Below the pieces are notes generated by a model. The model saw nothing but the letters and a program-made list of their open reading frames with translations, was not told where the DNA came from and did no database searches. From Microbulbifer litoralis (GTDB lineage Bacteria; Pseudomonadota; Gammaproteobacteria; Pseudomonadales; Cellvibrionaceae), in NCBI RefSeq assembly GCF_023634065.1, contig NZ_JALKCV010000003.1, forward strand, positions 186,001-250,000: a stretch of DNA of 64,000 nucleotides, in the 5' to 3' direction. Below are positions 1 to 64,000 of this stretch, one piece after another (position 1 is the first letter of the stretch; each line of letters starts with the position of its first letter). The position numbers were made by a program, and so were the translations under genes.

Positions 1-1939
1 TGAAGATGGCCTCCGGCGCGGACTGGAAGGGGTTGCCATCGATCAGCGCCAGGCCGTCCCCCGTCAGCGGGTCGGTGACGGTGCACAGGCCGGAGCCGCA
101 GGTGGCGGTGGCCAGGTCCGCGTCCTGGATTTCAGTGTCGGCGAAGCCGGCACCGGCGGTAATCAGCAGGTTGTCGCTGGCCACCCATTCCAGATCGACT
201 TCAAAGCCCCTGCCGACCCCCTTGTCGGCGTTCAGCAGGCGGTTGTAGTTGCCGCCGCCACCGACCGCGGTCAGCTGGATATCGTCGATCTGGTAATAGA
301 AGAGCGCGCCGTTCAGGCGCAGGGTGTTTTCCAGCAGGTCGGCCTTGTAGCCCACCTCGAAGGAGGTGATGGTCTCTGAATCGGCCACCGACGGGCTGCT
401 TTCAAAGGCCACATCGCGCGCCTGGATCGACTGCGCGCGGAAGCCTTCGGCCAGGCGCAGATACAGGCTGGCGCTGTCGTCCAGCTGGTAGTTGAGGCTG
501 CCCTCCCAGCTCAACTGGTCGTCGTCGATGGAGAGGGGATCGTACTCCTGCACACTGGCATCGCCGGTGACCAGGGCAAAGCCGTCGACATTCTGCGCCC
601 CCACATCCAGGGTTTTCTCGTCGTAGGTATAACGCAGGCCGACAGTGGTGGTCAGCCGGTCGGTGAAATCGTAGGAAGTCTGTCCGAACACGGCCCAGGC
701 AGTATTGCCATGGGTGACTGTGGTGGCACCGTAGTAACCGTCGATGCTGGTCACGTCCAGCTCGGAATCGAAGTAGAAACCGCCCAGCTGCCACTGCAGC
801 GGCGCGGCGGTGTTGCTGGCCAGGCGCACTTCCTGGGTCAACTGCGACACATCGGCCCGATCCTCGGTCACGGCATCGAACAGGATCGGCCCCGGGCCGT
901 CGCCGACCACGCCGCCGTCGATGTCCCCCTTGCTGCTGCCATCAGCATCCTCGTAGGCGGAAATGCTGGTCAGCAGCACATCCCCCAGATCCCACTCCAG
1001 TTTCAGCGACGAGCCGGCACCCTCGTATTCCTGCGGGTTGTTGTCGCCGCTGTCGTAGTAGACGGCGTCGCGATCGAAGTGATCGCTCAGCTCGCCCTCC
1101 TCTCCCCGCTGGAAAATATTCGCGCGGAACACGCTGGCGGTACCGTCCAGGTCGCGCTGGTGCACATTCAGCAGCGCAGAGAACTCTTCAGAGGGTGTCC
1201 ATAACAGCTGGCCGCGCGCGGCCAGTTCGGTGAAGCCGCCTATCGCATCTTTCTCGACTGTACCGCCGGAGCCCCTGGTATAGGTGTTATCGATCCAGTC
1301 ACCGCGCTCCTGGCGCAGGAAGGAGATACGGCCGGCCAGCCTGTCGTCGATCAGCGCGCCGCCGAAGGCGCCCTCGATATTGGCCGTACCCAGCTCACCG
1401 GCACCCACCCTGACGTAGCCGTCGCTATCCCAGGTGGGCTTGCGGCTGTCGAATTTGACGATGCCGGCGGTGGTGTTGCGACCGAACAGCGTGCCCTGTG
1501 GCCCGCGCACCACTTCCACCTGCTGCACATCGAAAATCGGGAAGCTTTTCAGTACCACGTTTTCCTGCACCACATCGTCGAAGATGATGGAGACCGGCTG
1601 CGAGGCGGCCAGGTCGAAGTCCGCGTTGCCCAGGCCGCGGATATAGAAGCGCGGCGCCGCGCGGCCGTTGGAGGATTCCGCATAGAGGTTGGGCACCCGG
1701 GCGCCCAGGGCGAGGATATCGTCGCCGGCGGAGAAGATGCTGTCGAAGCGCTCACCGGACAGCGCGGCCACCGAGGCGGGCACATCCTGCAGGCTTTCCG
1801 CACGCTTCTGCGCCGTGACGGTGACCTCCTCTAGCTTTACCGCTGCCCGCCCGCCGACAGTCTCCGCGGCGGTTGTGGACAGCGGCAGTGTGGCCGCAAT
1901 GGCGGCGGCGAGCAGCGTGGGGGTCATGGCCTTGTGCAT
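1..1939 (-). CDS. TonB-dependent receptor, C-terminus outside window
   Basis: Outer-membrane TonB-dependent receptor, probably importing a siderophore or other ligand that cannot be named from sequence. The frame is open from the start codon at 1939 to the window edge, giving 646 residues without a stop. It has a signal peptide (about residues 1-22), a TonB-box-like EEVTVTAQKR around 36-45, and a plug domain containing VEVVRGPQGTLFGRNTTAG, the usual plug signature. Beta-strand-rich barrel sequence follows, with GYKADLLENTLRLNGALFYY-type strands near the truncated end. An AAGGA Shine-Dalgarno lies 6-8 bases before the ATG. The missing part should be the last barrel strands ending in an aromatic residue. 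No regulator is adjacent. Confidence 0.93.
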   Translation of the reverse strand, partial: MHKAMTPTLLAAAIAATLPLSTTAAETVGGRAAVKLEEVTVTAQKRAESLQDVPASVAALSGERFDSIFSAGDDILALGARVPNLYAESSNGRAAPRFYIRGLGNADFDLAASQPVSIIFDDVVQENVVLKSFPIFDVQQVEVVRGPQGTLFGRNTTAGIVKFDSRKPTWDSDGYVRVGAGELGTANIEGAFGGALIDDRLAGRISFLRQERGDWIDNTYTRGSGGTVEKDAIGGFTELAARGQLLWTPSEEFSALLNVHQRDLDGTASVFRANIFQRGEEGELSDHFDRDAVYYDSGDNNPQEYEGAGSSLKLEWDLGDVLLTSISAYEDADGSSKGDIDGGVVGDGPGPILFDAVTEDRADVSQLTQEVRLASNTAAPLQWQLGGFYFDSELDVTSIDGYYGATTVTHGNTAWAVFGQTSYDFTDRLTTTVGLRYTYDEKTLDVGAQNVDGFALVTGDASVQEYDPLSIDDDQLSWEGSLNYQLDDSASLYLRLAEGFRAQSIQARDVAFESSPSVADSETITSFEVGYKADLLENTLRLNGALFYYQIDDIQLTAVGGGGNYNRLLNADKGVGRGFEVDLEWVASDNLLITAGAGFADTEIQDADLATATCGSGLCTVTDPLTGDGLALIDGNPFQSAPEAIF

Positions 1940-2321
1940 TGTTGTTTTCCTTTTGTGTCCCGGTGGAACCCGGATTCTGTTCTGGTGGCATCGAGCGCGC
2001 CCGCTGTCCCCGCACGGACCAGGCTGGCATTTACTCGGGGGCGCAAACACACGAATTCCCCACAACAGAGCAACCGGCGTGCCAACAGACACAGAGTGAC
2101 CACTTTTCGACCGGCTCGCCCCGGCAATCCCCGCGGGCTCGCGCCCGGTCAGCGCCCCGGGTTGCGCGGGAGCCGCCCCCGGAACCATCGCAACCGCACA
2201 GACAACGCCGAATCTGGCCGGGCGACCGGTTTTCGCACCATATTGGGACACACAGGCGACGGTGGCGGCCCATCCCCACCACCGCTCCGATCCCGCTTCG
2301 CGCAGGGGCGAAATCCGCGCT
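1940..2321. other. Gene-free spacer upstream of the receptor gene and tRNA-Arg
   Basis: No coding sequence with family-like features was seen in either strand. The segment must hold the promoter of the leftward TonB receptor gene. Its right end leads into the tRNA promoter. Open frames here are only by-products of high GC. Confidence 0.6.
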
Positions 2322-2349
2322 TTGCCCCACCCGGCCCCTTCTGTATAAT
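2322..2349 (+). promoter_or_regulatory. Sigma-70 promoter of tRNA-Arg
   Basis: TTGCCC (2322-2327) and a perfect TATAAT (2344-2349) are separated by 16 bases. The mature tRNA begins 35 bases after the -10 box, a normal 5' leader length. Confidence 0.75.
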
Positions 2350-2383
2350 TCGCGTCCGCGCCGGGCCAGCTCCCGGCGCAGAT

Positions 2384-2460
2384 CCGCCCCTAGCTCAGCT
2401 GGATAGAGCGTCGCCCTCCGGAGGCGAAGGTCAGAGGTTCGAATCCTCTGGGGCGGGCCA
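2384..2460 (+). tRNA. tRNA-Arg (anticodon CCG)
   Basis: A full cloverleaf can be drawn by eye. The acceptor stem CCGCCCC pairs perfectly with GGGGCGG. The D-arm begins TAGCTC, and the anticodon stem TCGCC/GGCGA closes loop CTCCGGA with anticodon CCG. The T-stem AGAGG/CCTCT closes loop TTCGAAT. Discriminator G is followed by an encoded CCA ending at 2460. It decodes CGG codons. A strong promoter lies upstream and a hairpin starts at the CCA end. A copy of the 3' end is repeated 143 bp downstream. Confidence 0.97.
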
Positions 2461-2502
2461 TATATGAAAACGGCTACCCCTGCGGTGGCCGTTTTCATAT
2501 AT
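2460..2502 (+). terminator. Hairpin directly after tRNA-Arg
   Basis: A 15-base arm (2460-2474, containing GAAAACGGC) pairs perfectly with 2488-2502 (GCCGTTTTC) around a 13-base loop. The A-rich 5' arm and T-rich 3' arm make it a plausible bidirectional terminator starting on the last base of the tRNA. Confidence 0.7.
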
Positions 2503-2584
2503 GGGGCGCTCCAAGGCCCAGATTTGAACCTCCGTTCGAGCCGGAGGCCGCGTAGCGGCCGGAGACCAGCGACCGAAGGGAGCT

Positions 2585-2660
2585 AATCCTCTGGGGCGGG
2601 CCATATACCAAAAAGGCCACCCCTGCGGTGGCCGTTTTCATATATGGAGCGTCCCAAGGC
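2585..2660 (+). repeat. Second copy of tRNA-Arg 3' end plus terminator hairpin
   Basis: The last 19 bases of the tRNA and the next 4 bases (2442-2464) are repeated exactly at 2585-2607. The following hairpin and the text after it (GCGTCCCAAGGCCCAGATT versus GCGCTCCAAGGCCCAGATT) are repeated with a few changes. The unit period is 143 bp. This is either a local tandem duplication or a remnant of site-specific integration at the tRNA 3' end. No integrase lies between the copies. Confidence 0.8.
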
Positions 2661-2767
2661 CCAGATTCGCCCCCCCGGTTCGAGCCGCAGGCCGCGACAT
2701 AACCCGGGTTTGTTATCATCGCCCCCATCCACTGCCCCGGGCACCCGATAACCGACCGGAATCCACC

Positions 2768-3448
2768 ATGCCCCGATTCCTGAAACGCCCCGTCAAAGCT
2801 CTGCTGTGGCTCGGCATTCTGTTCGTCGCGGCCACCGCATTGCTGGTCCTGGCACTGCGCTGGGTGGATCCCCCCTCTTCGATGGTGATCCTGGCCTGGG
2901 AACGCCAGCATGGCCGGCAGGCACAGCACGAGTGGCGACCGCTGGCGCAGATATCGCCCAACCTGCAGGTGGCGGTGATTGCCGCCGAGGACCAGAAATT
3001 CCCGCTGCACCACGGTTTCGATTTCGGCTCCATCCGCAAGGCGCTTGAAGAGAACCGCGACCGCCCGCGCGGCGCCAGCACCATCACCCAGCAGACCGCC
3101 AAGAACCTGTTCCTGTGGAGCGGCCGCAGCTACCTGCGCAAGGGGCTGGAAGCCTGGTTCACGGTGCTGATGGAACTGCTCTGGCCCAAGGAGCGGATTC
3201 TGGAGGTCTACCTGAATATTGCCGAGTTCGGCGAGGGGATTTACGGCGCCCAGGCTGCGGCGGCCAATTTCTGGGGAAGCCCGGCGCGGGGCCTGAACCG
3301 CTGGCAGTCGGCCCTGCTGGCCGCGGTGCTGCCGAACCCCAGGCGCATGTCGGCCGCGGCGCCGTCGCGCTATGTGCGCGGCCGCGCCGCGGATATCGAC
3401 CGGCAGGTGCGGCAACTGGGCCGCCGCCGTTACCTGGAAAAGCTCTGA
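2768..3448 (+). CDS. mtgA: Monofunctional biosynthetic peptidoglycan transglycosylase
   Basis: GT51-family glycosyltransferase that polymerises lipid II into glycan strands at the periplasmic face of the inner membrane. Its 226 residues are the normal MtgA length. An N-terminal membrane anchor (about residues 12-32) is followed by the family motifs: [17 protein letters not shown] with the catalytic Glu, [17 protein letters not shown], and the second-Glu region [20 protein letters not shown]. There is no transpeptidase domain. The gene is convergent with the PhzF-like gene, their stop codons abutting at 3448/3449. It appears to be a stand-alone housekeeping gene. Confidence 0.96.
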
Positions 3449-4354
3449 TCAGGGATACAGCAGCGATCCCACCCCGATCTTGATCACATTGCCGCCGATG
3501 CGGCAGCGCACTTCCCGCCCCGGCTTCTTGTCGAATTCCGCGTGCAGCACGCTCTTGCGCGACCGTTCACTGCCGCGGTCGACAGCGAAGGTATGGGTAC
3601 CGGCAGCGGTGTCCGGCTGCTCCGCCAGGTAGGCGATGAACTCCGGCATCACATTGCCGATGGGCGGGAAGGCATCGCGGGGCGTATCCGGGTTCAGCAG
3701 GCGACCGTGGAACTGGGAGAAACCGGTGATGGAGCCCGGCGCAAACAGGAACAGGTCCGAGGTATACACATCGCCGCACAGCTCTCCCCAGCGATCCGGG
3801 TTCAGGCTCGCCGCCAGCACATGTTCCGGGCGCGTGAAGGGCACGATCAGCGTCGGCGTGTCCACGCTCACTACCAGCGGGCGATACTTGCTGAAGACAA
3901 TATGTTTTTCATCGATATTCAGCGCCGCCGCCAGGCGCGGGATTTCCGGCGTATAGCGGTCGACAGTGGGGCCCAGGGTGCGGGCGAACTGGATGGCGCC
4001 GGGGCCGTTTTCCCCCTTGTCGATAAAACTCTCGATTAGCTGCGCATTCTGTTTCAGCAGGAAGGAGGCGAAACTGCCCTCGTCCTGCGCCAGCCCCATT
4101 TCATAGGCCGCATGGGAAGCGGCCAGAATCGTGTGGGCACCGAACAGCTCCTGTCCCCTGCCGCTGTATACCGTCGCCGGCGCGGCGCTGTTGCCCGGCT
4201 CCATAAACACGGTCTGTGTCTGCTGGAACTCGCTGGCAATGGCGATACGGGTATCGTCATCGAGCGTTTTTCCATCCAGGTTGATCACCGGAATCTGCGT
4301 GCCCTGAAAAGGTGCATCGGCGAACACATCGAGGAGCGCGTAATCGAGAGCCAT
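3449..4354 (-). CDS. PhzF-like isomerase/epimerase family protein
   Basis: Cytosolic protein of about 301 residues with the diaminopimelate-epimerase-like fold of the PhzF family. It opens with LDYALLDVFADAPFQGTQIP, matching the family start (Y-x-x-x-D-V-F-x-x-x-P-F-x-G). The conserved Glu lies in ASEFQQTQTVF. The usual GHPTLG motif is replaced by FGAHTILAAS, so this is a divergent member. No phenazine genes are nearby and the substrate is unknown. An in-frame ATG 12 bases upstream (4366) is possible. The ATG at 4354 is preferred because GGTGAG precedes it and it matches the family N-terminus. Confidence 0.85.
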   Translation of the reverse strand: MALDYALLDVFADAPFQGTQIPVINLDGKTLDDDTRIAIASEFQQTQTVFMEPGNSAAPATVYSGRGQELFGAHTILAASHAAYEMGLAQDEGSFASFLLKQNAQLIESFIDKGENGPGAIQFARTLGPTVDRYTPEIPRLAAALNIDEKHIVFSKYRPLVVSVDTPTLIVPFTRPEHVLAASLNPDRWGELCGDVYTSDLFLFAPGSITGFSQFHGRLLNPDTPRDAFPPIGNVMPEFIAYLAEQPDTAAGTHTFAVDRGSERSRKSVLHAEFDKKPGREVRCRIGGNVIKIGVGSLLYP

Positions 4355-4468
4355 GATTCTCACCATCTTTTTATTGTTGCCATACGACTATGAACGATTG
4401 CGGTGAGAATTCAATTGTTCCGCCCGGATATAATCGGACCTTTTAATTTGGTACCAAAGTGTTGATCC

Positions 4469-4550
4469 GTAGCCCGGATGAAGGTGCGCAGCGCCGGAAT
4501 CCGGGAAACGGCACAGGCCCCCGGATTCCGCTGCGCTCCATCCGGGCTAC
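4469..4550. repeat. Extragenic palindrome, GTAGCCCGGATG family
   Basis: Imperfect inverted repeat: GTAGCCCGGATGAAGGTGCG at the left and CTGCGCTCCATCCGGGCTAC at the right. Related copies lie near 16505, 37821, 50993, 58405 and 58534, always between genes. It occupies most of the gene-free gap before the receptor gene at 4664. Confidence 0.85.
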
Positions 4551-4663
4551 CTATTCAATAGGCCCTACAGGCAAAAGATTCGTCATAAATCGGTCACAGT
4601 AACGTATCAATCCACCAATAGTATCCAGCTTTTCAACATGCCCGAATCCAAGCTGGAGTTACC

Positions 4664-6913
4664 ATGCAAAAAGCAGCAAAACGGACTTTTCCGCTGACCG
4701 CCCTCGCCTGCCTGATTTCCGCCTCTGTCGCCGCACAGCAGGGCGGCCCGCAGGATCTCGAGGAGGTTATCGTCACCGCGCAGAAGCGCGAGCAGTCGAT
4801 CACCGATGTACCGCTCACCATCAGCAGCCTGGATGGGGAAACACTGGAGGCATTGGGCGTGGACCGCTTCGACAGCCTGTCGGAGCTGGTGCCCGGATTG
4901 GTGGTGCAACAGCAGAGTGTCAACAACAACGGCTATGTGATCCGCGGCATTACCTCCGACGACGGCAGCGCGCCCGGCGCCGCGCGGGTATCCGTGTACC
5001 TGAACGGCACCGACGTGTCCCGCTCCCGCGCCTCCTATTTCGAGGTTTACGACATGGAGCGCGTGGAAGTGGTCAAGGGCCCGCAGGCGACGCTGTTCGG
5101 CACCGCCGCCTCCATCGGCGCCATAAGCTTCATCACCGCCAGGCCACAGCGGGAATTCGCCTCGGCGCTGACCGTCGGCGCGGGCAATTACGATATGCGC
5201 AAGGTGGAAGGCATGCTGACCGGCGGCAGTGACACACTGCAGGGGCGCTTCGCGTTTGTCTCCCGCGAGCGCGAGGGCTATGTGGACAACACCAGCGGCG
5301 AGGCGGACCTGAACGGCTACGATCGCCGCGCCTACCGCCCCAGCCTGCGGATCGTACCCAGCGACGACCTGACCATCGACCTGGTCTACAACTACGACAA
5401 GGCCGAGGACCCGGGTACCGCCTTCGTCAACGAGTCGCTGCTGTTCACAGACGACGCCTCGCTGAGCGTGCCGGACAACGACGTGCTGGGTATGGACGAT
5501 ATCGGTGTGGACCGCACCGTGAAGGATTTCAACGCGACCGTTTCCTGGGATCTCAATGACCGCCTGGCGCTGACCTATATCGGCGCCCGCCGCGATTACG
5601 ATTCGCTGGAAGCCTTTGACGCAGACGGCACCGGCTACGAATTCCTGAATTTCTCCGAGGACGCCAGCGGCGACCAGACCAGCCACGAACTGCGGCTGAA
5701 TTTCAGCGGCGAGCGCATCAACGGCTTTGTCGGCGCCAGTTATTTTGCCGAACAGGCGGAACAGTTTGTCGGCTTCGCCTCCGAGGAAGGCCTGTTCCTG
5801 AGCTGCTCCGGCGCGCTGGCGGCCCAGGGTATCCCCGGTTGTGAACCGCAAGCCACAGAGCTGCTGACCAACGGCGTCGTTCCCGCTTTCCCCTACGAAA
5901 GCCACTACGCCAATACCGCCGACAACAGCAGCCTGAACCTGTTCGCCGACGTCTCCTACCGGTTGACGGAAAAACTGGAAGCCACCGTCGGTGCGCGGCT
6001 GGTGGAAGAGGAGCGGGAATCCGGCTATTACAGCGAAATGGCGCCCTCCTCGATTCTGTCCGCACAGACATTCAACCCTGTCGACCTGTTCAACGGCCTG
6101 ATACTGGATACCGACGGCGAAACCCTGAGCGGCGACACCGACAACTCCGCCGTGTTGCCGCGCTTCAACCTGCTCTACAGCCTGAACGACAACCTGAACC
6201 TGTACGGCACCCTGTCCCGCGGCGAGCGCTCCGAGGTGATCGAGCTGTCTTCCGGGATGGAAAGCATCCTGCCCACCGAGGAGATCGACAACTACGAGAT
6301 CGGCCTCAAGGGCAGCCTGATGAACACGCCGCTGGATTACTCGGTGGCACTGTTCCACCAGAACTACGACAACTTCCAGGTCAGTGTGATCGACCAGGAC
6401 AGCGGCCAGGTGCGCAACGAAAACGCCGGCTCCGCCACCAACACCGGCCTCGAGGCGGACCTGCGCTGGAATGCATCGGAAAAACTGACACTGATGGCCA
6501 ACGTCGCCTGGATCGATGCCGGTATCGATGACGATTCCACCAACGGTGTCTATGCCGGCAACCAGTTTCGCCTGCAGCCGGAAGTCAGCGGCGCGGTCAG
6601 TTACCTGTACGAAACACCGATTGGCAGCGGGCTGCTGTTGACCAGCAGCGGCAGCTGGAGCTACCGCTCCTCGGTGTATTTCGACATCGCCAACCGTTTC
6701 GAGGAAGACGCCGTGGACCTGCTCAAGCTGCGCGCCGGCATCGCGGCCAGCGACCGCAACTGGTCGCTGACCCTGGCCGCCAGCAACCTGCTGGACGAGG
6801 AGTACATCATGGACGCGGGCAATACCGGCAACTCATTCGGCTTCCCGACCTATATCGAGGGCGCGCCGCGGATGCTGAGCCTGGAGTTCAACAAGCGGTT
6901 CGGCGCTTACTGA
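4664..6913 (+). CDS. TonB-dependent receptor
   Basis: Complete outer-membrane receptor of 749 residues. Signal peptide: residues 1-24, ending VAA. TonB box: EEVIVTAQKREQS at about 32-44. The plug contains VEVVKGPQATLFGTAASIG, and the barrel ends with the aromatic-tailed strand LSLEFNKRFGAY. The lengths of plug and barrel are those of the siderophore/vitamin class, but the ligand cannot be named. The start codon follows CTGGAGTTACC. It is transcribed alone, with a palindromic element upstream (4469-4550) and another directly downstream (6928-7209). It is the second of three receptors in the window. Confidence 0.95.
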   Translation: MQKAAKRTFPLTALACLISASVAAQQGGPQDLEEVIVTAQKREQSITDVPLTISSLDGETLEALGVDRFDSLSELVPGLVVQQQSVNNNGYVIRGITSDDGSAPGAARVSVYLNGTDVSRSRASYFEVYDMERVEVVKGPQATLFGTAASIGAISFITARPQREFASALTVGAGNYDMRKVEGMLTGGSDTLQGRFAFVSREREGYVDNTSGEADLNGYDRRAYRPSLRIVPSDDLTIDLVYNYDKAEDPGTAFVNESLLFTDDASLSVPDNDVLGMDDIGVDRTVKDFNATVSWDLNDRLALTYIGARRDYDSLEAFDADGTGYEFLNFSEDASGDQTSHELRLNFSGERINGFVGASYFAEQAEQFVGFASEEGLFLSCSGALAAQGIPGCEPQATELLTNGVVPAFPYESHYANTADNSSLNLFADVSYRLTEKLEATVGARLVEEERESGYYSEMAPSSILSAQTFNPVDLFNGLILDTDGETLSGDTDNSAVLPRFNLLYSLNDNLNLYGTLSRGERSEVIELSSGMESILPTEEIDNYEIGLKGSLMNTPLDYSVALFHQNYDNFQVSVIDQDSGQVRNENAGSATNTGLEADLRWNASEKLTLMANVAWIDAGIDDDSTNGVYAGNQFRLQPEVSGAVSYLYETPIGSGLLLTSSGSWSYRSSVYFDIANRFEEDAVDLLKLRAGIAASDRNWSLTLAASNLLDEEYIMDAGNTGNSFGFPTYIEGAPRMLSLEFNKRFGAY

Positions 6914-6927
6914 TACCGACAACCGGC

Positions 6928-7209
6928 AAAAAATACCAGCACCCTCGGCGTAATGCCGATCAGTTAAGCCACACAGTCGCGGCAAAGGCCCTGATGCCGG
7001 GGGCAGCCTTGCGAGACTGTCTGCGAGAGGGACCTCGCAGACAAGCCTACAGGGACGTATTCACGGGGGGGGGCGCCTAGCCCGTGTCTCGCAAGGCTGC
7101 CCCCGGTACCAGGGCCGCCCCAATGCCAGCTAAAGCCTCGCGCAATCTCAGCTGCCAGACCTTAACCTGTTTAACTGACCGGCATTACGCCCCCCGGCGC
7201 TGGTATTTT
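6928..7209. repeat. 280-bp multi-arm palindromic element
   Basis: Three nested inverted pairings share one centre. The outer arms 6928-6968 and 7171-7209 both carry the GGCGTAATGCCG/CGGCATTACGCC core and the ATACCAGC/GCTGGTAT ends. The middle arms 6987-7017 and 7086-7116 are nearly perfect over 31 bases. An inner hairpin GTCTGCGAG/CTCGCAGAC lies at 7019-7042. The element fills the space between two convergent genes and has no coding capacity. It looks like a MITE-like or structured-RNA repeat and may also terminate transcription from both sides. Confidence 0.8.
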
Positions 7210-7245
7210 CTTCCTTAACCATTTCGCGATAGTCGCCGTGTCCGC

Positions 7246-9177
7246 TCAGTAGAAATAGGGTGTCTTCTCCGTCCACTGGCTGGTCGGGTATTTTCGGTGC
7301 AGGCGTTTGAACAGCACTTCCGAGGATTCCGCTTCCTCCGGCCGGGTTCCCCAACAGCCGCGTATGCCCATACGATCGCAGTTGATCATGAAATGCAGCG
7401 CCTTGGCCTCGTCGGTGGAGCGCTCTTGCGGTGTGAACTGGGCCAGGGAGAGACGGTAGAAGTACTGGGCACCGCGATCGTAGCTTTTCAGGCCGCTCTC
7501 GCAGTAGCGATCCCCGTCCAGGCTGGCCAGGAATTTGTTGGCACCGGAGTATTTCGGCTGCGTCATGCGTTCCGCTACGAAGTAGCCGATATTCATATAG
7601 GCCTTACCCAGGGATTCGCCCCGGGCCAACTGGCGCACCGCGGTGCGGATGGCTTCGTAGGGGCCGTTGTCGATATCGCCGGAGCTCATCAGCCGATTCA
7701 GGGCTTCGAACTGCTCCCGCTGGATGTAGGCGTCGTACAGCGCATCGCGCAGTTCGGGCAGGTTCTTGTTCGAGAGGTTGCCGAGGACCAGTTCCTGCAG
7801 GTTGCCCGCCGAGCAATAGGCCAGTGCCGAACGTTTTGCCAGCGGGGCATTGTCGGTGTCGACAAACGCCTCGGCACCGCGTTCCGCGTAATCCAGCGCG
7901 GCCCGATGCATGGCCAGTGTGTTGCCATCCAGGAATTTCCGGTACACGGCAGCGAGGCGCTGCCGGTCGCCGGACTCGCGCGCGATCTGCACCAGGTAGG
8001 GATAGGCGGGCTCCAGTCCGGCCTCCATCAACAGCCGGTAGGCCTCCTCCTGCTCCCCGGCCCGGAAATGCTGCACACCGCGGCGGAAATCCAGCAGGCG
8101 CACCAGGGATTCCAGCTCGCTGTCGCCGGCGAATTGCCGGTAGTGCCCGTCCAGGTACTCGAGCAGTGCCGGGCCCTGGCCGAAGCGGCTGCCCTCATCG
8201 ATCACCTGCAGGAACTGCAGTGCCGTGCTGTCGCCGGCCAGCAGCCGGTCCAGGTTCTGCTTGAGCCCCGCATAATAGGCCTTGCGATCGCCGGCCAGGT
8301 AGGCGGTGCGCCGCAGCAGGCCGCGGGCGGAATCGGCGTAGTGGCCGTCGCGCTCGACATGCTGGCGGAAGTACTGCGCGGACCTGGCCAACAGTGTGCG
8401 ATCCACCGCTTCGCCGGGATCGCCGTAACCGTGCCAGTCGCCCTGCGCGGCGATCAGGAAGGCGCGCCCGGCCAGGTAGCTGGACAGGTCCGCCACGGTG
8501 GCCTGTTCGGAATCGACCAGTTTCGCAAACGTCTCCCCGGCCTGGCGGTACTCGTGCTGGTAGAAATGCGCCAGCGCCGCCAGGTAGTCGCGCCAGGGGG
8601 CGGGAATACTCTGCAGCTCGCGTTCGCTCAGTTTCCTGGTCGGCCGCTTCTGGCACTCGGCGGCAATATTGAGGCGGTAATAGAGAGCATTGCGCACGGC
8701 GAAGTCGGAAAGGCTCTCGTCTTCCAGCCACGCCTCGGCCAGCTCCAGGGTGCCTCGCAGCGCCCCGGCACTGGTACAGTCGGACCAGCCCGGCCTCTCC
8801 AGCGGCAGGCCGCCACCGGCAAATATGACGGTGTTATCGGGGGCCTGGCTGGCGGAGCCGCCGGATGAATAAACAACCAGGTCGCGGCCGCTGCTTTCCA
8901 CCATCGGGTTCAGCACCTCGTACAGGCTGGCTTCGCTGTACCACTGGCCATCGCCGGTGCGGTAGATATATTTCTTCTCCACCCCCAGGTCATCCCTCAG
9001 CAACTGCACCAGCCGCCGTATCGTGTTGTCCGATACGGATTCTTCCAGCGGGTAGTCCGCCAGCGGGTTATAGAAGGTTTTCCAGAGTTCCGCACGGCTG
9101 GGCGGGCCGCCGCCACCGGCGAATACCGCGTGGCTGGCAGTCAGTAACAGCAACAGCGAGAGTGCTTTCAACTTCAT
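7246..9177 (-). CDS. Secreted protein of unknown function, 643 residues
   Basis: Not assigned to a named family with confidence. The start at 9177 is fixed by a 4-base ATGA overlap with the stop of the gene upstream, and gives a clean signal peptide (MKLKALSLLLLLTASHAVFA). The mature protein begins with a Gly-rich GGGGPPSRAELWKTFYNPL. The rest is rich in helices of about 34 residues with A/L/Y spacing, including LAALAHFYQHEYRQAGETFA, suggesting TPR/Sel1-type solenoid repeats. The protein would act in the periplasm or at the surface. Coupling to the DUF3142-like gene suggests the two products work together. Function unknown. Confidence 0.8.
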   Translation of the reverse strand: MKLKALSLLLLLTASHAVFAGGGGPPSRAELWKTFYNPLADYPLEESVSDNTIRRLVQLLRDDLGVEKKYIYRTGDGQWYSEASLYEVLNPMVESSGRDLVVYSSGGSASQAPDNTVIFAGGGLPLERPGWSDCTSAGALRGTLELAEAWLEDESLSDFAVRNALYYRLNIAAECQKRPTRKLSERELQSIPAPWRDYLAALAHFYQHEYRQAGETFAKLVDSEQATVADLSSYLAGRAFLIAAQGDWHGYGDPGEAVDRTLLARSAQYFRQHVERDGHYADSARGLLRRTAYLAGDRKAYYAGLKQNLDRLLAGDSTALQFLQVIDEGSRFGQGPALLEYLDGHYRQFAGDSELESLVRLLDFRRGVQHFRAGEQEEAYRLLMEAGLEPAYPYLVQIARESGDRQRLAAVYRKFLDGNTLAMHRAALDYAERGAEAFVDTDNAPLAKRSALAYCSAGNLQELVLGNLSNKNLPELRDALYDAYIQREQFEALNRLMSSGDIDNGPYEAIRTAVRQLARGESLGKAYMNIGYFVAERMTQPKYSGANKFLASLDGDRYCESGLKSYDRGAQYFYRLSLAQFTPQERSTDEAKALHFMINCDRMGIRGCWGTRPEEAESSEVLFKRLHRKYPTSQWTEKTPYFY

Positions 9178-9917
9178 GGGCGAGGTGCATCCTTGTTCAA
9201 GAAAACGGACACCCCCAGGCAATACCGGCCGCAAAGCTCGGCATCCGGGGGGAATTCGGGAGAGAGGGTAATACCGATCCGGTGGGAAATGGCGGAAGTG
9301 CGCAGGAAACGGACCACGGACCGGATATTGTCGTGGGGCACATAGCCGGCGTAGAGCTGCATGGCCAGGTAATCCACCACCCCGGCGAGCCGCTCCAGGG
9401 CCTGCGGCGCATCGAACACATAGGTGACCAGCGATGTGACAGAGACCGGTTCACCGGCCAGCTGCGCCCGCAGCCGGATCAGCCAGCGGCGATATTCCGG
9501 CAGGCGGGACGACGGGCTATCGTAATCGATCTGCAGCCCGGCCACCGCGACACCGTGGCTCGCCCAGCGGCGCTTGAGGCTCCGGTAGCGGGCGGCCACG
9601 TCTTCCGGCGGCCCAAGCTTGTACAGCCGGAACAGGAGCGTGACCGGGCCGGAGCCGGCCAGCGGGTAGGCGCTGACACCGCGGGCATGAAAATGCCAGT
9701 CGGCATCCGCATTGCCCTGGTAGAGAATCAGCCCGGCGTCGGCCACGGCGTAATCCAGGTCGTTGGCATTCCAGATCCAGTAGCTGCGTTCGATCGCCGG
9801 CCCCCGCTGCGGGGTTGCGGCGAGGATCGCATAGGCAGCCACACCACACAGCAACAGCGCTGCCATTCCTGCAAACTTCCCGGGCTTCGGGAAGGCTTCC
9901 GAGCCAAGTACCGCCAA
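9174..9917 (-). CDS. DUF3142-like exported protein
   Basis: 247 residues when read from the TTG at 9917, which has AGGAG 10 bases upstream. An ATG at 9866 would begin directly at the hydrophobic segment AALLLCGVAAYAILA and is an alternative start. The mature part looks like a TIM-barrel glycosidase-type fold: WIWNANDLDYA, GVAVAGLQIDYDSPSSRLPE and VVDYLAMQLYAGYVP, in the style of DUF3142 proteins. The Asp pair in QIDYD and the Y-x-x-M-Q-L-Y strand sit where TIM-barrel hydrolases keep functional residues. It is translationally coupled to the 643-residue secreted protein downstream. Substrate unknown. Confidence 0.7.
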   Translation of the reverse strand: MAVLGSEAFPKPGKFAGMAALLLCGVAAYAILAATPQRGPAIERSYWIWNANDLDYAVADAGLILYQGNADADWHFHARGVSAYPLAGSGPVTLLFRLYKLGPPEDVAARYRSLKRRWASHGVAVAGLQIDYDSPSSRLPEYRRWLIRLRAQLAGEPVSVTSLVTYVFDAPQALERLAGVVDYLAMQLYAGYVPHDNIRSVVRFLRTSAISHRIGITLSPEFPPDAELCGRYCLGVSVFLNKDAPRP

Positions 9918-10033
9918 CGATCCACTACTCCTGTTCCCGGCATGCTTTCACCGTGGGGCGGGCAGTGTAACGCAGCGGTCACCTGCAGAGAATAATGGAG
10001 CCCTCAGCGCGGAATAATGGAGCCTTCGATCCT

Positions 10034-11728
10034 TCAGACCGGCTTGTGCGCCACGCTGTGGCTACCCACCTCGGCAAACTCGGTGCTGTCGATATTGTCG
10101 ATAAACAGCCACTCGGCCTGCACCTGTTCGCGGCTGAACGTCAGCGCCATATAGCCGCGCTGGTGCAGGTTGCAGTACTGCAGGTCGTCGATCAGCACCG
10201 ACATGCCGCGGGCCATCTCCCCGGCCGACTTTTCATCCAGCTTCAGGTAGCTCTCCATTCCCGGTGAAGACACGCTGGGCGTGGCGAATTCCATCCCCAC
10301 CAGCTTGCCGGCCTCATCCTTGAGGTGATTGCACCAGGCGTTGTGGGTATCGCCGGCCACCACCACCAGGTTTTTGCCCAGCTCGCCGATGTGACGGTAC
10401 AGCGCCTCGCGCTCCACCGCATAGCCATCCCAGGCATCCAGGTTGTAGGGCAGCACCTGTTCCAGGCGCGCCCGCTGGCTGTCGCTGAGCGGCTCGCCCC
10501 GCAGGCTGGCCGCCTTCAGTGCCACCAGCTCCGCCGTGGTGTCCCTATTCTTACCGCCGGAGGCAAAATTCAGCATCATCTCTGCCGGCAGGTGCATTTT
10601 GCCCATCAGCACCTGCTGGCCCAGCAACTGCCAGCGGCCGCTGGACTGTTCCAGCGCCTGCGCCAGCCAGTTGCGCTGCTTCCCGCCCAGCAGCGTGCGC
10701 CCCGGTTCGCCCATGGCGGCGGCGAAGGCGCGGCTGTCGAAGCTGCCGTCCTCGTCCATGTAGCTGCCGAAATCGATCTGCTGGTCGCGGCCGATCACAC
10801 GCGTGTCGAGCATATGCAGGTCCAGCAGGTCGCCGAAGCGGAAGCTGCGGTAGATCTGCGGATTGCGATCCCCCCGCGGCGGGCGGATCGGCAGCCATTC
10901 GTAATAGGCCTGCACCGCAGCGGCGCGGCGGGCGAAGAAATCGCCTTCGCCCTCGTTGTGGTTCTGTGCCCCTTCCTTCCAGGTGTCGTTGGCAATTTCG
11001 TGATCGTCCCACACGGCGATGAAGGGCGCCGCCGCATGCAGCGCCTGCAGGCCGGCATCGGTGCGGTAGAGGGCATAGCGCTTGCGGTAATCCGCCAGGG
11101 TCAGTATCTCGCCGGCATTGTCCTCGGGCAGTGCGCGGCCGATTTCCGCCGAGCGCTCGGTGGCGTAGCCATCCGCCGGGTATTCGTAGATGTAGTCGCC
11201 CAGGTGCAGCACCGCATCCCAGTCGCCGCGCTGCGCGGCCAGCTGGTAGGCGTTGAAGTAACCGGCGGGATAATTGGAGCAGGAGAACACAGCCAGTTTT
11301 ACCTGCTCCACATCGCTCCCGGGCAGGGTTTTCGTGCGGCCCACCGGGCTTTGCTCGCTGGCGCCGACAAAGCGGTAGTAGTAGCCGGTGGCCGGCTGCA
11401 GTCCCTGCACATCGATCTTGACGGTGTAATCCCGCCCCGCGTGCGTCTCGACACTGCCGCGGCGCAGCACATCCGTGAAGCCGCTGTCCCGCGCCAGTTC
11501 CCAGGTGACCTTCGTCGGCTCCGACGGATCCCCGCCGCCCGTCGGCAGGGCGCGGGTCCACAGAATCACCGCATCCTGCAGCGGATCGCCACTGGCCACA
11601 CCGTGCGGGAAAGAGACCTCGGAGGGCAGTTCGGGCCGGCCCATGGCCTGCAGCGGCGTGGACACCGCGACACTGCCACTGGCAGCCAGCGCGGCCTTGA
11701 TGAAATTGCGTCGGGTGAATCGGTTCAC
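10034..11728 (-). CDS. phoD: Alkaline phosphatase D family protein (Tat-exported)
   Basis: PhoD-type phosphomonoesterase/phosphodiesterase, exported folded by the Tat pathway. The GTG start at 11728, with AGGGGG about 6 bases upstream, gives 564 residues starting with a twin-arginine signal (TRRNFIKAALAASG). An N-terminal Fe3+/Ca2+ phosphatase accessory domain (SFPHGVASGDPLQDAVILWT) precedes the catalytic core. The core motifs are FSCSNYPAGYFNAY, LHLGDYIYEY, WDDHEIANDTW and VVAGDTHNAW. It probably releases phosphate from organic esters in the periplasm. The gene diverges from the MORN-C13 gene. No Pho box was recognised in the 135-bp spacer. Confidence 0.94.
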   Translation of the reverse strand: MNRFTRRNFIKAALAASGSVAVSTPLQAMGRPELPSEVSFPHGVASGDPLQDAVILWTRALPTGGGDPSEPTKVTWELARDSGFTDVLRRGSVETHAGRDYTVKIDVQGLQPATGYYYRFVGASEQSPVGRTKTLPGSDVEQVKLAVFSCSNYPAGYFNAYQLAAQRGDWDAVLHLGDYIYEYPADGYATERSAEIGRALPEDNAGEILTLADYRKRYALYRTDAGLQALHAAAPFIAVWDDHEIANDTWKEGAQNHNEGEGDFFARRAAAVQAYYEWLPIRPPRGDRNPQIYRSFRFGDLLDLHMLDTRVIGRDQQIDFGSYMDEDGSFDSRAFAAAMGEPGRTLLGGKQRNWLAQALEQSSGRWQLLGQQVLMGKMHLPAEMMLNFASGGKNRDTTAELVALKAASLRGEPLSDSQRARLEQVLPYNLDAWDGYAVEREALYRHIGELGKNLVVVAGDTHNAWCNHLKDEAGKLVGMEFATPSVSSPGMESYLKLDEKSAGEMARGMSVLIDDLQYCNLHQRGYMALTFSREQVQAEWLFIDNIDSTEFAEVGSHSVAHKPV

Positions 11729-11863
11729 GGTCAGCCCCCTATCGGTGAAATACGGTCTGCAAGCGTAGGGATTAAGTATGACAGTCCTGCTAAGGCGCGA
11801 TGAAGCGCAGCGCCCGGCATTTTGATAGTCTGGGTCCCGGAACCGCAACGATAGCCCCTGCGA

Positions 11864-13363
11864 ATGAAACAACCCTCTTTGCCCATCGCCTTTCTCTCCC
11901 TTCTGGCGCTCGCGCTGCTGTCGAGCAGCGGCTGCGAACCGGCACCATTCAACGGCGGCACCGCACTGCCGGATGGATCCGTCTACAGCGGCGCTATCGA
12001 AAACGGGCTCTTCCACGGGCGGGGGCAACTGAGCTGGCCGGACGGCAGCGAATACCAGGGGGAATTCACGCGCGGCCGGATCAGCGGGCAGGGCCGCTAT
12101 GTCTACGCCGATGACTGCATCTACGAAGGCGAATTCCTCAACGGCAACTTCAACGGCGAGGGCCGCTACGAATGCGGCGGCACTGTCTGGCAGGGTGAGT
12201 TCGAACAGGGGGAACTGCTGCAGGGCTCGGTCAACTGGGCGGCGGGCGACAGCTATACCGGCGCATTCCAGGACTGGGAGCCGCACGGCCGGGGCCATCG
12301 CATTACCGCCGACGGCGCCCACTACGAGGGCACTTTCGAATACGGCTACCTGGTACAGGGCAACTATCGCGACGAACAGGGCTATCGGTACCAGGGCGGT
12401 TTCGAGTACGGCTACTACAATGGTGAGGGCAAACTGACCCAGCCGGACGGCACCACCATCAGCGCCACCTTCGAGTACGGCGAGGCCAATGGCGAGGGAG
12501 TCCGCACTCACCAGACCGGAGACGGCGAGCCGCAGGAAGAACGCGGCTATTTCGTGTCCGGGCGCTACTATGCCAGTGAAAAGGCCTGGCGCAACAGCGG
12601 CCGGCAGCAGCAGGCGGCGGTGGAAGCGCGCCTGTACAGCGAGGGCGACCGGCTGCAGTCCGCCTTTTCCTCACTGGCACCACAGCGACCCGGCGTGCGG
12701 GATGTGTACGCGCTGATCGTCGGCGGCGATGGCACCTCGCCGGTCTTTACCAAAGAGGTGGACTGGGTGGCACAGCGGCTGGGCGGCGTACTCGATATCG
12801 ATGGGCGCCAGCTGCGCCTCAGCAACGGCAGCGACGACAGGCTGCCGCTGGCCACCCGAACCAGTGTGCGGGAGAGCCTCAAGGCACTGGATGCCGTCAT
12901 GGATCCCGAAGAGGACCTGCTGTTCGTACACCTGGTCAGCCACGGCGACGACAACGGGGATTTCATGCTCGACGAGCGGAAGCTGCCGCTGAACGACCTG
13001 TCGGCAGCGGACGGCAAACAGTGGCTGGACGAACTGGGCGCGCGCCACCAGTGGATCATAGTGTCCGCCTGCTATTCCGGCCTGTGGAAACAGGCCCTGG
13101 CCAGCCCCGAGCGCGCCATCTTCACATCCGCCGCGCCGGATCGCACCTCGTTTGGATGCGGCGGCGACTCCCAACGCACCTGGTTCAGCGCGGCCCTCTA
13201 CGGCGAGGCACTGGACAACGGCGTCGGCGATCCCGCGGCCTGGTTCCGCGCCGCCAACGCGCGGGTGACCGAGATGGAAAAGGAACAGGGCATCGAGGAA
13301 GACGCCCACTCGCTGCCGCAACACGCGGTGGGCGCAAGGTTTTTGAACTGGTGGCAACAGTAG
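11864..13363 (+). CDS. MORN-repeat / C13-type caspase-fold peptidase lipoprotein
   Basis: 499-residue lipoprotein (lipobox Cys about residue 24 in LLSSSGCEP) with two parts. Residues about 30-230 are eight or nine MORN-like repeats of the form G-x-x-Y-x-G-x-F-x-x-G-x-x-x-G-x-G. Residues about 280-499 form a legumain-like C13 (caspase-fold) domain. It starts DVYALIVGGDGTSPVFTKEV, with catalytic His360 in LVSHGDDNGDF and Cys403 in IIVSACYSGLWK. The His-Gly and Ala-Cys-x-Ser-Gly pattern is that of active clan CD cysteine peptidases. MORN arrays usually bind membranes or partners. An envelope-anchored peptidase or transamidase is inferred; target unknown. Confidence 0.85.
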   Translation: MKQPSLPIAFLSLLALALLSSSGCEPAPFNGGTALPDGSVYSGAIENGLFHGRGQLSWPDGSEYQGEFTRGRISGQGRYVYADDCIYEGEFLNGNFNGEGRYECGGTVWQGEFEQGELLQGSVNWAAGDSYTGAFQDWEPHGRGHRITADGAHYEGTFEYGYLVQGNYRDEQGYRYQGGFEYGYYNGEGKLTQPDGTTISATFEYGEANGEGVRTHQTGDGEPQEERGYFVSGRYYASEKAWRNSGRQQQAAVEARLYSEGDRLQSAFSSLAPQRPGVRDVYALIVGGDGTSPVFTKEVDWVAQRLGGVLDIDGRQLRLSNGSDDRLPLATRTSVRESLKALDAVMDPEEDLLFVHLVSHGDDNGDFMLDERKLPLNDLSAADGKQWLDELGARHQWIIVSACYSGLWKQALASPERAIFTSAAPDRTSFGCGGDSQRTWFSAALYGEALDNGVGDPAAWFRAANARVTEMEKEQGIEEDAHSLPQHAVGARFLNWWQQ

Positions 13364-13408
13364 CGCGGCCACCTTCTCAGTCATTGACAAAGGGAGACTT
13401 GAATCGTC

Positions 13409-16351
13409 ATGTACCCAACAAAAATCGCAGTGATCCTGACCGCCGCGCTGCTCGCAGCCTGTGGCAAGGGGCCGGAGGAAACGGCCTCAGCCGCGCCGGA
13501 GCCGGCAGCGGCCGAGACACAGACAGCGCTGCCCGAGGGCGTAACCCTGGTCGAGACCTTCGATGGCGACGGCGCCGAGATCGCCATCCCCTACAGCAAA
13601 TACAAGCTCGACAACGGCCTGACCGTGGTGCTGCACGAGGACCACTCGGACCCGCTGGCGCACGTGGATGTCACCTACCATGTGGGCTCCAACCGCGAGG
13701 ACCCGGGCCGCTCCGGCTTCGCCCACTTCTTCGAACATATGATGTTCCAGGGCTCGGAAAACGTCGCCGACGAGCAGCACTTCAAGATCATCCAGGAAGC
13801 CGGCGGCACCCTGAATGGCAGCACCAACACCGACCGCACCAACTATTTCGAGACGGTGCCCGCCAACCAGCTGGAAACCGTGCTGTGGCTGGAGGCCGAC
13901 CGCATGGGCGTGTTCCTGGACGCGGTCACCGAGAAAAAATTCGAGGTCCAGCGCGAGACGGTCAAGAACGAACGCGGCCAGCGGGTGGACAACCGCCCCT
14001 ACGGCCGCGCGCTGGAAACCCTCTACGCCAGCACCTACCCGGACGGCCACCCCTACTCCTGGCCGGTGATCGGCTGGATGGAAGACCTGAACAAGGCGGA
14101 CCTGAAAGACCTGAAGCGCTTCTTCCTGCGCTGGTACGGCCCCAACAACGCCACCCTGACCATCGGTGGCGATATCGACAAGGCGCAGGCACTGGCCTGG
14201 GTCGATAAATATTTCGGCAGCATCCCCGCCGGCCCCAAAGTCGAGGACCTGCCCAAGCAGCCGGCCAAACTCGAATCCGACCGCTATGTCACCCTGGAGG
14301 ACAATGTCCACCTGCCGGCGCTGGCGATGATGATTCCCACCGTCTACTACAACCACGCGGACGAGCCGGCGCTGGACGCGGCGGCGGCCATCCTCGGCCA
14401 GGGCCAGGATTCCATGCTCTACCAGCGCCTGGTGCAGACCGGCCGCGCGGTGCAGGCCAGCGTCTCCCACTCCTGCAAGGAACTGGCCTGCGAAATGTGG
14501 TTTATCGTGATCCAGAACCCCGCCTCCGGGGAATCCCTGGCGGAAATGGAACAGGCGGTGCGCGATACCCTGACCGAATTCGCCGAGCGCGGCGTCACCG
14601 AGGACGACATGGTCAAGTTCAAGGCCGGCTACGAATCCGGCCGCGTATTCGGCCTGCAGTCCGTGTCCGGCAAGGTATCCACGCTGGCCGCGTTCGAGAC
14701 CTTTACCGGCAGCCCCAAAGGGATCGACGACCAGATAAAAGCCTATCTGTCCGTGGAGACCGATGACGTCACCCGCGTGTTCGACCAGTACATCGCCGGC
14801 AAACCCTCGGTGCTGCTGAGCATCGTCCCCGACGGCAAGACCGAACTGGCGGCGGCGCCACAGAATTACGAGTGGCAACGCACCATCCCGGAAAGCTACG
14901 GCGACGACGGCCAGGCCCTGGCCCTGCGCCCGGTCAAGGACGACTTCGACCGCAGCGTACAGCCCACCCCGGGCGTCAACCCGCAGGTGGAACTGCCGGC
15001 GATCGACGACGGCCAACTGAAAAACGGCGTGCGCCTGCTGACAGTACAGAACGACGAGACACCCACGGTGACCATCCAGGCGGTGTTCGGCGTCGGCCAG
15101 CGCGACGAGCCCCGCGGCAAGGCCGGCCTGACCTCACTGATGACCTCGCTGATGACCGAGGCCAGCACCGAGCGCAGCGCGGCCGAATTCGCCGAGGCAC
15201 TGAAACGCCTGGGCGCCTCCATCAATATCCACGCCGGCCAGCGCGACACCACCGTCACCCTCAATGTGCTGGCCAAGCACCTGGACGCGGCCATGCCGCT
15301 GATGATGGAACGCATCCTCAAACCGGACTTTACCGAAAAGGATTTCGCCCGCATCAAGCAGCAGACCATCGAGGGCCTGCAGCAGGCGCGCAAGACACCG
15401 CAGGGCCTGGCCTCCCGCGCCCTGGGCGCCGTGATGCGCGGCCCGCAGCACCCACTCAGCTACCCCGGCGGCGGCCTGCCGGATACCGTGGCCAATATCA
15501 CCCTGGACGATATCGAGGGTTACTACAAAGCCCACTTCCCGGCGCACCTGCGCGGCGTCACCGTCAGCACCAGCCTGCCCCACGACACCATCGTCAAGGC
15601 GCTGGACGGCCTGGCGCAGCTGGAAGTCAGCGAGCCGGTGCGCAAGGCCATCGCCCTGCAGAAACCGGAAATCGACGGCCGCACCGTCTACCTGGTGAAC
15701 AAACCCGGCGCGGCCCAATCCAGCCTGCGGGTCAGCCAGTTCGCGCTGCCCTACGATGCACTGGGGGATTACTACCTGGCCGGCCTCGGCAACTTCCCGC
15801 TGGGTGGCAACTTCAACAGCCGCATCAACCTGAACCTGCGTGAGGACAAGGGCTACACCTACGGTGCCCGCACCTACCTCAGCGGCGACCCGGAGAGCGG
15901 CCTCTACACCTTCAGCGCCGAAGTGAAAAAAGACGCGACCGCCGATGCGCTGAATGAAGTGTTGACCGAGCTGGAAACCTACGATGGCAAAGGCATGACC
16001 GCAGCCGAGTTCGACTACCTGCGCGCGGCCATCGGCCAGCAGGAAGCGCGCAAGTACGAAACCCCGGGGGATAAACTGGGACTGCTGGACCGCATCCTCA
16101 GCTACGACCTGCCGCTGGACTACCGCACACAGCAGAACGCCCTACTGAAAGAGACGGATCGCAAGACCCTGAACAAGGTCATCACCAACGTGCTGGAACC
16201 GGAAAACCTGGCGATTGTGGTGGTCGGCGATGCGGCCAGTATCCGCGAGGATGTGGAGGCACTAGGTATGCCGATTGTGGAGCTGGATGAGGATGGTTAT
16301 GTGAAGGAGGCCGGAGAGCCGGCGGAAAGCACGGAGTCCGCGAGCCTCTAA
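13409..16351 (+). CDS. M16 family zinc protease lipoprotein (double insulinase domain)
   Basis: 980-residue periplasmic lipoprotein (Cys18 in LLAACGKG) with two M16 halves. The N-terminal half has the inverted zinc motif H106-F-F-E109-H110 in GFAHFFEHMMFQGSENV. The downstream Glu region ETVKNERGQRVDNRPYG supplies the third ligand. The C-terminal half (about 540-980) is an M16 scaffold without HxxEH, as in most two-domain family members, and carries NLREDKGYTYGARTYL, the typical substrate-clamping segment. It degrades peptides in the envelope. A rho-independent terminator follows 90 bp after the stop. The Ala/Glu-rich linker after the lipobox is probably flexible. Confidence 0.95.
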   Translation: MYPTKIAVILTAALLAACGKGPEETASAAPEPAAAETQTALPEGVTLVETFDGDGAEIAIPYSKYKLDNGLTVVLHEDHSDPLAHVDVTYHVGSNREDPGRSGFAHFFEHMMFQGSENVADEQHFKIIQEAGGTLNGSTNTDRTNYFETVPANQLETVLWLEADRMGVFLDAVTEKKFEVQRETVKNERGQRVDNRPYGRALETLYASTYPDGHPYSWPVIGWMEDLNKADLKDLKRFFLRWYGPNNATLTIGGDIDKAQALAWVDKYFGSIPAGPKVEDLPKQPAKLESDRYVTLEDNVHLPALAMMIPTVYYNHADEPALDAAAAILGQGQDSMLYQRLVQTGRAVQASVSHSCKELACEMWFIVIQNPASGESLAEMEQAVRDTLTEFAERGVTEDDMVKFKAGYESGRVFGLQSVSGKVSTLAAFETFTGSPKGIDDQIKAYLSVETDDVTRVFDQYIAGKPSVLLSIVPDGKTELAAAPQNYEWQRTIPESYGDDGQALALRPVKDDFDRSVQPTPGVNPQVELPAIDDGQLKNGVRLLTVQNDETPTVTIQAVFGVGQRDEPRGKAGLTSLMTSLMTEASTERSAAEFAEALKRLGASINIHAGQRDTTVTLNVLAKHLDAAMPLMMERILKPDFTEKDFARIKQQTIEGLQQARKTPQGLASRALGAVMRGPQHPLSYPGGGLPDTVANITLDDIEGYYKAHFPAHLRGVTVSTSLPHDTIVKALDGLAQLEVSEPVRKAIALQKPEIDGRTVYLVNKPGAAQSSLRVSQFALPYDALGDYYLAGLGNFPLGGNFNSRINLNLREDKGYTYGARTYLSGDPESGLYTFSAEVKKDATADALNEVLTELETYDGKGMTAAEFDYLRAAIGQQEARKYETPGDKLGLLDRILSYDLPLDYRTQQNALLKETDRKTLNKVITNVLEPENLAIVVVGDAASIREDVEALGMPIVELDEDGYVKEAGEPAESTESASL

Positions 16352-16441
16352 GCCATCTAGCGCCCCGCTTTTCTCCCCTCTCCCCCCGGGAGAGGGGCCG
16401 GGGGAGAGGGCAAGCGTCAGCGGCCCCCACACTCAAACCTC

Positions 16442-16467
16442 AGCCCGCCACCCCGGCGGGCTTTTTT
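16442..16467 (+). terminator. Rho-independent terminator after the M16 gene
   Basis: AGCCCGCC / GGCGGGCT stem with a short CACCCC-type loop, followed by TTTTTTATT. Confidence 0.85.
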
Positions 16468-16504
16468 ATTGCCAAATCGCAATCACTTATCTGCAAGGCA
16501 GAGC

Positions 16505-16599
16505 GTAACCCGGATGGAGGCGCGCAGCGCTGGAGTCTGGGAAAGGGGGCGCCGGGGACAGTGCGCGTCCCGGATTCCGCTGCGCTCCATCCGGGCTAC
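16505..16599. repeat. Extragenic palindrome, GTAGCCCGGATG family
   Basis: Left arm GTAACCCGGATGGAGGCGCG, right arm GCTGCGCTCCATCCGGGCTA. It is followed by a second palindrome type at about 16631-16655 (CACTCCGGCGAACGCCGGAG). Together with the terminator these explain the roughly 390-bp gene-free gap before 16745. Confidence 0.85.
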
Positions 16600-16744
16600 T
16601 CACTGCGAGCAGCCTCCTACAGCCACCCTCGTCACTCCGGCGAACGCCGGAGTCCAGAACAGGACTGGATATCACCCCGGACTGATCGCGGCCACCGGCC
16701 GCTCCTACAGGGGGCAAATAGTCACCGTAAAAGTAAGTTCCGGG

Positions 16745-17557
16745 TTATGCCAGAGCGCTTCGTATTGAATCCCTGAAAATCACATTCAGCTCTTCGCGCA
16801 CCTTTCTTCCCTCGAGAATATCCGGCCTGCCCTGCCCCTTGAACCTCTCCTCGTAGCTTTCCAGTTCAGACGCCACAAAGCGATTGATACTCTCGATACG
16901 CTCACCTTTACCGAGCTCAGGCGTAACCCGCTTTTGCTCCAGCAGCCTGGCGATATCCGCCTTTATTTCCTCGGGCGCGACCGCCTCCACAAGCCTGTCA
17001 AATTCCACCGGCGGAACGCCCATACCCGCCTGGATATATCGGATAGCCAACAGCGGCCTCAGCACGTAGAAATACTTCTTGAGCTTTACCTGGGTTTTAT
17101 CCAGGTGCTCTCGCGCGTTGTTTCTGGCCATATGGCTATAGTGATAGCAGAGCGCAATATCATTGATTGCCCCGGGCGCTAGTTTCCTAAGGCGATCCGC
17201 AAGATCGCCTCTATCGATATACCGGATTGGGCTGTTCAACCATTCCAGTAAAGCACCATTGGTGCGTGTAAACAGGTAAAGGGCTTTGCGCAGATCCCAT
17301 CCGCTGCAGTCGATCTCATCGACGATCGGGTACTCGATCACATCCCTGCGGCTTTCCACATCGAAGGACAGATACCACTCTTCCGGGCGGACATAGATAA
17401 AGCGCACATCATAGTCGGAATCCGGGGATGCAAATCCCCAGGCCCGGCTGCCCGATTCGCAGCAGTAAAGGATCTTTACATTGTGCTCCTGCTCGGCCGC
17501 CGCCAGCCTCCGGGAAATTTCCTTGCGAACGCTCTCTTCTATCAACGCGATCTCCAT
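16745..17557 (-). CDS. RlaP-type nucleotidyltransferase (DNA polymerase beta fold)
   Basis: 270 residues. The N-terminal nucleotidyltransferase domain carries G36-S-R-A-W-G followed by D48-x-D50 (SGSRAWGFASPDSDYDVRF), the metal-binding pattern of the minimal pol-beta fold. The rest, with KALYLFTRTNGALLEWLNSP and FYVLRPLLAIRYIQ, matches the PF10127 (RlaP, predicted RNA-repair polymerase) family. The family role in RNA repair is a prediction, not shown here. The gene stands alone among palindromes and is 9 kb from the rtc RNA-repair locus. The start ATG lies just after an AATTTGCAAATTTG-like low-GC stretch without a strong RBS. Confidence 0.85.
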   Translation of the reverse strand: MEIALIEESVRKEISRRLAAAEQEHNVKILYCCESGSRAWGFASPDSDYDVRFIYVRPEEWYLSFDVESRRDVIEYPIVDEIDCSGWDLRKALYLFTRTNGALLEWLNSPIRYIDRGDLADRLRKLAPGAINDIALCYHYSHMARNNAREHLDKTQVKLKKYFYVLRPLLAIRYIQAGMGVPPVEFDRLVEAVAPEEIKADIARLLEQKRVTPELGKGERIESINRFVASELESYEERFKGQGRPDILEGRKVREELNVIFRDSIRSALA

Positions 17558-17613
17558 GATTCTTTCAAATTTGCAGTTAATTTATCAGGAATGATCGCAG
17601 TTGGCATTAGCCC

Positions 17614-17690
17614 GTAGGAGCCGGCTTGCAGGCTCCTACGGCCACCGTCGTCACTCCGGCGAACGCCGGAATCCGGAACAGGGCTGGGTG
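17614..17690. repeat. Two short extragenic palindromes
   Basis: GTAGGAGCC...GGCTCCTAC (17614-17639) and TCACTCCGGCGAACGCCGGA (about 17651-17670). The first type recurs as a long hairpin at 61176-61250. The second recurs near 16631. Confidence 0.75.
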
Positions 17691-17708
17691 CTCCCTTGTA
17701 GGAGCGGC

Positions 17709-19907
17709 TCAACCAGCCATTTTTGCGGCCCGCGCCGCGTGCAGTTTTTTATAACTCTCAATCAGGCGCAGATGCTTATCCAGCCCCTGCAACTGCATAT
17801 TGGTCGGTGTCAGGCCGTGGAAACGCACACTGCCATCCACTGAACCGACCACCGCCGCCACAGTCTCCTCGCCGAACATACGGCGGAAGTTGCCCAGGTA
17901 ATCGTCGAGCGCCAGCTCGTCATCCAGCCCCACTTCCAGCACCGCATTCACCGCCTGGTAAAAGAGCCCGCGCTCCACCGTGTTGTCGTTGAACTGCAGG
18001 AACATCTCCACCAGCTCCAGCGCCTCTTCGTGGCGCTGCAGCGCCAGGTAGATCAGCAGCTTCAGCTCCAGCACCGTCAACTGCCCCCAGACGGTGTTCT
18101 CGTCGAACTCGACCCCGATCAGCGTAATAATGGTCTCGTAGTTGTCGATCTGGCTCTCTTCCAGCCGCTCCACCAGATCCTCCAGCTGCCCGTCATTCAG
18201 CACGTGCAGGTTGAGGATATCCTCGCGGTAATCCAGCGCCTTGTTGGTGTTGTCCCAAACCAGGTCCTCCACCGGGTACACCTCGGAATATCCCGGCACC
18301 AGGATGCGGCAGGTGGGCGCGCCCAGATCCTCGTAGACGGCTACGTACACCTCCTTGCCCAGCGCCTCCAGAATTCCGAACAGCCGCCCGGCTTCGGTCT
18401 CGTTGCTGTCCGCGTGATCGCCGGAGAAATCCCACTCCACGAACTCGTAATCCGATCTGGCACTGAAAAAGCGCCAGGAAACCACGCCGGTGGAATCGAT
18501 AAAGTGCTCGACAAAATTGTTGGGCTCGGTCACCGCCTCACTGCTGAAGGTGGGCGGCGGCACATCGTTCAGGCCCTCGAAGCTGCGGCCCTGCATCAGC
18601 TCGGTCAGGCTGCGCTCCAGTGCCACATGGAAACTCGGGTGTGCGCCAAAAGAGGCAAAGACACCACCGGTACGCGGGTTCATCAGCGTCACGCACATGA
18701 CCGGGAAGCGCCCGCCCAGGGACGCATCCTTGACCAGGATCGGGAAGCCCTGCTTTTCCAGTGCCTCCACCGCCTCGACGATATCCGGGTACTGCGCCAG
18801 CACTTCCTGCGGCACATCCGGCAGCGCGATCTCCTGTTCGATAATCTTCTTTTTCACCGCCCGCTCGAAGATCTCCGACAGGCACTGCACCTCGGCCTCG
18901 GCCAGCGTATTGCCGGCGCTCATGCCGTTGCTCAGGAACAGGTTCTCGATCAGGTTCGACGGGAAGTACACGGTCTCGCCATCCGAGCGGCGCACAAACG
19001 GCAGCGAGCAGATACCGCGGTCGGCGCGGCCGGAGTTGGTGTCGACCAGGTTGGAAGCGCGCAACTCGCCGTCCGGATCATAGATGGCGCGGGTGTGGTC
19101 ATCCAGGATACCCGCCGGCAGCGCGTCGTCCGGGCCCGGCGCAAACCAGCACTCGTTCGGGTAGTGGACAAAGTCGCTGTTGGCGATCTCCTCGCCGAAG
19201 TACTGGTCGTTGTAGAAGAAGTTGCAGTTCAGCCGCTCCAGGAATTCCCCCAGCGCCGAACACAGCGCCGCCTCCTTGGTGGCGCCCTTGCCGTTGGTAA
19301 AGCACATGGGCGAGGCCGCATCGCGGATATGCAGCGACCACACATGGGGCACGATATTGCGCCAGGAGGCGATCTCGATCTTCATGCCGAGATCCGCCAG
19401 CAGGCCGGTCATATTGTGGATGGTCTGCTCCAGCGGCAGATCCTTGCCCTCGATAAAGGTGCGGTGCTCGCTGTCCGGCTCCACCATCAACAGCGCCTGG
19501 GCATCCTCCGCCAGGTTCTCCACCGTCTCGATCTGGAACTCGGGGCCCGTCTGCACCACCTTCTTGACCGTACAGCGATCGATGGAGCGCAGAATGCCCT
19601 GCCGGTCCTTCTCCGAGATCTCCTCCGGCAGCTCCACCTGGATCTTGAAGATCTGGTTGTAGCGGTTCTCCGGATCGACAATATTGTTCTGCGACAGGCG
19701 GATATTGTGGGTGGGAATATCGCGCGCCTTGCAGTAAACGCGAACAAAATAGGCCGCACACAGCGCCGACGACGCCAGGAAGTAATCGAACGGACTGGGC
19801 GCCGAACCGTCGCCCTTGTAGCGGATCGGCTGGTCGGTGATGACCGTGAAGTCATCGAACTTGGCTTCGAGGCGGAGGTTATCGAGGAAGTTGACGTTGA
19901 TTTCCAT
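17709..19907 (-). CDS. ycaO: OsmC domain / YcaO domain protein
   Basis: 732 residues: an N-terminal OsmC-like domain (about 1-140) fused to a YcaO ATP-dependent cyclodehydratase-type domain (about 160-560) and a C-terminal helical tail. YcaO motifs seen are ALGEFLERLNCNFFYNDQYF and AEVQCLSEIFERAVKKKIIE, which carry the acidic ATP/Mg ligands. E. coli YcaO (about 586 residues, no OsmC part) helps RimO methylthiolate ribosomal protein S12. The same role is likely but unproven here. No RiPP precursor, dehydrogenase or transporter is adjacent, which argues against a peptide-modification cluster. The gene stands alone and lies next to, but is separated from, the LysR gene. Confidence 0.9.
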   Translation of the reverse strand: MEINVNFLDNLRLEAKFDDFTVITDQPIRYKGDGSAPSPFDYFLASSALCAAYFVRVYCKARDIPTHNIRLSQNNIVDPENRYNQIFKIQVELPEEISEKDRQGILRSIDRCTVKKVVQTGPEFQIETVENLAEDAQALLMVEPDSEHRTFIEGKDLPLEQTIHNMTGLLADLGMKIEIASWRNIVPHVWSLHIRDAASPMCFTNGKGATKEAALCSALGEFLERLNCNFFYNDQYFGEEIANSDFVHYPNECWFAPGPDDALPAGILDDHTRAIYDPDGELRASNLVDTNSGRADRGICSLPFVRRSDGETVYFPSNLIENLFLSNGMSAGNTLAEAEVQCLSEIFERAVKKKIIEQEIALPDVPQEVLAQYPDIVEAVEALEKQGFPILVKDASLGGRFPVMCVTLMNPRTGGVFASFGAHPSFHVALERSLTELMQGRSFEGLNDVPPPTFSSEAVTEPNNFVEHFIDSTGVVSWRFFSARSDYEFVEWDFSGDHADSNETEAGRLFGILEALGKEVYVAVYEDLGAPTCRILVPGYSEVYPVEDLVWDNTNKALDYREDILNLHVLNDGQLEDLVERLEESQIDNYETIITLIGVEFDENTVWGQLTVLELKLLIYLALQRHEEALELVEMFLQFNDNTVERGLFYQAVNAVLEVGLDDELALDDYLGNFRRMFGEETVAAVVGSVDGSVRFHGLTPTNMQLQGLDKHLRLIESYKKLHAARAAKMAG

Positions 19908-20026
19908 GGAGGGCTTACCGGGATTGGAGGCTTTGGCGGGCCAGTTGGCCGAGGCGCGCCATTATCCAGAAATCGAGCCCTAAGGGTAGTTCGTCTCGGT
20001 TGTGTCCAGGCCCCACGCGCAGCTGT

Positions 20027-20896
20027 TCACAGCCACTTCCCCGCTTCTTCAATGACCGTTTCCACGCGCCTCGGTACCGGTTTCTTGTGTCGGCTGCAGC
20101 GGTACACCGTTTCCGTGACCGGTTTGGCCAGGCGGTGGACACTAATCCGCTTGGGCCTTGGAAAAGCTTCCACCGCATAGGCGGGCAATACAGTAAAGCC
20201 CAGCCCCCTGCTAACTGGCTCCAGGATCAGGCCGATCTGGTTGGAGAAACCCCGCGTTGTGAACATGCCGCTGTTCTCGAACTCCGAAAAATTCGCACCG
20301 AGCAGTAGCCCCGCATGGTGCGCACCATCGGGGTGATCGATAAAACCCAACTCGGTCAATCGCTGCCAATCGGGCTTGCGGATACTCGCAGGGGTAACCA
20401 GCAGCAGCGCCTCTTCCGCAACCGGCTGGCAAGCCACTTCTTCACGGGCGGAAGCCCGGGTCATAAATCCGATATCCGCCCGGTCATCGGCGATGGCACT
20501 CTCCACATCGGCGTTGGGCGCAAACCGGTAGTCGATCGCCAGCCCGGGATGCCGCTGCTGTAAAGCCAGCAGATGCGGATACAACCGGAGCCCCACACTT
20601 CCGGGCGACATTACGCGGACCAACCCCTCGTCGGCAGGGTCCTCTCCAAGGGCTTGTTCCAGGTTCTGCAGCGCAAAGAGGATCGCCCGCCCTTCCCGGT
20701 AGAGCCGCTCGCCCGCATCCGTGAGTGTGAATTGCTTGCCTTCCCGGAACAGCAGGGGCAGCCCCAGTTGGTCTTCCAGCTTGCGCACCTGCTGGCTCAC
20801 GCCTGACTGGGTCATATGCAGGCGCTCGGCGGTACGGGTGAAATGATCAACCTCGACCAGGGTGCAGAAGGTGCGTAGCCAGGTGGTATTAATCAT
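20027..20896 (-). CDS. LysR-type transcriptional regulator
   Basis: 289 residues. Winged-helix N-terminus: INTTWLRTFCTLVEVDHFTR, then TAERLHMTQSGVSQQVRKLE. The ATG at 20896 is chosen over the overlapping in-frame GTG at 20899 because it gives the family start MINTTWL, with GAGG just upstream. The C-terminal two-lobe effector domain is complete. It diverges from the VOC gene at 20991. The 94-bp spacer contains a perfect 14-base palindrome, so it probably controls that gene and itself. Confidence 0.93.
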   Translation of the reverse strand: MINTTWLRTFCTLVEVDHFTRTAERLHMTQSGVSQQVRKLEDQLGLPLLFREGKQFTLTDAGERLYREGRAILFALQNLEQALGEDPADEGLVRVMSPGSVGLRLYPHLLALQQRHPGLAIDYRFAPNADVESAIADDRADIGFMTRASAREEVACQPVAEEALLLVTPASIRKPDWQRLTELGFIDHPDGAHHAGLLLGANFSEFENSGMFTTRGFSNQIGLILEPVSRGLGFTVLPAYAVEAFPRPKRISVHRLAKPVTETVYRCSRHKKPVPRRVETVIEEAGKWL

Positions 20897-20933
20897 CACA
20901 CCTCGTACTCATTTACATTTCAAATAATCATTT

Positions 20934-20947
20934 TAGATGATCATCTA
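20934..20947. promoter_or_regulatory. Palindrome between LysR and VOC genes
   Basis: TAGATGATCATCTA is a perfect 14-base dyad in an AT-rich spacer 44 bp before the VOC start. Position and symmetry fit a LysR-type operator, although it does not contain a strict T-N11-A core. Confidence 0.55.
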
Positions 20948-20990
20948 GACTATGTAATCTGCGTCCAGTTTCACGCCAGGAGCAAAGCAA

Positions 20991-21491
20991 ATGAGCAACG
21001 TGTATCCGCGCACCTTTTCCCATATCGGCATTTCAGTCCCGGACCTGGAAAAGGCGGTCGAATTCTATTCCCAGGTCCTGGGTTGGTACGTGATCATGGA
21101 ACCAACCCGGATTGAGGAGGACAATAGCGCCATTGGCGAGATGTGCACCGATGTCTTCGGCTCAGGCTGGGGCAGCTTCCGCATTGCCCACCTGTCCACC
21201 GGCGACCGTATCGGTGTGGAGATTTTCCAGTTCAATAACCAGGAAAAGCCTGAAGACAATTTTGAATACTGGAAGACTGGCATTTTCCATTTCTGCGTAC
21301 AGGACCCGAACCTAGAGGCGCTGGCCGAGCGCATTGTTGCCGCCGGCGGCAGGAAGCGGATGGAAAAACCGCGCTACTACTATCCCGGAGAGAAACCCTA
21401 CCGGATGATGTATATGGAAGACCCCTTTGGCAATATCCTGGAGCTCTACAGCCACAGCTACGAGCTGATCTACAGTGCTGGTGCTTACTAA
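20991..21491 (+). CDS. VOC family protein (glyoxalase/dioxygenase fold)
   Basis: 166-residue single vicinal-oxygen-chelate protein. Beta-alpha modules are visible at FSHIGISVPDLEKAVEFYSQ (with the first metal-ligand His) and GIFHFCVQDPNLEALAER (second His in FHFCV), and the C-terminal MEDPFGNILELYSHSYE supplies the Glu. Reaction unknown; VOC enzymes include lyases, isomerases and ring-cleaving dioxygenases. AGGAGC precedes the ATG. Divergent from the LysR gene, which is its likely regulator. Confidence 0.88.
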   Translation: MSNVYPRTFSHIGISVPDLEKAVEFYSQVLGWYVIMEPTRIEEDNSAIGEMCTDVFGSGWGSFRIAHLSTGDRIGVEIFQFNNQEKPEDNFEYWKTGIFHFCVQDPNLEALAERIVAAGGRKRMEKPRYYYPGEKPYRMMYMEDPFGNILELYSHSYELIYSAGAY

Positions 21492-21597
21492 TTTTTAGTC
21501 GACAACGCACAGAAATCGACGGCGGGCCCGCGATCTTTCGATCCAGCGGGCCCACCGCAATCAAAAACCAGTGCTTATATTGCCCTCCAGGCAGCTG

Positions 21598-22179
21598 TTA
21601 CTGCCCACCCTGCCGCTGCTGTAGAGCTATCATTTCTTCAAATGGCTGCAACAGGCCCTGAAAGTTGTTCTCAGGCTCCAACTGCGCCATCGCCATCACG
21701 ATGCTCTCAAGGGTGGAGAGGCTGTTGACAATGGACGAGCGACGAATTTGGTAGTTGGACTGCAACGCCCCCTCAAAACTGACCCGCGGCAACTGCTGCA
21801 GCGCCGGATGCAGATGCAACATCTTTTTCGACTTGCGCCAACTGGCATCAATCACCACCAGCTGTTCCAGCAGGCCCGCGGCCAGCTGTCCGCCCGCCCC
21901 CACCTGCTCTACCGCGGGAAGCCAAACCAGGTTCGGGTATAGCAAAGCAGAACCGGGCCCCAGCAGGCGCGCCAACTCGGCATAGCCCAGAGCCTCGGCC
22001 ACCACCAACTCGCTGTTCGCCAGGCACAGATGCGCCATGCGCCCGGTATTGAAAGGATGCTTCACTTCCAGGGGGTGCTGTATGATCAGCACCTTGATCC
22101 GATTGGCGATATGAACCAGCGCGCTGCAGTAACAGACATTCAGCGGGCGCTGGCAGGTTAGGCAGATCTGGCGCGGCAT
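21598..22179 (-). CDS. DTW-domain protein, tRNA-uridine aminocarboxypropyltransferase-like
   Basis: 193 residues. Four N-terminal cysteines (C6, C9, C16, C18 in QICLTCQRPLNVCYC) form the probable zinc site. The family motif appears as VVIDASWRKSKKMLHLHP, where the eponymous D-T-W reads D-A-S-W. DTW enzymes (TapT in E. coli) transfer the aminocarboxypropyl group of SAM to a tRNA uridine (acp3U47). The start codon lies 2 bases from that of the divergent GNAT gene, so no free promoter space exists between them. No clear Shine-Dalgarno is seen. Confidence 0.85.
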   Translation of the reverse strand: MPRQICLTCQRPLNVCYCSALVHIANRIKVLIIQHPLEVKHPFNTGRMAHLCLANSELVVAEALGYAELARLLGPGSALLYPNLVWLPAVEQVGAGGQLAAGLLEQLVVIDASWRKSKKMLHLHPALQQLPRVSFEGALQSNYQIRRSSIVNSLSTLESIVMAMAQLEPENNFQGLLQPFEEMIALQQRQGGQ

Positions 22180-22181
22180 AG

Positions 22182-22637
22182 ATGAGTGAGAACCCCGAGT
22201 TTACGGCCCACTGGCTCTCCGATGCGGAAATACCACTGGCGAGTAAATTCTACCGTACCTACAAATTCCGCGGCAAAGCGCGGCGCCACGATCCCTGCAT
22301 GGTGATCCGGAACCGCCAGCAGCAGATCATCGCCTGCGGCTGCCTGCGCAAACTGACCGACAGCCAGCTGCTGACGGGCGTGACGGTAGTGCCGGAATAT
22401 CGAGGCCGGGGCGTCGCCCGTTTGCTGGTTGGCGATATGGCGAAAGCATTCGACCGGCATACCTTCACCTTCCCCTACCGGTACCTGGTTCCGTTTTATA
22501 CGGCATTGGGATTCGTGCAAGAGGAGGAAATGGGCCAGCCAAGCGCCATTGTCGATCGCCTGCTTACCTACCGGCGGCAGGGGCGGGATATTGTGTTGAT
22601 GCGTTATGCGGGCAATGGAAGTACCCGTTCCGCTTAG
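22182..22637 (+). CDS. GNAT family N-acetyltransferase
   Basis: 151 residues with the acetyl-CoA-binding segment TGVTVVPEYRGRGVARLLVG (Q/R-x-x-G-x-G/A). A C-terminal FYTALGFVQEEEMG strand-helix is typical of GNAT folds. Acceptor substrate unknown. It diverges from the DTW gene, with only AG between the two start codons, so its promoter must lie inside the DTW coding region. Confidence 0.85.
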   Translation: MSENPEFTAHWLSDAEIPLASKFYRTYKFRGKARRHDPCMVIRNRQQQIIACGCLRKLTDSQLLTGVTVVPEYRGRGVARLLVGDMAKAFDRHTFTFPYRYLVPFYTALGFVQEEEMGQPSAIVDRLLTYRRQGRDIVLMRYAGNGSTRSA

Positions 22638-22714
22638 TATTTACCCAGTACTATCTAGTTGTGTCATCGAAAGTAGTGATGAAGACCGAATCGCTGCACC
22701 GCCTTTGCCGCCTC

Positions 22715-23116
22715 TCAGCATTTCAGGTTAAATTCCGCGGCATTTTCGCCCTCAAAGATCGTAACAAGTGTGAGCTGGCACTCGCCCTTTGAGTGGGGAA
22801 TATTCACTTCATCCCCAATTCTGAGGTTGTGCCTGTCCCCAGCCACCTTAATACACACTACCGTTCGGTTGGCCCCACAGGGCGTGCCGACCATCGTCAG
22901 TATGGTTTCATCGGGCGTTACACTGGTACTCGTTCCCCCTTGCATGGTGAACTTTCCTGGCACCTGGGCAGGCTCGGTAGCCGCTTTGGGAGGATCTCCG
23001 TTGGCGATTATCGGCTTCTTGCCACCCCGCAGATAGTCGTAGGCCAGCATCGCAAGCAGCCCACCCGCGGCCGCAATAAAAACCCCAACGACGATATATT
23101 TTCTATCGATTTCCAT
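22715..23116 (-). CDS. Hypothetical membrane-anchored protein
   Basis: 133 residues, no family recognised. An N-terminal membrane segment (about residues 7-26, YIVVGVFIAAAGGLLAMLAY) is followed by a Lys/Pro-rich linker. A small periplasmic domain follows with four cysteines (CGANRTVVCIK, GECQLTLV, and a terminal KC) that could form two disulfides. The last residue is Cys. It stands at the edge of a gene-poor, lower-GC stretch. Confidence 0.65.
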   Translation of the reverse strand: MEIDRKYIVVGVFIAAAGGLLAMLAYDYLRGGKKPIIANGDPPKAATEPAQVPGKFTMQGGTSTSVTPDETILTMVGTPCGANRTVVCIKVAGDRHNLRIGDEVNIPHSKGECQLTLVTIFEGENAAEFNLKC

Positions 23117-23985
23117 CTTTAACCCATAGATACATGTGTCAGTGATTGCAGGGCTTCACGGAATCACCGAAATCCGTCATTGGTTATCTCCGCCAGGTAT
23201 GGCACTCAACGCACCCTGGCACGCCCTGCGTCATACTTCGTGAAGTACTCTCGATTGCTCAATCGAGAATAGCACTCCCGCCCACCCGCTAGTCCTGCGG
23301 GAATACACTGGCCTCTGCGCTCCGCCAAACCTTTCCATGCCTCAGGCAGGACACCCTACCCGATCAGGAGGATCCTACGCCAAGCGAGCCCGGTATCCTT
23401 TATCGTTCCTTTATCCGTTGTACGTAGTAAAAGCCTACTTATCGATCAAGTCCCAGTTGTCTGGTATCCACTGCCAATCGCTTCGGCTCGCTCTGTAAAC
23501 CACACAGGAGTACAAACTGAACGGCTCTTTGCTAAACGGCCTTCCGCCATGGTATGGCGAAGATCTCTGGTCTATGCCGCCTCTGCACTTTTTCTGAGAA
23601 GCTGGATAAAGGGCCGATTTAATCAATATGTAAGTGCCAACTGGTACCTAGGTTAACTTCTACTCCCTACAAACTTCTCACAGCGACCCTTCTGAGGCCT
23701 GTGTCACGTTATCCATTTCCCGGGGTGAATTATGCGCCATGCCCCGGCATGCAAAAGAACAATATGGCACCGAATGCGCATATAAAGGAACAGAAGTCTC
23801 AAATAAGAAGCTTTTGACAATCTGTGCACCTTGAGCACGACTAACTCAACGCGCCGGCCGTGCCACTGGAAGTGGAATGGACTGCGCCGTTGCCCTGTGC
23901 CAGCAGACCAAGGCTCCTTCGTGATGCTTCAAGATCGGTGAGTAATTTTAGGCTGTCTATACCATGACATAACTAAGGAGTAGGA
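23117..23985. other. Long gene-poor, lower-GC segment
   Basis: Almost 870 bases without a convincing gene. It holds a perfect 9-bp hairpin (TCTCGATTG/CAATCGAGA, 23249-23268) next to a small CTTCGTGAAG dyad. A 63-codon leftward frame at 23435-23626 (ending DWQWIPDNWDLIDK) has no strong RBS and no recognised family. Base composition is visibly more AT-rich from about 23600 on. It probably belongs to an acquired or eroded stretch together with the DUF3050 gene. Confidence 0.5.
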
Positions 23986-24807
23986 ATGGACAAGGTAATC
24001 AAGCAAGCTCAAGAGCTACTGATGGAACACCCGCTTTACAGAAACATCTCCAACATTGAAGAGTTGAGATTGTTTATGAGTCGGCATGTATTTGCGGTAT
24101 GGGACTTTATGAGCTTGTCGAAAAGACTGCAGCGTGAACTAACCTGTTTAAATTTACCCTGGACACCCCCGCAAAACCCGGTTGCATCCCAGCTAATTAA
24201 CGAAATTATCCTTTACGAGGAATCCGATACCGATATGCAGGGCAAGCCGTGCAGCCATCTGGAAATGTATCTGGCTGCGATGGGAGAGGTGTCGGCAGAT
24301 GACTCTCAATTCCTGGCATTTCTGGAAAGCCTGGAAAAGAGCGATGATATAGATCTGGCACTGCGTCAAGCGTCAGTTCCCGCATATATTTCCAAGTTTG
24401 TAAAAAATAACTTGCAGATTGCCATGCACGGCAAACTGGAAGAAGTGGCCAGTAACTTCCTCTATGGAAGGGAAGATGCGATCCCGGAGATGTTTACCCG
24501 GCTTCTGGGAGCCTGGGCAATCGACGACAAAAATGCACCAACCATGATTCATTATTTGAAACGCCATATTGAGCTTGATGGTGATGAGCATGGACCGGCT
24601 GCCCATGAGATTCTTAACGAACTACTGACGACGGAGGAAAAAACGGTACGAGCCAGAACCGCTGCGGCTGATGCCATATCAGCACGCATAGAACTCTGGG
24701 ATGGTATCTTGGAGGAAATTCAGGCTAAGCGAGAGCACAGCACCCATGTGAAATTGGCAGCTGGCGCCGGGACTAGCGTAGCCCGGGAAAGCCTGGACTA
24801 TGCTTGA
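23986..24807 (+). CDS. DUF3050 protein, heme-oxygenase-like helical fold
   Basis: 273 residues with a perfect AAGGAGT ribosome-binding site. The start HPLYRNISNIEELRLFMSRH and VFAVWDFMSLSKRLQREL match DUF3050 proteins. Candidate metal ligands follow in the order expected for heme-oxygenase-like diiron proteins: His in MSRHVF, Glu in INEIILYEES, His/Glu in CSHLEMYLAAMG, then HGKLEEV and the triplet HYLKRHIELDGDEHG. Function unknown; a diiron oxidase/oxygenase is an inference. Lower GC than its neighbours suggests acquisition. It is convergent with the truncated protease gene at 24822. Confidence 0.8.
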   Translation: MDKVIKQAQELLMEHPLYRNISNIEELRLFMSRHVFAVWDFMSLSKRLQRELTCLNLPWTPPQNPVASQLINEIILYEESDTDMQGKPCSHLEMYLAAMGEVSADDSQFLAFLESLEKSDDIDLALRQASVPAYISKFVKNNLQIAMHGKLEEVASNFLYGREDAIPEMFTRLLGAWAIDDKNAPTMIHYLKRHIELDGDEHGPAAHEILNELLTTEEKTVRARTAAADAISARIELWDGILEEIQAKREHSTHVKLAAGAGTSVARESLDYA

Positions 24808-24821
24808 TCGTGCGCGTCATG

Positions 24822-25657
24822 TTAGAGCGTACTCACCTTTGAGTGAATAATCACCGGTACTGCGGTTTTGCCTGAGTGTAATGCCGCAGTTTCCGTTCTT
24901 CCGGTGAAGGCAGGTAGCTTGCCTTTGGCGGGTTGTAGCGCTGCGTAGCAGTCTTGCGTACTTATATGGATTAGTTCAGACCTGATCTGGTGGGCAAAGC
25001 GCAGACCGACAAAGAAGCCGCCTCCGGTGTTGTCCCGTAGGTCCACCACCAGGTTACGGATGCGGTGCTTATCCAGGTACTCGCGGACATCCTCGGCAAA
25101 GGACTCCGTGCCGGAGAAGGACGGGTAGCGGGCAAAGTAGACGTAAGCCACGCGACGGTCCTCGTCGGCACTCAGCCACAGGTAGTCGGACTCGGTCACC
25201 CGCTTGTCCCGGAAGGGCACAATCTGCTCCGCGTAGCGGACGGTGACGCCCTCCCGGTAGTCCGGGCAGGAAATGGCTTCCAGCGTCACCGCTTCCCGCT
25301 GGCCGCGTTCGTCCTCCAGGGTGAAGGTGGCGGAGGCAGGATCATCCACGATACCCAGGCCGGCCAGTATGCCCGCGACATTCAGGTGGTACGGCAGGTG
25401 GCGAGGCAGGGAGTATTCGTTCTCCACAGTCAGTACCACGAGCTCCAGCCTTTCGACTACCTCTGCGTTGGACATCTCCCCCACCGTCACCAGCTTGCGT
25501 CCCAGAAAGCGACGATGCTCCGGCCCGGTTCGCAGCAGTCGCAGCTCGCCATCCATAAACTGGAACAACAATGGATAATGCTGGTGTTCCGCACCCCAGA
25601 ATGGCACGCGGGTATGCCCGTCTCCCACCAGCCGGCTGATGCGCATCAGCTCGATCA
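24822..25657 (-). pseudogene. Truncated S41-type (tail-specific-like) protease
   Basis: The reading frame resembles an S41 peptidase core: RISRLVGDGHTRVPFW near the N-terminal domain and NLVVDLRDNTGGGFFVGL, the conserved D-L-R-x-N-x-G-G motif. Similarity appears to continue upstream to about 25715, but no signal peptide or domain start exists before the LOG gene promoter. The C-terminus stops about 58 residues after the GGG motif, before the catalytic Ser-containing strand expected in active members. Both ends are therefore missing. The internal ATG at 25657 has GGAG very close (3 bases) and could still be translated. Confidence 0.65.
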
Positions 25658-25763
25658 TTACTCCATCGTCTGGCTCAAGGTGGTTTACCAGTTCCAGCCG
25701 GGGGCAAACCGATGATGATAGGGGCACAATAGGCGCAGTACCGGTTCCAGCAAAGAGGAAAGC

Positions 25764-26345
25764 ATGAAAAATATCTGCGTCTACTGCGGCTCCAGCCCCG
25801 GGCGCCGGCCCGAGTACCGCCAGGCGGCCGAGGCGCTGGCGGCGGAGCTGGTCTCTCGGGGTATCGGGTTGGTGTACGGCGGCGCCAGTATCGGTGTGAT
25901 GGGGGCGGTGGCCAATACGATGCTGGCCGGCGGCGGCCGCGTGACCGGGGTGATCCCGGAGGCGCTGGCGGTGCGCGAGGTACCGCACCCCAATTTGACG
26001 GAGATGCATGTGGTGGGCTCCATGCACGAGCGCAAGGCGATGATGGAGTCGCTCTCCGATGGCTTTATCGCGTTGCCCGGCGGGCTGGGAACACTGGAGG
26101 AGTTGTTCGAAATCCTCACCTGGGCGCAGCTGGGTTTTCACCGCAAGCCCTGTGGCCTGCTGGATGTGAGCGGTTACTTCCGGCATCTGGCCCGCTTCCT
26201 GGATCACTGCGTGGCGGAGCAACTGCTGCAACCGCAGTACCGGAACATGCTGCTGGAAGCCGATTGCCCGGCGAAGCTGCTGGCGCTGATGGATAAATAC
26301 CAGCCTCCGGCCGTGGACCAGCGGCTTTCGCGGGAGGATCTCTAG
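25764..26345 (+). CDS. LOG family (TIGR00730) nucleotide 5'-monophosphate phosphoribohydrolase
   Basis: 193 residues, Rossmann-like. It contains NICVYCGSSPGRRPEYRQAA, GLVYGGASIGVMGAVA and the catalytic/phosphate motif ALPGGLGTLEELFEILTWAQ (P-G-G-x-G-T-x-x-E). LOG proteins hydrolyse the N-glycosidic bond of (cytokinin) nucleoside 5'-monophosphates. In bacteria they are mostly annotated as PpnN/LOG-like nucleotide hydrolases. Cytosolic. AGAGGAAAGC precedes the ATG. It lies back-to-back with the decayed S41 gene. Confidence 0.92.
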   Translation: MKNICVYCGSSPGRRPEYRQAAEALAAELVSRGIGLVYGGASIGVMGAVANTMLAGGGRVTGVIPEALAVREVPHPNLTEMHVVGSMHERKAMMESLSDGFIALPGGLGTLEELFEILTWAQLGFHRKPCGLLDVSGYFRHLARFLDHCVAEQLLQPQYRNMLLEADCPAKLLALMDKYQPPAVDQRLSREDL

Positions 26346-26812
26346 CCTGTGTTTAACCTTCCCGGACAGTGGCGGCACAAAGATACGCCCGGGAAAACTC
26401 CAGCTTTTATTGAATCCCGCTTATTCACAGCTTTTTGCCGGGGAAATTTTTAAGCCGCCTGTTGTTTCTCACCCTGGAAGTTAGGCAGTACTTACTCCGG
26501 TTTCACAGTCCACCGCAGCGGTCCGGCAAAGATGAAGGTTCGGTTACTAACATATTCATTGGATAGATCTGTGAATAAGTTTTGAGTATCCCGCCCGAAC
26601 CCCATGATGGCAGGGCCTGGAAAAAACGTGTGAAAAAACAGCAATCGGTGGGGGATGGGCGGGCCAGGTGGCCCGCCCTTGCGTCACGGCAGTCATTCCG
26701 GCACGGAGTCTTGACTGGCCTTGATCCGGTACCGGAATCCAGGTGCCCCCGAACTGGATACCGGCTTCCGCCGGGATGACGAGTCAGGGAATGCCCGATC
26801 GACAGCTGGCTG
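26346..26812. other. Gene-free stretch with hairpins
   Basis: Contains a GC-rich hairpin GGGCGGGCCA/TGGCCCGCCC (26657-26678) followed by TTGCG, which could terminate the LOG transcript. An imperfect palindrome follows at about 26693-26781 (GTCATTCCGG ... CCGGGATGAC), related to the short repeats elsewhere in the window. No gene seen. Confidence 0.6.
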
Positions 26813-27979
26813 TCAGGAAGCGTCGGAAGGCTGCAACTTGACCAGGTTGTTCAATACACCTTCCAAGCCGCCATACACGGAGATCTTGTCGATCCGTGCG
26901 GTCACCCGCTCCAATGCCTCGAGTTCCTTCAGGCGCATCAGCACCGGGCTGTTTTCCATCATCTTGGCGGTGTTGTGCAGCGATCGCATGGCCTGGGTTT
27001 CCTCCCGGCGCTTGATCAGGTTGGCTTCGGACTCCTTCTGGGCCTCTACGACCTGGTTCAGGATCTGCTTCATATCGCCCGGCAGGATGATGTCCTTGAC
27101 CCCCACGGTTGCGATTTCGATGCCGTATTCGGCCAGTTTCTCGCGCACGTCCCGGGCGATACCGAGGTTCAGGCTGTCCTTGTCTTCCAGCAGTTCGTCC
27201 AGGCTCTGGGTACCCACGGCTTCGCGCAGGCGCAGCTGTAGTTCGCGGTAGATGAACTCGGCATATTTGCCCAGCTTCATAACGGCCTTTTCCGGGTCCA
27301 GTACCTTGTAGCTGGCGCTCAGGTTGATGCGCAGGCTGACGCGGTCTTTGGTCAGGATTTCCTGGCCGCTGACTTCCACGGTCTGCAGGCGCAGGTCCAC
27401 CAGCTGTACGCCGATGGAGCGGTTGCACTTCCAGAAGCCGTAGCTGCCCGGCACCAGCCGCTGTTCCAGCTTGCCGTTGACGGTCAGCAGGCCCACGTGC
27501 TCGTCCGGCACCTCGACATACTGCACCGCGGAACCGGCGGCCGCGCTTCTGCCCACCCTGGAGCCGCGGCCGAGCAGGCGCACGAGTTTTTCATCGATGG
27601 TGTACTGCTCGCTGATGTCGACGATCTCCACACGCACCTGCTCCACGCCTTTCCACACCGGCAGGAAGCTGCCCGGCGCGAGGATATCCACCAGGCGGCC
27701 GTCGCGGTACAACAGGCCGACCTCGGTGTCGCTCAGGTCGTAGGACTCGATATAAGGTGCCAGCTTTTCCGCCTGGCTGTTGAGCAGGAACTTGGCACTC
27801 AACGCGGCGTTGGCACGCTCGAAAATTACGTTGCTGATATCGTAGCGCTCGACGCGGACATCCCCGCCCAGCTGCAGGATACGGTGGCGGCCCGGCTCGA
27901 GAACGCGGATAAACCGGTTTCTGCGAAACAGGAAGGCGCGCTCGTTATCGGCAATATCAACATTTTTCCATATAAACAC
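26813..27979 (-). CDS. Slipin / SPFH (band 7) protein of the rtc locus
   Basis: 388 residues from the GTG at 27979 (GGAG 7 bases upstream). Residues about 1-190 contain three copies of one motif: ERAFLFRRNRFIRVLEPGRH, EVGLLYRDGRLVDILAPGSF and HVGLLTVNGKLEQRLVPGSY. Each is followed by an aromatic/Arg-rich strand and V-D-I/L. The SPFH core and a helical oligomerisation tail (LREAVGTQSLDELL to KRREETQAMRSLHN) follow. No transmembrane helix is seen, unlike classical slipins. Slipins recur beside bacterial rtcBA and are thought to scaffold the RNA-repair proteins at membranes; that role is inferred. It is the last gene of the rtc transcription unit. Confidence 0.9.
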   Translation of the reverse strand: MFIWKNVDIADNERAFLFRRNRFIRVLEPGRHRILQLGGDVRVERYDISNVIFERANAALSAKFLLNSQAEKLAPYIESYDLSDTEVGLLYRDGRLVDILAPGSFLPVWKGVEQVRVEIVDISEQYTIDEKLVRLLGRGSRVGRSAAAGSAVQYVEVPDEHVGLLTVNGKLEQRLVPGSYGFWKCNRSIGVQLVDLRLQTVEVSGQEILTKDRVSLRINLSASYKVLDPEKAVMKLGKYAEFIYRELQLRLREAVGTQSLDELLEDKDSLNLGIARDVREKLAEYGIEIATVGVKDIILPGDMKQILNQVVEAQKESEANLIKRREETQAMRSLHNTAKMMENSPVLMRLKELEALERVTARIDKISVYGGLEGVLNNLVKLQPSDAS

Positions 27980-28309
27980 TTTACTTCTCCGTCTGTTGAT
28001 TACCCCTGTTCGGTGCGCACGGCGCAGCCTGCGGCCCCATTGGGCCCGGGTAATCGAGGGTGAGGCCCACCCGGAAACGCGGAGGGCGACGGCTTGAACC
28101 GGGCAGGTCGCGCGGCCAGCGGCCGGACCAGCCGTCGTCAGGGGAAGGTGCATGTGCACGCGCCCGATCGGTCGGCGAGTCCGGCTTGGCCGAACAACGT
28201 GCCGGGTTTCCCACCACCGGCGTCCGCGCCCCGGCGCCCTGAGACGCTGAATGCCGTCTCCCCGGGGGGATCCGTTTATCAGCGAATCGGGACCATGGGC
28301 CTCTTACTG
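27980..28309 (-). other. GC-rich untranslated spacer before the slipin gene
   Basis: No coding sequence. On the minus strand it contains a clear hairpin GAGACG/CGTCTC (about 28238-28260) and a CCGGTTCAAGCC T-loop-like sequence near 28095. Long GC-rich dyads around 28030-28060 follow. It probably forms structured leader or intercistronic RNA between the tRNA-like element and the slipin start. Confidence 0.45.
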
Positions 28310-28460
28310 CTTTTGAATGAGGGGATTTGAACCCCAGGCTTTCGCCTTTTCCACATGTCGTTGGGAAAACGAGGTAACTTTGGCAGGACTCGAACCCGCT
28401 ACCCGCCGATTGCTCGGCTGCTCTACCCGATGAGCTACAAAGTTGTGTTCGGGTCATTCC
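28310..28460 (-). ncRNA. Larger structured RNA enclosing the tRNA-like element
   Basis: Minus strand. GAATGA (28454-28459) can pair with TCATTC (28315-28320). Directly before the 3' strand sits a second T-arm, GGGG/CCCC with loop TTCAAAT (28321-28335), stacked as in a tRNA. Between the inner tRNA-like module and this arm are two small hairpins: TCGTT/AACGA and AGGC-GAAA-GCCT (a GNRA tetraloop). The whole is either one nested RNA or two tandem tRNA-like modules, the second degenerate. Ends and promoter are not determined; it may be cut from the rtc transcript. Confidence 0.55.
28373..28444 (-). ncRNA. tRNA-like RNA with GCAA tetraloop instead of an anticodon loop
   Basis: Read on the minus strand, every tRNA element is present in register. 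A 7-bp acceptor AACTTTG/CAAAGTT is followed by T8-A9 and a D-stem GCTC/GAGC with loop ATCGGGTA (A14, G18-G19 and A21 kept). Then come A26, a 5-bp anticodon-position stem GCCGA/TCGGC, and a 5-base variable region. The T-stem GCGGG/CCTGC closes loop TTCGAGT. The anticodon loop is replaced by the four bases GCAA, so no codon can be read. The 3' end continues A-C-C-T, one base short of a CCA tail. It lies between rtcA and the slipin gene in the direction of transcription. Such tRNA mimics are known from Y RNAs in rtc operons. Confidence 0.8.
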
Positions 28461-28664
28461 CCGCTCGGTACACAGCAGGCCAGTGGCCCTTGCGCCGGGC
28501 TGGCATACAGAACCAGCTCCGCTGAACGGACATTGTCCCCAAACTCTTTTACAACCCGCTGCACACGGCAACTGGTCAGTATTCTTTTACCGGCACATCC
28601 CCTGTGCGATCTTTCATCCGGTGATTCTACTTGAGAGGGCGCGCGGTTTGCGACGGCAGCAACG

Positions 28665-29675
28665 CTACACCGTCACGCGCCAGGCGAGTTCGCTTTCCCT
28701 CTCCACTTTTACATCGGCGCCGGTGAACTGCCGTATCACGGCGATGTTCGTCAGCAGGTGCGCGCTGGGCTGCAGCGTCGTGAAGCTACCGCCCTTGCCC
28801 AGCACCATCGGCAGCAACAGCTGGTCGGCCAGGTGTTCGCCCACCGGCACACCGGATTGCAAGTACCGCTTCAGCTCGGTGGCGGCGCGACCGGCTACCC
28901 GTTCGGCACTCAGGCCTTTCTCACCCACTTCCTCGATCACTTCGGTGACCTGCTGCGAGAAAACCCGCAGCGAAACGATATTGCCGGGACCGGCGGACTC
29001 CACTTGCCGCTGGTGCAGTTCTTCGGCTGGCCAGTGGCATTTTTTATGGATCTGCTGCAGTTCCCGCTCGGCGACGTGCGCCGCTATCCGCGCAGACGTC
29101 ACCACGGCTTCCCTTTTCAGCAGATCACCGCGGCTGGTCAGGTGCAGGGGCTGCAGCTGCCGCGCCGGCTGGAGCTGCGCCCGCCAGCGGCCGCCGCCGG
29201 CCGGGTAGAAGCCGAAGCGTTCCAGTGCCACTTGTGCCCGGTATCCCATCCGCGCCATCAGTGGCAGGAAGGCCAGCTGGATAAAGTCGAAGCTGGGCGC
29301 GCTGCCGTTGTGGGTACCGCCCTCCAGGCAGAGCTCACTCTCGCCATCGGCCAGCAGCAGCGGCAGCAGTACCGTCTGGAATACCAGGCTGGTGCTGCCG
29401 GCGGAGCCGATGGCGAGCGGGTATTTTCCCGGCTTTACCCGGCCCGGCTCGAACACCACGTCGGTGGAGCCCAGTGCATCGCCGGTGATCTGCGCATCGC
29501 TGATATCCCGACCGACGCGCAGGCAGGCGAGGTGCTGGCGCAGCAGGCCCGGCTTGCGACGGCCGGCGCGGATGTTCTTGATGCGCACCGGTTGTTGCAG
29601 ACACAGGGACAGCGTCAGCGACGAGCGGAATATCTGGCCGCCGCCTTCACCCTGTGAGCCGTCGATAATCAACAT
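28665..29675 (-). CDS. rtcA: RNA 3'-terminal phosphate cyclase
   Basis: 336 residues, standard RtcA length. RtcA uses ATP to turn RNA 3'-phosphates into 2',3'-cyclic phosphates and can adenylate 5'-phosphates. Family marks are MLIIDGSQGEGGGQIFRSSL at the start, the GGTHNGSAPSFDFIQLAFLP region, ERFGFYPAGGGRWRAQL, and the nucleotidyl-accepting His in GVPVGEHLADQLLLPM. It is transcribed after rtcB from the sigma-54 promoter at 31124-31139, with a 135-bp spacer carrying a small palindrome. Cytosolic. Downstream on the same strand are the tRNA-like RNA and the slipin gene. Confidence 0.96.
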   Translation of the reverse strand: MLIIDGSQGEGGGQIFRSSLTLSLCLQQPVRIKNIRAGRRKPGLLRQHLACLRVGRDISDAQITGDALGSTDVVFEPGRVKPGKYPLAIGSAGSTSLVFQTVLLPLLLADGESELCLEGGTHNGSAPSFDFIQLAFLPLMARMGYRAQVALERFGFYPAGGGRWRAQLQPARQLQPLHLTSRGDLLKREAVVTSARIAAHVAERELQQIHKKCHWPAEELHQRQVESAGPGNIVSLRVFSQQVTEVIEEVGEKGLSAERVAGRAATELKRYLQSGVPVGEHLADQLLLPMVLGKGGSFTTLQPSAHLLTNIAVIRQFTGADVKVERESELAWRVTV

Positions 29676-29767
29676 TTTCTTATTCCTTTCCGCCTTTACA
29701 TCGGGCGGTGATCAAATTCGCTTGCGTCATTCCCCGGAAGCAGGCGCCCGTTAGCTATCGGGTTTCT

Positions 29768-29793
29768 GGATTCCCGCGTTCGCGGGAATGACG
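29768..29793. repeat. Short palindrome between rtcB and rtcA
   Basis: GGATTCCCGCG/CGCGGGAAT dyad with a TT loop, of the same general class as other short extragenic palindromes here. It could attenuate transcription or stabilise an mRNA end between rtcB and rtcA. Confidence 0.6.
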
Positions 29794-29810
29794 ATACCTT
29801 TTGAAGGGCC

Positions 29811-31037
<1,227 letters not shown>

Positions 31038-31123
31038 TGTTCTTTTCCCTGTTCCGATGCGTTGGCGGTGCTGTTCGCGTTTGCGTTGCCCGCTGTTGGC
31101 CCCTCTCATTGCCAGGAAGGTAT

Positions 31124-31139
31124 TGCCAGGAAAGTGCCA
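31124..31139 (-). promoter_or_regulatory. Sigma-54 promoter of rtcB
   Basis: On the minus strand TGGCAC (-24) is followed after 5 bases by TGGCA (-12). The GG and GC elements have exactly the spacing required by RpoN. The expected transcript start is about 31112, some 75 bases before the rtcB start codon. The neighbouring divergent gene encodes the matching sigma-54 activator RtcR. Confidence 0.8.
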
Positions 31140-31286
31140 ACGTTGCGCAAGACGTCAAAAAAAGTTTCAAGTGATTGATTTATAAGAACTTATTTTTTCT
31201 TTAAGGCAACTTATCCACAACTTGTGCAAAAGTCAGATTGCGCATTATCTATCTTTTTCGATAGCAGACTTTTATATTCGATAACC

Positions 31287-32900
31287 ATGAAAACAGTAGC
31301 CATCAGTATTCTCGGCACCACCATGGATCGGCGCGGCAAGGGCAACAAGCGCTGGGACAAGTGGCGGCCGACCGTTTCCATGTTCCAGCACGAGGATCTG
31401 CTGATCGATCGGCTGGAGCTGTTGTTCGACAACCACTCCCAGGGCCTGGCCGACCAGGTGACGGAGGATATCGCCCGCGTGTCGCCGGAGACGGAGGTGG
31501 TGCACCATCGGGTGAATTTCGGCGATCCGTGGGATTTCGAGACGGTGTACAGCCAACTGCTGGATTTCGCCCACGGCTACCGGTTCCGCCCCAACCGGGA
31601 AAATTACCTGGTGCATATCACCACCGGTACCCACGTGGCACAGATCTGTCTCTACCTGCTGACCGAGGCCGGCTACCTGCCCGGCCAGCTGCTGCAGACG
31701 GCGCCGGCAAAGCGCGACAGCAACCTGCCGGGGCAATACCAGGTCATCAACCTGGACCTGTCCAAGTACGACCAGATCGCGTCGCGCTTTCGCAGGGAGC
31801 ACGAGGAGGGCACCGTCTACCTGAAGGGCGGCATCGAGACCAACAACGCCGCCTTCAATCGCATGATCGAGCAGCTGGAAAAAGTCTCCATCCGCTCCAA
31901 CGCGCCCATCCTGATTACCGGCCCCACCGGCGCGGGCAAGACCCAGCTGGCGCAGCGGGTGTACGAACTGCGCAGACAGCGCGGCAAGCTCGAGGGCCGG
32001 CTGGTGGCCATCAACTGCGCCACGCTGAAGGGCGAGAACACCATGTCGGCGCTGTTCGGCCACAAGAAAGGGGCCTTCACCGGCGCTACCGCCGACCGCG
32101 CGGGGCTGCTGAAAGAGGCCCACAAGGGCCTGCTGTTCCTGGACGAGATCGGCGAGCTGGGCCTGGACGAACAGGCGATGCTGCTGCGCGCGATCGAGGA
32201 CAAACGCTTTATCCCGTTCGGCTCCGACCGCGAGGCGAGCAGCGATTTCCAGCTGATTGCCGGCACCAATAAAGACCTGGCACAGAGAGCCCGGGAGGGC
32301 AGCTTCCGCGCCGACCTGCTGGCCCGCATCGACCTGTGGACCTACGAGCTGCCCTCACTGAAGGAGCGGATCGAGGATCTGGAACCGAATATCGATTACG
32401 AGCTGGAGACCTTTTCCAACAGGGCCGGGCACCTGGTCAGTTTCAACAAGGCGGCGCGGCAACGGTACCTCGCCTTCGGCCGCTCAGCGGAGGCCAGCTG
32501 GTCGGCCAATTTCCGCGATCTGAATGCCAGCATCACGCGCATGGGCACGCTCGCGGATGGCGGGCGGATTACCGTCGGCGTAGTCGATGAAGAGATCCGC
32601 CGCCTGAAGCGCAAGTGGCAGGCCTCGACGGATGGCGACGACAATCCCGGGGCGGCGATCGAGAGGGTGCTCGGGGAGGGCAGCAGTGCGGAGATGGATT
32701 ACTACGACCAGCTGAAACTGGCCGCGCTGATCCGGGTCTGCCAAAACGCCAGCTCGATGGCGGAGGCGGGCAGGAAGCTGTTCGATGTGAGCCGGCGGGC
32801 GAAGAAATCGAACAACGACTCACATCGCGTCAGGCAGTTACTGGAGAAGTATGGAATCCGGTTTGAGGAGCTAAAGGAATTTGACCAGACGGTCGCATAA
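31287..32900 (+). CDS. rtcR: RtcR, CARF-domain sigma-54 activator of RNA repair
   Basis: 537 residues. The start at 31287 is chosen because it yields KTVAISILGTTMDRRGKGNK, the known N-terminus; an upstream in-frame ATG at 31224 adds an unconserved tail. Residues 1-180 are the CARF-type sensor, with LVHITTGTHVAQICLYLL, which senses RNA-damage ligands. The AAA+ domain has Walker A GPTGAGKTQLAQ, the sigma-54 contact loop KGAFTGATADRAG and Walker B LLFLDEIGELG. The C-terminal helix-turn-helix region ends with LFDVSRRAKKSNNDSHRVRQ. It diverges from rtcB and should activate the promoter at 31124-31139. Confidence 0.96.
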   Translation: MKTVAISILGTTMDRRGKGNKRWDKWRPTVSMFQHEDLLIDRLELLFDNHSQGLADQVTEDIARVSPETEVVHHRVNFGDPWDFETVYSQLLDFAHGYRFRPNRENYLVHITTGTHVAQICLYLLTEAGYLPGQLLQTAPAKRDSNLPGQYQVINLDLSKYDQIASRFRREHEEGTVYLKGGIETNNAAFNRMIEQLEKVSIRSNAPILITGPTGAGKTQLAQRVYELRRQRGKLEGRLVAINCATLKGENTMSALFGHKKGAFTGATADRAGLLKEAHKGLLFLDEIGELGLDEQAMLLRAIEDKRFIPFGSDREASSDFQLIAGTNKDLAQRAREGSFRADLLARIDLWTYELPSLKERIEDLEPNIDYELETFSNRAGHLVSFNKAARQRYLAFGRSAEASWSANFRDLNASITRMGTLADGGRITVGVVDEEIRRLKRKWQASTDGDDNPGAAIERVLGEGSSAEMDYYDQLKLAALIRVCQNASSMAEAGRKLFDVSRRAKKSNNDSHRVRQLLEKYGIRFEELKEFDQTVA

Positions 32901-33009
32901 GTATTCGGCGCAGACTCAGCATATAGCCATTTATATGTAAACTCTTAGGCTCTAAATTTACATATGAAATCTCATGTGTAAGGCCGGCCCTGGTCTTTTT
33001 CCACAGCCC

Positions 33010-34163
33010 TTAGCGATCAAACAGATCCAGATAACGGCCAAAGAAAAATACGCGGTTGCGCTGATAGCCTGTTACCTCGTGCAACACCCCGTCATCAACC
33101 ATCTTTTTCAACAGGGCCGACGCGGTCTGGTGACTAACCTCCAGCAGTGCTGCAGCACCATTCGCTGTAATGGCCGGGCGGCGATACAGGTGTCTGAGCA
33201 GGATCTGTGCCTTTTCAGCCCGCTTCCCGTAACCCAGGATGAGTGTATCCATTTCCTGGCGCAGTGCGAGAATCCCCTGAAAGGTTTCCTTGCCTTTGCT
33301 CGCCGTTTCAACCACTGCCGACAGAAAAAAGCGTACCCAATGCCGCATATCATTGGAAACCCGTACCCTGGTCAACGCATCGTAGTAACTGCCGCGGTTG
33401 CGCTCAAAGAAATCCGACAGGTACAGAGAGGGTTTCCTGAGTAATCCTTTGCCGACCAGGTACAGGGTCACCAAAAGGCGTCCGATACGACCATTGCCAT
33501 CCAGAAATGGATGAATGGTTTCAAACTGGTAGTGACTCAGGGCAATACGAATCAACTCTGGAACATTGATATTCTCGTTGTGCCAGAACAATTCCAGATC
33601 GGCCATCAGTGCAGGAACCTGATCCTGATGGGGCGGCACAAAAGCAGCATCCACCAAGCTGCTACCCCCAATCCAGTTCTGGCTGACACGAAACTCGCCG
33701 GGGGTCTTGTGTTCCCCACGAACACCCTGCATCAATATGGCATGGGTCTGCTTCAGCAGGCGATTTGACAACGGCAGTCGTCCCAATTGCGCAATAGCCT
33801 CGTTGATGGCCTGCACATAATTGCGCACCTCCATCCAGTCGTTGCGTTTTCCGGAGCCACTTGCGCGGCATCATCCAGCACCGCTTCGTCCATCTGTGTC
33901 TGGGTGCCCTCGATACGCGATGAAGTATTTGCCTCCTTGGTAATATGCATTTGAATAAAAAGATCCACGTCCGGCACTATCAGGGTGAAAGCGTCCAACT
34001 CCGCCAGAGCGCGGGAAGCTTTCTCTAGCAGGGTATTGATCACCGGATCTTCCCAGTGCCACTCCCGATTGATTGTGACTGGATCAAAGCTTTTGTATTG
34101 ATACTGCTGAATCCAGTTGCCCGCCTCAAAGCTTTCAAATTTTACCGGCACATCCTGATCCAT
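33010..34163 (-). pseudogene. fic: Fic family AMPylase/transferase gene with a one-base frameshift
   Basis: Two overlapping frames together make one Fic protein. The N-terminal part (start ATG 34163, AGGAG upstream) carries the auto-inhibitory helix motif S-x-x-x-E-G in ANTSSRIEGTQTQ. The C-terminal part carries the perfect active-site HPFLDGNGRIGRLL and a winged-helix end. The frames join at a run of four T on the plus strand (33847-33850). One extra A on the coding strand there would restore APEKRNDWMEVRNY, typical of Fic proteins. It is either a real inactivating deletion or a homopolymer sequencing error. Target unknown; it lies right behind rtcR but in the opposite orientation. Confidence 0.85.
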
Positions 34164-34245
34164 CAGTCGACCACTCCTGTTTCGCTCGCCCATTTATTGG
34201 CTGTGAGTTTGCCAGAAGGTTAAGGAGATGTCGTCCGGGGCGCAG

Positions 34246-35148
34246 TCAGGCGGCCTCGCCAAAAATCAGCGACTTGTGTGCCGCCATCCCCGCCATGGCC
34301 CCATCCGCCATCGCAAAGGTCACACTGCCCGCCGCGCGCGCGGTGTCGCCGCAGGCGAATACAGCGGGCACCGAAGTCGCCTGCATGTTATCGGTCTGGA
34401 TGACGCGCCCCACCGGGCTTTCCTCGAAGGCGCAGCCGAGTTGTTGCGCGAGCGGGCTGGCAGGTTCCAGTGTTGATACGACAAACAGGCCGGCCAGTTC
34501 GACAGTGCGGCCGTCGCGCAGGTGAACGGTGGCTTCGCCCTCCCCCGCCAGTTCTGCGACCGGTTCCGCCTCGATACTGACATTGCGCGCCGCCAGCTGG
34601 CGCGATGCCTCCGCATCCGGTTCGACGATACCGTTGGTAAACAGCGTGGTCGGGCCCCAGTCCGGCAGCATCAGCGCCTGGTGGATCGACATTTCATTGA
34701 CGCCGAGTACGCCCAACGGGCCACCGTCGAGTTCATAGCCGTGGCAGTAGGGACAGTGGAAGACGGATCTGCCCCAGCGCTCGGCCAGGCCGGGCAGGTC
34801 CGGCAATTGATCGCGCACGCCGTTGGCGAGAATCAGGCGCCGGGCCTCGAAAGCATCTCCCGTTTCGGTCTGCACGCGGAAAGTATCACCGTCGCGCCCG
34901 ACGAACCTGGCGACAGTTTCGATCCAGGTAACGGTGGGGTATTTCAGCAACTGGGCGCGGGCGTCGTCGGCGATCGCCGATGGCGCGCGGCCGTCCTGGC
35001 CCAGGATGCCGTGGGCGTGTTCGGCAAAGCGGTTGCGGCGCTGGCCGGCGTCCAGCACCAGCACACTGCGGCGCGCGCGCGCCAACTGCAGGGCCGCGGC
35101 CATGCCGGCGTAGCTGCCGCCGACGATCAGTACATCGTGAATCGCCAT
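34246..35148 (-). CDS. NAD(P)/FAD oxidoreductase, thioredoxin-reductase-like
   Basis: 300 residues from the ATG at 35148, which has a perfect AAGGAGGT. It contains the FAD-binding DVLIVGGSYAGMAAALQLAR, the redox-active pair FHCPYCHGYE (C-x-x-C), and the C-terminal FAD motif VFACGDTARAAGSVTFAMAD. It lacks a separate thioredoxin-binding extension. It probably reduces a disulfide or small electrophile in the cytosol. It is the third gene of a unit with the methyltransferase and Rrf2 regulator upstream, a grouping common in proteobacteria. The natural substrate is unknown. Confidence 0.92.
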   Translation of the reverse strand: MAIHDVLIVGGSYAGMAAALQLARARRSVLVLDAGQRRNRFAEHAHGILGQDGRAPSAIADDARAQLLKYPTVTWIETVARFVGRDGDTFRVQTETGDAFEARRLILANGVRDQLPDLPGLAERWGRSVFHCPYCHGYELDGGPLGVLGVNEMSIHQALMLPDWGPTTLFTNGIVEPDAEASRQLAARNVSIEAEPVAELAGEGEATVHLRDGRTVELAGLFVVSTLEPASPLAQQLGCAFEESPVGRVIQTDNMQATSVPAVFACGDTARAAGSVTFAMADGAMAGMAAHKSLIFGEAA

Positions 35149-35187
35149 TGCGATACCTCCTTTAAAGGGCAAATTCGGCCTGTCTGT

Positions 35188-35898
35188 TCACTGGCCCTGC
35201 GGAGATCGGGCCGCATACCAACCGCGTATCAAGCCCGCCTGGTAAAAAGGTGTCGGCGGCTGGAAGCCACCGGATTCGATCATGGCTTCCACTTCCGCCG
35301 GTGGCAGTACGGCGACGTCGCGGCCATAGGCGCTGCGGATGCGTTCCAGTTCGCCGGGCGGAATATCGCCGGCGCCGCGCATCATGCGGAACCACACTTC
35401 CAGCAATTTTTCGTAGGTTGCCGATTCCCTGTCGAACGACAGGTCCGAACTGGCCAGTATTCCGCCCGGCCGCAACCGCCGGGCAATATCGCGGAAGAAA
35501 CCGACGCGCGCCTCGCGCTGCAGGATAAATTGCGATACCAGCAGCGCGCTGGCGCCGTGGAAGTCGGCGGAATCGGCGAGTGACTCGAGATAGTCCCGAT
35601 GGAAGGAGCAGCGTTCGGCAAAGCCCGCTTTGTCGGCGTGGCCGCGGCAGACTTCCAGCATCGCCGCGGAGGGTTCCACCACGGTAAAGTGCCAGTGTGG
35701 GAAATTGTCGGCGAGAAAACGCAGCTCCGCGCCAGTGCCGGCCCCCACACAGAGAAAGTGGGCATCTGCGGGGAGGTCGGAAAACACCGAGCCCATCAGC
35801 AGGTGCAGTGCCTGGTTGAGCGGCGCCAGCTGGCGCCACTGTTCGTCGTAGGTGGCGGCCTGCTGGTCGAACGCCTTGCGTATTGAATCCCGTTGCAT
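35188..35898 (-). CDS. Class I SAM-dependent methyltransferase
   Basis: 236 residues with the Rossmann-type SAM motif FLCVGAGTGAELRFLADNFP (motif I), an acidic VVEPSAAMLEVCRGHADKAG (motif II) and GGILASSDLSFDRES near motif IV. The acceptor is unknown. It lies 40 bp upstream of the FAD oxidoreductase start and 48 bp downstream of the Rrf2 stop, so one operon is likely. It overlaps none of its neighbours. Confidence 0.88.
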   Translation of the reverse strand: MQRDSIRKAFDQQAATYDEQWRQLAPLNQALHLLMGSVFSDLPADAHFLCVGAGTGAELRFLADNFPHWHFTVVEPSAAMLEVCRGHADKAGFAERCSFHRDYLESLADSADFHGASALLVSQFILQREARVGFFRDIARRLRPGGILASSDLSFDRESATYEKLLEVWFRMMRGAGDIPPGELERIRSAYGRDVAVLPPAEVEAMIESGGFQPPTPFYQAGLIRGWYAARSPQGQ

Positions 35899-35946
35899 CT
35901 CGCTTCTCCGATCGATTGTTCGGCCCGAACTGGGTTCGCTGGCGAA

Positions 35947-36399
35947 TCACTGCCGGTTGGCGCACTCCCGCTGGCCGCTCTTCATACGCAGACGGAAGTC
36001 CCGGCTCAGCGCCGCCAGGGTGATGGTGCGGAAGCGGTCCAGCAGCAGCGCCTCGGCCTCGCTGAAGGCGTCGCTCATGGCCGCGTTCACGGCTTGCTCC
36101 ACCAGGCAGCCGGGGGACTCGGTGCGGTGGCCCAGCGCCAGCACGTCGGGCGCACCGAGGGCGACGTGGATATCGTAGAGGGTGACCTGCTCCAGATCGC
36201 AGGCCAGCCGCCAGCCGCCGCCGTGGCCCTTTTCCGACTGCACCAGTCCCTGCTTGCGCAGGCCACCGAGAATGCGGCGGATCACCACCGGGTTGGTCTG
36301 CATCATGCCCGCCAGGGCCTCGGAAGTGACCGGCCCGTCGGTATCCGACATGTGCAGGAGGACGTGGAGTACGCCGGAAAGTCTGCTGTCTCTTTTCAT
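35947..36399 (-). CDS. Rrf2 family transcriptional regulator
   Basis: 150 residues from the ATG at 36399. An upstream in-frame start at 36435 would run through the operator and adds an unconserved tail. The start [18 protein letters not shown] is family-typical. The winged helix is [20 protein letters not shown] with wing [15 protein letters not shown]. Only one Cys (SPGCLVEQ) is near the usual cluster region, so it is not of the three-Cys Fe-S IscR/NsrR type. It probably senses a thiol-reactive or small-molecule signal and represses its own operon via the inverted repeat at its start codon. Confidence 0.9.
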
Positions 36400-36419
36400 G
36401 TAACTCAGAATATTACATG
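36397..36419. promoter_or_regulatory. Inverted-repeat operator at the Rrf2 start codon
   Basis: CATGTAA and TTACATG form a perfect 7-bp dyad with a 9-base spacer, overlapping the Rrf2 ATG. Size and position fit an autoregulatory Rrf2 operator. Confidence 0.7.
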
Positions 36420-36623
36420 AAACGACACTGTGCAATGCCTGTGGATAAATAAATCCACAGTGCCTGTTCCGCAGTCATACCGAGTTATCCACAGCCGGTT
36501 TTGTTATGGCAAGGCGGGCGCGATAAAGGCCTGTGGGAACAGCTGCCCAAAACCGGCAACTGTCATCGGCACTGCAACACTGTACGTATACAGTCTGCAT
36601 GTTTCCCCGGATGGATCTGCCCC

Positions 36624-37730
36624 ATGAAACTCTTTATCGCGTCCCTGTTACTGATCCTGCTGTTAAGGCTTCCCGCTGCACTGGCGGAGGACCTCACCGT
36701 CCGCGTCCACAACCTGCCACCGGAGGGCTCGCTGGTGCTGCAGGTCTACAGCGATCCGGACACCTTCGCGGATTTCCGCAACCCGGTCCGCGAGCAGCGC
36801 TACCGCATCCGCCCGGGGGGAAGCTACGTGATCTCCGGCGTGCCGGCGGGCGAGGTGGCGGTATTGGCCTATCTCGACGAGAACGACAACCGCACCCTGG
36901 ACAAGAACTTTATGGGGATTCCGCGCGAATCCCTGGGGCTGTCGAACAATTACCAGCCCAAGGGTCCACCGAGTTTTCAACAGGCCGCCATCTCCGTGGC
37001 GCCCGGGCGCACCGAACCTGTGGATATCCACCTGTACGAGGTGCTGGGGGACTCCGGCCAATGGGGTGTCGGTGTCGGCGTGATCGGCCGCAGCAGCCCC
37101 TACCTGGGGTCGGATACCGAGGTGATACAGGCGATCCCGGTGGTGACCTACTTCGGCGAGCGCCTGCAGTGGATCGGCCCCGCGCTGCGCTACGGCGTAT
37201 TGGGCAGTGACCGGTTGCGGCTGGCCGTGACCGCCAACTACCGCGTGGGTGCCTACGAAGAGAGCGATGCGGAGATACTCGAGGGCCTCGGCGATCGCGA
37301 CAGCACGGTGCTCGGCGGTGTGGCGCTGATCTACGAGGGGCCGGCCGGCACCGAATTCGATCTGCGCTACCAACACGACCTGCTCGACCGCTTCGGCGGC
37401 GGCACTGCTTCCGCCAGTGTCTCCCGCGGTTTCCAGTTCGGGCGCCTGCGATTGGTACCGCAACTGGGAGTCAACTGGCTGAGTAGTGACATGGCCGACT
37501 ACGATTTCGGCGTACCGGACTCCGCCGCAATTCCCGGCAGGCCGGCCTACGCGGTCGGCAGCAGCTATACCATCGAGGCCGGCGTGGGCGGCATGTTCGA
37601 ACTGACCGAGCGCTGGCGCGTGACGGTGAGTGTGGCGCTGGAAAACCTGGACAGCGAGATTACCGACAGCCCGATTGTGGATGAGGACTATGTGGTGAAG
37701 GGGTTTGGGGCGCTGACCTATAGTTTCTGA
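36624..37730 (+). CDS. DUF2141–MipA/OmpV fusion, outer-membrane protein
   Basis: 368 residues. The signal peptide (1-21, ending PAALA) is followed by a DUF2141-like beta domain (about 22-137: LTVRVHNLPPEGSLVLQVYS, AYLDENDNRTLDKNFMGIP). A MipA/OmpV beta-barrel follows (about 140-368) and ends in the outer-membrane signature GFGALTYSF. MipA proteins are scaffolds or channels of the outer membrane. The ATG at 36624 is chosen because the longer frame is unconserved and lacks a signal. A decayed relative of the first 30 codons and their upstream region is found at 58161. Confidence 0.88.
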   Translation: MKLFIASLLLILLLRLPAALAEDLTVRVHNLPPEGSLVLQVYSDPDTFADFRNPVREQRYRIRPGGSYVISGVPAGEVAVLAYLDENDNRTLDKNFMGIPRESLGLSNNYQPKGPPSFQQAAISVAPGRTEPVDIHLYEVLGDSGQWGVGVGVIGRSSPYLGSDTEVIQAIPVVTYFGERLQWIGPALRYGVLGSDRLRLAVTANYRVGAYEESDAEILEGLGDRDSTVLGGVALIYEGPAGTEFDLRYQHDLLDRFGGGTASASVSRGFQFGRLRLVPQLGVNWLSSDMADYDFGVPDSAAIPGRPAYAVGSSYTIEAGVGGMFELTERWRVTVSVALENLDSEITDSPIVDEDYVVKGFGALTYSF

Positions 37731-37774
37731 AGTACTTTCGGACTCTTCAGAAGCCACACCTCATCGTCGTGATT

Positions 37775-37965
37775 CCGGGCTCGATCCGGGACATTGGGGC
37801 CTCCGGGCCGCACACTACCCTGTCCCGGATTCCGCTGCGCTCCATCCGGGCTACGCCTGACGGATTTTTCAAACGCCAGGCCATCCATGTCGTCATCCCG
37901 GACTCGATCCGGGATCCAGCGAAGGTGCCCCGGCAGCCTGGATTCCGGATCGAGCCCGGGATGAC
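37775..37965. repeat. Cluster of extragenic palindromes
   Basis: Several dyads: a right-half copy of the GTAGCCCGGATG family at 37821-37854, and GTCATCCCGGACTCGATCCG with its inverse GGATCGAGCCCGGGATGAC (37889-37965). They fill the space between two convergent genes and have no coding content. Confidence 0.75.
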
Positions 37966-38008
37966 AGCAATATTATTGGCAGGGGCCGACAGGTCAGCCC
38001 CAAAGCAC

Positions 38009-39802
38009 TCATGTTTTCCGCTGCTTCGAGCGGGCAATAAACCGCTCCATCTGCTCCTCCAGCATCGACAGCGGCAGTGCGCCGCTGGCCAGCAATGCAT
38101 CGTGAAACTCGCGCAGATCGAACTGGTCACCCAGTTCCCGTTCCGCCTTCTGCCGCAGTTCGCGAATCTTGATCTCTCCCATCTTGTAGGACAGCGCCTG
38201 TCCCGGCCAGGAGATATAGCGGTCCACCTCCGCGCGCACATTGGCTTTTGACAGCGACGTGTTGTCGGCGAGGAAATCCAGCGCCCGCTGCCGTGTCCAG
38301 CCCTGGGAGTGGATACCGGTATCGATCACCAGCCGCGCCGCGCGCCACATTTCATAGCTGAGGCGGCCGAAATCCTGGTACGGGGTTTCGTACACGCCCA
38401 TTTCCTTGCCCAATCGCTCGGAGTAGAGGCCCCAACCCTCGCCGAAGGCGCTCAGGTAGAGGTTGCGGCGGAAGTCCGGTACGTTTTCCAGCTCCTGCGC
38501 CAGCGCGTTCTGCAGGTGGTGGCCGGGCACGGACTCGTGCAGGGTCAGCGCCACCAGTTCGTACAGCGGGCGCTGGTCCAACTGGTGGGTATTGACCCAG
38601 TAGGCGCCGCCGCGAATACCGCCGATGGGCGCCGGATTGTAGGAGGCGGTGGTGTAGTTGGGCGCGATTTCGTCCGGCACCGGCACCACGCCGTAGGGCA
38701 GGCGCGGCAGCTTGCCGAAGAATTCCGGCAGGCGGTAGTCGATGCGCTTGGCAATGTACGACGCTTCCCTGAGCAGGTCCTTCGGTGTCTCGGCGTAGAA
38801 CTGTTTGTCAGTGCGCAGGAATTCGGTAAATTCCGCGAAGCTGCCGTCGAAGCCGCTCTCCTCGATCAGCGCCTCCATTTCCGCGCGGATACGCCTGACT
38901 TCCGCCAGGCCGATCTTGTGAATCTCGGCCGGGTCCATATCCAGCGTCACGTAGGTTTTAATCGCGTGGCGGTAGTATTCTTCCCCGCCCGGCAGGTCTT
39001 CCGCTGCCAGGCTGTCGCTGGCGGCCCGCATATAATCGCCCTCGAGAAAATCCGCCACACGCTCGAACGCCGGCAGGGCCGATTCCGCAATCGCCTTCTT
39101 GCCGGCCGCGCGCAGGCGTTGCTGTTGCTTCGCCGGAATGCTGTCCGGGAACTTCCCGAAGGGCTCATAGAGGCTGCTGTCGGTAGGGTCGTCGTAAACC
39201 TGCGCACGCACGGTGGGCGCTATACCCTCGACGACGATTTTCGGCAGCACAAAGCCGTCCTCAATACCGCGGCGCATATTGGCCAGGTTCTCGTCGAAGT
39301 AGCGGCCGAAATCATTGATGCGCGCGATATAGTCCTCGTAGTCGCCGACCCTCAGCATCGCCAGGCCGTTACTGGCGTCCAGGGCGGAACTGGTGAAACT
39401 GTAGAAGGTGTTGAGCGGAATGCGGTCCAGGTGGAGCTCGTTGGATTCGATGGAGTTTTCCAGTACCCAGGACAACAGTTCGAGATTGACGCGGTCGGAG
39501 TCACTGAGCGGCTCGAGGTCGATCTTCTCGAGCCGCGCGAGAAAGGCTTTTTCCGCTTTCAGGCGCCGCGCCCGGTCCTCCGGGGCCACACCGGGCAGGC
39601 GGTCGTTGTAGTCCGGCACACCCATGCGGCCGGCGGTGATCGGGTCTTCCCGGAGGCTGTACTGCCAGTGGTCGTCGATGACACTCTGCAGCTGTTCGGT
39701 GGCAGTGGCTGCCTGGGCGGGAAAGGCACTGGTCGCCAGCCAGGCAACCCCCAGCAGGATGGACAGGAAACGCCGGTAATGTGGCCCGGGAATAGTCGCC
39801 AT
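38009..39802 (-). CDS. DUF885 family metallopeptidase-like secreted protein
   Basis: 597 residues from the ATG at 39802 (GGAG 6 bases upstream). A signal peptide ends near AFPAQA (residue 31). The C-terminal half has a gluzincin-like site: H422-E-S-V-P-G-H428-H in LTLHESVPGHHLQNALAQ, with the third-ligand region FGEGWGLYSERL (Glu455). DUF885 proteins are predicted zinc metallopeptidases of thermolysin/carboxypeptidase-Taq type, here periplasmic. The TTG-initiated extension to 39814 was not used. The next gene upstream on the strand (formylglutamate-type hydrolase) could feed the same peptide or amino-acid catabolism. Confidence 0.92.
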   Translation of the reverse strand: MATIPGPHYRRFLSILLGVAWLATSAFPAQAATATEQLQSVIDDHWQYSLREDPITAGRMGVPDYNDRLPGVAPEDRARRLKAEKAFLARLEKIDLEPLSDSDRVNLELLSWVLENSIESNELHLDRIPLNTFYSFTSSALDASNGLAMLRVGDYEDYIARINDFGRYFDENLANMRRGIEDGFVLPKIVVEGIAPTVRAQVYDDPTDSSLYEPFGKFPDSIPAKQQQRLRAAGKKAIAESALPAFERVADFLEGDYMRAASDSLAAEDLPGGEEYYRHAIKTYVTLDMDPAEIHKIGLAEVRRIRAEMEALIEESGFDGSFAEFTEFLRTDKQFYAETPKDLLREASYIAKRIDYRLPEFFGKLPRLPYGVVPVPDEIAPNYTTASYNPAPIGGIRGGAYWVNTHQLDQRPLYELVALTLHESVPGHHLQNALAQELENVPDFRRNLYLSAFGEGWGLYSERLGKEMGVYETPYQDFGRLSYEMWRAARLVIDTGIHSQGWTRQRALDFLADNTSLSKANVRAEVDRYISWPGQALSYKMGEIKIRELRQKAERELGDQFDLREFHDALLASGALPLSMLEEQMERFIARSKQRKT

Positions 39803-39894
39803 AATATGCTCCAATAACGCTCTATTTATTGTGTTGTTGTCAGCGACTCATGTTTTCTGGCCGCGCTGACCGTAAACCGGGGAAGGCTTTCACA

Positions 39895-40698
39895 TCAGCC
39901 CTGCGGCCGCTGCCGATCCCCATTGATAAACCTTGCCATGGCCTGCACCAGTTGGCTGAAACGCTGGGCCTCGAGCTGGCCCTGCGACGGCGACAGATAG
40001 GTGCTGTTCACCTCCACCTGTACCGCGGGCACCCCGAGGCCGGCGGCAAACTTGGCGATGGTCCGGTTCTTTGCCGCGGCAAAATAATTACTGGAAATAT
40101 TCAGGATGCCCTCACGGCGCAGGCTGGCGACCAGTGCACGCTGCAGATGGTCCTGCCCCAACAGGGATTCCCCGTGCATGGTGCCCAGGTCGACATCGTA
40201 GGGCCGGTAGGCGTGGCTGCCGTGGATATCCAGCACATAGCGGGGCTGCACGCTGTCCACCAGGCCCGCCAGCTCGCGCTTGAAGGCATTGTCGTCGTAG
40301 TAGTTGGGATCCGAGGGGCCCTCGCCGGTGGTGTAGATCACGTGGGCGCCGGTCAATTCCGCCAGCGCCAGGGCCAGGGCGGCGGTGCCCCCGCCATCGG
40401 AGAAGCGCCGCTTGCCATTGCGCAGCGGTCGGGTGGCGTGCGGGGCGCTGATAATAACGGGGATACTGCCGGGCACCACCTTGAACCAGTCATCCCCCGT
40501 CTCCAGCGTTACGCCCTCCCGGGCATCCAGTGTTTTTTCCACCTCAATGGCCCGGTATACCAGGGATGGGGCCACGATCGCTTTGCGCAGCGGCTGCCTG
40601 TCGGCAGTGGTGGAAAGCCCGTCAACGCCTGTCGACGACGTCTGGCTGCTGCAGCCGGCCAGGGCAAGCGCCAGCAATGGCGCGAGTAGAGATTTCAT
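39895..40698 (-). CDS. N-formylglutamate-amidohydrolase-like lipoprotein
   Basis: 267 residues from the ATG at 40698. The lipobox LALAGCSSQ places it in the envelope, unusual because most family members are cytosolic. Conserved stretches are IPVIISAPHATRPLRNGKRR, YVLDIHGSHAYRPYDVD (metal-ligand D-x-H) and VPAVQVEVNSTYLSP, a pattern of the PF05013 amidohydrolase fold related to zinc carboxypeptidases. It may deformylate or cleave an amide outside the cytoplasm. It is probably co-transcribed with the DUF885 gene (92-bp gap). AAGGAA lies 12 bases upstream. Confidence 0.82.
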   Translation of the reverse strand: MKSLLAPLLALALAGCSSQTSSTGVDGLSTTADRQPLRKAIVAPSLVYRAIEVEKTLDAREGVTLETGDDWFKVVPGSIPVIISAPHATRPLRNGKRRFSDGGGTAALALALAELTGAHVIYTTGEGPSDPNYYDDNAFKRELAGLVDSVQPRYVLDIHGSHAYRPYDVDLGTMHGESLLGQDHLQRALVASLRREGILNISSNYFAAAKNRTIAKFAAGLGVPAVQVEVNSTYLSPSQGQLEAQRFSQLVQAMARFINGDRQRPQG

Positions 40699-40736
40699 GC
40701 TGGTTATTTTTCCTTCACTCTTCTGTGGTGCCCTGA

Positions 40737-40900
40737 CTAGTGGGCCGCTTGTAAAGTTCGGTAACAAAGGAGCACAGCCAAATCGTTCAGATCAAGGCGA
40801 GAAAGCGCTGGAATAGCAGCGTTATTTCAAGCTTTCTCAACGCAGAGCTGGGCGATTTGGCAAAGCGAACTGTTACCTGACTTTGCGAGCGGCCCACTAG
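40737..40900. repeat. 164-bp palindromic MITE-like element
   Basis: Perfect 13-bp terminal inverted repeats CTAGTGGGCCGCT/AGCGGCCCACTAG. The arms continue imperfectly inward: AAAGTTCGGTAACA with TGTTACCTGACTTT, CAAATCG with CGATTTG, and GAGAAAG with CTTTCTC. It has no coding capacity. It sits in the roughly 300-bp gap before the sigma factor gene. It is a candidate non-autonomous transposable or regulatory-hairpin element; the C-T-A-G at each tip could include a target duplication. Confidence 0.8.
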
Positions 40901-41002
40901 GGCGGCTTTCCGGCCGGTACTGACCCGGGCCGCCGACATGCTACTATCCAGTGACTCCAGCGCTGGTGCGCGCAGCAACACTATAAAAACGAAAAGGCGC
41001 CC

Positions 41003-41638
41003 ATGTCGAAAAATCTTTTTTCCCGATTGCGGCTCAATCCCTTTGCCTCGGCCAAACCCGCCTCCCCACCGGCAAGGGATATCGAGCGAATGATGAACGA
41101 GATCCACACGCAGACGCGCAAGCCGCTGCTGGCGAGCCTGCAGCGGATGCTGGAACCGGCCCAGGCCGAGGAGGTACTGCAGGAAGCCTACCTGAAATTG
41201 CTGCTGGCACTTCGGGAAGAGCGGGCGCCGGAACCGCGCGCCTTCCTGTATCGGGTGGCCCGCAACCAGGCCATCAGCCGCCTGCGCCACCAGAAAGTGG
41301 TGGAACAGCAAGGCAGTCATGTACAGATGGCCATGCAGTCGCAACAGCACGAGGCGATCGAAAGCCGGGTGAGCCGGGAAGAGGAACAGGGCGCACTGCT
41401 CGAAGCCATCAATGCCCTGCCACCCAAATGCCGGCAGGTACTTGTGATGCGCAAGATCGACGGCTTCAGCCACGGGCAGATCGCCGGGGTACTGGGCATT
41501 TCCACCAAGACCGTGGAAAATCATCTTGCCCGGGGCATGCGTCTCTGCCGCGAACACATCGTGGCGGGTAGTGCGCGGCCCGCGGACGCGGTTGAACCAG
41601 CGAGCAAAACCGGAGAGAAAGACCTTGCAGTTGGATGA
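41003..41638 (+). CDS. ECF RNA polymerase sigma factor (FecI-like)
   Basis: 211 residues. Region 2: AEEVLQEAYLKLLLALREER and RAFLYRVARNQAISRLRHQK. Region 4: NALPPKCRQVLVMRKIDGFS with HTH HGQIAGVLGISTKTVENHLA. An N-terminal extension of about 35 residues and a C-terminal tail of about 25 are unusual. It overlaps the start of the anti-sigma gene by 14 bases. The TonB receptor gene downstream is the expected target, by analogy with FecI/FecR/FecA. Confidence 0.93.
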   Translation: MSKNLFSRLRLNPFASAKPASPPARDIERMMNEIHTQTRKPLLASLQRMLEPAQAEEVLQEAYLKLLLALREERAPEPRAFLYRVARNQAISRLRHQKVVEQQGSHVQMAMQSQQHEAIESRVSREEEQGALLEAINALPPKCRQVLVMRKIDGFSHGQIAGVLGISTKTVENHLARGMRLCREHIVAGSARPADAVEPASKTGEKDLAVG

Positions 41639-42083
41639 GTGGCTCTGTATCGGTATTCCCGAAGACGTGCTGGAACAGGCATCGGCCTGGCTCGCGCGCC
41701 TGGATGCCGACCACGTCAGCCTCGATGAGCGCCAACGTCTCTCCGTATGGCTGGACGAGGATCCCCTGCACCGCTGGGCTTTCGAAGAACTGTCACAACT
41801 CTATGCCCGCGCAGCCACCTTGTCCCAGGTGCGCGGGCAAATCGCCGCACCGCGGGTATTGATGTTCCCGCAACCCGCGCCGGTCCCGGCCCCGGCTTCA
41901 CCAACCCCGACAGGCGAAGGCGACACTGACCACACAGCGCCCCGCCCCCTGCGCTGGCAACCGGTAGTGGCTCTGGTATTGATCGCCATCGGCCTGGTCC
42001 TCAGCCAGCAGCCGGCCCAGCCGGCAGCGGCCCAGCACGAACACTCCCGCCCGATCGATCACAATCTCATCAACGGCGACTGA
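41625..42083 (+). CDS. Short FecR-type anti-sigma factor without periplasmic domain
   Basis: 152 residues from the TTG at 41625 (GGAGAG 7 bases upstream). An ATG 99 bases upstream would lie deep in the sigma gene and adds an unconserved tail. The N-terminus is DUF4880-like: ASAWLARLDADHVSLDERQR, then WLDEDPLHRWAFEELSQL. A Pro-rich linker, one membrane helix (VVALVLIAIGLVLS) and only about 25 periplasmic residues follow. The FecR signal-receiving domain of normal members (over 300 residues) is absent. It could hold the sigma factor but probably cannot contact the receptor in the usual way. Confidence 0.8.
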   Translation: MQLDEWLCIGIPEDVLEQASAWLARLDADHVSLDERQRLSVWLDEDPLHRWAFEELSQLYARAATLSQVRGQIAAPRVLMFPQPAPVPAPASPTPTGEGDTDHTAPRPLRWQPVVALVLIAIGLVLSQQPAQPAAAQHEHSRPIDHNLINGD

Positions 42084-42246
42084 TCGCCCCCGGTATCTGA
42101 AACCCGCCACAGAATTTTTTCACCCTCCCGTTAGGGGATTTCCGCTCGTCGCGCGTTGAGCCAGTTAGAGGTAATTCAGCTGGGCCTGTCCCGGCCAGCA
42201 CCCGTCATAAAAAAATCCCAATTCCAACAATAAGGGAACACAAATC

Positions 42247-45180
42247 ATGAGCAGACAAGCGATGAGACTCCCCAGCGGCAAACGGTCACTGGCAATGGTA
42301 TCCGGTATGCTATTGAGCCCGCTGGCACTGGCCGTCCAGGGCCAGGCTTCGGACGAAAGCGCAGCCGGGGCCGAAAACCAATCCCTGGAAGAAGTCACGG
42401 TCGTCGGCACCCAGATCAAGGGTGCGCAGATTAATGAGGCACTGGCTGTGTCCGTGGTCAACGCCGAGGATATCGCCACCATGGGCGTGGATTCCGGGGA
42501 AGAACTGTTGGCCCTGATTCCGGAAAATGGCCAGAACTTTTTCAATGAAGCCGAGAATGTCAGCGGCGGAGTCAACTCCGCCCGCGGCGACATCGGTGCC
42601 TTCAACCTGCGCAACCTGGGTACTGGTAACACGCTGGTGCTGCTGAACGGCCGCCGGGTCGTCAACTCGGCGGCCTTCCAGACCGAGGAAGTGGGCGGCA
42701 GTTATGTCCCGGTCACCACCGCCAACTCCAATATCCTGCCCACCGCCGGGCTGGAACGGGTGGAAATCCTGCGCGATGGCGCCTCGGCGATCTACGGCGC
42801 CGACGCCGTGGCGGGCGTGGTCAACAGTGTACTGAGGAATGATTTCGACGGTTTCAGTGTTTCGGTGAAACACACCGACTACGAACACTTCGCGCGCGAC
42901 ACCCAGAAGCTGTCCATCGAGTGGGGCGAAACTTTCAACGAGGGCCGCACCAATGTGAGCGCCTTCTTCAGCCACTACCGGCGCGATCGCGTCTCCGCCT
43001 CCGAAGATCCGCGCTGGGCCGACTCCGACCTGCGCGAACGCATCCCGGAAAACTCCCCCTGGTACGATGACACAGCCTTTCGCAACAACAGCGCCAACTC
43101 CCTCTACCCACAGCTCGACATGGTGGAGAGCGGCGGCATTGACGGCATCACCGACAGCAGCGGCGAGCTGGAGACGTACCCGGTCGGCGACGAACGCTGT
43201 GAATACCAAATCAACGAATATGTCTGCGGTGCGGTCGATGGCCAGGGTACCGAGCGCTACAACCTCAACGAATTCCGCGATGTGAGTTCGGAGCTGGAGC
43301 GCAGTAACCTGTTTGTGTTCGTCAATCACGACCTGGGTAACGGGCTGGAGAGCTTCTCCGAGATCGGCCTGTACCGCTCCGCCACCACCATGTCCCGCCA
43401 CCCGACAGCGTCATTCTCCACTTCCGAACTGATTTTTTCCGCCGACAATCCCTACAACCCGTTCGGCGCGGACATGACCCTGGATAACTACCGTTTCGCC
43501 GAGGTGCCGCGTATCGTCGAGAACGATGGCGACAACTTCCGCCTGCTGCAGGGCCTGCGCGGCAACATCGGAGATTGGGACTGGGAGGGCGCACTGTTGT
43601 GGAACCGCGACGAAAAAGCGGACGTAACCCGCAACCGGGTCTCCAACAACCTGATGCAGGAAGCCCTCAACGATACCACTGAGAATGCCTACAACCCGCT
43701 CAGTGGCGGTGTGGACAGCAATATCGAGCGCACCCTGATCGATGTGCGCCGTGACAGTGAAAGCGAGCTGAAGAGCTTCGACGTGAAGTTCTCCAACAAC
43801 AGCCTGTTCGGGCTGCCGGCCGGGCCGGTGGCGGCGCTGGCGGGCGTTGAGTATCGCGAGGAATCTTTCGTCGACGATCGCGACGACCGCCTCGACGGCA
43901 CCATCCAGTTTACCGATGCCGATGGCGATACCTATCCCTATGTATCCGACGTGGTGAACTCCAGCCCGACCCCGGACAACCGCGGCGATCGCTCGGTCAC
44001 CTCCCTGTTCGGCGAATTGCAGGTGCCAGTGTTCAGCAATTTCGATATGCAGCTGGCGCTGCGCTATGAGGACTTCTCCGATTTCGGTGACACCACCGTG
44101 GGCAAGGTGGCGTTCGGCTACCGCCCGCTGGAACCGTTGCTGCTGCGCGGCTCCTGGTCCGAGGCCTTCCGCGCGCCGAACCTGGTGACCATCAACGAGG
44201 ACATAGTAGCGCGCAACAGCTCCACCACCGATTGGGCCTGTGTCTATGCGGCCGAAAACGGCGGCGACCCGAACCAGGATGTACTCGACTGCACCTACTC
44301 CATCCAGCGTATTGCCCAGGGCAGCGAGGAACTGGAGGCCGAGCAGTCCACCAATACCTCGCTCGGCCTGGTGTTCACACCGCTGGATAGCCTGATGGTA
44401 ACGCTGGACTACTGGTCCATCGAAAAGGAAGACACCATCGGGCTGTTCGGGGAAGAAAACCACACGCTGCTGGATCTCTACTACCGGCTGCAAAACGGTA
44501 GCGCCAATTGCGGTTCGGTGGGCAATTCGGCTGTAAATCGCGGTGAAGTGAATCCCGAGGAAGCCGCCTACTACGAGGCGGCCGGTATCTGCGCCGCGGG
44601 TGCTATCGACTATGTGGACGACCGCTACGCCAACCTGGATACCCGCACCCTGGCCGGTTACGACCTGGGTATTTACTACGACCTGCTGACCGACTTTGGT
44701 GAATTCGGCTTCAAATACAACGGCTCCTTCACCACCAAGTTCGAACAGGATGCCGGCGGCAACGCCGCGGTATTGGTGCAGGCGCAGGAAAACGGTGAAA
44801 TCCCGGCCCACTTCCCGGTGGCGGGCTTTGCCGACCTGATCCGCAAGGACGGCAATCAGGAAGAGCGGCATTCGCTGCGGCTCACCTGGCGCCATGACCA
44901 GTTCGGTGCTTCGCTGAGCGGTTTCCGCATCGGCGATTTCTACCAGGATGCGCTGACCCTGGAAGACGGCAGCCGCTATGTAATCCCGTCGATGACCACC
45001 TACGATGCCACCGTCGACTACCGATTCGACTATGCCGGCGCAAGTAACCGTATGCGCCTCGGAGTCAAAAACCTGACCGATGAGCGCGCGCCGCTGGCGG
45101 ATCGCTACTTTGGTTACTTTGCCGATGCCCATCGAGACTACGGCCGCTACTACTACCTGAGCCTGAAGTCCAGCTTCTGA
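42247..45180 (+). CDS. TonB-dependent receptor (large, OMP-channel type)
   Basis: 977 residues. Signal region 1-34, TonB box LEEVTVVGTQIKG (about 47-59), plug motifs TLVLLNGRRVVNSAAF and VEILRDGASAIYGADAVAGV, and a barrel ending YYYLSLKSSF. The long plug and LNGRRV motif are of the kind that imports carbohydrates, peptides or other metabolites rather than siderophores. No FecA-type N-terminal signalling domain is present, matching the shortened anti-sigma factor upstream. It is followed after 85 bp by the DASS transporter, so receptor, transporter and lyase probably form one uptake system. Confidence 0.95.
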   Translation: MSRQAMRLPSGKRSLAMVSGMLLSPLALAVQGQASDESAAGAENQSLEEVTVVGTQIKGAQINEALAVSVVNAEDIATMGVDSGEELLALIPENGQNFFNEAENVSGGVNSARGDIGAFNLRNLGTGNTLVLLNGRRVVNSAAFQTEEVGGSYVPVTTANSNILPTAGLERVEILRDGASAIYGADAVAGVVNSVLRNDFDGFSVSVKHTDYEHFARDTQKLSIEWGETFNEGRTNVSAFFSHYRRDRVSASEDPRWADSDLRERIPENSPWYDDTAFRNNSANSLYPQLDMVESGGIDGITDSSGELETYPVGDERCEYQINEYVCGAVDGQGTERYNLNEFRDVSSELERSNLFVFVNHDLGNGLESFSEIGLYRSATTMSRHPTASFSTSELIFSADNPYNPFGADMTLDNYRFAEVPRIVENDGDNFRLLQGLRGNIGDWDWEGALLWNRDEKADVTRNRVSNNLMQEALNDTTENAYNPLSGGVDSNIERTLIDVRRDSESELKSFDVKFSNNSLFGLPAGPVAALAGVEYREESFVDDRDDRLDGTIQFTDADGDTYPYVSDVVNSSPTPDNRGDRSVTSLFGELQVPVFSNFDMQLALRYEDFSDFGDTTVGKVAFGYRPLEPLLLRGSWSEAFRAPNLVTINEDIVARNSSTTDWACVYAAENGGDPNQDVLDCTYSIQRIAQGSEELEAEQSTNTSLGLVFTPLDSLMVTLDYWSIEKEDTIGLFGEENHTLLDLYYRLQNGSANCGSVGNSAVNRGEVNPEEAAYYEAAGICAAGAIDYVDDRYANLDTRTLAGYDLGIYYDLLTDFGEFGFKYNGSFTTKFEQDAGGNAAVLVQAQENGEIPAHFPVAGFADLIRKDGNQEERHSLRLTWRHDQFGASLSGFRIGDFYQDALTLEDGSRYVIPSMTTYDATVDYRFDYAGASNRMRLGVKNLTDERAPLADRYFGYFADAHRDYGRYYYLSLKSSF

Positions 45181-45265
45181 ACCCGATTGGCAGGCCGGTA
45201 TCCCGCGATGAAAGTGTGCGGGCTGCCGGCCCCGTCATGTCGCGCATATTCCCGAGGTAAATTTC

Positions 45266-46771
45266 ATGAGCAACACTCCCGAGCTCACCCATGCCCAGCC
45301 GCGTCCCGATACCGGCGTGCAACGACCGGGCTACCAGAATATCGGCCTGCTACTGGGGCCGGCGCTGTTCGCGTTGATGATGCTGTTCGCCGATACGCAG
45401 ACCGCCATGAACCCGGTGGCCTGGAAAGTAGCCGCCATCGGCCTGTGGATGGCGTCCTGGTGGGCCACGGAAGCCGTACCGGTGCCGGTTACCGCGCTGC
45501 TGCCGATTGCCACCTTCCAGCTGCTGGGCATCAGCACCATGGAGGAGGCCACGGCCCCCTACGCCAACCCGATCATCTACCTGTTCATGGGCGCCTTTGT
45601 GCTGGCCCTGGCGGTGGAGCGCTGGAACCTGCACAAGCGCATCGCGCTGATGATCCTGAGCCGCACCGGCACCGACGGCCGGCGCATGGTCGGCGGCTTT
45701 ATGCTGGTGGCGGCACTGCTATCGATGTGGATGACCAACACCTCCACCACCATGATGCTGTTTCCCATCGCCATCTCGGTAACGGCAATTATCGTCGACA
45801 ATGTGCAGGGATTGACGGCGCGGGCCAAGTCCCACTTCCAGACCGCGATGCTGCTGGCGCTGGCCTATGCCGCCACCATCGGCGGCCTGGCGACGCTGGT
45901 GGGTACCCCGCCCAACGCCCTGCTGGCGGCCTTCCTGGCGGAACAGTACGGCATCGAAATCGGCTTTGGCCGCTGGATGCTGATCGGCGTGCCGCTGGCC
46001 GCAGTGCTGCTGCCCCTGGGCTGGCTGTTGCTGACCCGCTGGGTCTACCGGGTGGAGATTCCGGAAAGCGCCGAGGTCAAGGCGCACTTGCAGGAACTCA
46101 AGGCCGAACTTGGACCGATCTCCAAACCCGAAGCGAGGGTGGCCACGCTCTTCGCGCTGGTGGTCCTGGCATGGATGCTGCGCCGCCCGCTGTCGGCGGC
46201 ACTCGGATTCGAGGGACTCTCGGATGCCGGCATCGCCATGGCGGCCGCGGTGCTGCTGTTCCTGCTGCCGAGCGGCGATCCGAAACAGGAACAATTGATA
46301 AGCTGGCAGGATGTCAGCCGGCTGCCGTGGGGGGTGCTGATACTGTTCGGCGGCGGCCTGAGCCTGGCCTCGCAGGTATCCACCTCGGGCCTGGCGGCCT
46401 GGCTGGGGGAAAGCCTGTCGCTGGTGTCGGCGATCAGCGTGATTGCACTGGTGGTTGCCGCCACCGGGCTGGTGATTTTCCTCACCGAGCTCACCAGCAA
46501 TACGGCCACCACGGCCACCTTCCTGCCGGCCGTGGCCGCGATTGCGGTACAGGCCGATATTTCCCCGCTGCTGTTGTGCGTGCCCATTGCCCTGGCCTCC
46601 AGTTGCGCCTTCATGCTGCCAGTGGCGACGCCGCCCAACGCCATCGTCTATGCGTCGGGCATGCTGACCATCCCGCAGATGGTGCGCGCCGGCGTGACGC
46701 TGAACCTGCTCAGCCTGGTGCTGCTGGCCATTGTCGCCACCCAGTGGGCGCCGCGCATACTGGGTCTATAA
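45266..46771 (+). CDS. DASS/SLC13 family di-/tricarboxylate (or sulfate) symporter
   Basis: 501 residues with about 11-12 membrane segments. Both substrate/Na+ binding repeats are seen: WMTNTSTTMMLFPIAISV and TELTSNTATTATFLPAVAA (S-N-T signatures), each following a hairpin. Also seen are GGLATLVGTPPNALLAAFLA and LPVATPPNAIVYASGMLTIP. The family moves succinate, fumarate, citrate or sulfate with sodium across the inner membrane. GAGGT lies 9 bases before the ATG. Its position after the TonB receptor and before an exported fumarase-superfamily lyase suggests uptake of the acid the lyase releases. Confidence 0.94.
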   Translation: MSNTPELTHAQPRPDTGVQRPGYQNIGLLLGPALFALMMLFADTQTAMNPVAWKVAAIGLWMASWWATEAVPVPVTALLPIATFQLLGISTMEEATAPYANPIIYLFMGAFVLALAVERWNLHKRIALMILSRTGTDGRRMVGGFMLVAALLSMWMTNTSTTMMLFPIAISVTAIIVDNVQGLTARAKSHFQTAMLLALAYAATIGGLATLVGTPPNALLAAFLAEQYGIEIGFGRWMLIGVPLAAVLLPLGWLLLTRWVYRVEIPESAEVKAHLQELKAELGPISKPEARVATLFALVVLAWMLRRPLSAALGFEGLSDAGIAMAAAVLLFLLPSGDPKQEQLISWQDVSRLPWGVLILFGGGLSLASQVSTSGLAAWLGESLSLVSAISVIALVVAATGLVIFLTELTSNTATTATFLPAVAAIAVQADISPLLLCVPIALASSCAFMLPVATPPNAIVYASGMLTIPQMVRAGVTLNLLSLVLLAIVATQWAPRILGL

Positions 46772-46859
46772 ATGCCGCGGATGGCGGGTCGCCATTGCCC
46801 CGCTGTCCACTTCGGCAAGCCGTCTCCACGGCAGCAAGATAAAAGGAGTCCGATTTACC

Positions 46860-48284
46860 ATGGTAACCATCCGCAACCTGCTCGCCGCCGGCGCCCTGGC
46901 CTGGCTGGCCGCAAACCCCGCCGCTTCCGACACCGCCGGTGCCCGGGGCGCGCCGCCCTCCATCGACGATATCTTTTCCGCGGAAAACAAAACGCAGAAG
47001 GTCCTGGATATCGAAGTGGCGCTGGCCTCCGCGCAGGCTGAACTGGGCATTATTCCCGGCTGGGCGGCCGAGGAGATGGCAGGGAAAGCCAGCACTGATT
47101 ATGTCTCCCAGCAGGACCTGGCCCGGGAGTACGAAGTGGTGCGCCACCGCATGGTCGCCTTGCTGAATGTCTGGCAGCGCGCGCTGGACCCGGAAGCCGC
47201 AGAGTATATGCACTTCGGCGCAACCACAGTGGATATTTACGATACCGCGCTGGTATTGCAGCTGGAGCAGGCCACCCGCTCCCTGGTGCGGCAACTGCGC
47301 GCACTGGAGGAAACCATGATCCGCCTGGCGGAGACCCACAAGGACACGGTCATGATCGGCCGTACCCTGGGCCAGCACGCCCTGCCGATCACCTTCGGCA
47401 AGAAAGTCAGCACCTGGCTCGGCGAGAACCGTCGCAATATCGAGCGGCTCAAGGAACTCCACGGCCGCCTGTTGCGCTCCGGTATCCTCAAGGGTGCGGT
47501 GGGCAGTTATGTCGGGCTGGGGGATCGGGGAATGGCGGTGGAGCGGGCCTTCGCCCGCCACCTGGGACTGCAGGCGCCCTACCCCGACGACTGGCACGGC
47601 GCGCGCGATGTGATCGCCGAGTACGCCAATACCCTGGCCATGATCAGCCGCTCCCTCGGCCGTGTTGGCAACGAACTCTTCCTGCTGCAAATGACAGATA
47701 TCGGCGAAACCGAAGAGGTGCGCAGGAAAACGGCCGTGGGCAGCAGCACCATGCCCCACAAGAAAAATCCCAGCAAATCGGAGGCGCTGGTATTTTACGC
47801 GCGCCGTATTCCGCGCACGGCGGAAACCATCGCCGATGACATGATCAACGTATTCGAACGGGACAACACCTCGCGCACGAATCGCCTGCTGGCAGAGATT
47901 TCGCTGGACGCGGAAAAGATGCTGCGCGCTGCCACTGGCCTGCTGGGCAATCTCAAGGTCAATGCCGATACCATGCGGGAGAATCTGGACAAAACCGGCG
48001 GCATGATCCTGTCGCAGCGAATTGCTTTCGCGCTGGCGGACAGGATCGGCAAAACCACCGCCAACGAGCGTCTGCACCAGCTGGCCACCGAGGCCATGGA
48101 GCGGGACATCAGCCTGCGCCAGGCAATTGAGCGCAGCGAGGACCTGGCGCCGCTGTTCACAGGGCAACAATTGGACACGCTGTTCGATCCCACCAGCTAC
48201 ACCGGGCTCGCGGCGCAGCAGGTGGAAGCGGTGATTGCCTACTGCCGTGAAGCGAGAACACGGGATGCCCTGGCGGCTCCGTGA
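46860..48284 (+). CDS. Exported fumarase/aspartase-superfamily lyase
   Basis: 474 residues. The superfamily signature GSSTMPHKKNPSKSE (294-308) and the catalytic regions MHFGATTVDIYDTALVLQL (His118) and RTLGQHALPITFGKK (His173) place it with adenylosuccinate lyase / carboxymuconate cycloisomerase-like enzymes. These remove fumarate by beta-elimination or do the reverse. Unusually it starts with an apparent signal peptide (about 1-23, LLAAGALAWLAANPAAS) and so may act in the periplasm. The ATG is preceded by AAGGAG at 11 bases. It is probably co-transcribed with the DASS transporter (88-bp gap). Confidence 0.87.
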   Translation: MVTIRNLLAAGALAWLAANPAASDTAGARGAPPSIDDIFSAENKTQKVLDIEVALASAQAELGIIPGWAAEEMAGKASTDYVSQQDLAREYEVVRHRMVALLNVWQRALDPEAAEYMHFGATTVDIYDTALVLQLEQATRSLVRQLRALEETMIRLAETHKDTVMIGRTLGQHALPITFGKKVSTWLGENRRNIERLKELHGRLLRSGILKGAVGSYVGLGDRGMAVERAFARHLGLQAPYPDDWHGARDVIAEYANTLAMISRSLGRVGNELFLLQMTDIGETEEVRRKTAVGSSTMPHKKNPSKSEALVFYARRIPRTAETIADDMINVFERDNTSRTNRLLAEISLDAEKMLRAATGLLGNLKVNADTMRENLDKTGGMILSQRIAFALADRIGKTTANERLHQLATEAMERDISLRQAIERSEDLAPLFTGQQLDTLFDPTSYTGLAAQQVEAVIAYCREARTRDALAAP

Positions 48285-48403
48285 CATACCTGTTTATAGT
48301 GTGAAACGCGTCGACGGTTTATCCGGGGCTCTTTGCCGCGCAGACCAGGTTCAGCGGAGCGAAACCCGCAGGCACTGCCAGTCCGAGAGGTTGACACCAG
48401 TAA

Positions 48404-49915
48404 CTACTCCACCCGCTCAATCTCACCCGGCCGCCAGCTCTTGTCGATCCACGCCTGCTCCGGACCGTATATACGCAACAGGATCAGCCAGCTTTTGCCG
48501 GGGATCGTCTGTAGCCAGTTGTTCTCTTTACCCTTCGGCGGCTCGGGGGAAAAATAGATATCGTAGGAACCGTCGGCATTTTTCTGTATGCCCTCCGTCT
48601 GGCTGCCCACGGTCGGGAACTGCTGGTCTGTCTGCAGCTGGGAGCGAGTCTGGGTGTCGTAGATGGTCACGGCCCAGAAGTCCTTTGCGGGGACATTCGG
48701 TGGTAGACGCAGGCGGTAGGTCTGGCTGCCGTCCAGCGCGCGCTTTTGGGCATCGGTGCTGATCATACCGTAGTCGGAACCGGCGCCGGCGCGGGTGACC
48801 GCCATCGCCGGCGTGACCCCGATGGCGTTGTAATGGAACAGCGCCGCCGCGGAAACATCATAGGCACCGTCGTAAGTAAAAGTCGTATTCTTGTCGGCGA
48901 ACGCCGTCAGCCAGCCGCTGTTCTTGCCGTAGATAAAGTTGCCCGGGTTGCGCGGATAGAAGGTGATGGCACGCGCCGTTGCGTTACCGATTGCCGCCGC
49001 CTCCGTGAGTAGTTTCTTCATACGCGCATCCGGCTTGAAGGGTTTGTCCTTGACGATGCCGATGGAGGCATAGAGACCGCGTGTCATCGGGTCCAGGGAG
49101 TCGATCGGCTCGTACTGGACCACGGCATTGAGCTGTTCGAAAAAGCTGAAATCATTGGCGGGGATGACATTCATCGGCTTGCCGGATGCGTTGATGAATT
49201 CAGTCGCCGGCGGGTTGCCCGCCTTCGCCAGGGAGTAGATCCGCAGGTGCTTTTCGATATTATCCACCGCCGTTTCCAACCCCTTGGCAATGGAACCGCG
49301 CAACAACACCCAGTTGCGGTACGTGGGCGCTTTCAGGACGAAGTAGCCATCCGGCACCTCCTCCTTATAGCCAGGCGGCAGTACCAGGTATTTACCGCCT
49401 TTGCCCCTGTCCTGGCCGGCGGGCCCGAAGTTGCCGACAAACTTGAACCAGGCGCTGTCGAGCGCGCCGAGCATCCCCGGCGGCACCTCAATCACTGTGG
49501 CGCCGTCGCTTTTCAGGTCCAGCGTGGTAATCGCGTAGAGTGTCGAGGTATTACCGGTCAACGCCAGTGTCTTCGAGTCCATCAACTGCTTCCAGAGCTG
49601 GACCTTGTTGGCGCGGTCGGCACCGATTTTTTTCGGCCCTTCATAGAGCGCGTAAGTTGAGGCGGCCGGCAGGCCGACCAGGAAGGCCCGAACACCGCGC
49701 ATACGATCCAGGTTGTCGTACAGTGTTGCCGTCGTCTCTTTTGTAGGTACGCCGTCGAAGAACTCCAGCTTGCCGATGGAAGTCTGCACCTTATCCGGCG
49801 TGGTGATCGACTCGGGAATCTGCGTCGTCATTTTGAATGACGGCGATTCCGCTGAAACCAAGCCCGCAGCGATCGCAATAGCGAGCGCTATTCCGTTGAC
49901 TGGTGTTTTTCTCAT
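48404..49915 (-). CDS. DUF1254/DUF1214 secreted protein
   Basis: 503 residues with a signal peptide (1-22). The N-terminal DUF1254 part contains RGVRAFLVGLPAASTYALYE. The C-terminal DUF1214 part contains YRLRLPPNVPAKDFWAVTIY and NWLQTIPGKSWLILLRIYGP. The pair of domains is common in marine bacteria and fungi, with no established reaction. GAGGT lies 8 bases before the ATG. It is convergent with the lyase gene and divergent from the nitrilase gene. Periplasmic by its signal. Confidence 0.92.
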   Translation of the reverse strand: MRKTPVNGIALAIAIAAGLVSAESPSFKMTTQIPESITTPDKVQTSIGKLEFFDGVPTKETTATLYDNLDRMRGVRAFLVGLPAASTYALYEGPKKIGADRANKVQLWKQLMDSKTLALTGNTSTLYAITTLDLKSDGATVIEVPPGMLGALDSAWFKFVGNFGPAGQDRGKGGKYLVLPPGYKEEVPDGYFVLKAPTYRNWVLLRGSIAKGLETAVDNIEKHLRIYSLAKAGNPPATEFINASGKPMNVIPANDFSFFEQLNAVVQYEPIDSLDPMTRGLYASIGIVKDKPFKPDARMKKLLTEAAAIGNATARAITFYPRNPGNFIYGKNSGWLTAFADKNTTFTYDGAYDVSAAALFHYNAIGVTPAMAVTRAGAGSDYGMISTDAQKRALDGSQTYRLRLPPNVPAKDFWAVTIYDTQTRSQLQTDQQFPTVGSQTEGIQKNADGSYDIYFSPEPPKGKENNWLQTIPGKSWLILLRIYGPEQAWIDKSWRPGEIERVE

Positions 49916-50119
49916 ATGAACGACCTCGGTTCCGTCGCTGCTCGCGAAACTATTTTTGGTGAACGTCTGTTTAGAGGGTGATATTCACTGTGTGGAGCTT
50001 CTGTCACCGATAGCCATCGACAGAAGGTGCCAGAATTGTAGTGCAGTGTCTGGAGCAGGCATCTTTCATGATACAGTTTCAGCACGAAAGTCGCGTCACC
50101 AAATCGAGGAATTTAAATC

Positions 50120-50971
50120 GTGGAAGACTTCTGCGTCGGCGCCGTGCAGATGGTCAGCACCGATTGCGTCGATGACAATCTCGCCAGAGTGCACAGGCTG
50201 CTGCATCAGGCCGCCAATCGAGGCGCGCAATTGGTGCTGTTGCCGGAATATTTCGCGCACTTCTCCGGCCGCGGCAGTTACACCGTAGCCGAATCCTTCG
50301 CCGCCACCGGTGAAGCCAGCGCGGACCACCAACCGATTCAGCACGCGCTACAGAGCTGGGCGGCGGAACTGGGCCTCTGGTTGGCGGGCGGCGCCGTACC
50401 GTTACTGGAACGACCCGACGGCACGTCCACCGACGGCCGGCGCAACCGCTCCGCCTGTTTACTGTACGACAATCGCGGCGTTCTTTGCGCGCGCTACGAC
50501 AAGATGCACCTGTTCGATGTGCAGGTCGAGGATGCCGCCGGTAGCTACCGGGAATCCGCCAGTATCGAGCCCGGCGACGAACTGCGCACGGCAACCTCGC
50601 CCTGGGCCGAACTGGGGCTCAGCATCTGTTTCGACCTGCGCTTTCCCGAACTCTACCGCCAACTGGCAATGGCCGGTGCCGAGGTTCTGCTGGTGCCGTC
50701 GGCTTTTACCTACACCACTGGTCGCGCGCACTGGATGACACTGCTGCGCGCCCGCGCGATTGAAAACGGTTGCTTCGTGATCGCGGCCAACCAGGGTGGG
50801 GAACACACACCCAAGCAGCGCACCTGGGGCCATTCGGTGATTATCGATCCCTGGGGTGAAGTACTGGCCGAGGCCAATGAAGGAGAAGCGGTCGTCACCG
50901 CGACGCTTGATGCGGAAAAACTGGCGAAGGTGCGGCGCAATATGCCTCTGCTTTCCCTGCGTCGCCTTTAG
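50120..50971 (+). CDS. Nitrilase-superfamily amidase (NIT1-like)
   Basis: 283 residues from a GTG start (GAGGA 9 bases upstream). The catalytic triad Glu43 (LLPEYFAHF), Lys128 (RYDKMHLFD) and Cys170 (LSICFDLRFPELYR) is intact. The RFPELYR and RYDKMHLFDV signatures match deaminated-glutathione amidase / omega-amidase relatives, which hydrolyse damaged glutathione in the cytosol. The C-terminal 35 residues (from GEVLAEANEGEAVVTATLDA) are found again, nearly identical, in the mosaic ORF at 58161-58364. Confidence 0.93.
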   Translation: MEDFCVGAVQMVSTDCVDDNLARVHRLLHQAANRGAQLVLLPEYFAHFSGRGSYTVAESFAATGEASADHQPIQHALQSWAAELGLWLAGGAVPLLERPDGTSTDGRRNRSACLLYDNRGVLCARYDKMHLFDVQVEDAAGSYRESASIEPGDELRTATSPWAELGLSICFDLRFPELYRQLAMAGAEVLLVPSAFTYTTGRAHWMTLLRARAIENGCFVIAANQGGEHTPKQRTWGHSVIIDPWGEVLAEANEGEAVVTATLDAEKLAKVRRNMPLLSLRRL

Positions 50972-50992
50972 ATTCTGCACGCAACTATAGCG

Positions 50993-51049
50993 CCGGAATC
51001 GGGGAGCCGCTTTCGGCTCCCGGATTACGCTGCGCTTCATCCGGGCTAC
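50993..51049. repeat. Extragenic palindrome, GTAGCCCGGATG family
   Basis: CCGGAATCGGGGAGCCGC and its partner CGGATTACGCTGCGCTTCAT followed by CCGGGCTAC, directly after the nitrilase gene. Confidence 0.8.
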
Positions 51050-51284
51050 GGGATTCAATAGCTGTATTACACCCAGGGATTCGGTAGCGGAACGGCTCCC
51101 GAAAACCCTATTTGTGGCGCGGCGCCGACGGTCATTACACGTAGGGGCTCCTGCCTATATTCCGGCAAGCAATGTAAAAGGCAACCGGTGTACTAACGTT
51201 TACAGGCAAGACTTTTCTGCGCAGCCGGTCGCGGGTGATAGATGTTCCGCACCGGCCGTGGCAAACAACGCTACGGACGACACC

Positions 51285-53804
51285 ATGAACAGCCTCCGCG
51301 CCCCGCAACTCTGGACCCGGCTTCTTTTCGCAGCGTGGATCGCGCTCGCGACCGCCTGCAGTCCCAAGACGGACTCCACCGACTCGCCACAGCAAGCCGC
51401 CGATATACCCACGAAGTCTGGTGACGAAACAGCAGCGGCGCAGGCAGCCGGCGAACGCGACGACTCTGCACCAAATATAGAGGGCTTCAACGGCAAGATA
51501 GAACTTGACATTCGAGATTCAGAGCCGGATTGGACACCCTTCACGCCGAAGCGGGCAAAGAAGGACGCGCCGAATATTCTGTTTGTGCTCTACGACGACA
51601 CCGGCCTCGGCGCCTGGTCACCCTATGGCGGCCGCATCAATATGCCGACCCTGGACAGCATCGCCGCCGACGGCCTGACCTATACCCAGTGGCATACCAC
51701 GGCGCTGTGTTCACCGACCCGCTCCACCCTACTCACCGGCCGCAACCACCACCTGAACGGCATGGCCGCGATCACCGAAACCGCATCCGGATTTCCAGGC
51801 TCCAGCGGTCGCATTCCCGACCAGGTGACCACCATCGCCGAAGTGCTGCGCGACAACGGCTACAGCACCTTCTGGGTGGGCAAGAACCACAATGTGCCGG
51901 AGACGGATGTAGGGCCGGGCGCGAGCCGCAAGCAGTGGCCGACACAGATGGGCTTCGACCGCTTCTACGGTTTTATCGGCGGTGAGACCAACCAGTGGTA
52001 CCCGGACCTGGTGGAGGACAACCATTTTATCGAGCAGCCCTACAGCCCGGAAGAGGGCTATCACCTGTCCAAGGATCTCGCCGACAAGGCGATCGAGATG
52101 CTGCGTAACCAGAACGCCACCAACCCGTCCAAACCCTGGTACCTGTGGTTCAACCCCGGTGCCAATCACGCGCCACACCATGTAGCCAGGGAGTGGGCCG
52201 ACAAGTACAAGGGCGAGTTCGACGACGGCTACGATGAATACCGCAAATGGGTTACCGGGCGCATGATCGAGAAGGGCATACTGCCGGAGGGAACGGTCAA
52301 TACTGCGCTCAACCCGATCCCCGAAGACATGGCCAACCCGGCGGATGCGGTACCAGCCTGGGATTCGCTGAATGCCGACCAGAAGCGCCTGTTTGCGCGC
52401 ATGGCGGAAGTCTATGCAGGCTTCTCGGAATACACAGACGCCCAGATCGGCCGCATCGTCGATTACCTGAAGGAAACGGACCAGTATGACAACACCATCA
52501 TCATTTACGCCGCCGATAACGGCGCCTCCGGCGAGGGCACACCCAACGGCTCGGTCAACGAAAACAAATTCTTCAACAACTACCCGGACGATCTCGAGGA
52601 AAACCTGAAGTACCTCGATGTGCTGGGCGGCCCCGAAACCTACAATCACTACCCCACCGGCTGGGCGGCCGCCTTCTCGGCACCCTTCAAGATGTTCAAG
52701 CGCTACTCGCAGTATGCTGGCGGCACCGCGGACCCGTTGGTGATCTCCTGGCCCAAGGGCATTGATACGAAGGGCGAACTGCGACACCAGTATCACCACT
52801 CGGTGGATATAGTGCCGACGATTCTCGAGATAGTCGGCGCCGAGATGCCGGAATACAACCACGGCGTCAAGCAGTATCCGCTGTCCGGTGTCTCTATGGC
52901 CTATACCTTCGATGCCGACCCCGACGCGCCGACACAAAAAGACGTCCAGTACTACGCGATGCTCGGCACCCGCGGTATCTGGAAGGACGGCTGGAAGGCG
53001 GCAGCGGTGCACGCGCCGCTGACCGGCAAAGGCAATTTCGATGAAGACGAATGGGAGTTATACAACCTGGAAGAAGACCGCTCCGAGTCGAATAACCTGG
53101 CCGAGGAAAAGCCGGAAAAACTGAAAGAGTTGATCGACGCCTGGTTCGCCGAGGCGAAAAAGAACAACGTTCTGCCGCTGGACGACCGCAGCGCCGCAGA
53201 GCTGCTGACCACCGAACGTCCCACCGAAGAACCACCGCGTGACAGCTATATTTACTACCCGGATACCACCTGCATTCCGGAGAGTGTTGCCGTGAACGTG
53301 CGCGGCCGCTCCTACAAGATCCTCGGCAACGTGGAGATCAAAGAGCCGGATGCCTCGGGCGTGATCTTCGCACACGGATCGCGCTTTGGCGGCCACTCGC
53401 TATTCCTGAAAGACAACAAACTCTATTACGTCTACAACTTTCTCGGTATCGAGCCGGAACAGGTATTCGAGTCCAGCGTCCAGCTGAAGCCGGGTAAATA
53501 CACCTTCGGCATGGAGTTTGAGAAAACCGGCACCGGGGATAAGGGCGAAACGCTCGGCGAAACCAAGCTCTACATCGATGGCGAGGCGGTGGCCTCCGGA
53601 AAGATGCGAACCCAACCGGCCAAGTTTACCCTGTCCGGCGACGGTCTCTGTGTCGGTTACGATAGCGGCGACGCTGTCAGCGGTTTGTATAAGTCACCCG
53701 GTAAATTTACCGGAGGCGAAATCCAGGCTGTGGGTGTCACTGTCAAGGGCGAGCCCTACAAAAACCTCGAAGCCGAAGCCAAGCGCATGATGATGCAACA
53801 TTGA
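51285..53804 (+). CDS. Arylsulfatase (type I, formylglycine-dependent) lipoprotein
   Basis: 839 residues from the ATG at 51285. Lipobox IALATACSPK (Cys25) puts it in the envelope. The sulfatase site is C142-S-P-T-R in HTTALCSPTRSTLLTGRNHH, whose Cys must be converted to formylglycine; no maturase gene is in the window. Metal ligands are in ILFVLYDDTGLGAW and IIIYAADNGASGEG. A C-terminal beta domain (about 650-830) is an extra, possibly polymer-binding, module. The enzyme removes sulfate from aryl or carbohydrate esters, as expected of a marine polysaccharide user. Upstream in-frame sequence (51114 on) is unconserved. Confidence 0.93.
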   Translation: MNSLRAPQLWTRLLFAAWIALATACSPKTDSTDSPQQAADIPTKSGDETAAAQAAGERDDSAPNIEGFNGKIELDIRDSEPDWTPFTPKRAKKDAPNILFVLYDDTGLGAWSPYGGRINMPTLDSIAADGLTYTQWHTTALCSPTRSTLLTGRNHHLNGMAAITETASGFPGSSGRIPDQVTTIAEVLRDNGYSTFWVGKNHNVPETDVGPGASRKQWPTQMGFDRFYGFIGGETNQWYPDLVEDNHFIEQPYSPEEGYHLSKDLADKAIEMLRNQNATNPSKPWYLWFNPGANHAPHHVAREWADKYKGEFDDGYDEYRKWVTGRMIEKGILPEGTVNTALNPIPEDMANPADAVPAWDSLNADQKRLFARMAEVYAGFSEYTDAQIGRIVDYLKETDQYDNTIIIYAADNGASGEGTPNGSVNENKFFNNYPDDLEENLKYLDVLGGPETYNHYPTGWAAAFSAPFKMFKRYSQYAGGTADPLVISWPKGIDTKGELRHQYHHSVDIVPTILEIVGAEMPEYNHGVKQYPLSGVSMAYTFDADPDAPTQKDVQYYAMLGTRGIWKDGWKAAAVHAPLTGKGNFDEDEWELYNLEEDRSESNNLAEEKPEKLKELIDAWFAEAKKNNVLPLDDRSAAELLTTERPTEEPPRDSYIYYPDTTCIPESVAVNVRGRSYKILGNVEIKEPDASGVIFAHGSRFGGHSLFLKDNKLYYVYNFLGIEPEQVFESSVQLKPGKYTFGMEFEKTGTGDKGETLGETKLYIDGEAVASGKMRTQPAKFTLSGDGLCVGYDSGDAVSGLYKSPGKFTGGEIQAVGVTVKGEPYKNLEAEAKRMMMQH

Positions 53805-53820
53805 GGGAGAACTCCCGCAA

Positions 53821-54084
53821 TCACCGCAGCCGCTTGCAGAAGGCGCGCAGTCCAGCAGCACCGTCGGGTAGTCGATCACGGTAGCGCTCCAGCACCAGCC
53901 CCCACTCGAGCCTGCCGGCTGTTTCGGTATTTTCCTCCCAGCGGCAGACCCGCGCGATTCCCTGCGGGTCCACATACATGGACGCGAAATCGAACAGCGG
54001 TGTCAGGATGGCGTCGTCGGGAATCACTCTGATCGCCGCGGTTGTCCCCAGATTTTCGACAACGGCTCCCTCAGGGATCCTCAT
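53821..54084 (-). CDS. Small hypothetical protein
   Basis: 87 residues, no family recognised. It contains VIPDDAILTPLFDFASMYVD and RVCRWEENTETAGRLEWGLV, without signal peptide or membrane segment. The ATG lies inside the last codons of the HAF-like gene (14-base overlap), so it would be translated by coupling. Amino-acid use is ordinary. It is uncertain whether it is real. Confidence 0.45.
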   Translation of the reverse strand: MRIPEGAVVENLGTTAAIRVIPDDAILTPLFDFASMYVDPQGIARVCRWEENTETAGRLEWGLVLERYRDRLPDGAAGLRAFCKRLR

Positions 54085-55327
54085 TCAGGACAAGCGCCTG
54101 GACGGTGCCATTTAAAAAGATATTCAACAGTAGTTCGTCATTTCTGACTTCCGGAATGTTTTGAACGGGCGGGATAAAGGCCGCCGGTAGAACATTGACT
54201 CCCTGAGACTGCGTCCATGAGAAGCCGCGCATCACATTGCCATCCTCATGAACGGTACCAACTACGACATTCTGAGAGTCACTGATATCAGCCGCTCGGC
54301 TGTGATATAGGCCGGACGGCGGGACGATCTCCTCGAAGGTACTGTTGAGAGGGTCCCAGGCAAAAGCGTGATCATAGCCATCAGCCGCGCGGAAAGTACC
54401 AGCGATCCAGCCAGTGCCATTGATTGCCACGGCGCTGCTTCGGGCGCTGCCCCCGGGTATCAGTGCCGCTACAGACTGCACCGAGACACCACCCGCAGCC
54501 CAGAATACAGCCTGCTCCTCATCGTTGGCATCAGTGCAGACCCCGGTGATATCTCCAGCATTGTTGACATCAACAACTCGACAGTTGCTGTCGGCACCCA
54601 GGCTGTCCAGCACATTCACCGCGTAGTTGCCATTTCCGTTCGGCCGTCGCCAGTACACCGCCATCGAACGCACTACGCCGCTAGCGTTGGCCACGCTGCA
54701 GGTGCCGACCACAATCGGACCATTGAAGGTGAGAGTGTTGTCGTTCAGGGCAACCGGCTCACAATGGACGGCATCGAGCCCCCCGGATGTCAGGGGCTCA
54801 ATCAGCGGAAGCATTTCCGGGGTCACCTGATTACCGCGCCATACCACTGGCCGGGCCTGGCCATTCGCCGAGTAGCTGCTGCCGATAACCCAGCGGTTAT
54901 AATTGATAGGTCCTCCGGTGGCGGAAACATCCGCGAGCAAGCCCAATAATCCGGGTATAGGCTGCAGCGTCTGCCGGACACCATTAGCTTCCCATCGCAC
55001 CGGCAAAACTTCGCCGCTAGCATCCGTGCATTCACCCGATGCAACATTGATGTTGCTGACATCAATTACCCGGCAAGAATTGTTCGCCATAGTGGGAAGC
55101 TGTTCGATGGGCTGGTCAATTCGCTTGCGGATAGCAACGGTGCGCCCCGTGGCGTCGTCGCAGTGGCCAACCACAGTACCGCTGTTGTTGATGGCAACAC
55201 CGGAACAGGTGGTGCCTCCGGGTAGCGTGCCCAGGGGAAAACTACCTGCCTGGGCACCGCTTGTGATTGTCCCCAGTGCCACAAATAAAGCGCTGTGCAA
55301 TCCCACATATTTCAGAAATGAGTTCAT
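54071..55327 (-). CDS. Secreted HAF-type repeat protein
   Basis: 418 residues with a signal peptide (1-27, ending GAQA). Several repeats of about 45-60 residues follow the HAF (extracellular beta) pattern: D/A-I-N-N-x-G-x-V-V-G-x-C/T with A-F/V-x-W. Examples are GVAINNSGTVVGHCDD, DVNNAGDITGVCTDANDEEQ, AVAINGTGWIAGTFRAAD and ADISDSQNVVVGTVHEDG. Paired cysteines recur at fixed places in the repeats. It probably folds as a beta-propeller on the surface or is secreted. Function unknown. Next to it lie two DUF11-type secreted proteins, so this is a surface-protein neighbourhood. Confidence 0.8.
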   Translation of the reverse strand: MNSFLKYVGLHSALFVALGTITSGAQAGSFPLGTLPGGTTCSGVAINNSGTVVGHCDDATGRTVAIRKRIDQPIEQLPTMANNSCRVIDVSNINVASGECTDASGEVLPVRWEANGVRQTLQPIPGLLGLLADVSATGGPINYNRWVIGSSYSANGQARPVVWRGNQVTPEMLPLIEPLTSGGLDAVHCEPVALNDNTLTFNGPIVVGTCSVANASGVVRSMAVYWRRPNGNGNYAVNVLDSLGADSNCRVVDVNNAGDITGVCTDANDEEQAVFWAAGGVSVQSVAALIPGGSARSSAVAINGTGWIAGTFRAADGYDHAFAWDPLNSTFEEIVPPSGLYHSRAADISDSQNVVVGTVHEDGNVMRGFSWTQSQGVNVLPAAFIPPVQNIPEVRNDELLLNIFLNGTVQALVLNEDP

Positions 55328-55601
55328 AACTTGAATCCTGTTTTAATGATCACTCAGGTTCCGGGATTCCGACCGCGGCAAGGTACGGCCGAGCCGCGTA
55401 GGTCCTGCCGGGGAGCCGGTCCAGCAGGAAAAATACCGCACTCAACGACAGCGCCTTTACCCGCCGGATCACCGGCTCTCACAGGATGTAACTTCACCGC
55501 TCACTCATATCGGCAGAGGTCCCGTGAACTCCGACTGCCGTTGGCAGTGAATTGGCAGTGGGTGGAGACGCAGATCGGCCCCAGCTTGATTTGCCGTTTT
55601 T

Positions 55602-56981
55602 TTAAAAATCATCACCGCCCGCTTCGGTAAACTCCGGTGTTACCAGTTTTACGTCTTCACCCAGATCCAGCGTGATCGACAGACCCAGCAGGGTGGAGAT
55701 ACGCAGGCGCAGCCGCTCGTCATCGAAGGCTTCGGCACTGCTTACCGGGATAGTGATGGTCTGGGAACCGGTGCAGATCTGTAGCGGCTGGGTGAGCGAG
55801 GCCATCAGTTCCGGGCTGCTGCCGTCCGGGGCCGTGCGGTGCAATGCGTAAGTAGTGGCGAGGCCGATACCCAGTGAGCAGGGGAAGCTCAGTTCGTAAT
55901 CGCCGGCGACGAAGCTGCCATCCAGGCCCGGTTCGCTGTACCACTGGGGACCGTTGATCAGGTTCAGATTGAGCGGCTGCGGCGGCGAGGGCGGATTCGC
56001 ATCCATGGTAAAGCCGTCGGCGGTGCCTGCCACATCGAAGCCATGAAGATAGAATGTCAGCGGCTCGGGCGCCGCTGCGGCGATGATCGAGGCACCGTCA
56101 CCGTTATTCTTCTGGTCCGGGTCATCTGCATCCAGGCTTAGAACATTCGCCTGATTGACAACCTCCGTACCAATGGGTGTGGATTCATCCAGCTCAACGG
56201 TTAGGGTAACATCCTGGCTACCGCCACTGCCGATACTCTCAAATGACGCGCGGAAAGTTTCTCCATCCGGAAGCAGTTCACAGTTACTATTCGGGACACC
56301 GCCGGTAGAACAGGAGACAAAGCTCAGTTCGGCGGGGAGCTCATCAAGCAGCACCACGCGCTCCGCGATATCAGGGCCCGCATTTTCGATGGTCAGGGTG
56401 TAGTTGAACTGAGTACCTACCACAACGCTTTCAGCGGAGACTTCCTTGGTCAGCTGAAGATCCGCACTGGCACCGGCCACCTGGATGTCGACAAAGGCGA
56501 TGTTCTGCTGCGGGCCCGGATCGTTCGTCAGACTGCTGATTGTCGCCACATTTTGAATGAGTTCACCGGGAGAAGCGGACTGGTTCACTTCTACCGTGAG
56601 AGTGATTGTTTCAAACTCAACTTCCGGTCCTGGCGGCGGTGCATCGAGACTGCTGAAGCTGGCTTCGACGTCCCCCCCTCCATTGAGGCCGCAGCTTCCG
56701 TCCGTTGCGGTACATCCGATGAAACTCAGGCCGCCGGGAAGTGGGTTTATCACTGTCACGTTTTGCGCAGCATCCGGACCATGATTTATCGCTACCATAG
56801 TGATATCGAACTGGGTACCGATATCAACTTCGGAAACGGAATCTGACATATCGAGATCGAGGTCTGCATTCTGCGCTATGGCTGCCAGCGGTGTCATCAG
56901 CACTATTACTGCAAGGCGGAGCAAGGTCGAACCAATCGACCAACCCATCAGTGCGGCAAAAAATTTTCTGCATCTGCTCAT
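55602..56981 (-). CDS. DUF11-repeat secreted protein (paralog A)
   Basis: 459 residues. The signal peptide (about 1-36) is followed by two DUF11-type Ig-like repeats: VDIGTQFDITMVAINHGPDA and VVVGTQFNYTLTIENAGPDI, each ending with V-T-L/T-V-E-V/L. A C-terminal domain (about 285-459) follows with YLHGFDVAGTADGFTMDANP and FPCSLGIGLATTYALHRT. The same architecture, with a near-identical C-terminal domain, is encoded at 58767-60140. Surface or secreted. The C-terminal domain belongs to no family I can name. Confidence 0.85.
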   Translation of the reverse strand: MSRCRKFFAALMGWSIGSTLLRLAVIVLMTPLAAIAQNADLDLDMSDSVSEVDIGTQFDITMVAINHGPDAAQNVTVINPLPGGLSFIGCTATDGSCGLNGGGDVEASFSSLDAPPPGPEVEFETITLTVEVNQSASPGELIQNVATISSLTNDPGPQQNIAFVDIQVAGASADLQLTKEVSAESVVVGTQFNYTLTIENAGPDIAERVVLLDELPAELSFVSCSTGGVPNSNCELLPDGETFRASFESIGSGGSQDVTLTVELDESTPIGTEVVNQANVLSLDADDPDQKNNGDGASIIAAAAPEPLTFYLHGFDVAGTADGFTMDANPPSPPQPLNLNLINGPQWYSEPGLDGSFVAGDYELSFPCSLGIGLATTYALHRTAPDGSSPELMASLTQPLQICTGSQTITIPVSSAEAFDDERLRLRISTLLGLSITLDLGEDVKLVTPEFTEAGGDDF

Positions 56982-57293
56982 ACTTTAGTCCTCTTGATCA
57001 AATCACTTTGAGAAATGGAAACCCTGCGGGTTTCAACCGGACTACAGGAGTTACAGACCGCGATACCTGCGGTGAGGTTACCCGCCTTTTTTGGGTGCAG
57101 TCGTTCCAAGGACAAGAGATGTTTGGGGGGCACCATCAAACTGGCGGCCGAGTATTGAAAGGGTTAAAACAATCTGTTTTTTCCTGTCGTCCCGACTTTA
57201 TGTTGCGTGCAAACTTGGCTACAAGCTGTAAGACCTGACAGGAATGGCACTGCCCCTGCATTTCACCCATGCACCGGATCTGAATAAAGAGAT
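56982..57293. other. Gene-free spacer upstream of DUF11 paralog A
   Basis: Contains the promoter region of the leftward DUF11 gene. No intact gene was found, and no clear promoter boxes were recognised. Confidence 0.5.
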
Positions 57294-57515
57294 TCAGCGC
57301 CCGCGTCTTTGGGCCACGAAACCAATCCGGTAGCCGAATGGCCGGCCTATTTTGTTGAGTGTCTCCAGGTCCGGATTACCGGCATCCCGTTCGACTTCGG
57401 CCACCCAGCGAGGGGAAAGAGGCTTTCCATGCCCAACCGCTGCACCGATTTTCCCGCCCGCACGCGGCGATCGAAACGGAGAATAAGCAACAGGGTTGAT
57501 TGTGCTGGTTCGCAC
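57294..57515 (-). pseudogene. Remnant of an XRE/HipB-type HTH regulator (copy A)
   Basis: 73-codon frame whose last 45 residues (LSPRWVAEVERDAGNPDLET, then LNKIGRPFGYRIGFV) look like the second half of a Cro/CI helix-turn-helix. The first half, including helix 1, is missing or scrambled. A shorter related fragment lies at 60758-60802 in the equivalent place of the duplicated unit. Confidence 0.6.
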
Positions 57516-57559
57516 TTCTTCCAGAGATCGCTAGCGGGGAAGAGTTCCAGACAGCACAA

Positions 57560-57590
57560 AGCCCGGCCAAAGCAATCGACCGGGCTTTCC
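57560..57590 (-). terminator. Terminator-like hairpin after the decayed fah copy
   Basis: AAAGCCCGG/CCGGGCTTT stem around a GC/AT loop. It is the counterpart of the stronger hairpin 61275-61309 behind the intact fah gene. Confidence 0.7.
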
Positions 57591-57610
57591 GATTAATCGA
57601 CCGGCGTGGC

Positions 57611-58073
57611 CTACACCTGTTCGACGGTCTGCTCGATACGGCCGAAAATGGACTGGCCTTTGTCGTCCAGCATTTCGATGGCGATCCGGTCGCCGAACTG
57701 CATGAAGGACGTGCTGGGCTTGCCGTCCTGGATGGTCTCGATCATGCGGGTCTCGGCGATACAGCTGTAGCCGACGCCGCCGGCGTTCACCGGCTTGCCG
57801 GGCCTCCGTCGAGTTTGTTGGACACGGTACCGGAACCGATGATAGTGCCAGTGTCCAGCGGGCGGGTCTTGGCGGCGTGGGTAATCAGTTGGCCGAAGTG
57901 GAAGGTCACATCCACACCGGCGTCGGGCTCGCCAAATTTATCACCGTTGAGTTCGGATACCAGCGGCAGATGCAGTTTGCCTTCTTTCCAGTGGCTGCTC
58001 AGCTGTTCCGGTGCCACGCATACCGGTGAAAAGGCGCTGGAGGGTTTGGACTGGTAGAAGCCGAAGCCCTTTA
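57611..58073 (-). pseudogene. Truncated, frameshifted copy of the fumarylacetoacetate hydrolase gene
   Basis: Matches the second half of the intact gene at 61331-62338, from KGFGFYQSKPSSAFSPVC to the end. Substitutions run through it, and one base is lost at the GGACCCCCGTCGAG/GGCCTCCGTCGAG site near 57808, which breaks the frame within KLDGGPGKP. The 5' half is absent: similarity stops sharply at 58073. The stop codon is TAG at 57611-57613. It lies in a decayed second unit between the two DUF11 genes and cannot make an active enzyme. Confidence 0.9.
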
Positions 58074-58160
58074 ATCGGACGATAGCGACGACCGCTTTCA
58101 TCGGTTCTGCGACGCTGCGCGTATAGTTTTCCTGTATCCCTGCAAAATGGATCCGCCCCC

Positions 58161-58364
58161 ATGAAAGCACTCAGCACCGCCCTGCTACTGGTTTTGATAT
58201 TCGGCCTTCCGTCCGCGCAGGCGGAAGAGGTGACCGTGTGGGTGCACGGCGAGGTGCTGGCGGAAGCCGCTGAAGGGGAAGCGGTGATTACCGCGACGCT
58301 GGATACGGAAAAGCTGGCGAAGGTGCGGCGTAATATACCGGTACTATCCCTGCGGCGCCTTTAG
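58161..58364 (+). pseudogene. Mosaic remnant: MipA-gene start joined to nitrilase-gene end
   Basis: 67-codon frame. Codons 1-30 (signal peptide and EEVTVWVH) and the bases before the ATG (ATGGATCCGCCCC) resemble the start of the DUF2141-MipA gene at 36624. From codon 30 on, GEVLAEAAEGEAVITATLDT and KLAKVRRNIPVLSLRRL match the last 36 residues of the nitrilase gene at 50120-50971, stop codon included. Neither functional domain is present. The product, if made, would be a short exported peptide. Confidence 0.8.
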
Positions 58365-58403
58365 ATTCCGGGCGCGCAGAACCAGACCCGGGCACTGTGC
58401 TTT

Positions 58404-58622
58404 GCGGCAACCCCGATTCCCGGATTACGCTGCGCTGCATCCGGGCTACGCGGGCCTTCGGGGCGGTTAGGAAATTCCCCTGCAGCACGGGGCGCGCACC
58501 CGTAGCCCGGATCCGGAATCCGGGGCCGAGCCTTCCGGCAACCCCGGTTCCCGGATTACGCTGCGCTGCATCCGGGTTACGCGGGCCTTCGGGAGGCCAG
58601 GACAATTCCCCTACAGGACAGG
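58404..58622. repeat. Two tandem extragenic palindromes, GTAGCCCGGATG family
   Basis: Two copies of about 88 bases with a period of about 130 bases (58404-58490 and 58534-58622). Both contain CCCGGATTACGCTGCGCTGC and GCGGGCCTTCGGG, and the same class of palindrome follows other genes here. They fill the roughly 400-bp space between the mosaic remnant and DUF11 paralog B, together with the terminator at 58681. Confidence 0.8.
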
Positions 58623-58680
58623 GGGTCCCTGTGTGTCAACCTGTACCGCTAATTGCGCTTTAATATCCGCCGCGTAATAA

Positions 58681-58714
58681 AAAGCCCGATCGAACCTTCA
58701 TCTCGATCGGGCTT
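58681..58714 (-). terminator. Rho-independent terminator of DUF11 paralog B
   Basis: AAGCCCGATCGA/TCGATCGGGCTT stem of 12 bp. On the minus strand it runs into TTTTTATTA, 50 bases after the stop codon. Confidence 0.88.
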
Positions 58715-58766
58715 CGTGTTGATCGGGCGTTACACTACACCGCTTCACCCGTTTATCCAGTCTCTA

Positions 58767-60140
58767 CTAGAAATCACCACCAGATGCTTCCGTAAACTCC
58801 GGCGTAACCAGCTTCACGTCCTCACCGAGATCCAGCGTCAGCGACAGGCCCAGCAGCGTGGAAATACGGAGGCGCAGCCGCTCGTCGTCAAGTGCCTCGA
58901 CGCTTCTCACCGGAATGGTGATGGTCTGGAACCCCGTGCAGACCTGCAACGGCTGGGTGAGAGACGCCATCAGCTCCGGATTGCTGCCATCGATATCCGT
59001 GCGGTGCAGGGCGTAAGTGGTAGCGACGCCGATGCCCAGGGAGCAGGGGAAGCTCAGCTCATAATCACCGGCGGCGAAGCTGCCGTCCAGGGCCGGATCG
59101 CTATACCATTTTGGCGCATTGATCAGGTTCAGGTTGAGTGGCTGCGGTGGTGAAGGCGCGTTCATATCCATGGTGAAACCATTGGCCGTGCCAGCCACAT
59201 CGAAGCCGTGCAGATAATACGTCAGCGGCTCGGGAGCTGCCGCAGCGATGACGGAGGCGCTGTCGATATTGTTTTTCTTATCCGGGTCATCGGCATCCGG
59301 GCTCTGCACATTTGCCCCATTGACCACCTCGGTACCGACCGGTGTCGATTCGTCCAGCTCTACAGTCAGGGTTACGTCGCGGCTGGCGCCGCTATCAATC
59401 GTCCCCAGGGCTGCCGTGAAGGTTTCTCCATCCGCAAGCAACTCGCAACTACTACCCGGAGCACCTCCGGTGGAGCAGGAGACGTAGGTCAACTCTGCGG
59501 GTAGCATATCGACCAACTCCACTTGCTCAGCGTTATCCGGGCCCGCATTTTCGATGGTCAGGGTGTAGTCGAACTGAGTTCCCACTATGACAGTATCGGC
59601 GGACGCTTCCTTGGTAATGGCGAGATCTGCTTCCAAGCCTTCATCTTCTACAAAGACCGATTCCGTAAAGTCATTACTTGGAGGAAAGGGGTCGTCTTGC
59701 TGGCTGCTGACAACTACCGTGTTTGAGATTTGCGAATTGGGAACTGCGGAAGCCGCCACCTCTACAGTTAGTACTACCTCGTGCCAGAGGTCGGTGGGGA
59801 GGCTAGCAACTTCTGCTTTAAAAACACCTGCACCACCCATCCCGCAACTAAAGGCCGTCGGAGCAACACAGCTTACATAATTTAGCGAACTGGGTAATTC
59901 ATCGACAAGGGAAAATTCATCAGCATCATCGGGCCCATAGTTAATGAACTCGAAGACGTAGTCAAACTGAGTTCCGACAGAGACGGTATCTGGCAAGGCC
60001 TCTTTTGTAACGAGCAGATCCGCGGTCCCCTGTCCCAAAGCTGTTAGAGGAATTGTCAATAGAACTACAAAAGCGCCGAGAAAAACACTGACTGAACGGC
60101 ACCCCGTTTTTGCCAACTTTATTTGTTCGTCCTTATTCAT
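58767..60140 (-). CDS. DUF11-repeat secreted protein (paralog B)
   Basis: 457 residues with a signal peptide (about 1-36, ending TALGQG). Two DUF11-type repeats (VSVGTQFDYVFEFINYGPDD, VIVGTQFDYTLTIENAGPDN) lead to the same C-terminal domain as paralog A (YLHGFDVAGTANGFTMDMNA, FPCSLGIGVATTYALHRT), ending TPEFTEASGGDF. The C-terminal domains and second repeats are far more alike than the first repeats. A strong terminator follows. It is part of a duplicated fah–HTH–DUF11 unit. Confidence 0.86.
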   Translation of the reverse strand: MNKDEQIKLAKTGCRSVSVFLGAFVVLLTIPLTALGQGTADLLVTKEALPDTVSVGTQFDYVFEFINYGPDDADEFSLVDELPSSLNYVSCVAPTAFSCGMGGAGVFKAEVASLPTDLWHEVVLTVEVAASAVPNSQISNTVVVSSQQDDPFPPSNDFTESVFVEDEGLEADLAITKEASADTVIVGTQFDYTLTIENAGPDNAEQVELVDMLPAELTYVSCSTGGAPGSSCELLADGETFTAALGTIDSGASRDVTLTVELDESTPVGTEVVNGANVQSPDADDPDKKNNIDSASVIAAAAPEPLTYYLHGFDVAGTANGFTMDMNAPSPPQPLNLNLINAPKWYSDPALDGSFAAGDYELSFPCSLGIGVATTYALHRTDIDGSNPELMASLTQPLQVCTGFQTITIPVRSVEALDDERLRLRISTLLGLSLTLDLGEDVKLVTPEFTEASGGDF

Positions 60141-60757
60141 TGGATAAACCTCATAGATTTTAGTGAACTATTAACCCCTTAGACTGAAAAGATTAGAATC
60201 TCACCGTAATTTTTACGGCACTTAATTTATCGATGCTAAAAATAAACTTTCAGATAACTCAGCTATATTTCTGAATGTAACTATATTCTTATATTAATTT
60301 TACAAAGGCTGTATAAATTTTATTTTTAACTTATTTCATTGAATCTCCTTAACTTTCCTGAAAGCTGTATTTGATCAAATAAAATTGACCGTCTCACAAG
60401 ATACCGAAAATGCTTCAATGAAACCGATGCCCGGAACTACCCTCGCTCACCAGCTTCCAAATCACCTTTCAGGTTGTCGATCTCACTCTCGGAGGTGAGG
60501 ACAATCAGAAAATAGAATTTCTTTCTAATGCTGTATAATGCTTACAGAGCCCTAGACCTCAAACAACCTGATAGATCTCTCAGGAATGCTATGATGTCCA
60601 CTGGAATGGCCTTCCTATGGCTTGCCTACCAAAAGGTATTAAACGGATTCATAGTGATCTTTGCGGATTTTTTAGAGGGTTCTTGCCGCAATATGGAACT
60701 ATCAACCATTTCTTTTTGTAAGCCTGAACCTATACACGCCCTGTATGAGACAACATA
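60141..60757. other. AT-rich upstream region of DUF11 paralog B
   Basis: Markedly AT-rich around 60180-60420 (many TTTTA/AAATT tracts), unlike the rest of the window. It should contain the promoter of the leftward DUF11 gene. A 76-codon rightward frame at 60528-60758 has no RBS and no recognisable family and is not called as a gene. Confidence 0.5.
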
Positions 60758-60802
60758 AATTTCGGAATCCAGATCGGATTATCGGCCTCGGCGCTCCAGC
60801 GA
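60758..60802 (-). pseudogene. Remnant of an HTH regulator (copy B)
   Basis: On the minus strand the codons read RWSAEADNPIWIPKF, an eroded counterpart of RWVAEVERDAGNPDLET in copy A (57294-57515). No start, stop or helix 1 remains. Confidence 0.45.
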
Positions 60803-61274
60803 GCGGATCAAACGATGGCAGAAAAGAGGGATTATCCGGTCAGGTATGGCTGTTCTGGACTACAGGAAATTGCCCGGGTTTAAACCGTTATTGTTGACAT
60901 CGAATTGGAGTGAGGTGGTGGTGCCGGCGTCGACAGGCTAACCAGCCAACTCAGCATGGAAGAGCAGATTCAGAATATTGATTACACGGCCGGCGATATC
61001 GATCTGGCGTTAATCATCGTCGCAAAGAATATGGACGAACTTGATCAATTGGCTAGAAGGCAGAGAAGCTGGGCTTGTCGGTTCCGGTGGGTTGAACCGG
61101 CGATCCCTTAAGTCAAATTTTCGAACATCTTTTCAGCAGCGGCGTATTGCACCTCACCTTCGCCAAAACCTCTCTGTAGGAGCCTGCCCTGCAGGCGAAA
61201 TCCGCTTGACGGCCAGTCTCGCGCTGTTCGCCTGCAGGGCAGGCTCCTACAACAGAGCGTTCTGCTTCACATAA
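60803..61274. other. Gene remnant region with a long hairpin
   Basis: Holds a 51-codon rightward frame (60956-61111; EEQIQNIDYTAGDIDLALII) of unknown origin without an RBS, perhaps a fragment. A perfect 24-bp inverted repeat (61176-61199 with 61227-61250, starting GTAGGAGCCTGCCCTGCAGG) with a 27-base loop lies 100 bp downstream of the fah stop, in the GTAGGAGC palindrome family also seen at 17614. Confidence 0.6.
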
Positions 61275-61309
61275 AGAAAGCCCGGCCGAGGGAATCGGCC
61301 GGGCTTTCT
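61275..61309 (-). terminator. Terminator of the hpd–VOC–fah operon
   Basis: 15-bp perfect stem AGAAAGCCCGGCCGA/TCGGCCGGGCTTTCT with a 5-base loop, 21 bases after the fah stop. On the minus strand it is followed by TTTATG. Confidence 0.85.
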
Positions 61310-61330
61310 GTTTGATCGGGCACCCCTACC

Positions 61331-62338
61331 TCAGGCCCGTTCGATCGTCTGCTCGATGCGGCCGAAAATGGACTGGCCTTTGTCGTCCAGCATCTCGATG
61401 GCGATGCGGTCGCCGAACTGCATAAAGGCAGTGCCCGGCTTGCCATCCTGGATGGTCTCGATCATGCGGATCTCGGCGATGCAGCTGTAGCCGACGCCAC
61501 CCTCGGCCACCGGCTTGCCGGGACCCCCGTCGAGTTTGTTGGACACGGTACCGGAACCGATAATGGTGCCGGCGCCCAGCGGGCGGGTTTTGGCGGCGTG
61601 GGCGATCAGTTGGCCGAAGTGGAAGGTCATATCCACGCCGGCGTTGGGCTCGCCGAACTTGTCGCCGTTCAGTTCGGATACCAGCGGCAGGTGCAGCTTG
61701 CCCCCTTTCCAATGGCCGCCCAGCTGTCCCGGCGTGACGCACACTGGCGAGAAGGCGCTGGACGGTTTGGACTGGTAGAAACCGAAGCCCTTGGCCAGCT
61801 CACCCGGGATCAGGCCGCGCAGGGAGACGTCGTTGACCAGCATCACCAGCTTGATGTGCTGCAGCGCGTCTTCCGGCGTCACCCCCATGGGCACGTCGTC
61901 GGTGATGACGGCGAGCTCGGCTTCGAAATCGATACCGAAACCTTCGCTCTGCGGCATTTTCACCGGCTCGCGCGGAGCCAGGAAGGTATCGGAACCGCCC
62001 TGGTACATCAGCGGGTCGGTCCAGAAACTCTCCGGCATTTCCGCACCGCGGGCCTTGCGCACCAGCTCCACGTGGTTGACGTAAGCGGAGCCGTCGGCCC
62101 AGTGGTAGGCGCGCGGCAGTGGCGAGTGGCATTTGGCCTGGTCGAAGGTCTCGCCATCGATCTCGCCGCTTTGCAGTTTGCCGTGCAACACTTCCAGCTC
62201 GCCGGACACTGTGCCCCAGTTATCCAGCGCACTCTGCAGCGTGGGCGCGATATCGGCTGCGGACACCATGCGGGTCAGGTCGTCGGTCACCACGACCAGC
62301 TGGCCGTCGCGGCCGGATTTAAGGCTGGCTAGCTTCAC
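61331..62338 (-). CDS. fahA: Fumarylacetoacetate hydrolase family protein
   Basis: 335 residues from a GTG start with AGGAGG 5-6 bases upstream and a 4-base GTGA overlap with the VOC stop. It contains the acidic metal-binding segment GFGIDFEAELAVITDDVPMG, NDVSLRGLIPGELAKGFGF, KPSSAFSPVCVTP, and the active-site end TGIIGSGTVSN-type region (read GTIIGSGTVSNKLD). As the third gene after hpd it probably splits fumarylacetoacetate into fumarate and acetoacetate, ending tyrosine degradation. A broken partial copy lies at 57611-58073. A strong terminator follows. Confidence 0.93.
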   Translation of the reverse strand: MKLASLKSGRDGQLVVVTDDLTRMVSAADIAPTLQSALDNWGTVSGELEVLHGKLQSGEIDGETFDQAKCHSPLPRAYHWADGSAYVNHVELVRKARGAEMPESFWTDPLMYQGGSDTFLAPREPVKMPQSEGFGIDFEAELAVITDDVPMGVTPEDALQHIKLVMLVNDVSLRGLIPGELAKGFGFYQSKPSSAFSPVCVTPGQLGGHWKGGKLHLPLVSELNGDKFGEPNAGVDMTFHFGQLIAHAAKTRPLGAGTIIGSGTVSNKLDGGPGKPVAEGGVGYSCIAEIRMIETIQDGKPGTAFMQFGDRIAIEMLDDKGQSIFGRIEQTIERA

Positions 62339-62892
62339 TGTGCCTCCTGTTCAGTGTTCGGTATAAATTCTTCTTCGCCGTGCATCCAGGCTGCGTGCCG
62401 CGGTGCCTTCTTGGTGCGCGACCACTCGTCCAGCATGTCTTCGGCCACCCGCTTCAGCTCGGAATGCATACCGGGCCTGGCGGTGTTGGCGGCCAGCTCG
62501 ATGCGGTGGCCGTTGGGGTCGAAGAAATAGATGGACTTGAAAATCGTGTGGTCCGTGGGGCCCAGCACGTCGATGCCGGCGGCTTCCAGTCGGGCCTTGG
62601 CCGCCAGCAGTTCGTCCATGCTCTCCACCTCGAAAGCGATATGCTGCACCCACTGGGGGGTGTTTTCATCGCGCCCCATATCCGGCGAGTTGGGGATTTC
62701 GAAGAAAGCCAGCACATTGCCCATGCCCGCATCGAGAAATACGTGCATATAGGGATCCGGCTCGCCGGTGGAGGGTACCTTGTCCTCGGCGATGGCGAGC
62801 TGGAAATCCATGCCCAGGAGATCGCGGTAGAATTCCACGGTCTCCCTGGCATCGCGGCAGCGGTAGGCCACGTGGTGAATGCGTTTGATCAT
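62335..62892 (-). CDS. VOC family protein in the tyrosine-degradation operon
   Basis: 185 residues. VOC modules: [20 protein letters not shown] (first His) and [20 protein letters not shown] (second His), with [18 protein letters not shown] near the C-terminal Glu. Four-base overlaps with both neighbours (ATGA upstream, GTGA downstream) show tight coupling to hpd and fah. Its place suggests a role in homogentisate or maleylacetoacetate chemistry. No homogentisate dioxygenase or maleylacetoacetate isomerase is in the window, so a substitute function is conceivable but unproven. Confidence 0.87.
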
Positions 62893-63995
62893 GCCGCATC
62901 GCCGTCTTTCTTGTCGCCACTCTCTCCACCTACAACGCCGCGCTTCACCTGGTCGCGCTCGATGGATTCAAACAAGGCCTTGAAGTTGCCTTCGCCAAAG
63001 CCCTCGTCCTGTTTGCGCTGGATAAACTCGAAGAATACCGGGCCGAGCATGTTGGCGGAGAAAATCTGCAGCAGCAGGCGCGGCTCGCCGTCCTCGGTGG
63101 TGCCGTCCAGCAGCAGGCCGCGCTTTTTCAGTTCCTCGGTGGGTTCACCGTGACCGGGCAGGCGCTCTTCCAGCATTTCATAATAGGTTTCCGGGGGCGG
63201 GGTCATGAACTCCATGCCCTGGGCCTTGAGGCGATCCCAGCAGGCCACCAGGTCGTCACAGGCAAAGGCGATATGCTGGATGCCCTCGCCGTTGTACTTC
63301 ATCAGGAACTCTTCGATCTGGCCGCCACCGCCGGCCGCCTCTTCGTTCAGCGGGATGCGGATCTTGCCGTCCGGCGCGGTCATGGCCTTGGAAGTCAGGC
63401 CGGTGTACTCGCCCTTGATATCGAAGTAGCGGATCTCGCGGAAGTTGAACAGGTCTTCGTAGTACTTGGCCCAGTAGTCCATGCGGCCGCGATAGACGTT
63501 GTGGGTCAGGTGATCCAGGGTGTGGAAGCCGCAGCCTTCCGGGTGCTTGTCCACACCTTCCAGCCAGTGGAAGTCGATATCGTAGATGCTCTCGCCTTCC
63601 TTGTAACGGTCGATCAGGTACAGGGTGGCGCCGCCGATACCCTTGATGGCCGGCAGGCGCAGTTCCATCGGGCCGGTTGCCACTTCCACCGGCTGCGCGC
63701 CCTTTTTGATCGCCTCGTTGTAGGCGAAGGTGGCGTCCTTGACGCGAAAAGCCAGGCCACAGGCAGAGGGGCCGTGCTCGCGGGCGTAGTAGTCGGCGTG
63801 GCTGCCCGGCTCGTAGTTGGTGATAAAGTTGATATCGCCCTGGCGCCACAATTCCACGTCTTTGGTACGGTGGTGGGCCACTTTGGTGAAGCCCATGGCC
63901 TCGAAGACGGTTTCCAGAATGCCTTTCTCCGGCGCGGTGAATTCGACGAATTCAAAGCCGTCCAGGCCCATCGGGTTTTCAAATAAATCGGACAT
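62889..63995 (-). CDS. hpd: 4-hydroxyphenylpyruvate dioxygenase
   Basis: 368 residues. It converts 4-hydroxyphenylpyruvate to homogentisate with O2 and non-heme iron. The three iron ligands are in place: His162 ([14 protein letters not shown]), His241 ([11 protein letters not shown]) and Glu323 ([20 protein letters not shown]). The family C-terminal [20 protein letters not shown] is intact. The first gene of the operon, it begins only 5 bases from the window edge, so its promoter is not visible. Stop and next start overlap by ATGA. Confidence 0.97.
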
Positions 63996-64000
63996 CAGGC

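What the first reader, a model, noticed from the sequence alone, without database searches (positions are those of the whole stretch)
28373..28444. tRNA mimic without an anticodon in the rtc RNA-repair locus
The minus strand folds into a full tRNA shape: 7-bp acceptor, T8-A9, 4-bp D-stem with A14/G18-G19/A21, and 5-bp T-stem with TTCGAGT. The anticodon loop is exactly replaced by the tetraloop GCAA on a 5-bp stem, and the 3' end reads ACCT instead of ACCA. It cannot decode, so it is a purpose-built elbow/acceptor mimic. It lies between rtcA and the slipin gene on the transcribed strand. Established knowledge: tRNA-like modules occur in Y RNAs encoded beside rtcBA (the rsr-yrlBA-rtcBA layout of Salmonella), and RtcR-type CARF sensors respond to tRNA fragments. 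Inference: the RNA could be a ligand, decoy or substrate of RtcA/RtcB/RtcR. No Ro60/TROVE gene is here, so it may work without Ro.
Basis: partly seen in the sequence, partly recalled or inferred. Interest (0 to 1): 0.88.

Follow-up and report, generated by a model that had tools for sequence, protein, structure and literature searches.

The report
tRNA-shaped RNA paired with slipin
The odd tRNA without an anticodon is one module of a conserved larger non-coding RNA that sits in front of one particular slipin gene in many bacteria, often in RNA-repair gene clusters, so it is probably the RNA part of an RNA-protein machine and not a broken tRNA gene.

Summary
In detail: minus strand 28373-28444 scores as a tRNA (49 bits, E 1.7e-7) whose anticodon loop is GCAA. 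It is one module of an RNA of roughly 260-285 nt (28296-28552 here) with a unique five-prime domain, a tRNA slot, an anticodon-arm-like hairpin, a GNRA hairpin and a second T-arm. Sixteen copies show compensatory change at 36 of 66 pairs; the five-prime domain at 20 of 23 pairs over 27 copies. Its partner is a slipin (SPFH/Band-7): among 48 Microbulbifer genomes the RNA is in 25, all with this slipin; one genome has the slipin alone. Elsewhere slipin follows the RNA in 59 of 62 loci, RtcB is seen in 28. Other lineages carry other tRNAs in the slot (often CAU), rarely with CCA; some loci also carry tRNA arrays. Loss or shrinkage of the anticodon loop recurs, but GCAA itself is not conserved in the genus. 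Best reading: RNA subunit of a slipin RNP, here inside an RtcR/RtcBA operon. A Band-7-linked tRNA-like RNA was, as I recall, announced in 2016 (paper not held): new variant of a known kind.

The parts
28296..28552 (-). whole conserved RNA region as aligned (true ends unknown)
   Evidence: alignment of 16 copies; 36 of 66 pairs with change on both sides; covariance model R1, built with this copy, 245 bits here
28447..28544 (-). unique five-prime domain: closing helix GUUUGGG/CCCGAAC and two inner hairpins (CUGG..CCAG and GGCGCA..UGUGU)
   Evidence: 20 of 23 pairs of the core with change on both sides over 27 copies; model R2, built with this copy, E 1.1e-23
28373..28444 (-). tRNA-like module (the finding)
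   Evidence: ARAGORN, RF00005 E 1.7e-7, fold
28405..28418 (-). anticodon arm: 5-bp stem GCCGA/TCGGC, loop GCAA at 28410-28413
   Evidence: loop 4-7 nt and about 27% identical over 14 copies
28358..28372 (-). second hairpin with a 7-nt loop, anticodon-arm-like (loop TTTCCCA here, CUNNNAA in several relatives)
   Evidence: helix 9 (100% of cells paired); loop of 7 nt in all 16 rows of A3, U at the second loop position in 10 of 16 (my count)
28337..28346 (-). GGCGAAAGCC hairpin, GNRA loop, like a long variable arm
   Evidence: helix 10
28321..28335 (-). second T-arm-like hairpin GGGGTTCAAATCCCC
   Evidence: helix 11; hairpin plus this arm about 91% identical over 14 Microbulbifer copies
26813..27979 (-). 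slipin, the linked gene: three N-terminal beta repeats, SPFH/Band-7 domain, long helix, no predicted transmembrane segment
   Evidence: Pfam Band_7 E 8.5e-32; repeats by hhalign; hydropathy; model pLDDT 81
28665..29675 (-). rtcA, RNA 3'-phosphate cyclase
   Evidence: Pfam RTC E 1.8e-75
29811..31109 (-). rtcB, RNA ligase
   Evidence: Pfam RtcB E 4.7e-131
31124..31139 (-). sigma-54-like promoter TGGCACTTTCCTGGCA before rtcB
   Evidence: pattern match only, with a loosened -12 motif
31224..32900 (+). rtcR, CARF-AAA-HTH activator
   Evidence: Pfam RtcR E 1.6e-82; PADLOC RtcR 817 bits

Best explanation
The tRNA-like module is part of a structured non-coding RNA that is the RNA subunit of a slipin ribonucleoprotein. 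In this genome the RNA is made with the rtcBA operon when the RtcR sensor is switched on by broken tRNAs. The unique five-prime domain is the part most likely held by the slipin oligomer. The slot presents a tRNA-shaped elbow and acceptor, so the particle can gather tRNA-handling enzymes (RtcB, RtcA, in some hosts perhaps RlaP) or tRNA fragments. Decoding is not needed, so the anticodon loop is free to shrink; losing it would also hide the RNA from anticodon nucleases. Shown: conserved structure, constraint nearly everywhere but the anticodon loop, near-perfect genetic linkage to slipin, place in an RtcR/RtcBA locus here. Inferred: transcription, binding to slipin, the docking role, nuclease resistance.
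For: Compensatory change at 36 of 66 pairs, 96% of cells paired against 35-43% when slid; five-prime domain 20 of 23 pairs, 90% against 35-38%. Co-occurrence in 48 Microbulbifer genomes: RNA 25, slipin of at least 52% identity 26, overlap 25, Fisher 8e-13. Model R2 uses no protein information; it hits 7 of 398 phylum genomes, all seven upstream of slipin, four of them not in its training set, and gives 17 hits in 16 of 390 order genomes, 16 upstream of slipin; of the 12 hits outside the training set 11. Over 62 loci slipin starts on the same strand about 0.4-1.6 kb after the RNA start in 59. An RtcB gene is in view in 28 of the 62, RtcR in 15 (views of 3-12 kb, many cut short). No sigma-70-like promoter in 27900-28700; a sigma-54-like match precedes rtcB. 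Acceptor, D and T arms 86-96% identical, anticodon loop 27%. The slipin has no membrane-spanning stretch by hydropathy. CCA is encoded in 12 of 83 slot modules against 105 of 115 other tRNAs in the same loci (not fully de-duplicated).
Against: No expression, binding or phenotype data. RtcB is in view in fewer than half of the 62 loci, and seven Microbulbifer genomes have RNA plus slipin without the rtc-type RtcB, so the tie to RNA repair is looser than the tie to slipin. Genome G805 keeps rtcB and slipin but shows no RNA, so slipin may work without it. In many lineages the slot holds a tRNA with an ordinary anticodon (CAU in 21 of 83 modules) that might be translated. Linkage alone cannot tell an RNP partner from a leader that regulates slipin in cis.
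Confidence: 0.45

Rival explanations
1. Decoy, bait or ligand: the tRNA-like body (or the free 7-nt hairpin after it) is recognised by anticodon nucleases, RtcR or RtcB and tunes the response, for example as a competitive inhibitor of the nuclease or of RtcR.
For: [quoted passage not shown] The second hairpin keeps a 7-nt loop in 16 of 16 aligned copies. The slot tRNA changes identity between lineages.
Against: In most Microbulbifer copies, in Lysobacter (L145) and in Burkholderia (L224) the loop that such nucleases cut is gone or shrunk. The RNA tracks slipin better than rtcB.
Confidence: 0.2
2. Cis element: the RNA is a structured leader or an RNase P/Z punctuation signal that cuts the operon transcript and sets slipin expression; the tRNA shape serves processing only.
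For: Same strand and upstream of slipin in 59 of 62 loci. tRNA shapes are known processing signals (general knowledge). CCA is absent from most slot modules.
Against: The distance from RNA start to slipin varies from about 0.4 to 1.6 kb. The large covarying domains around the tRNA and the loci with two tRNA-like modules are more than a cleavage signal needs.
Confidence: 0.2
3. Functional or relic tRNA: the slot holds a real spare tRNA of a stress tRNA array, and in Microbulbifer it has simply decayed.
For: Many lineages have a 7-nt loop with a real anticodon, and nine loci carry five or more extra tRNAs. An inducible tRNA array is co-regulated with rtcB and a slipin in Anabaena (PMC10272220, passages).
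Against: Neutral decay would not keep acceptor, D and T arms at 86-96% identity with covarying anticodon-stem pairs while the loop drifts. CCA is rare in the slot but usual in the other tRNAs.
Confidence: 0.09

Closest known systems
tRNA-like non-coding RNA proposed as partner of SPFH/Band-7 proteins in RNA-repair systems (Burroughs and Aravind 2016, NAR 44:8525; abstract recalled, paper not held)
   Same: tRNA-like RNA linked to a Band-7 gene in an RNA-repair locus
   Different: whether their RNA is this one, and whether they saw the five-prime domain, second T-arm, variable slot and anticodon loss, could not be checked
Bacterial Y RNA YrlA in rsr-yrlBA-rtcBA operons
   Same: operon-encoded RNA with a tRNA-like module in an RtcR/RtcBA operon (PMC7790460, passages)
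   Different: no TROVE protein in this genome; only a noise-level Rfam Y RNA match (RF01053 14.6 bits, gathering 80)
Anabaena L-array / trn operon with rtcB and slipin alr0740
   Same: tRNA array, rtcB and a slipin in one stress regulon (PMC10272220 and PMC9938897, passages)
   Different: genes dispersed, repressor TrcR instead of RtcR; presence of this RNA there not tested (plasmid record not held)
Pseudomonas aeruginosa PaFlo8, SPFH protein inside the rtc locus
   Same: SPFH gene among rtcA, rtcB and rtcR (PMC13086221, passages)
   Different: no RNA mentioned in the passages seen; sequence relation not tested
Eukaryotic vault (MVP, vault RNA, TEP1 with TROVE)
   Same: SPFH-type protein with N-terminal beta repeats and, if the best reading holds, a cognate small RNA; the full-length model matches MVP chains at E down to 5.7e-10
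   Different: the repeats alone do not match MVP (best E 0.16); no vault RNA among Rfam matches

Membership tests
decoding tRNA (RF00005) | cloverleaf with paired stems | tested here: met
   49.2 bits; helices 5-8, the D stem invariant
decoding tRNA (RF00005) | 7-nt anticodon loop with a readable anticodon | tested here: not met
   loop GCAA
decoding tRNA (RF00005) | 3' CCA encoded, as for most other tRNAs in these loci | tested here: not met
   A-CCT here; 12 of 83 slot modules against 105 of 115 other tRNAs
bacterial Y RNA | Ro60/TROVE protein encoded with it | tested here: not met
   PF05731 not found in the genome
bacterial Y RNA | match to a Y RNA model | tested here: not met
   RF01053 14.6 bits, gathering 80, E 6.7
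Band-7-cognate tRNA-like RNA (Burroughs and Aravind 2016, recalled) | linked to an SPFH/Band-7 gene | tested here: met
   59 of 62 loci; 25 of 25 Microbulbifer genomes with the RNA have the gene
Band-7-cognate tRNA-like RNA (Burroughs and Aravind 2016, recalled) | lies in an RNA-repair operon | tested here: met
   met in the window; RtcB in view in only 28 of 62 loci
Band-7-cognate tRNA-like RNA (Burroughs and Aravind 2016, recalled) | homology to the published RNA | not testable with these tools
   paper not held
vault ribonucleoprotein | MVP-type repeats before the SPFH shoulder | tested here: inconclusive
   full model E 5.7e-10 to MVP, Pfam MVP_shoulder in 2 of 41 at best E 0.022, but repeats alone best E 0.16
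vault ribonucleoprotein | vault RNA homologue | tested here: not met
   no vault RNA family among the four matches up to E 10

The most novel reading that the evidence does not exclude
A widespread, unnamed bacterial RNP: a soluble, vault-like SPFH cage of triple-repeat slipin holds an RNA with an interchangeable tRNA slot, and works as a tRNA-repair or tRNA-sorting station that evolved in parallel to Ro60/Y RNA and resembles a miniature vault with its vault RNA. Lineages swap the tRNA in the slot, or blunt its anticodon loop, according to the tRNA-cutting threats they meet.
Probability: 0.15. Interest if true: 0.87.

Novelty: new variant of a known kind. Interest (0 to 1): 0.62.

Why it matters
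How bacterial RtcB repair systems gather their substrates is not settled. A structured RNA tied to one soluble-looking slipin, with a tRNA-shaped slot whose decoding end is dispensable, gives a concrete partner to test. It would join Ro60/Y RNA as a second RNA-based module around RNA repair, and possibly offer a bacterial comparison for vaults. A related slipin with an RlaP gene and an unannotated upstream element sits in about 30% of complete E. coli genomes, which may make related biology easy to test.

Tried and rejected
Protein-pattern scan with RtcA in genome contigs found no relative; replaced by a DNA pattern from the five-prime domain. The full model R1 cannot separate this RNA from ordinary tRNAs below about 70 bits, since 369 of 369 class genomes 'match'. 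I took the 14 best other loci (L037-L050), dropped L048 and L050 by eye as tandem ordinary tRNA genes, left the partial L046 out of alignment A6 and out of the 62 loci, and did not examine the weaker loci L051-L065. R2 was therefore built on the tRNA-free domain. The pattern scan reported 82 stretches, 80 of them listed; R2 confirms 37 of the 80, the other 43 are taken as chance matches; some of the 37 repeat loci already in hand. Two viral contigs match the pattern but not R2. Protein-coding reading rejected: copies differ in length by amounts that are not multiples of three and show pairing constraint. The slipin query was in a wrong frame (26813-27981); their 'slipin' rows are void and were redone. 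The vault reading was tested on the N-terminal repeats alone and weakened. The scan for 7-nt hairpins rewarded U33 and A37 in its score, so its counts are not used. The E. coli element is not matched by R1 or R2 and is only a lead.

Full report
WHAT IS THERE. The neighbours are RtcR, RtcB, RtcA and a Band-7 protein by Pfam. No TROVE gene is found in the genome.

IT IS PART OF A LARGER RNA. A 375-base query around it gave long matches in 14 of 36 other genomes of the genus plus a weak, broken match in one genome of another family (G052). Contig sizes and RNA scores shared with named records point to the genus Microbulbifer (inference). Sixteen copies align over 257-285 nt. RNAalifold gives 66 pairs, 36 with compensatory change. 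A separate count gives 96.2% of cells paired against 35-43% for slid structures, and none of 500 shuffles reaches the observed values. In order: a five-prime domain closed by GUUUGGG/CCCGAAC (in this copy) with inner hairpins, the tRNA-like module, a hairpin with a 7-nt loop that resembles an anticodon arm, a GGCGAAAGCC hairpin like a long variable arm, and a second T-arm. Rfam scans of this RNA and its relatives give tRNA, matches on the opposite strand of tRNAs, and noise.

CONSTRAINT. Over 14 Microbulbifer copies the mean pairwise identity is 0.96 in acceptor columns, 0.86 in the D arm, 0.86 in the T arm, 0.75 in the anticodon stem, 0.27 in the anticodon loop, 0.67 in the five-prime domain and 0.91 in the last hairpin plus T-arm. 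The loop is 4 to 7 nt long (four copies ambiguous). So shape is kept and decoding is not. The GCAA loop is found only in the window among these 14, but GNRA-type loops recur in Lysobacter antibioticus (L145, GCAA) and, by the script's reading, in two other loci (L115, L083, loops G-GCAA-C and G-GAAA-C).

PARTNER. In 48 Microbulbifer genomes the five-prime domain model R2 is found in 25 (15 of these were in its training set), the matching slipin (at least 52% identity) in 26 and the rtc-type RtcB (at least 84% identity) in 20. RNA without slipin: 0. Slipin without RNA: 1 (G805, where rtcB and slipin lie about 165 nt apart). RNA without that RtcB: 7; RtcB without RNA: 2. The RNA therefore tracks slipin. 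Outside the genus, R2 finds 7 of 398 phylum genomes (two are Microbulbifer, three were in the training set) and 16 of 390 order genomes with 17 hits (five genomes in the training set). Slipin follows on the same strand in 7 of 7 and 16 of 17; the exception, L210, ends 1.3 kb after the RNA. A degenerate pattern in the named genome collection gave 80 listed loci, of which 37 are confirmed by R2, including Exilibacterium, Alcanivorax, Thiomargarita, Competibacter, Lysobacter, Pseudoxanthomonas and three contigs labelled cyanobacterial (MAGs, labels unchecked). Over 62 loci slipin lies downstream on the same strand in 59; L118 and L088 end about 0.5 kb after the RNA and L128 has only a partial RNA match. 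RtcB is in view in 28 of the 62 and RtcR in 15; many views are cut short. So the tie to RNA repair is frequent, not universal.

THE SLOT. Outside Microbulbifer the slot holds one or two tRNA-like modules of varying identity, most often with a CAU anticodon (21 of 83 modules called by ARAGORN, not fully de-duplicated). CCA is encoded in 12 of 83 slot modules against 105 of 115 other tRNAs of the same loci. Nine loci carry five or more extra tRNAs, up to 23 upstream in Exilibacterium L156. In Anabaena a tRNA array, rtcB and a slipin form one stress regulon under TrcR (PMC10272220, passages).

THE SLIPIN. It has no hydrophobic segment long enough to cross a membrane (maximum Kyte-Doolittle mean over 19 residues 0.99). 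Residues 1-56, 72-128 and 148-202 are three homologous beta repeats (pairwise hhalign E 5e-14, 5e-16, 5e-13), followed by the SPFH domain and a long helix (model pLDDT 81, pTM 0.59). Among the 50 best Foldseek rows are stomatin, HflK/C, prohibitin, erlin, flotillin and major vault protein (MVP TM 0.37-0.41, best E 5.7e-10, but rmsd about 14-15). The repeats alone do not match MVP significantly (E 0.16), and Pfam MVP_shoulder is weak in 2 of 41 members (best E 0.022). The vault likeness is a lead, not a result.

MECHANISM. RtcR is activated by tRNA fragments with cyclic phosphate (PMC7790460, passages). The window has a sigma-54-like match before rtcB and no sigma-70-like promoter in 27900-28700, so the RNA is probably made with the operon (inference). 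The most economical reading is an RNA subunit of a slipin RNP that presents a tRNA-shaped surface to tRNA-handling enzymes. Shown: structure, constraint, linkage, context. Not shown: transcription, binding, function.

WHAT IS KNOWN. I recall the abstract of Burroughs and Aravind 2016 as naming SPFH/Band-7 modules with a cognate novel tRNA-like molecule in RNA-repair systems; the paper is not held. Ten text searches of the open-licence library gave no description of this RNA in the listings and passages that I saw; nothing else was searched. I therefore file it as a new variant of a known kind.

LEADS. In E. coli a slipin (44% identity) and an RlaP gene (PF10127) sit between yjbD and lysC in the record read; most of this stretch is in 1617 of 5426 genomes, behind a 186-nt element with a sigma-54-like site and a T-arm-like hairpin that is in 1624 of 5426 and unannotated in the 20 records shown. 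Citrobacter has rtcR in front of the same pair. My models do not match this element.

Noticed in passing
L223:5680-5860 (E. coli) and L227 (Citrobacter): Slipin plus RlaP pair behind a conserved element with a sigma-54-like site and a T-arm-like hairpin; element in 1624 of 5426 E. coli genomes, not matched by the RNA models.
   Followed up: partly
L156, L150, L086, L163, L089, L070, L208, L125, L124: Five or more extra tRNA genes next to this RNA and slipin, in some with rtcB in view.
   Followed up: partly
L028, L031, L033, L213: rtcA matches only in pieces or over part of its length while RNA and slipin look intact; whether the genes are broken was not checked.
   Followed up: no
L224:5675-5744 (Burkholderia multivorans): tRNA-like element about 260 nt upstream of slipin whose anticodon arm closes on a very short loop; R2 does not match there.
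   Followed up: no
L225:4591-4847 (Photobacterium): Family member with two tandem tRNA-like modules (R1 80.9 bits; ARAGORN).
   Followed up: no
L222 (G022, second slipin locus): A slipin copy with a stop codon inside beside an rtcR fragment; no RNA match there.
   Followed up: no
window 33010-34193: Fic/DOC family protein with a MarR-type domain beside rtcR; an adjoining open frame at 33753-34193 may be its N-terminal part, unchecked.
   Followed up: no
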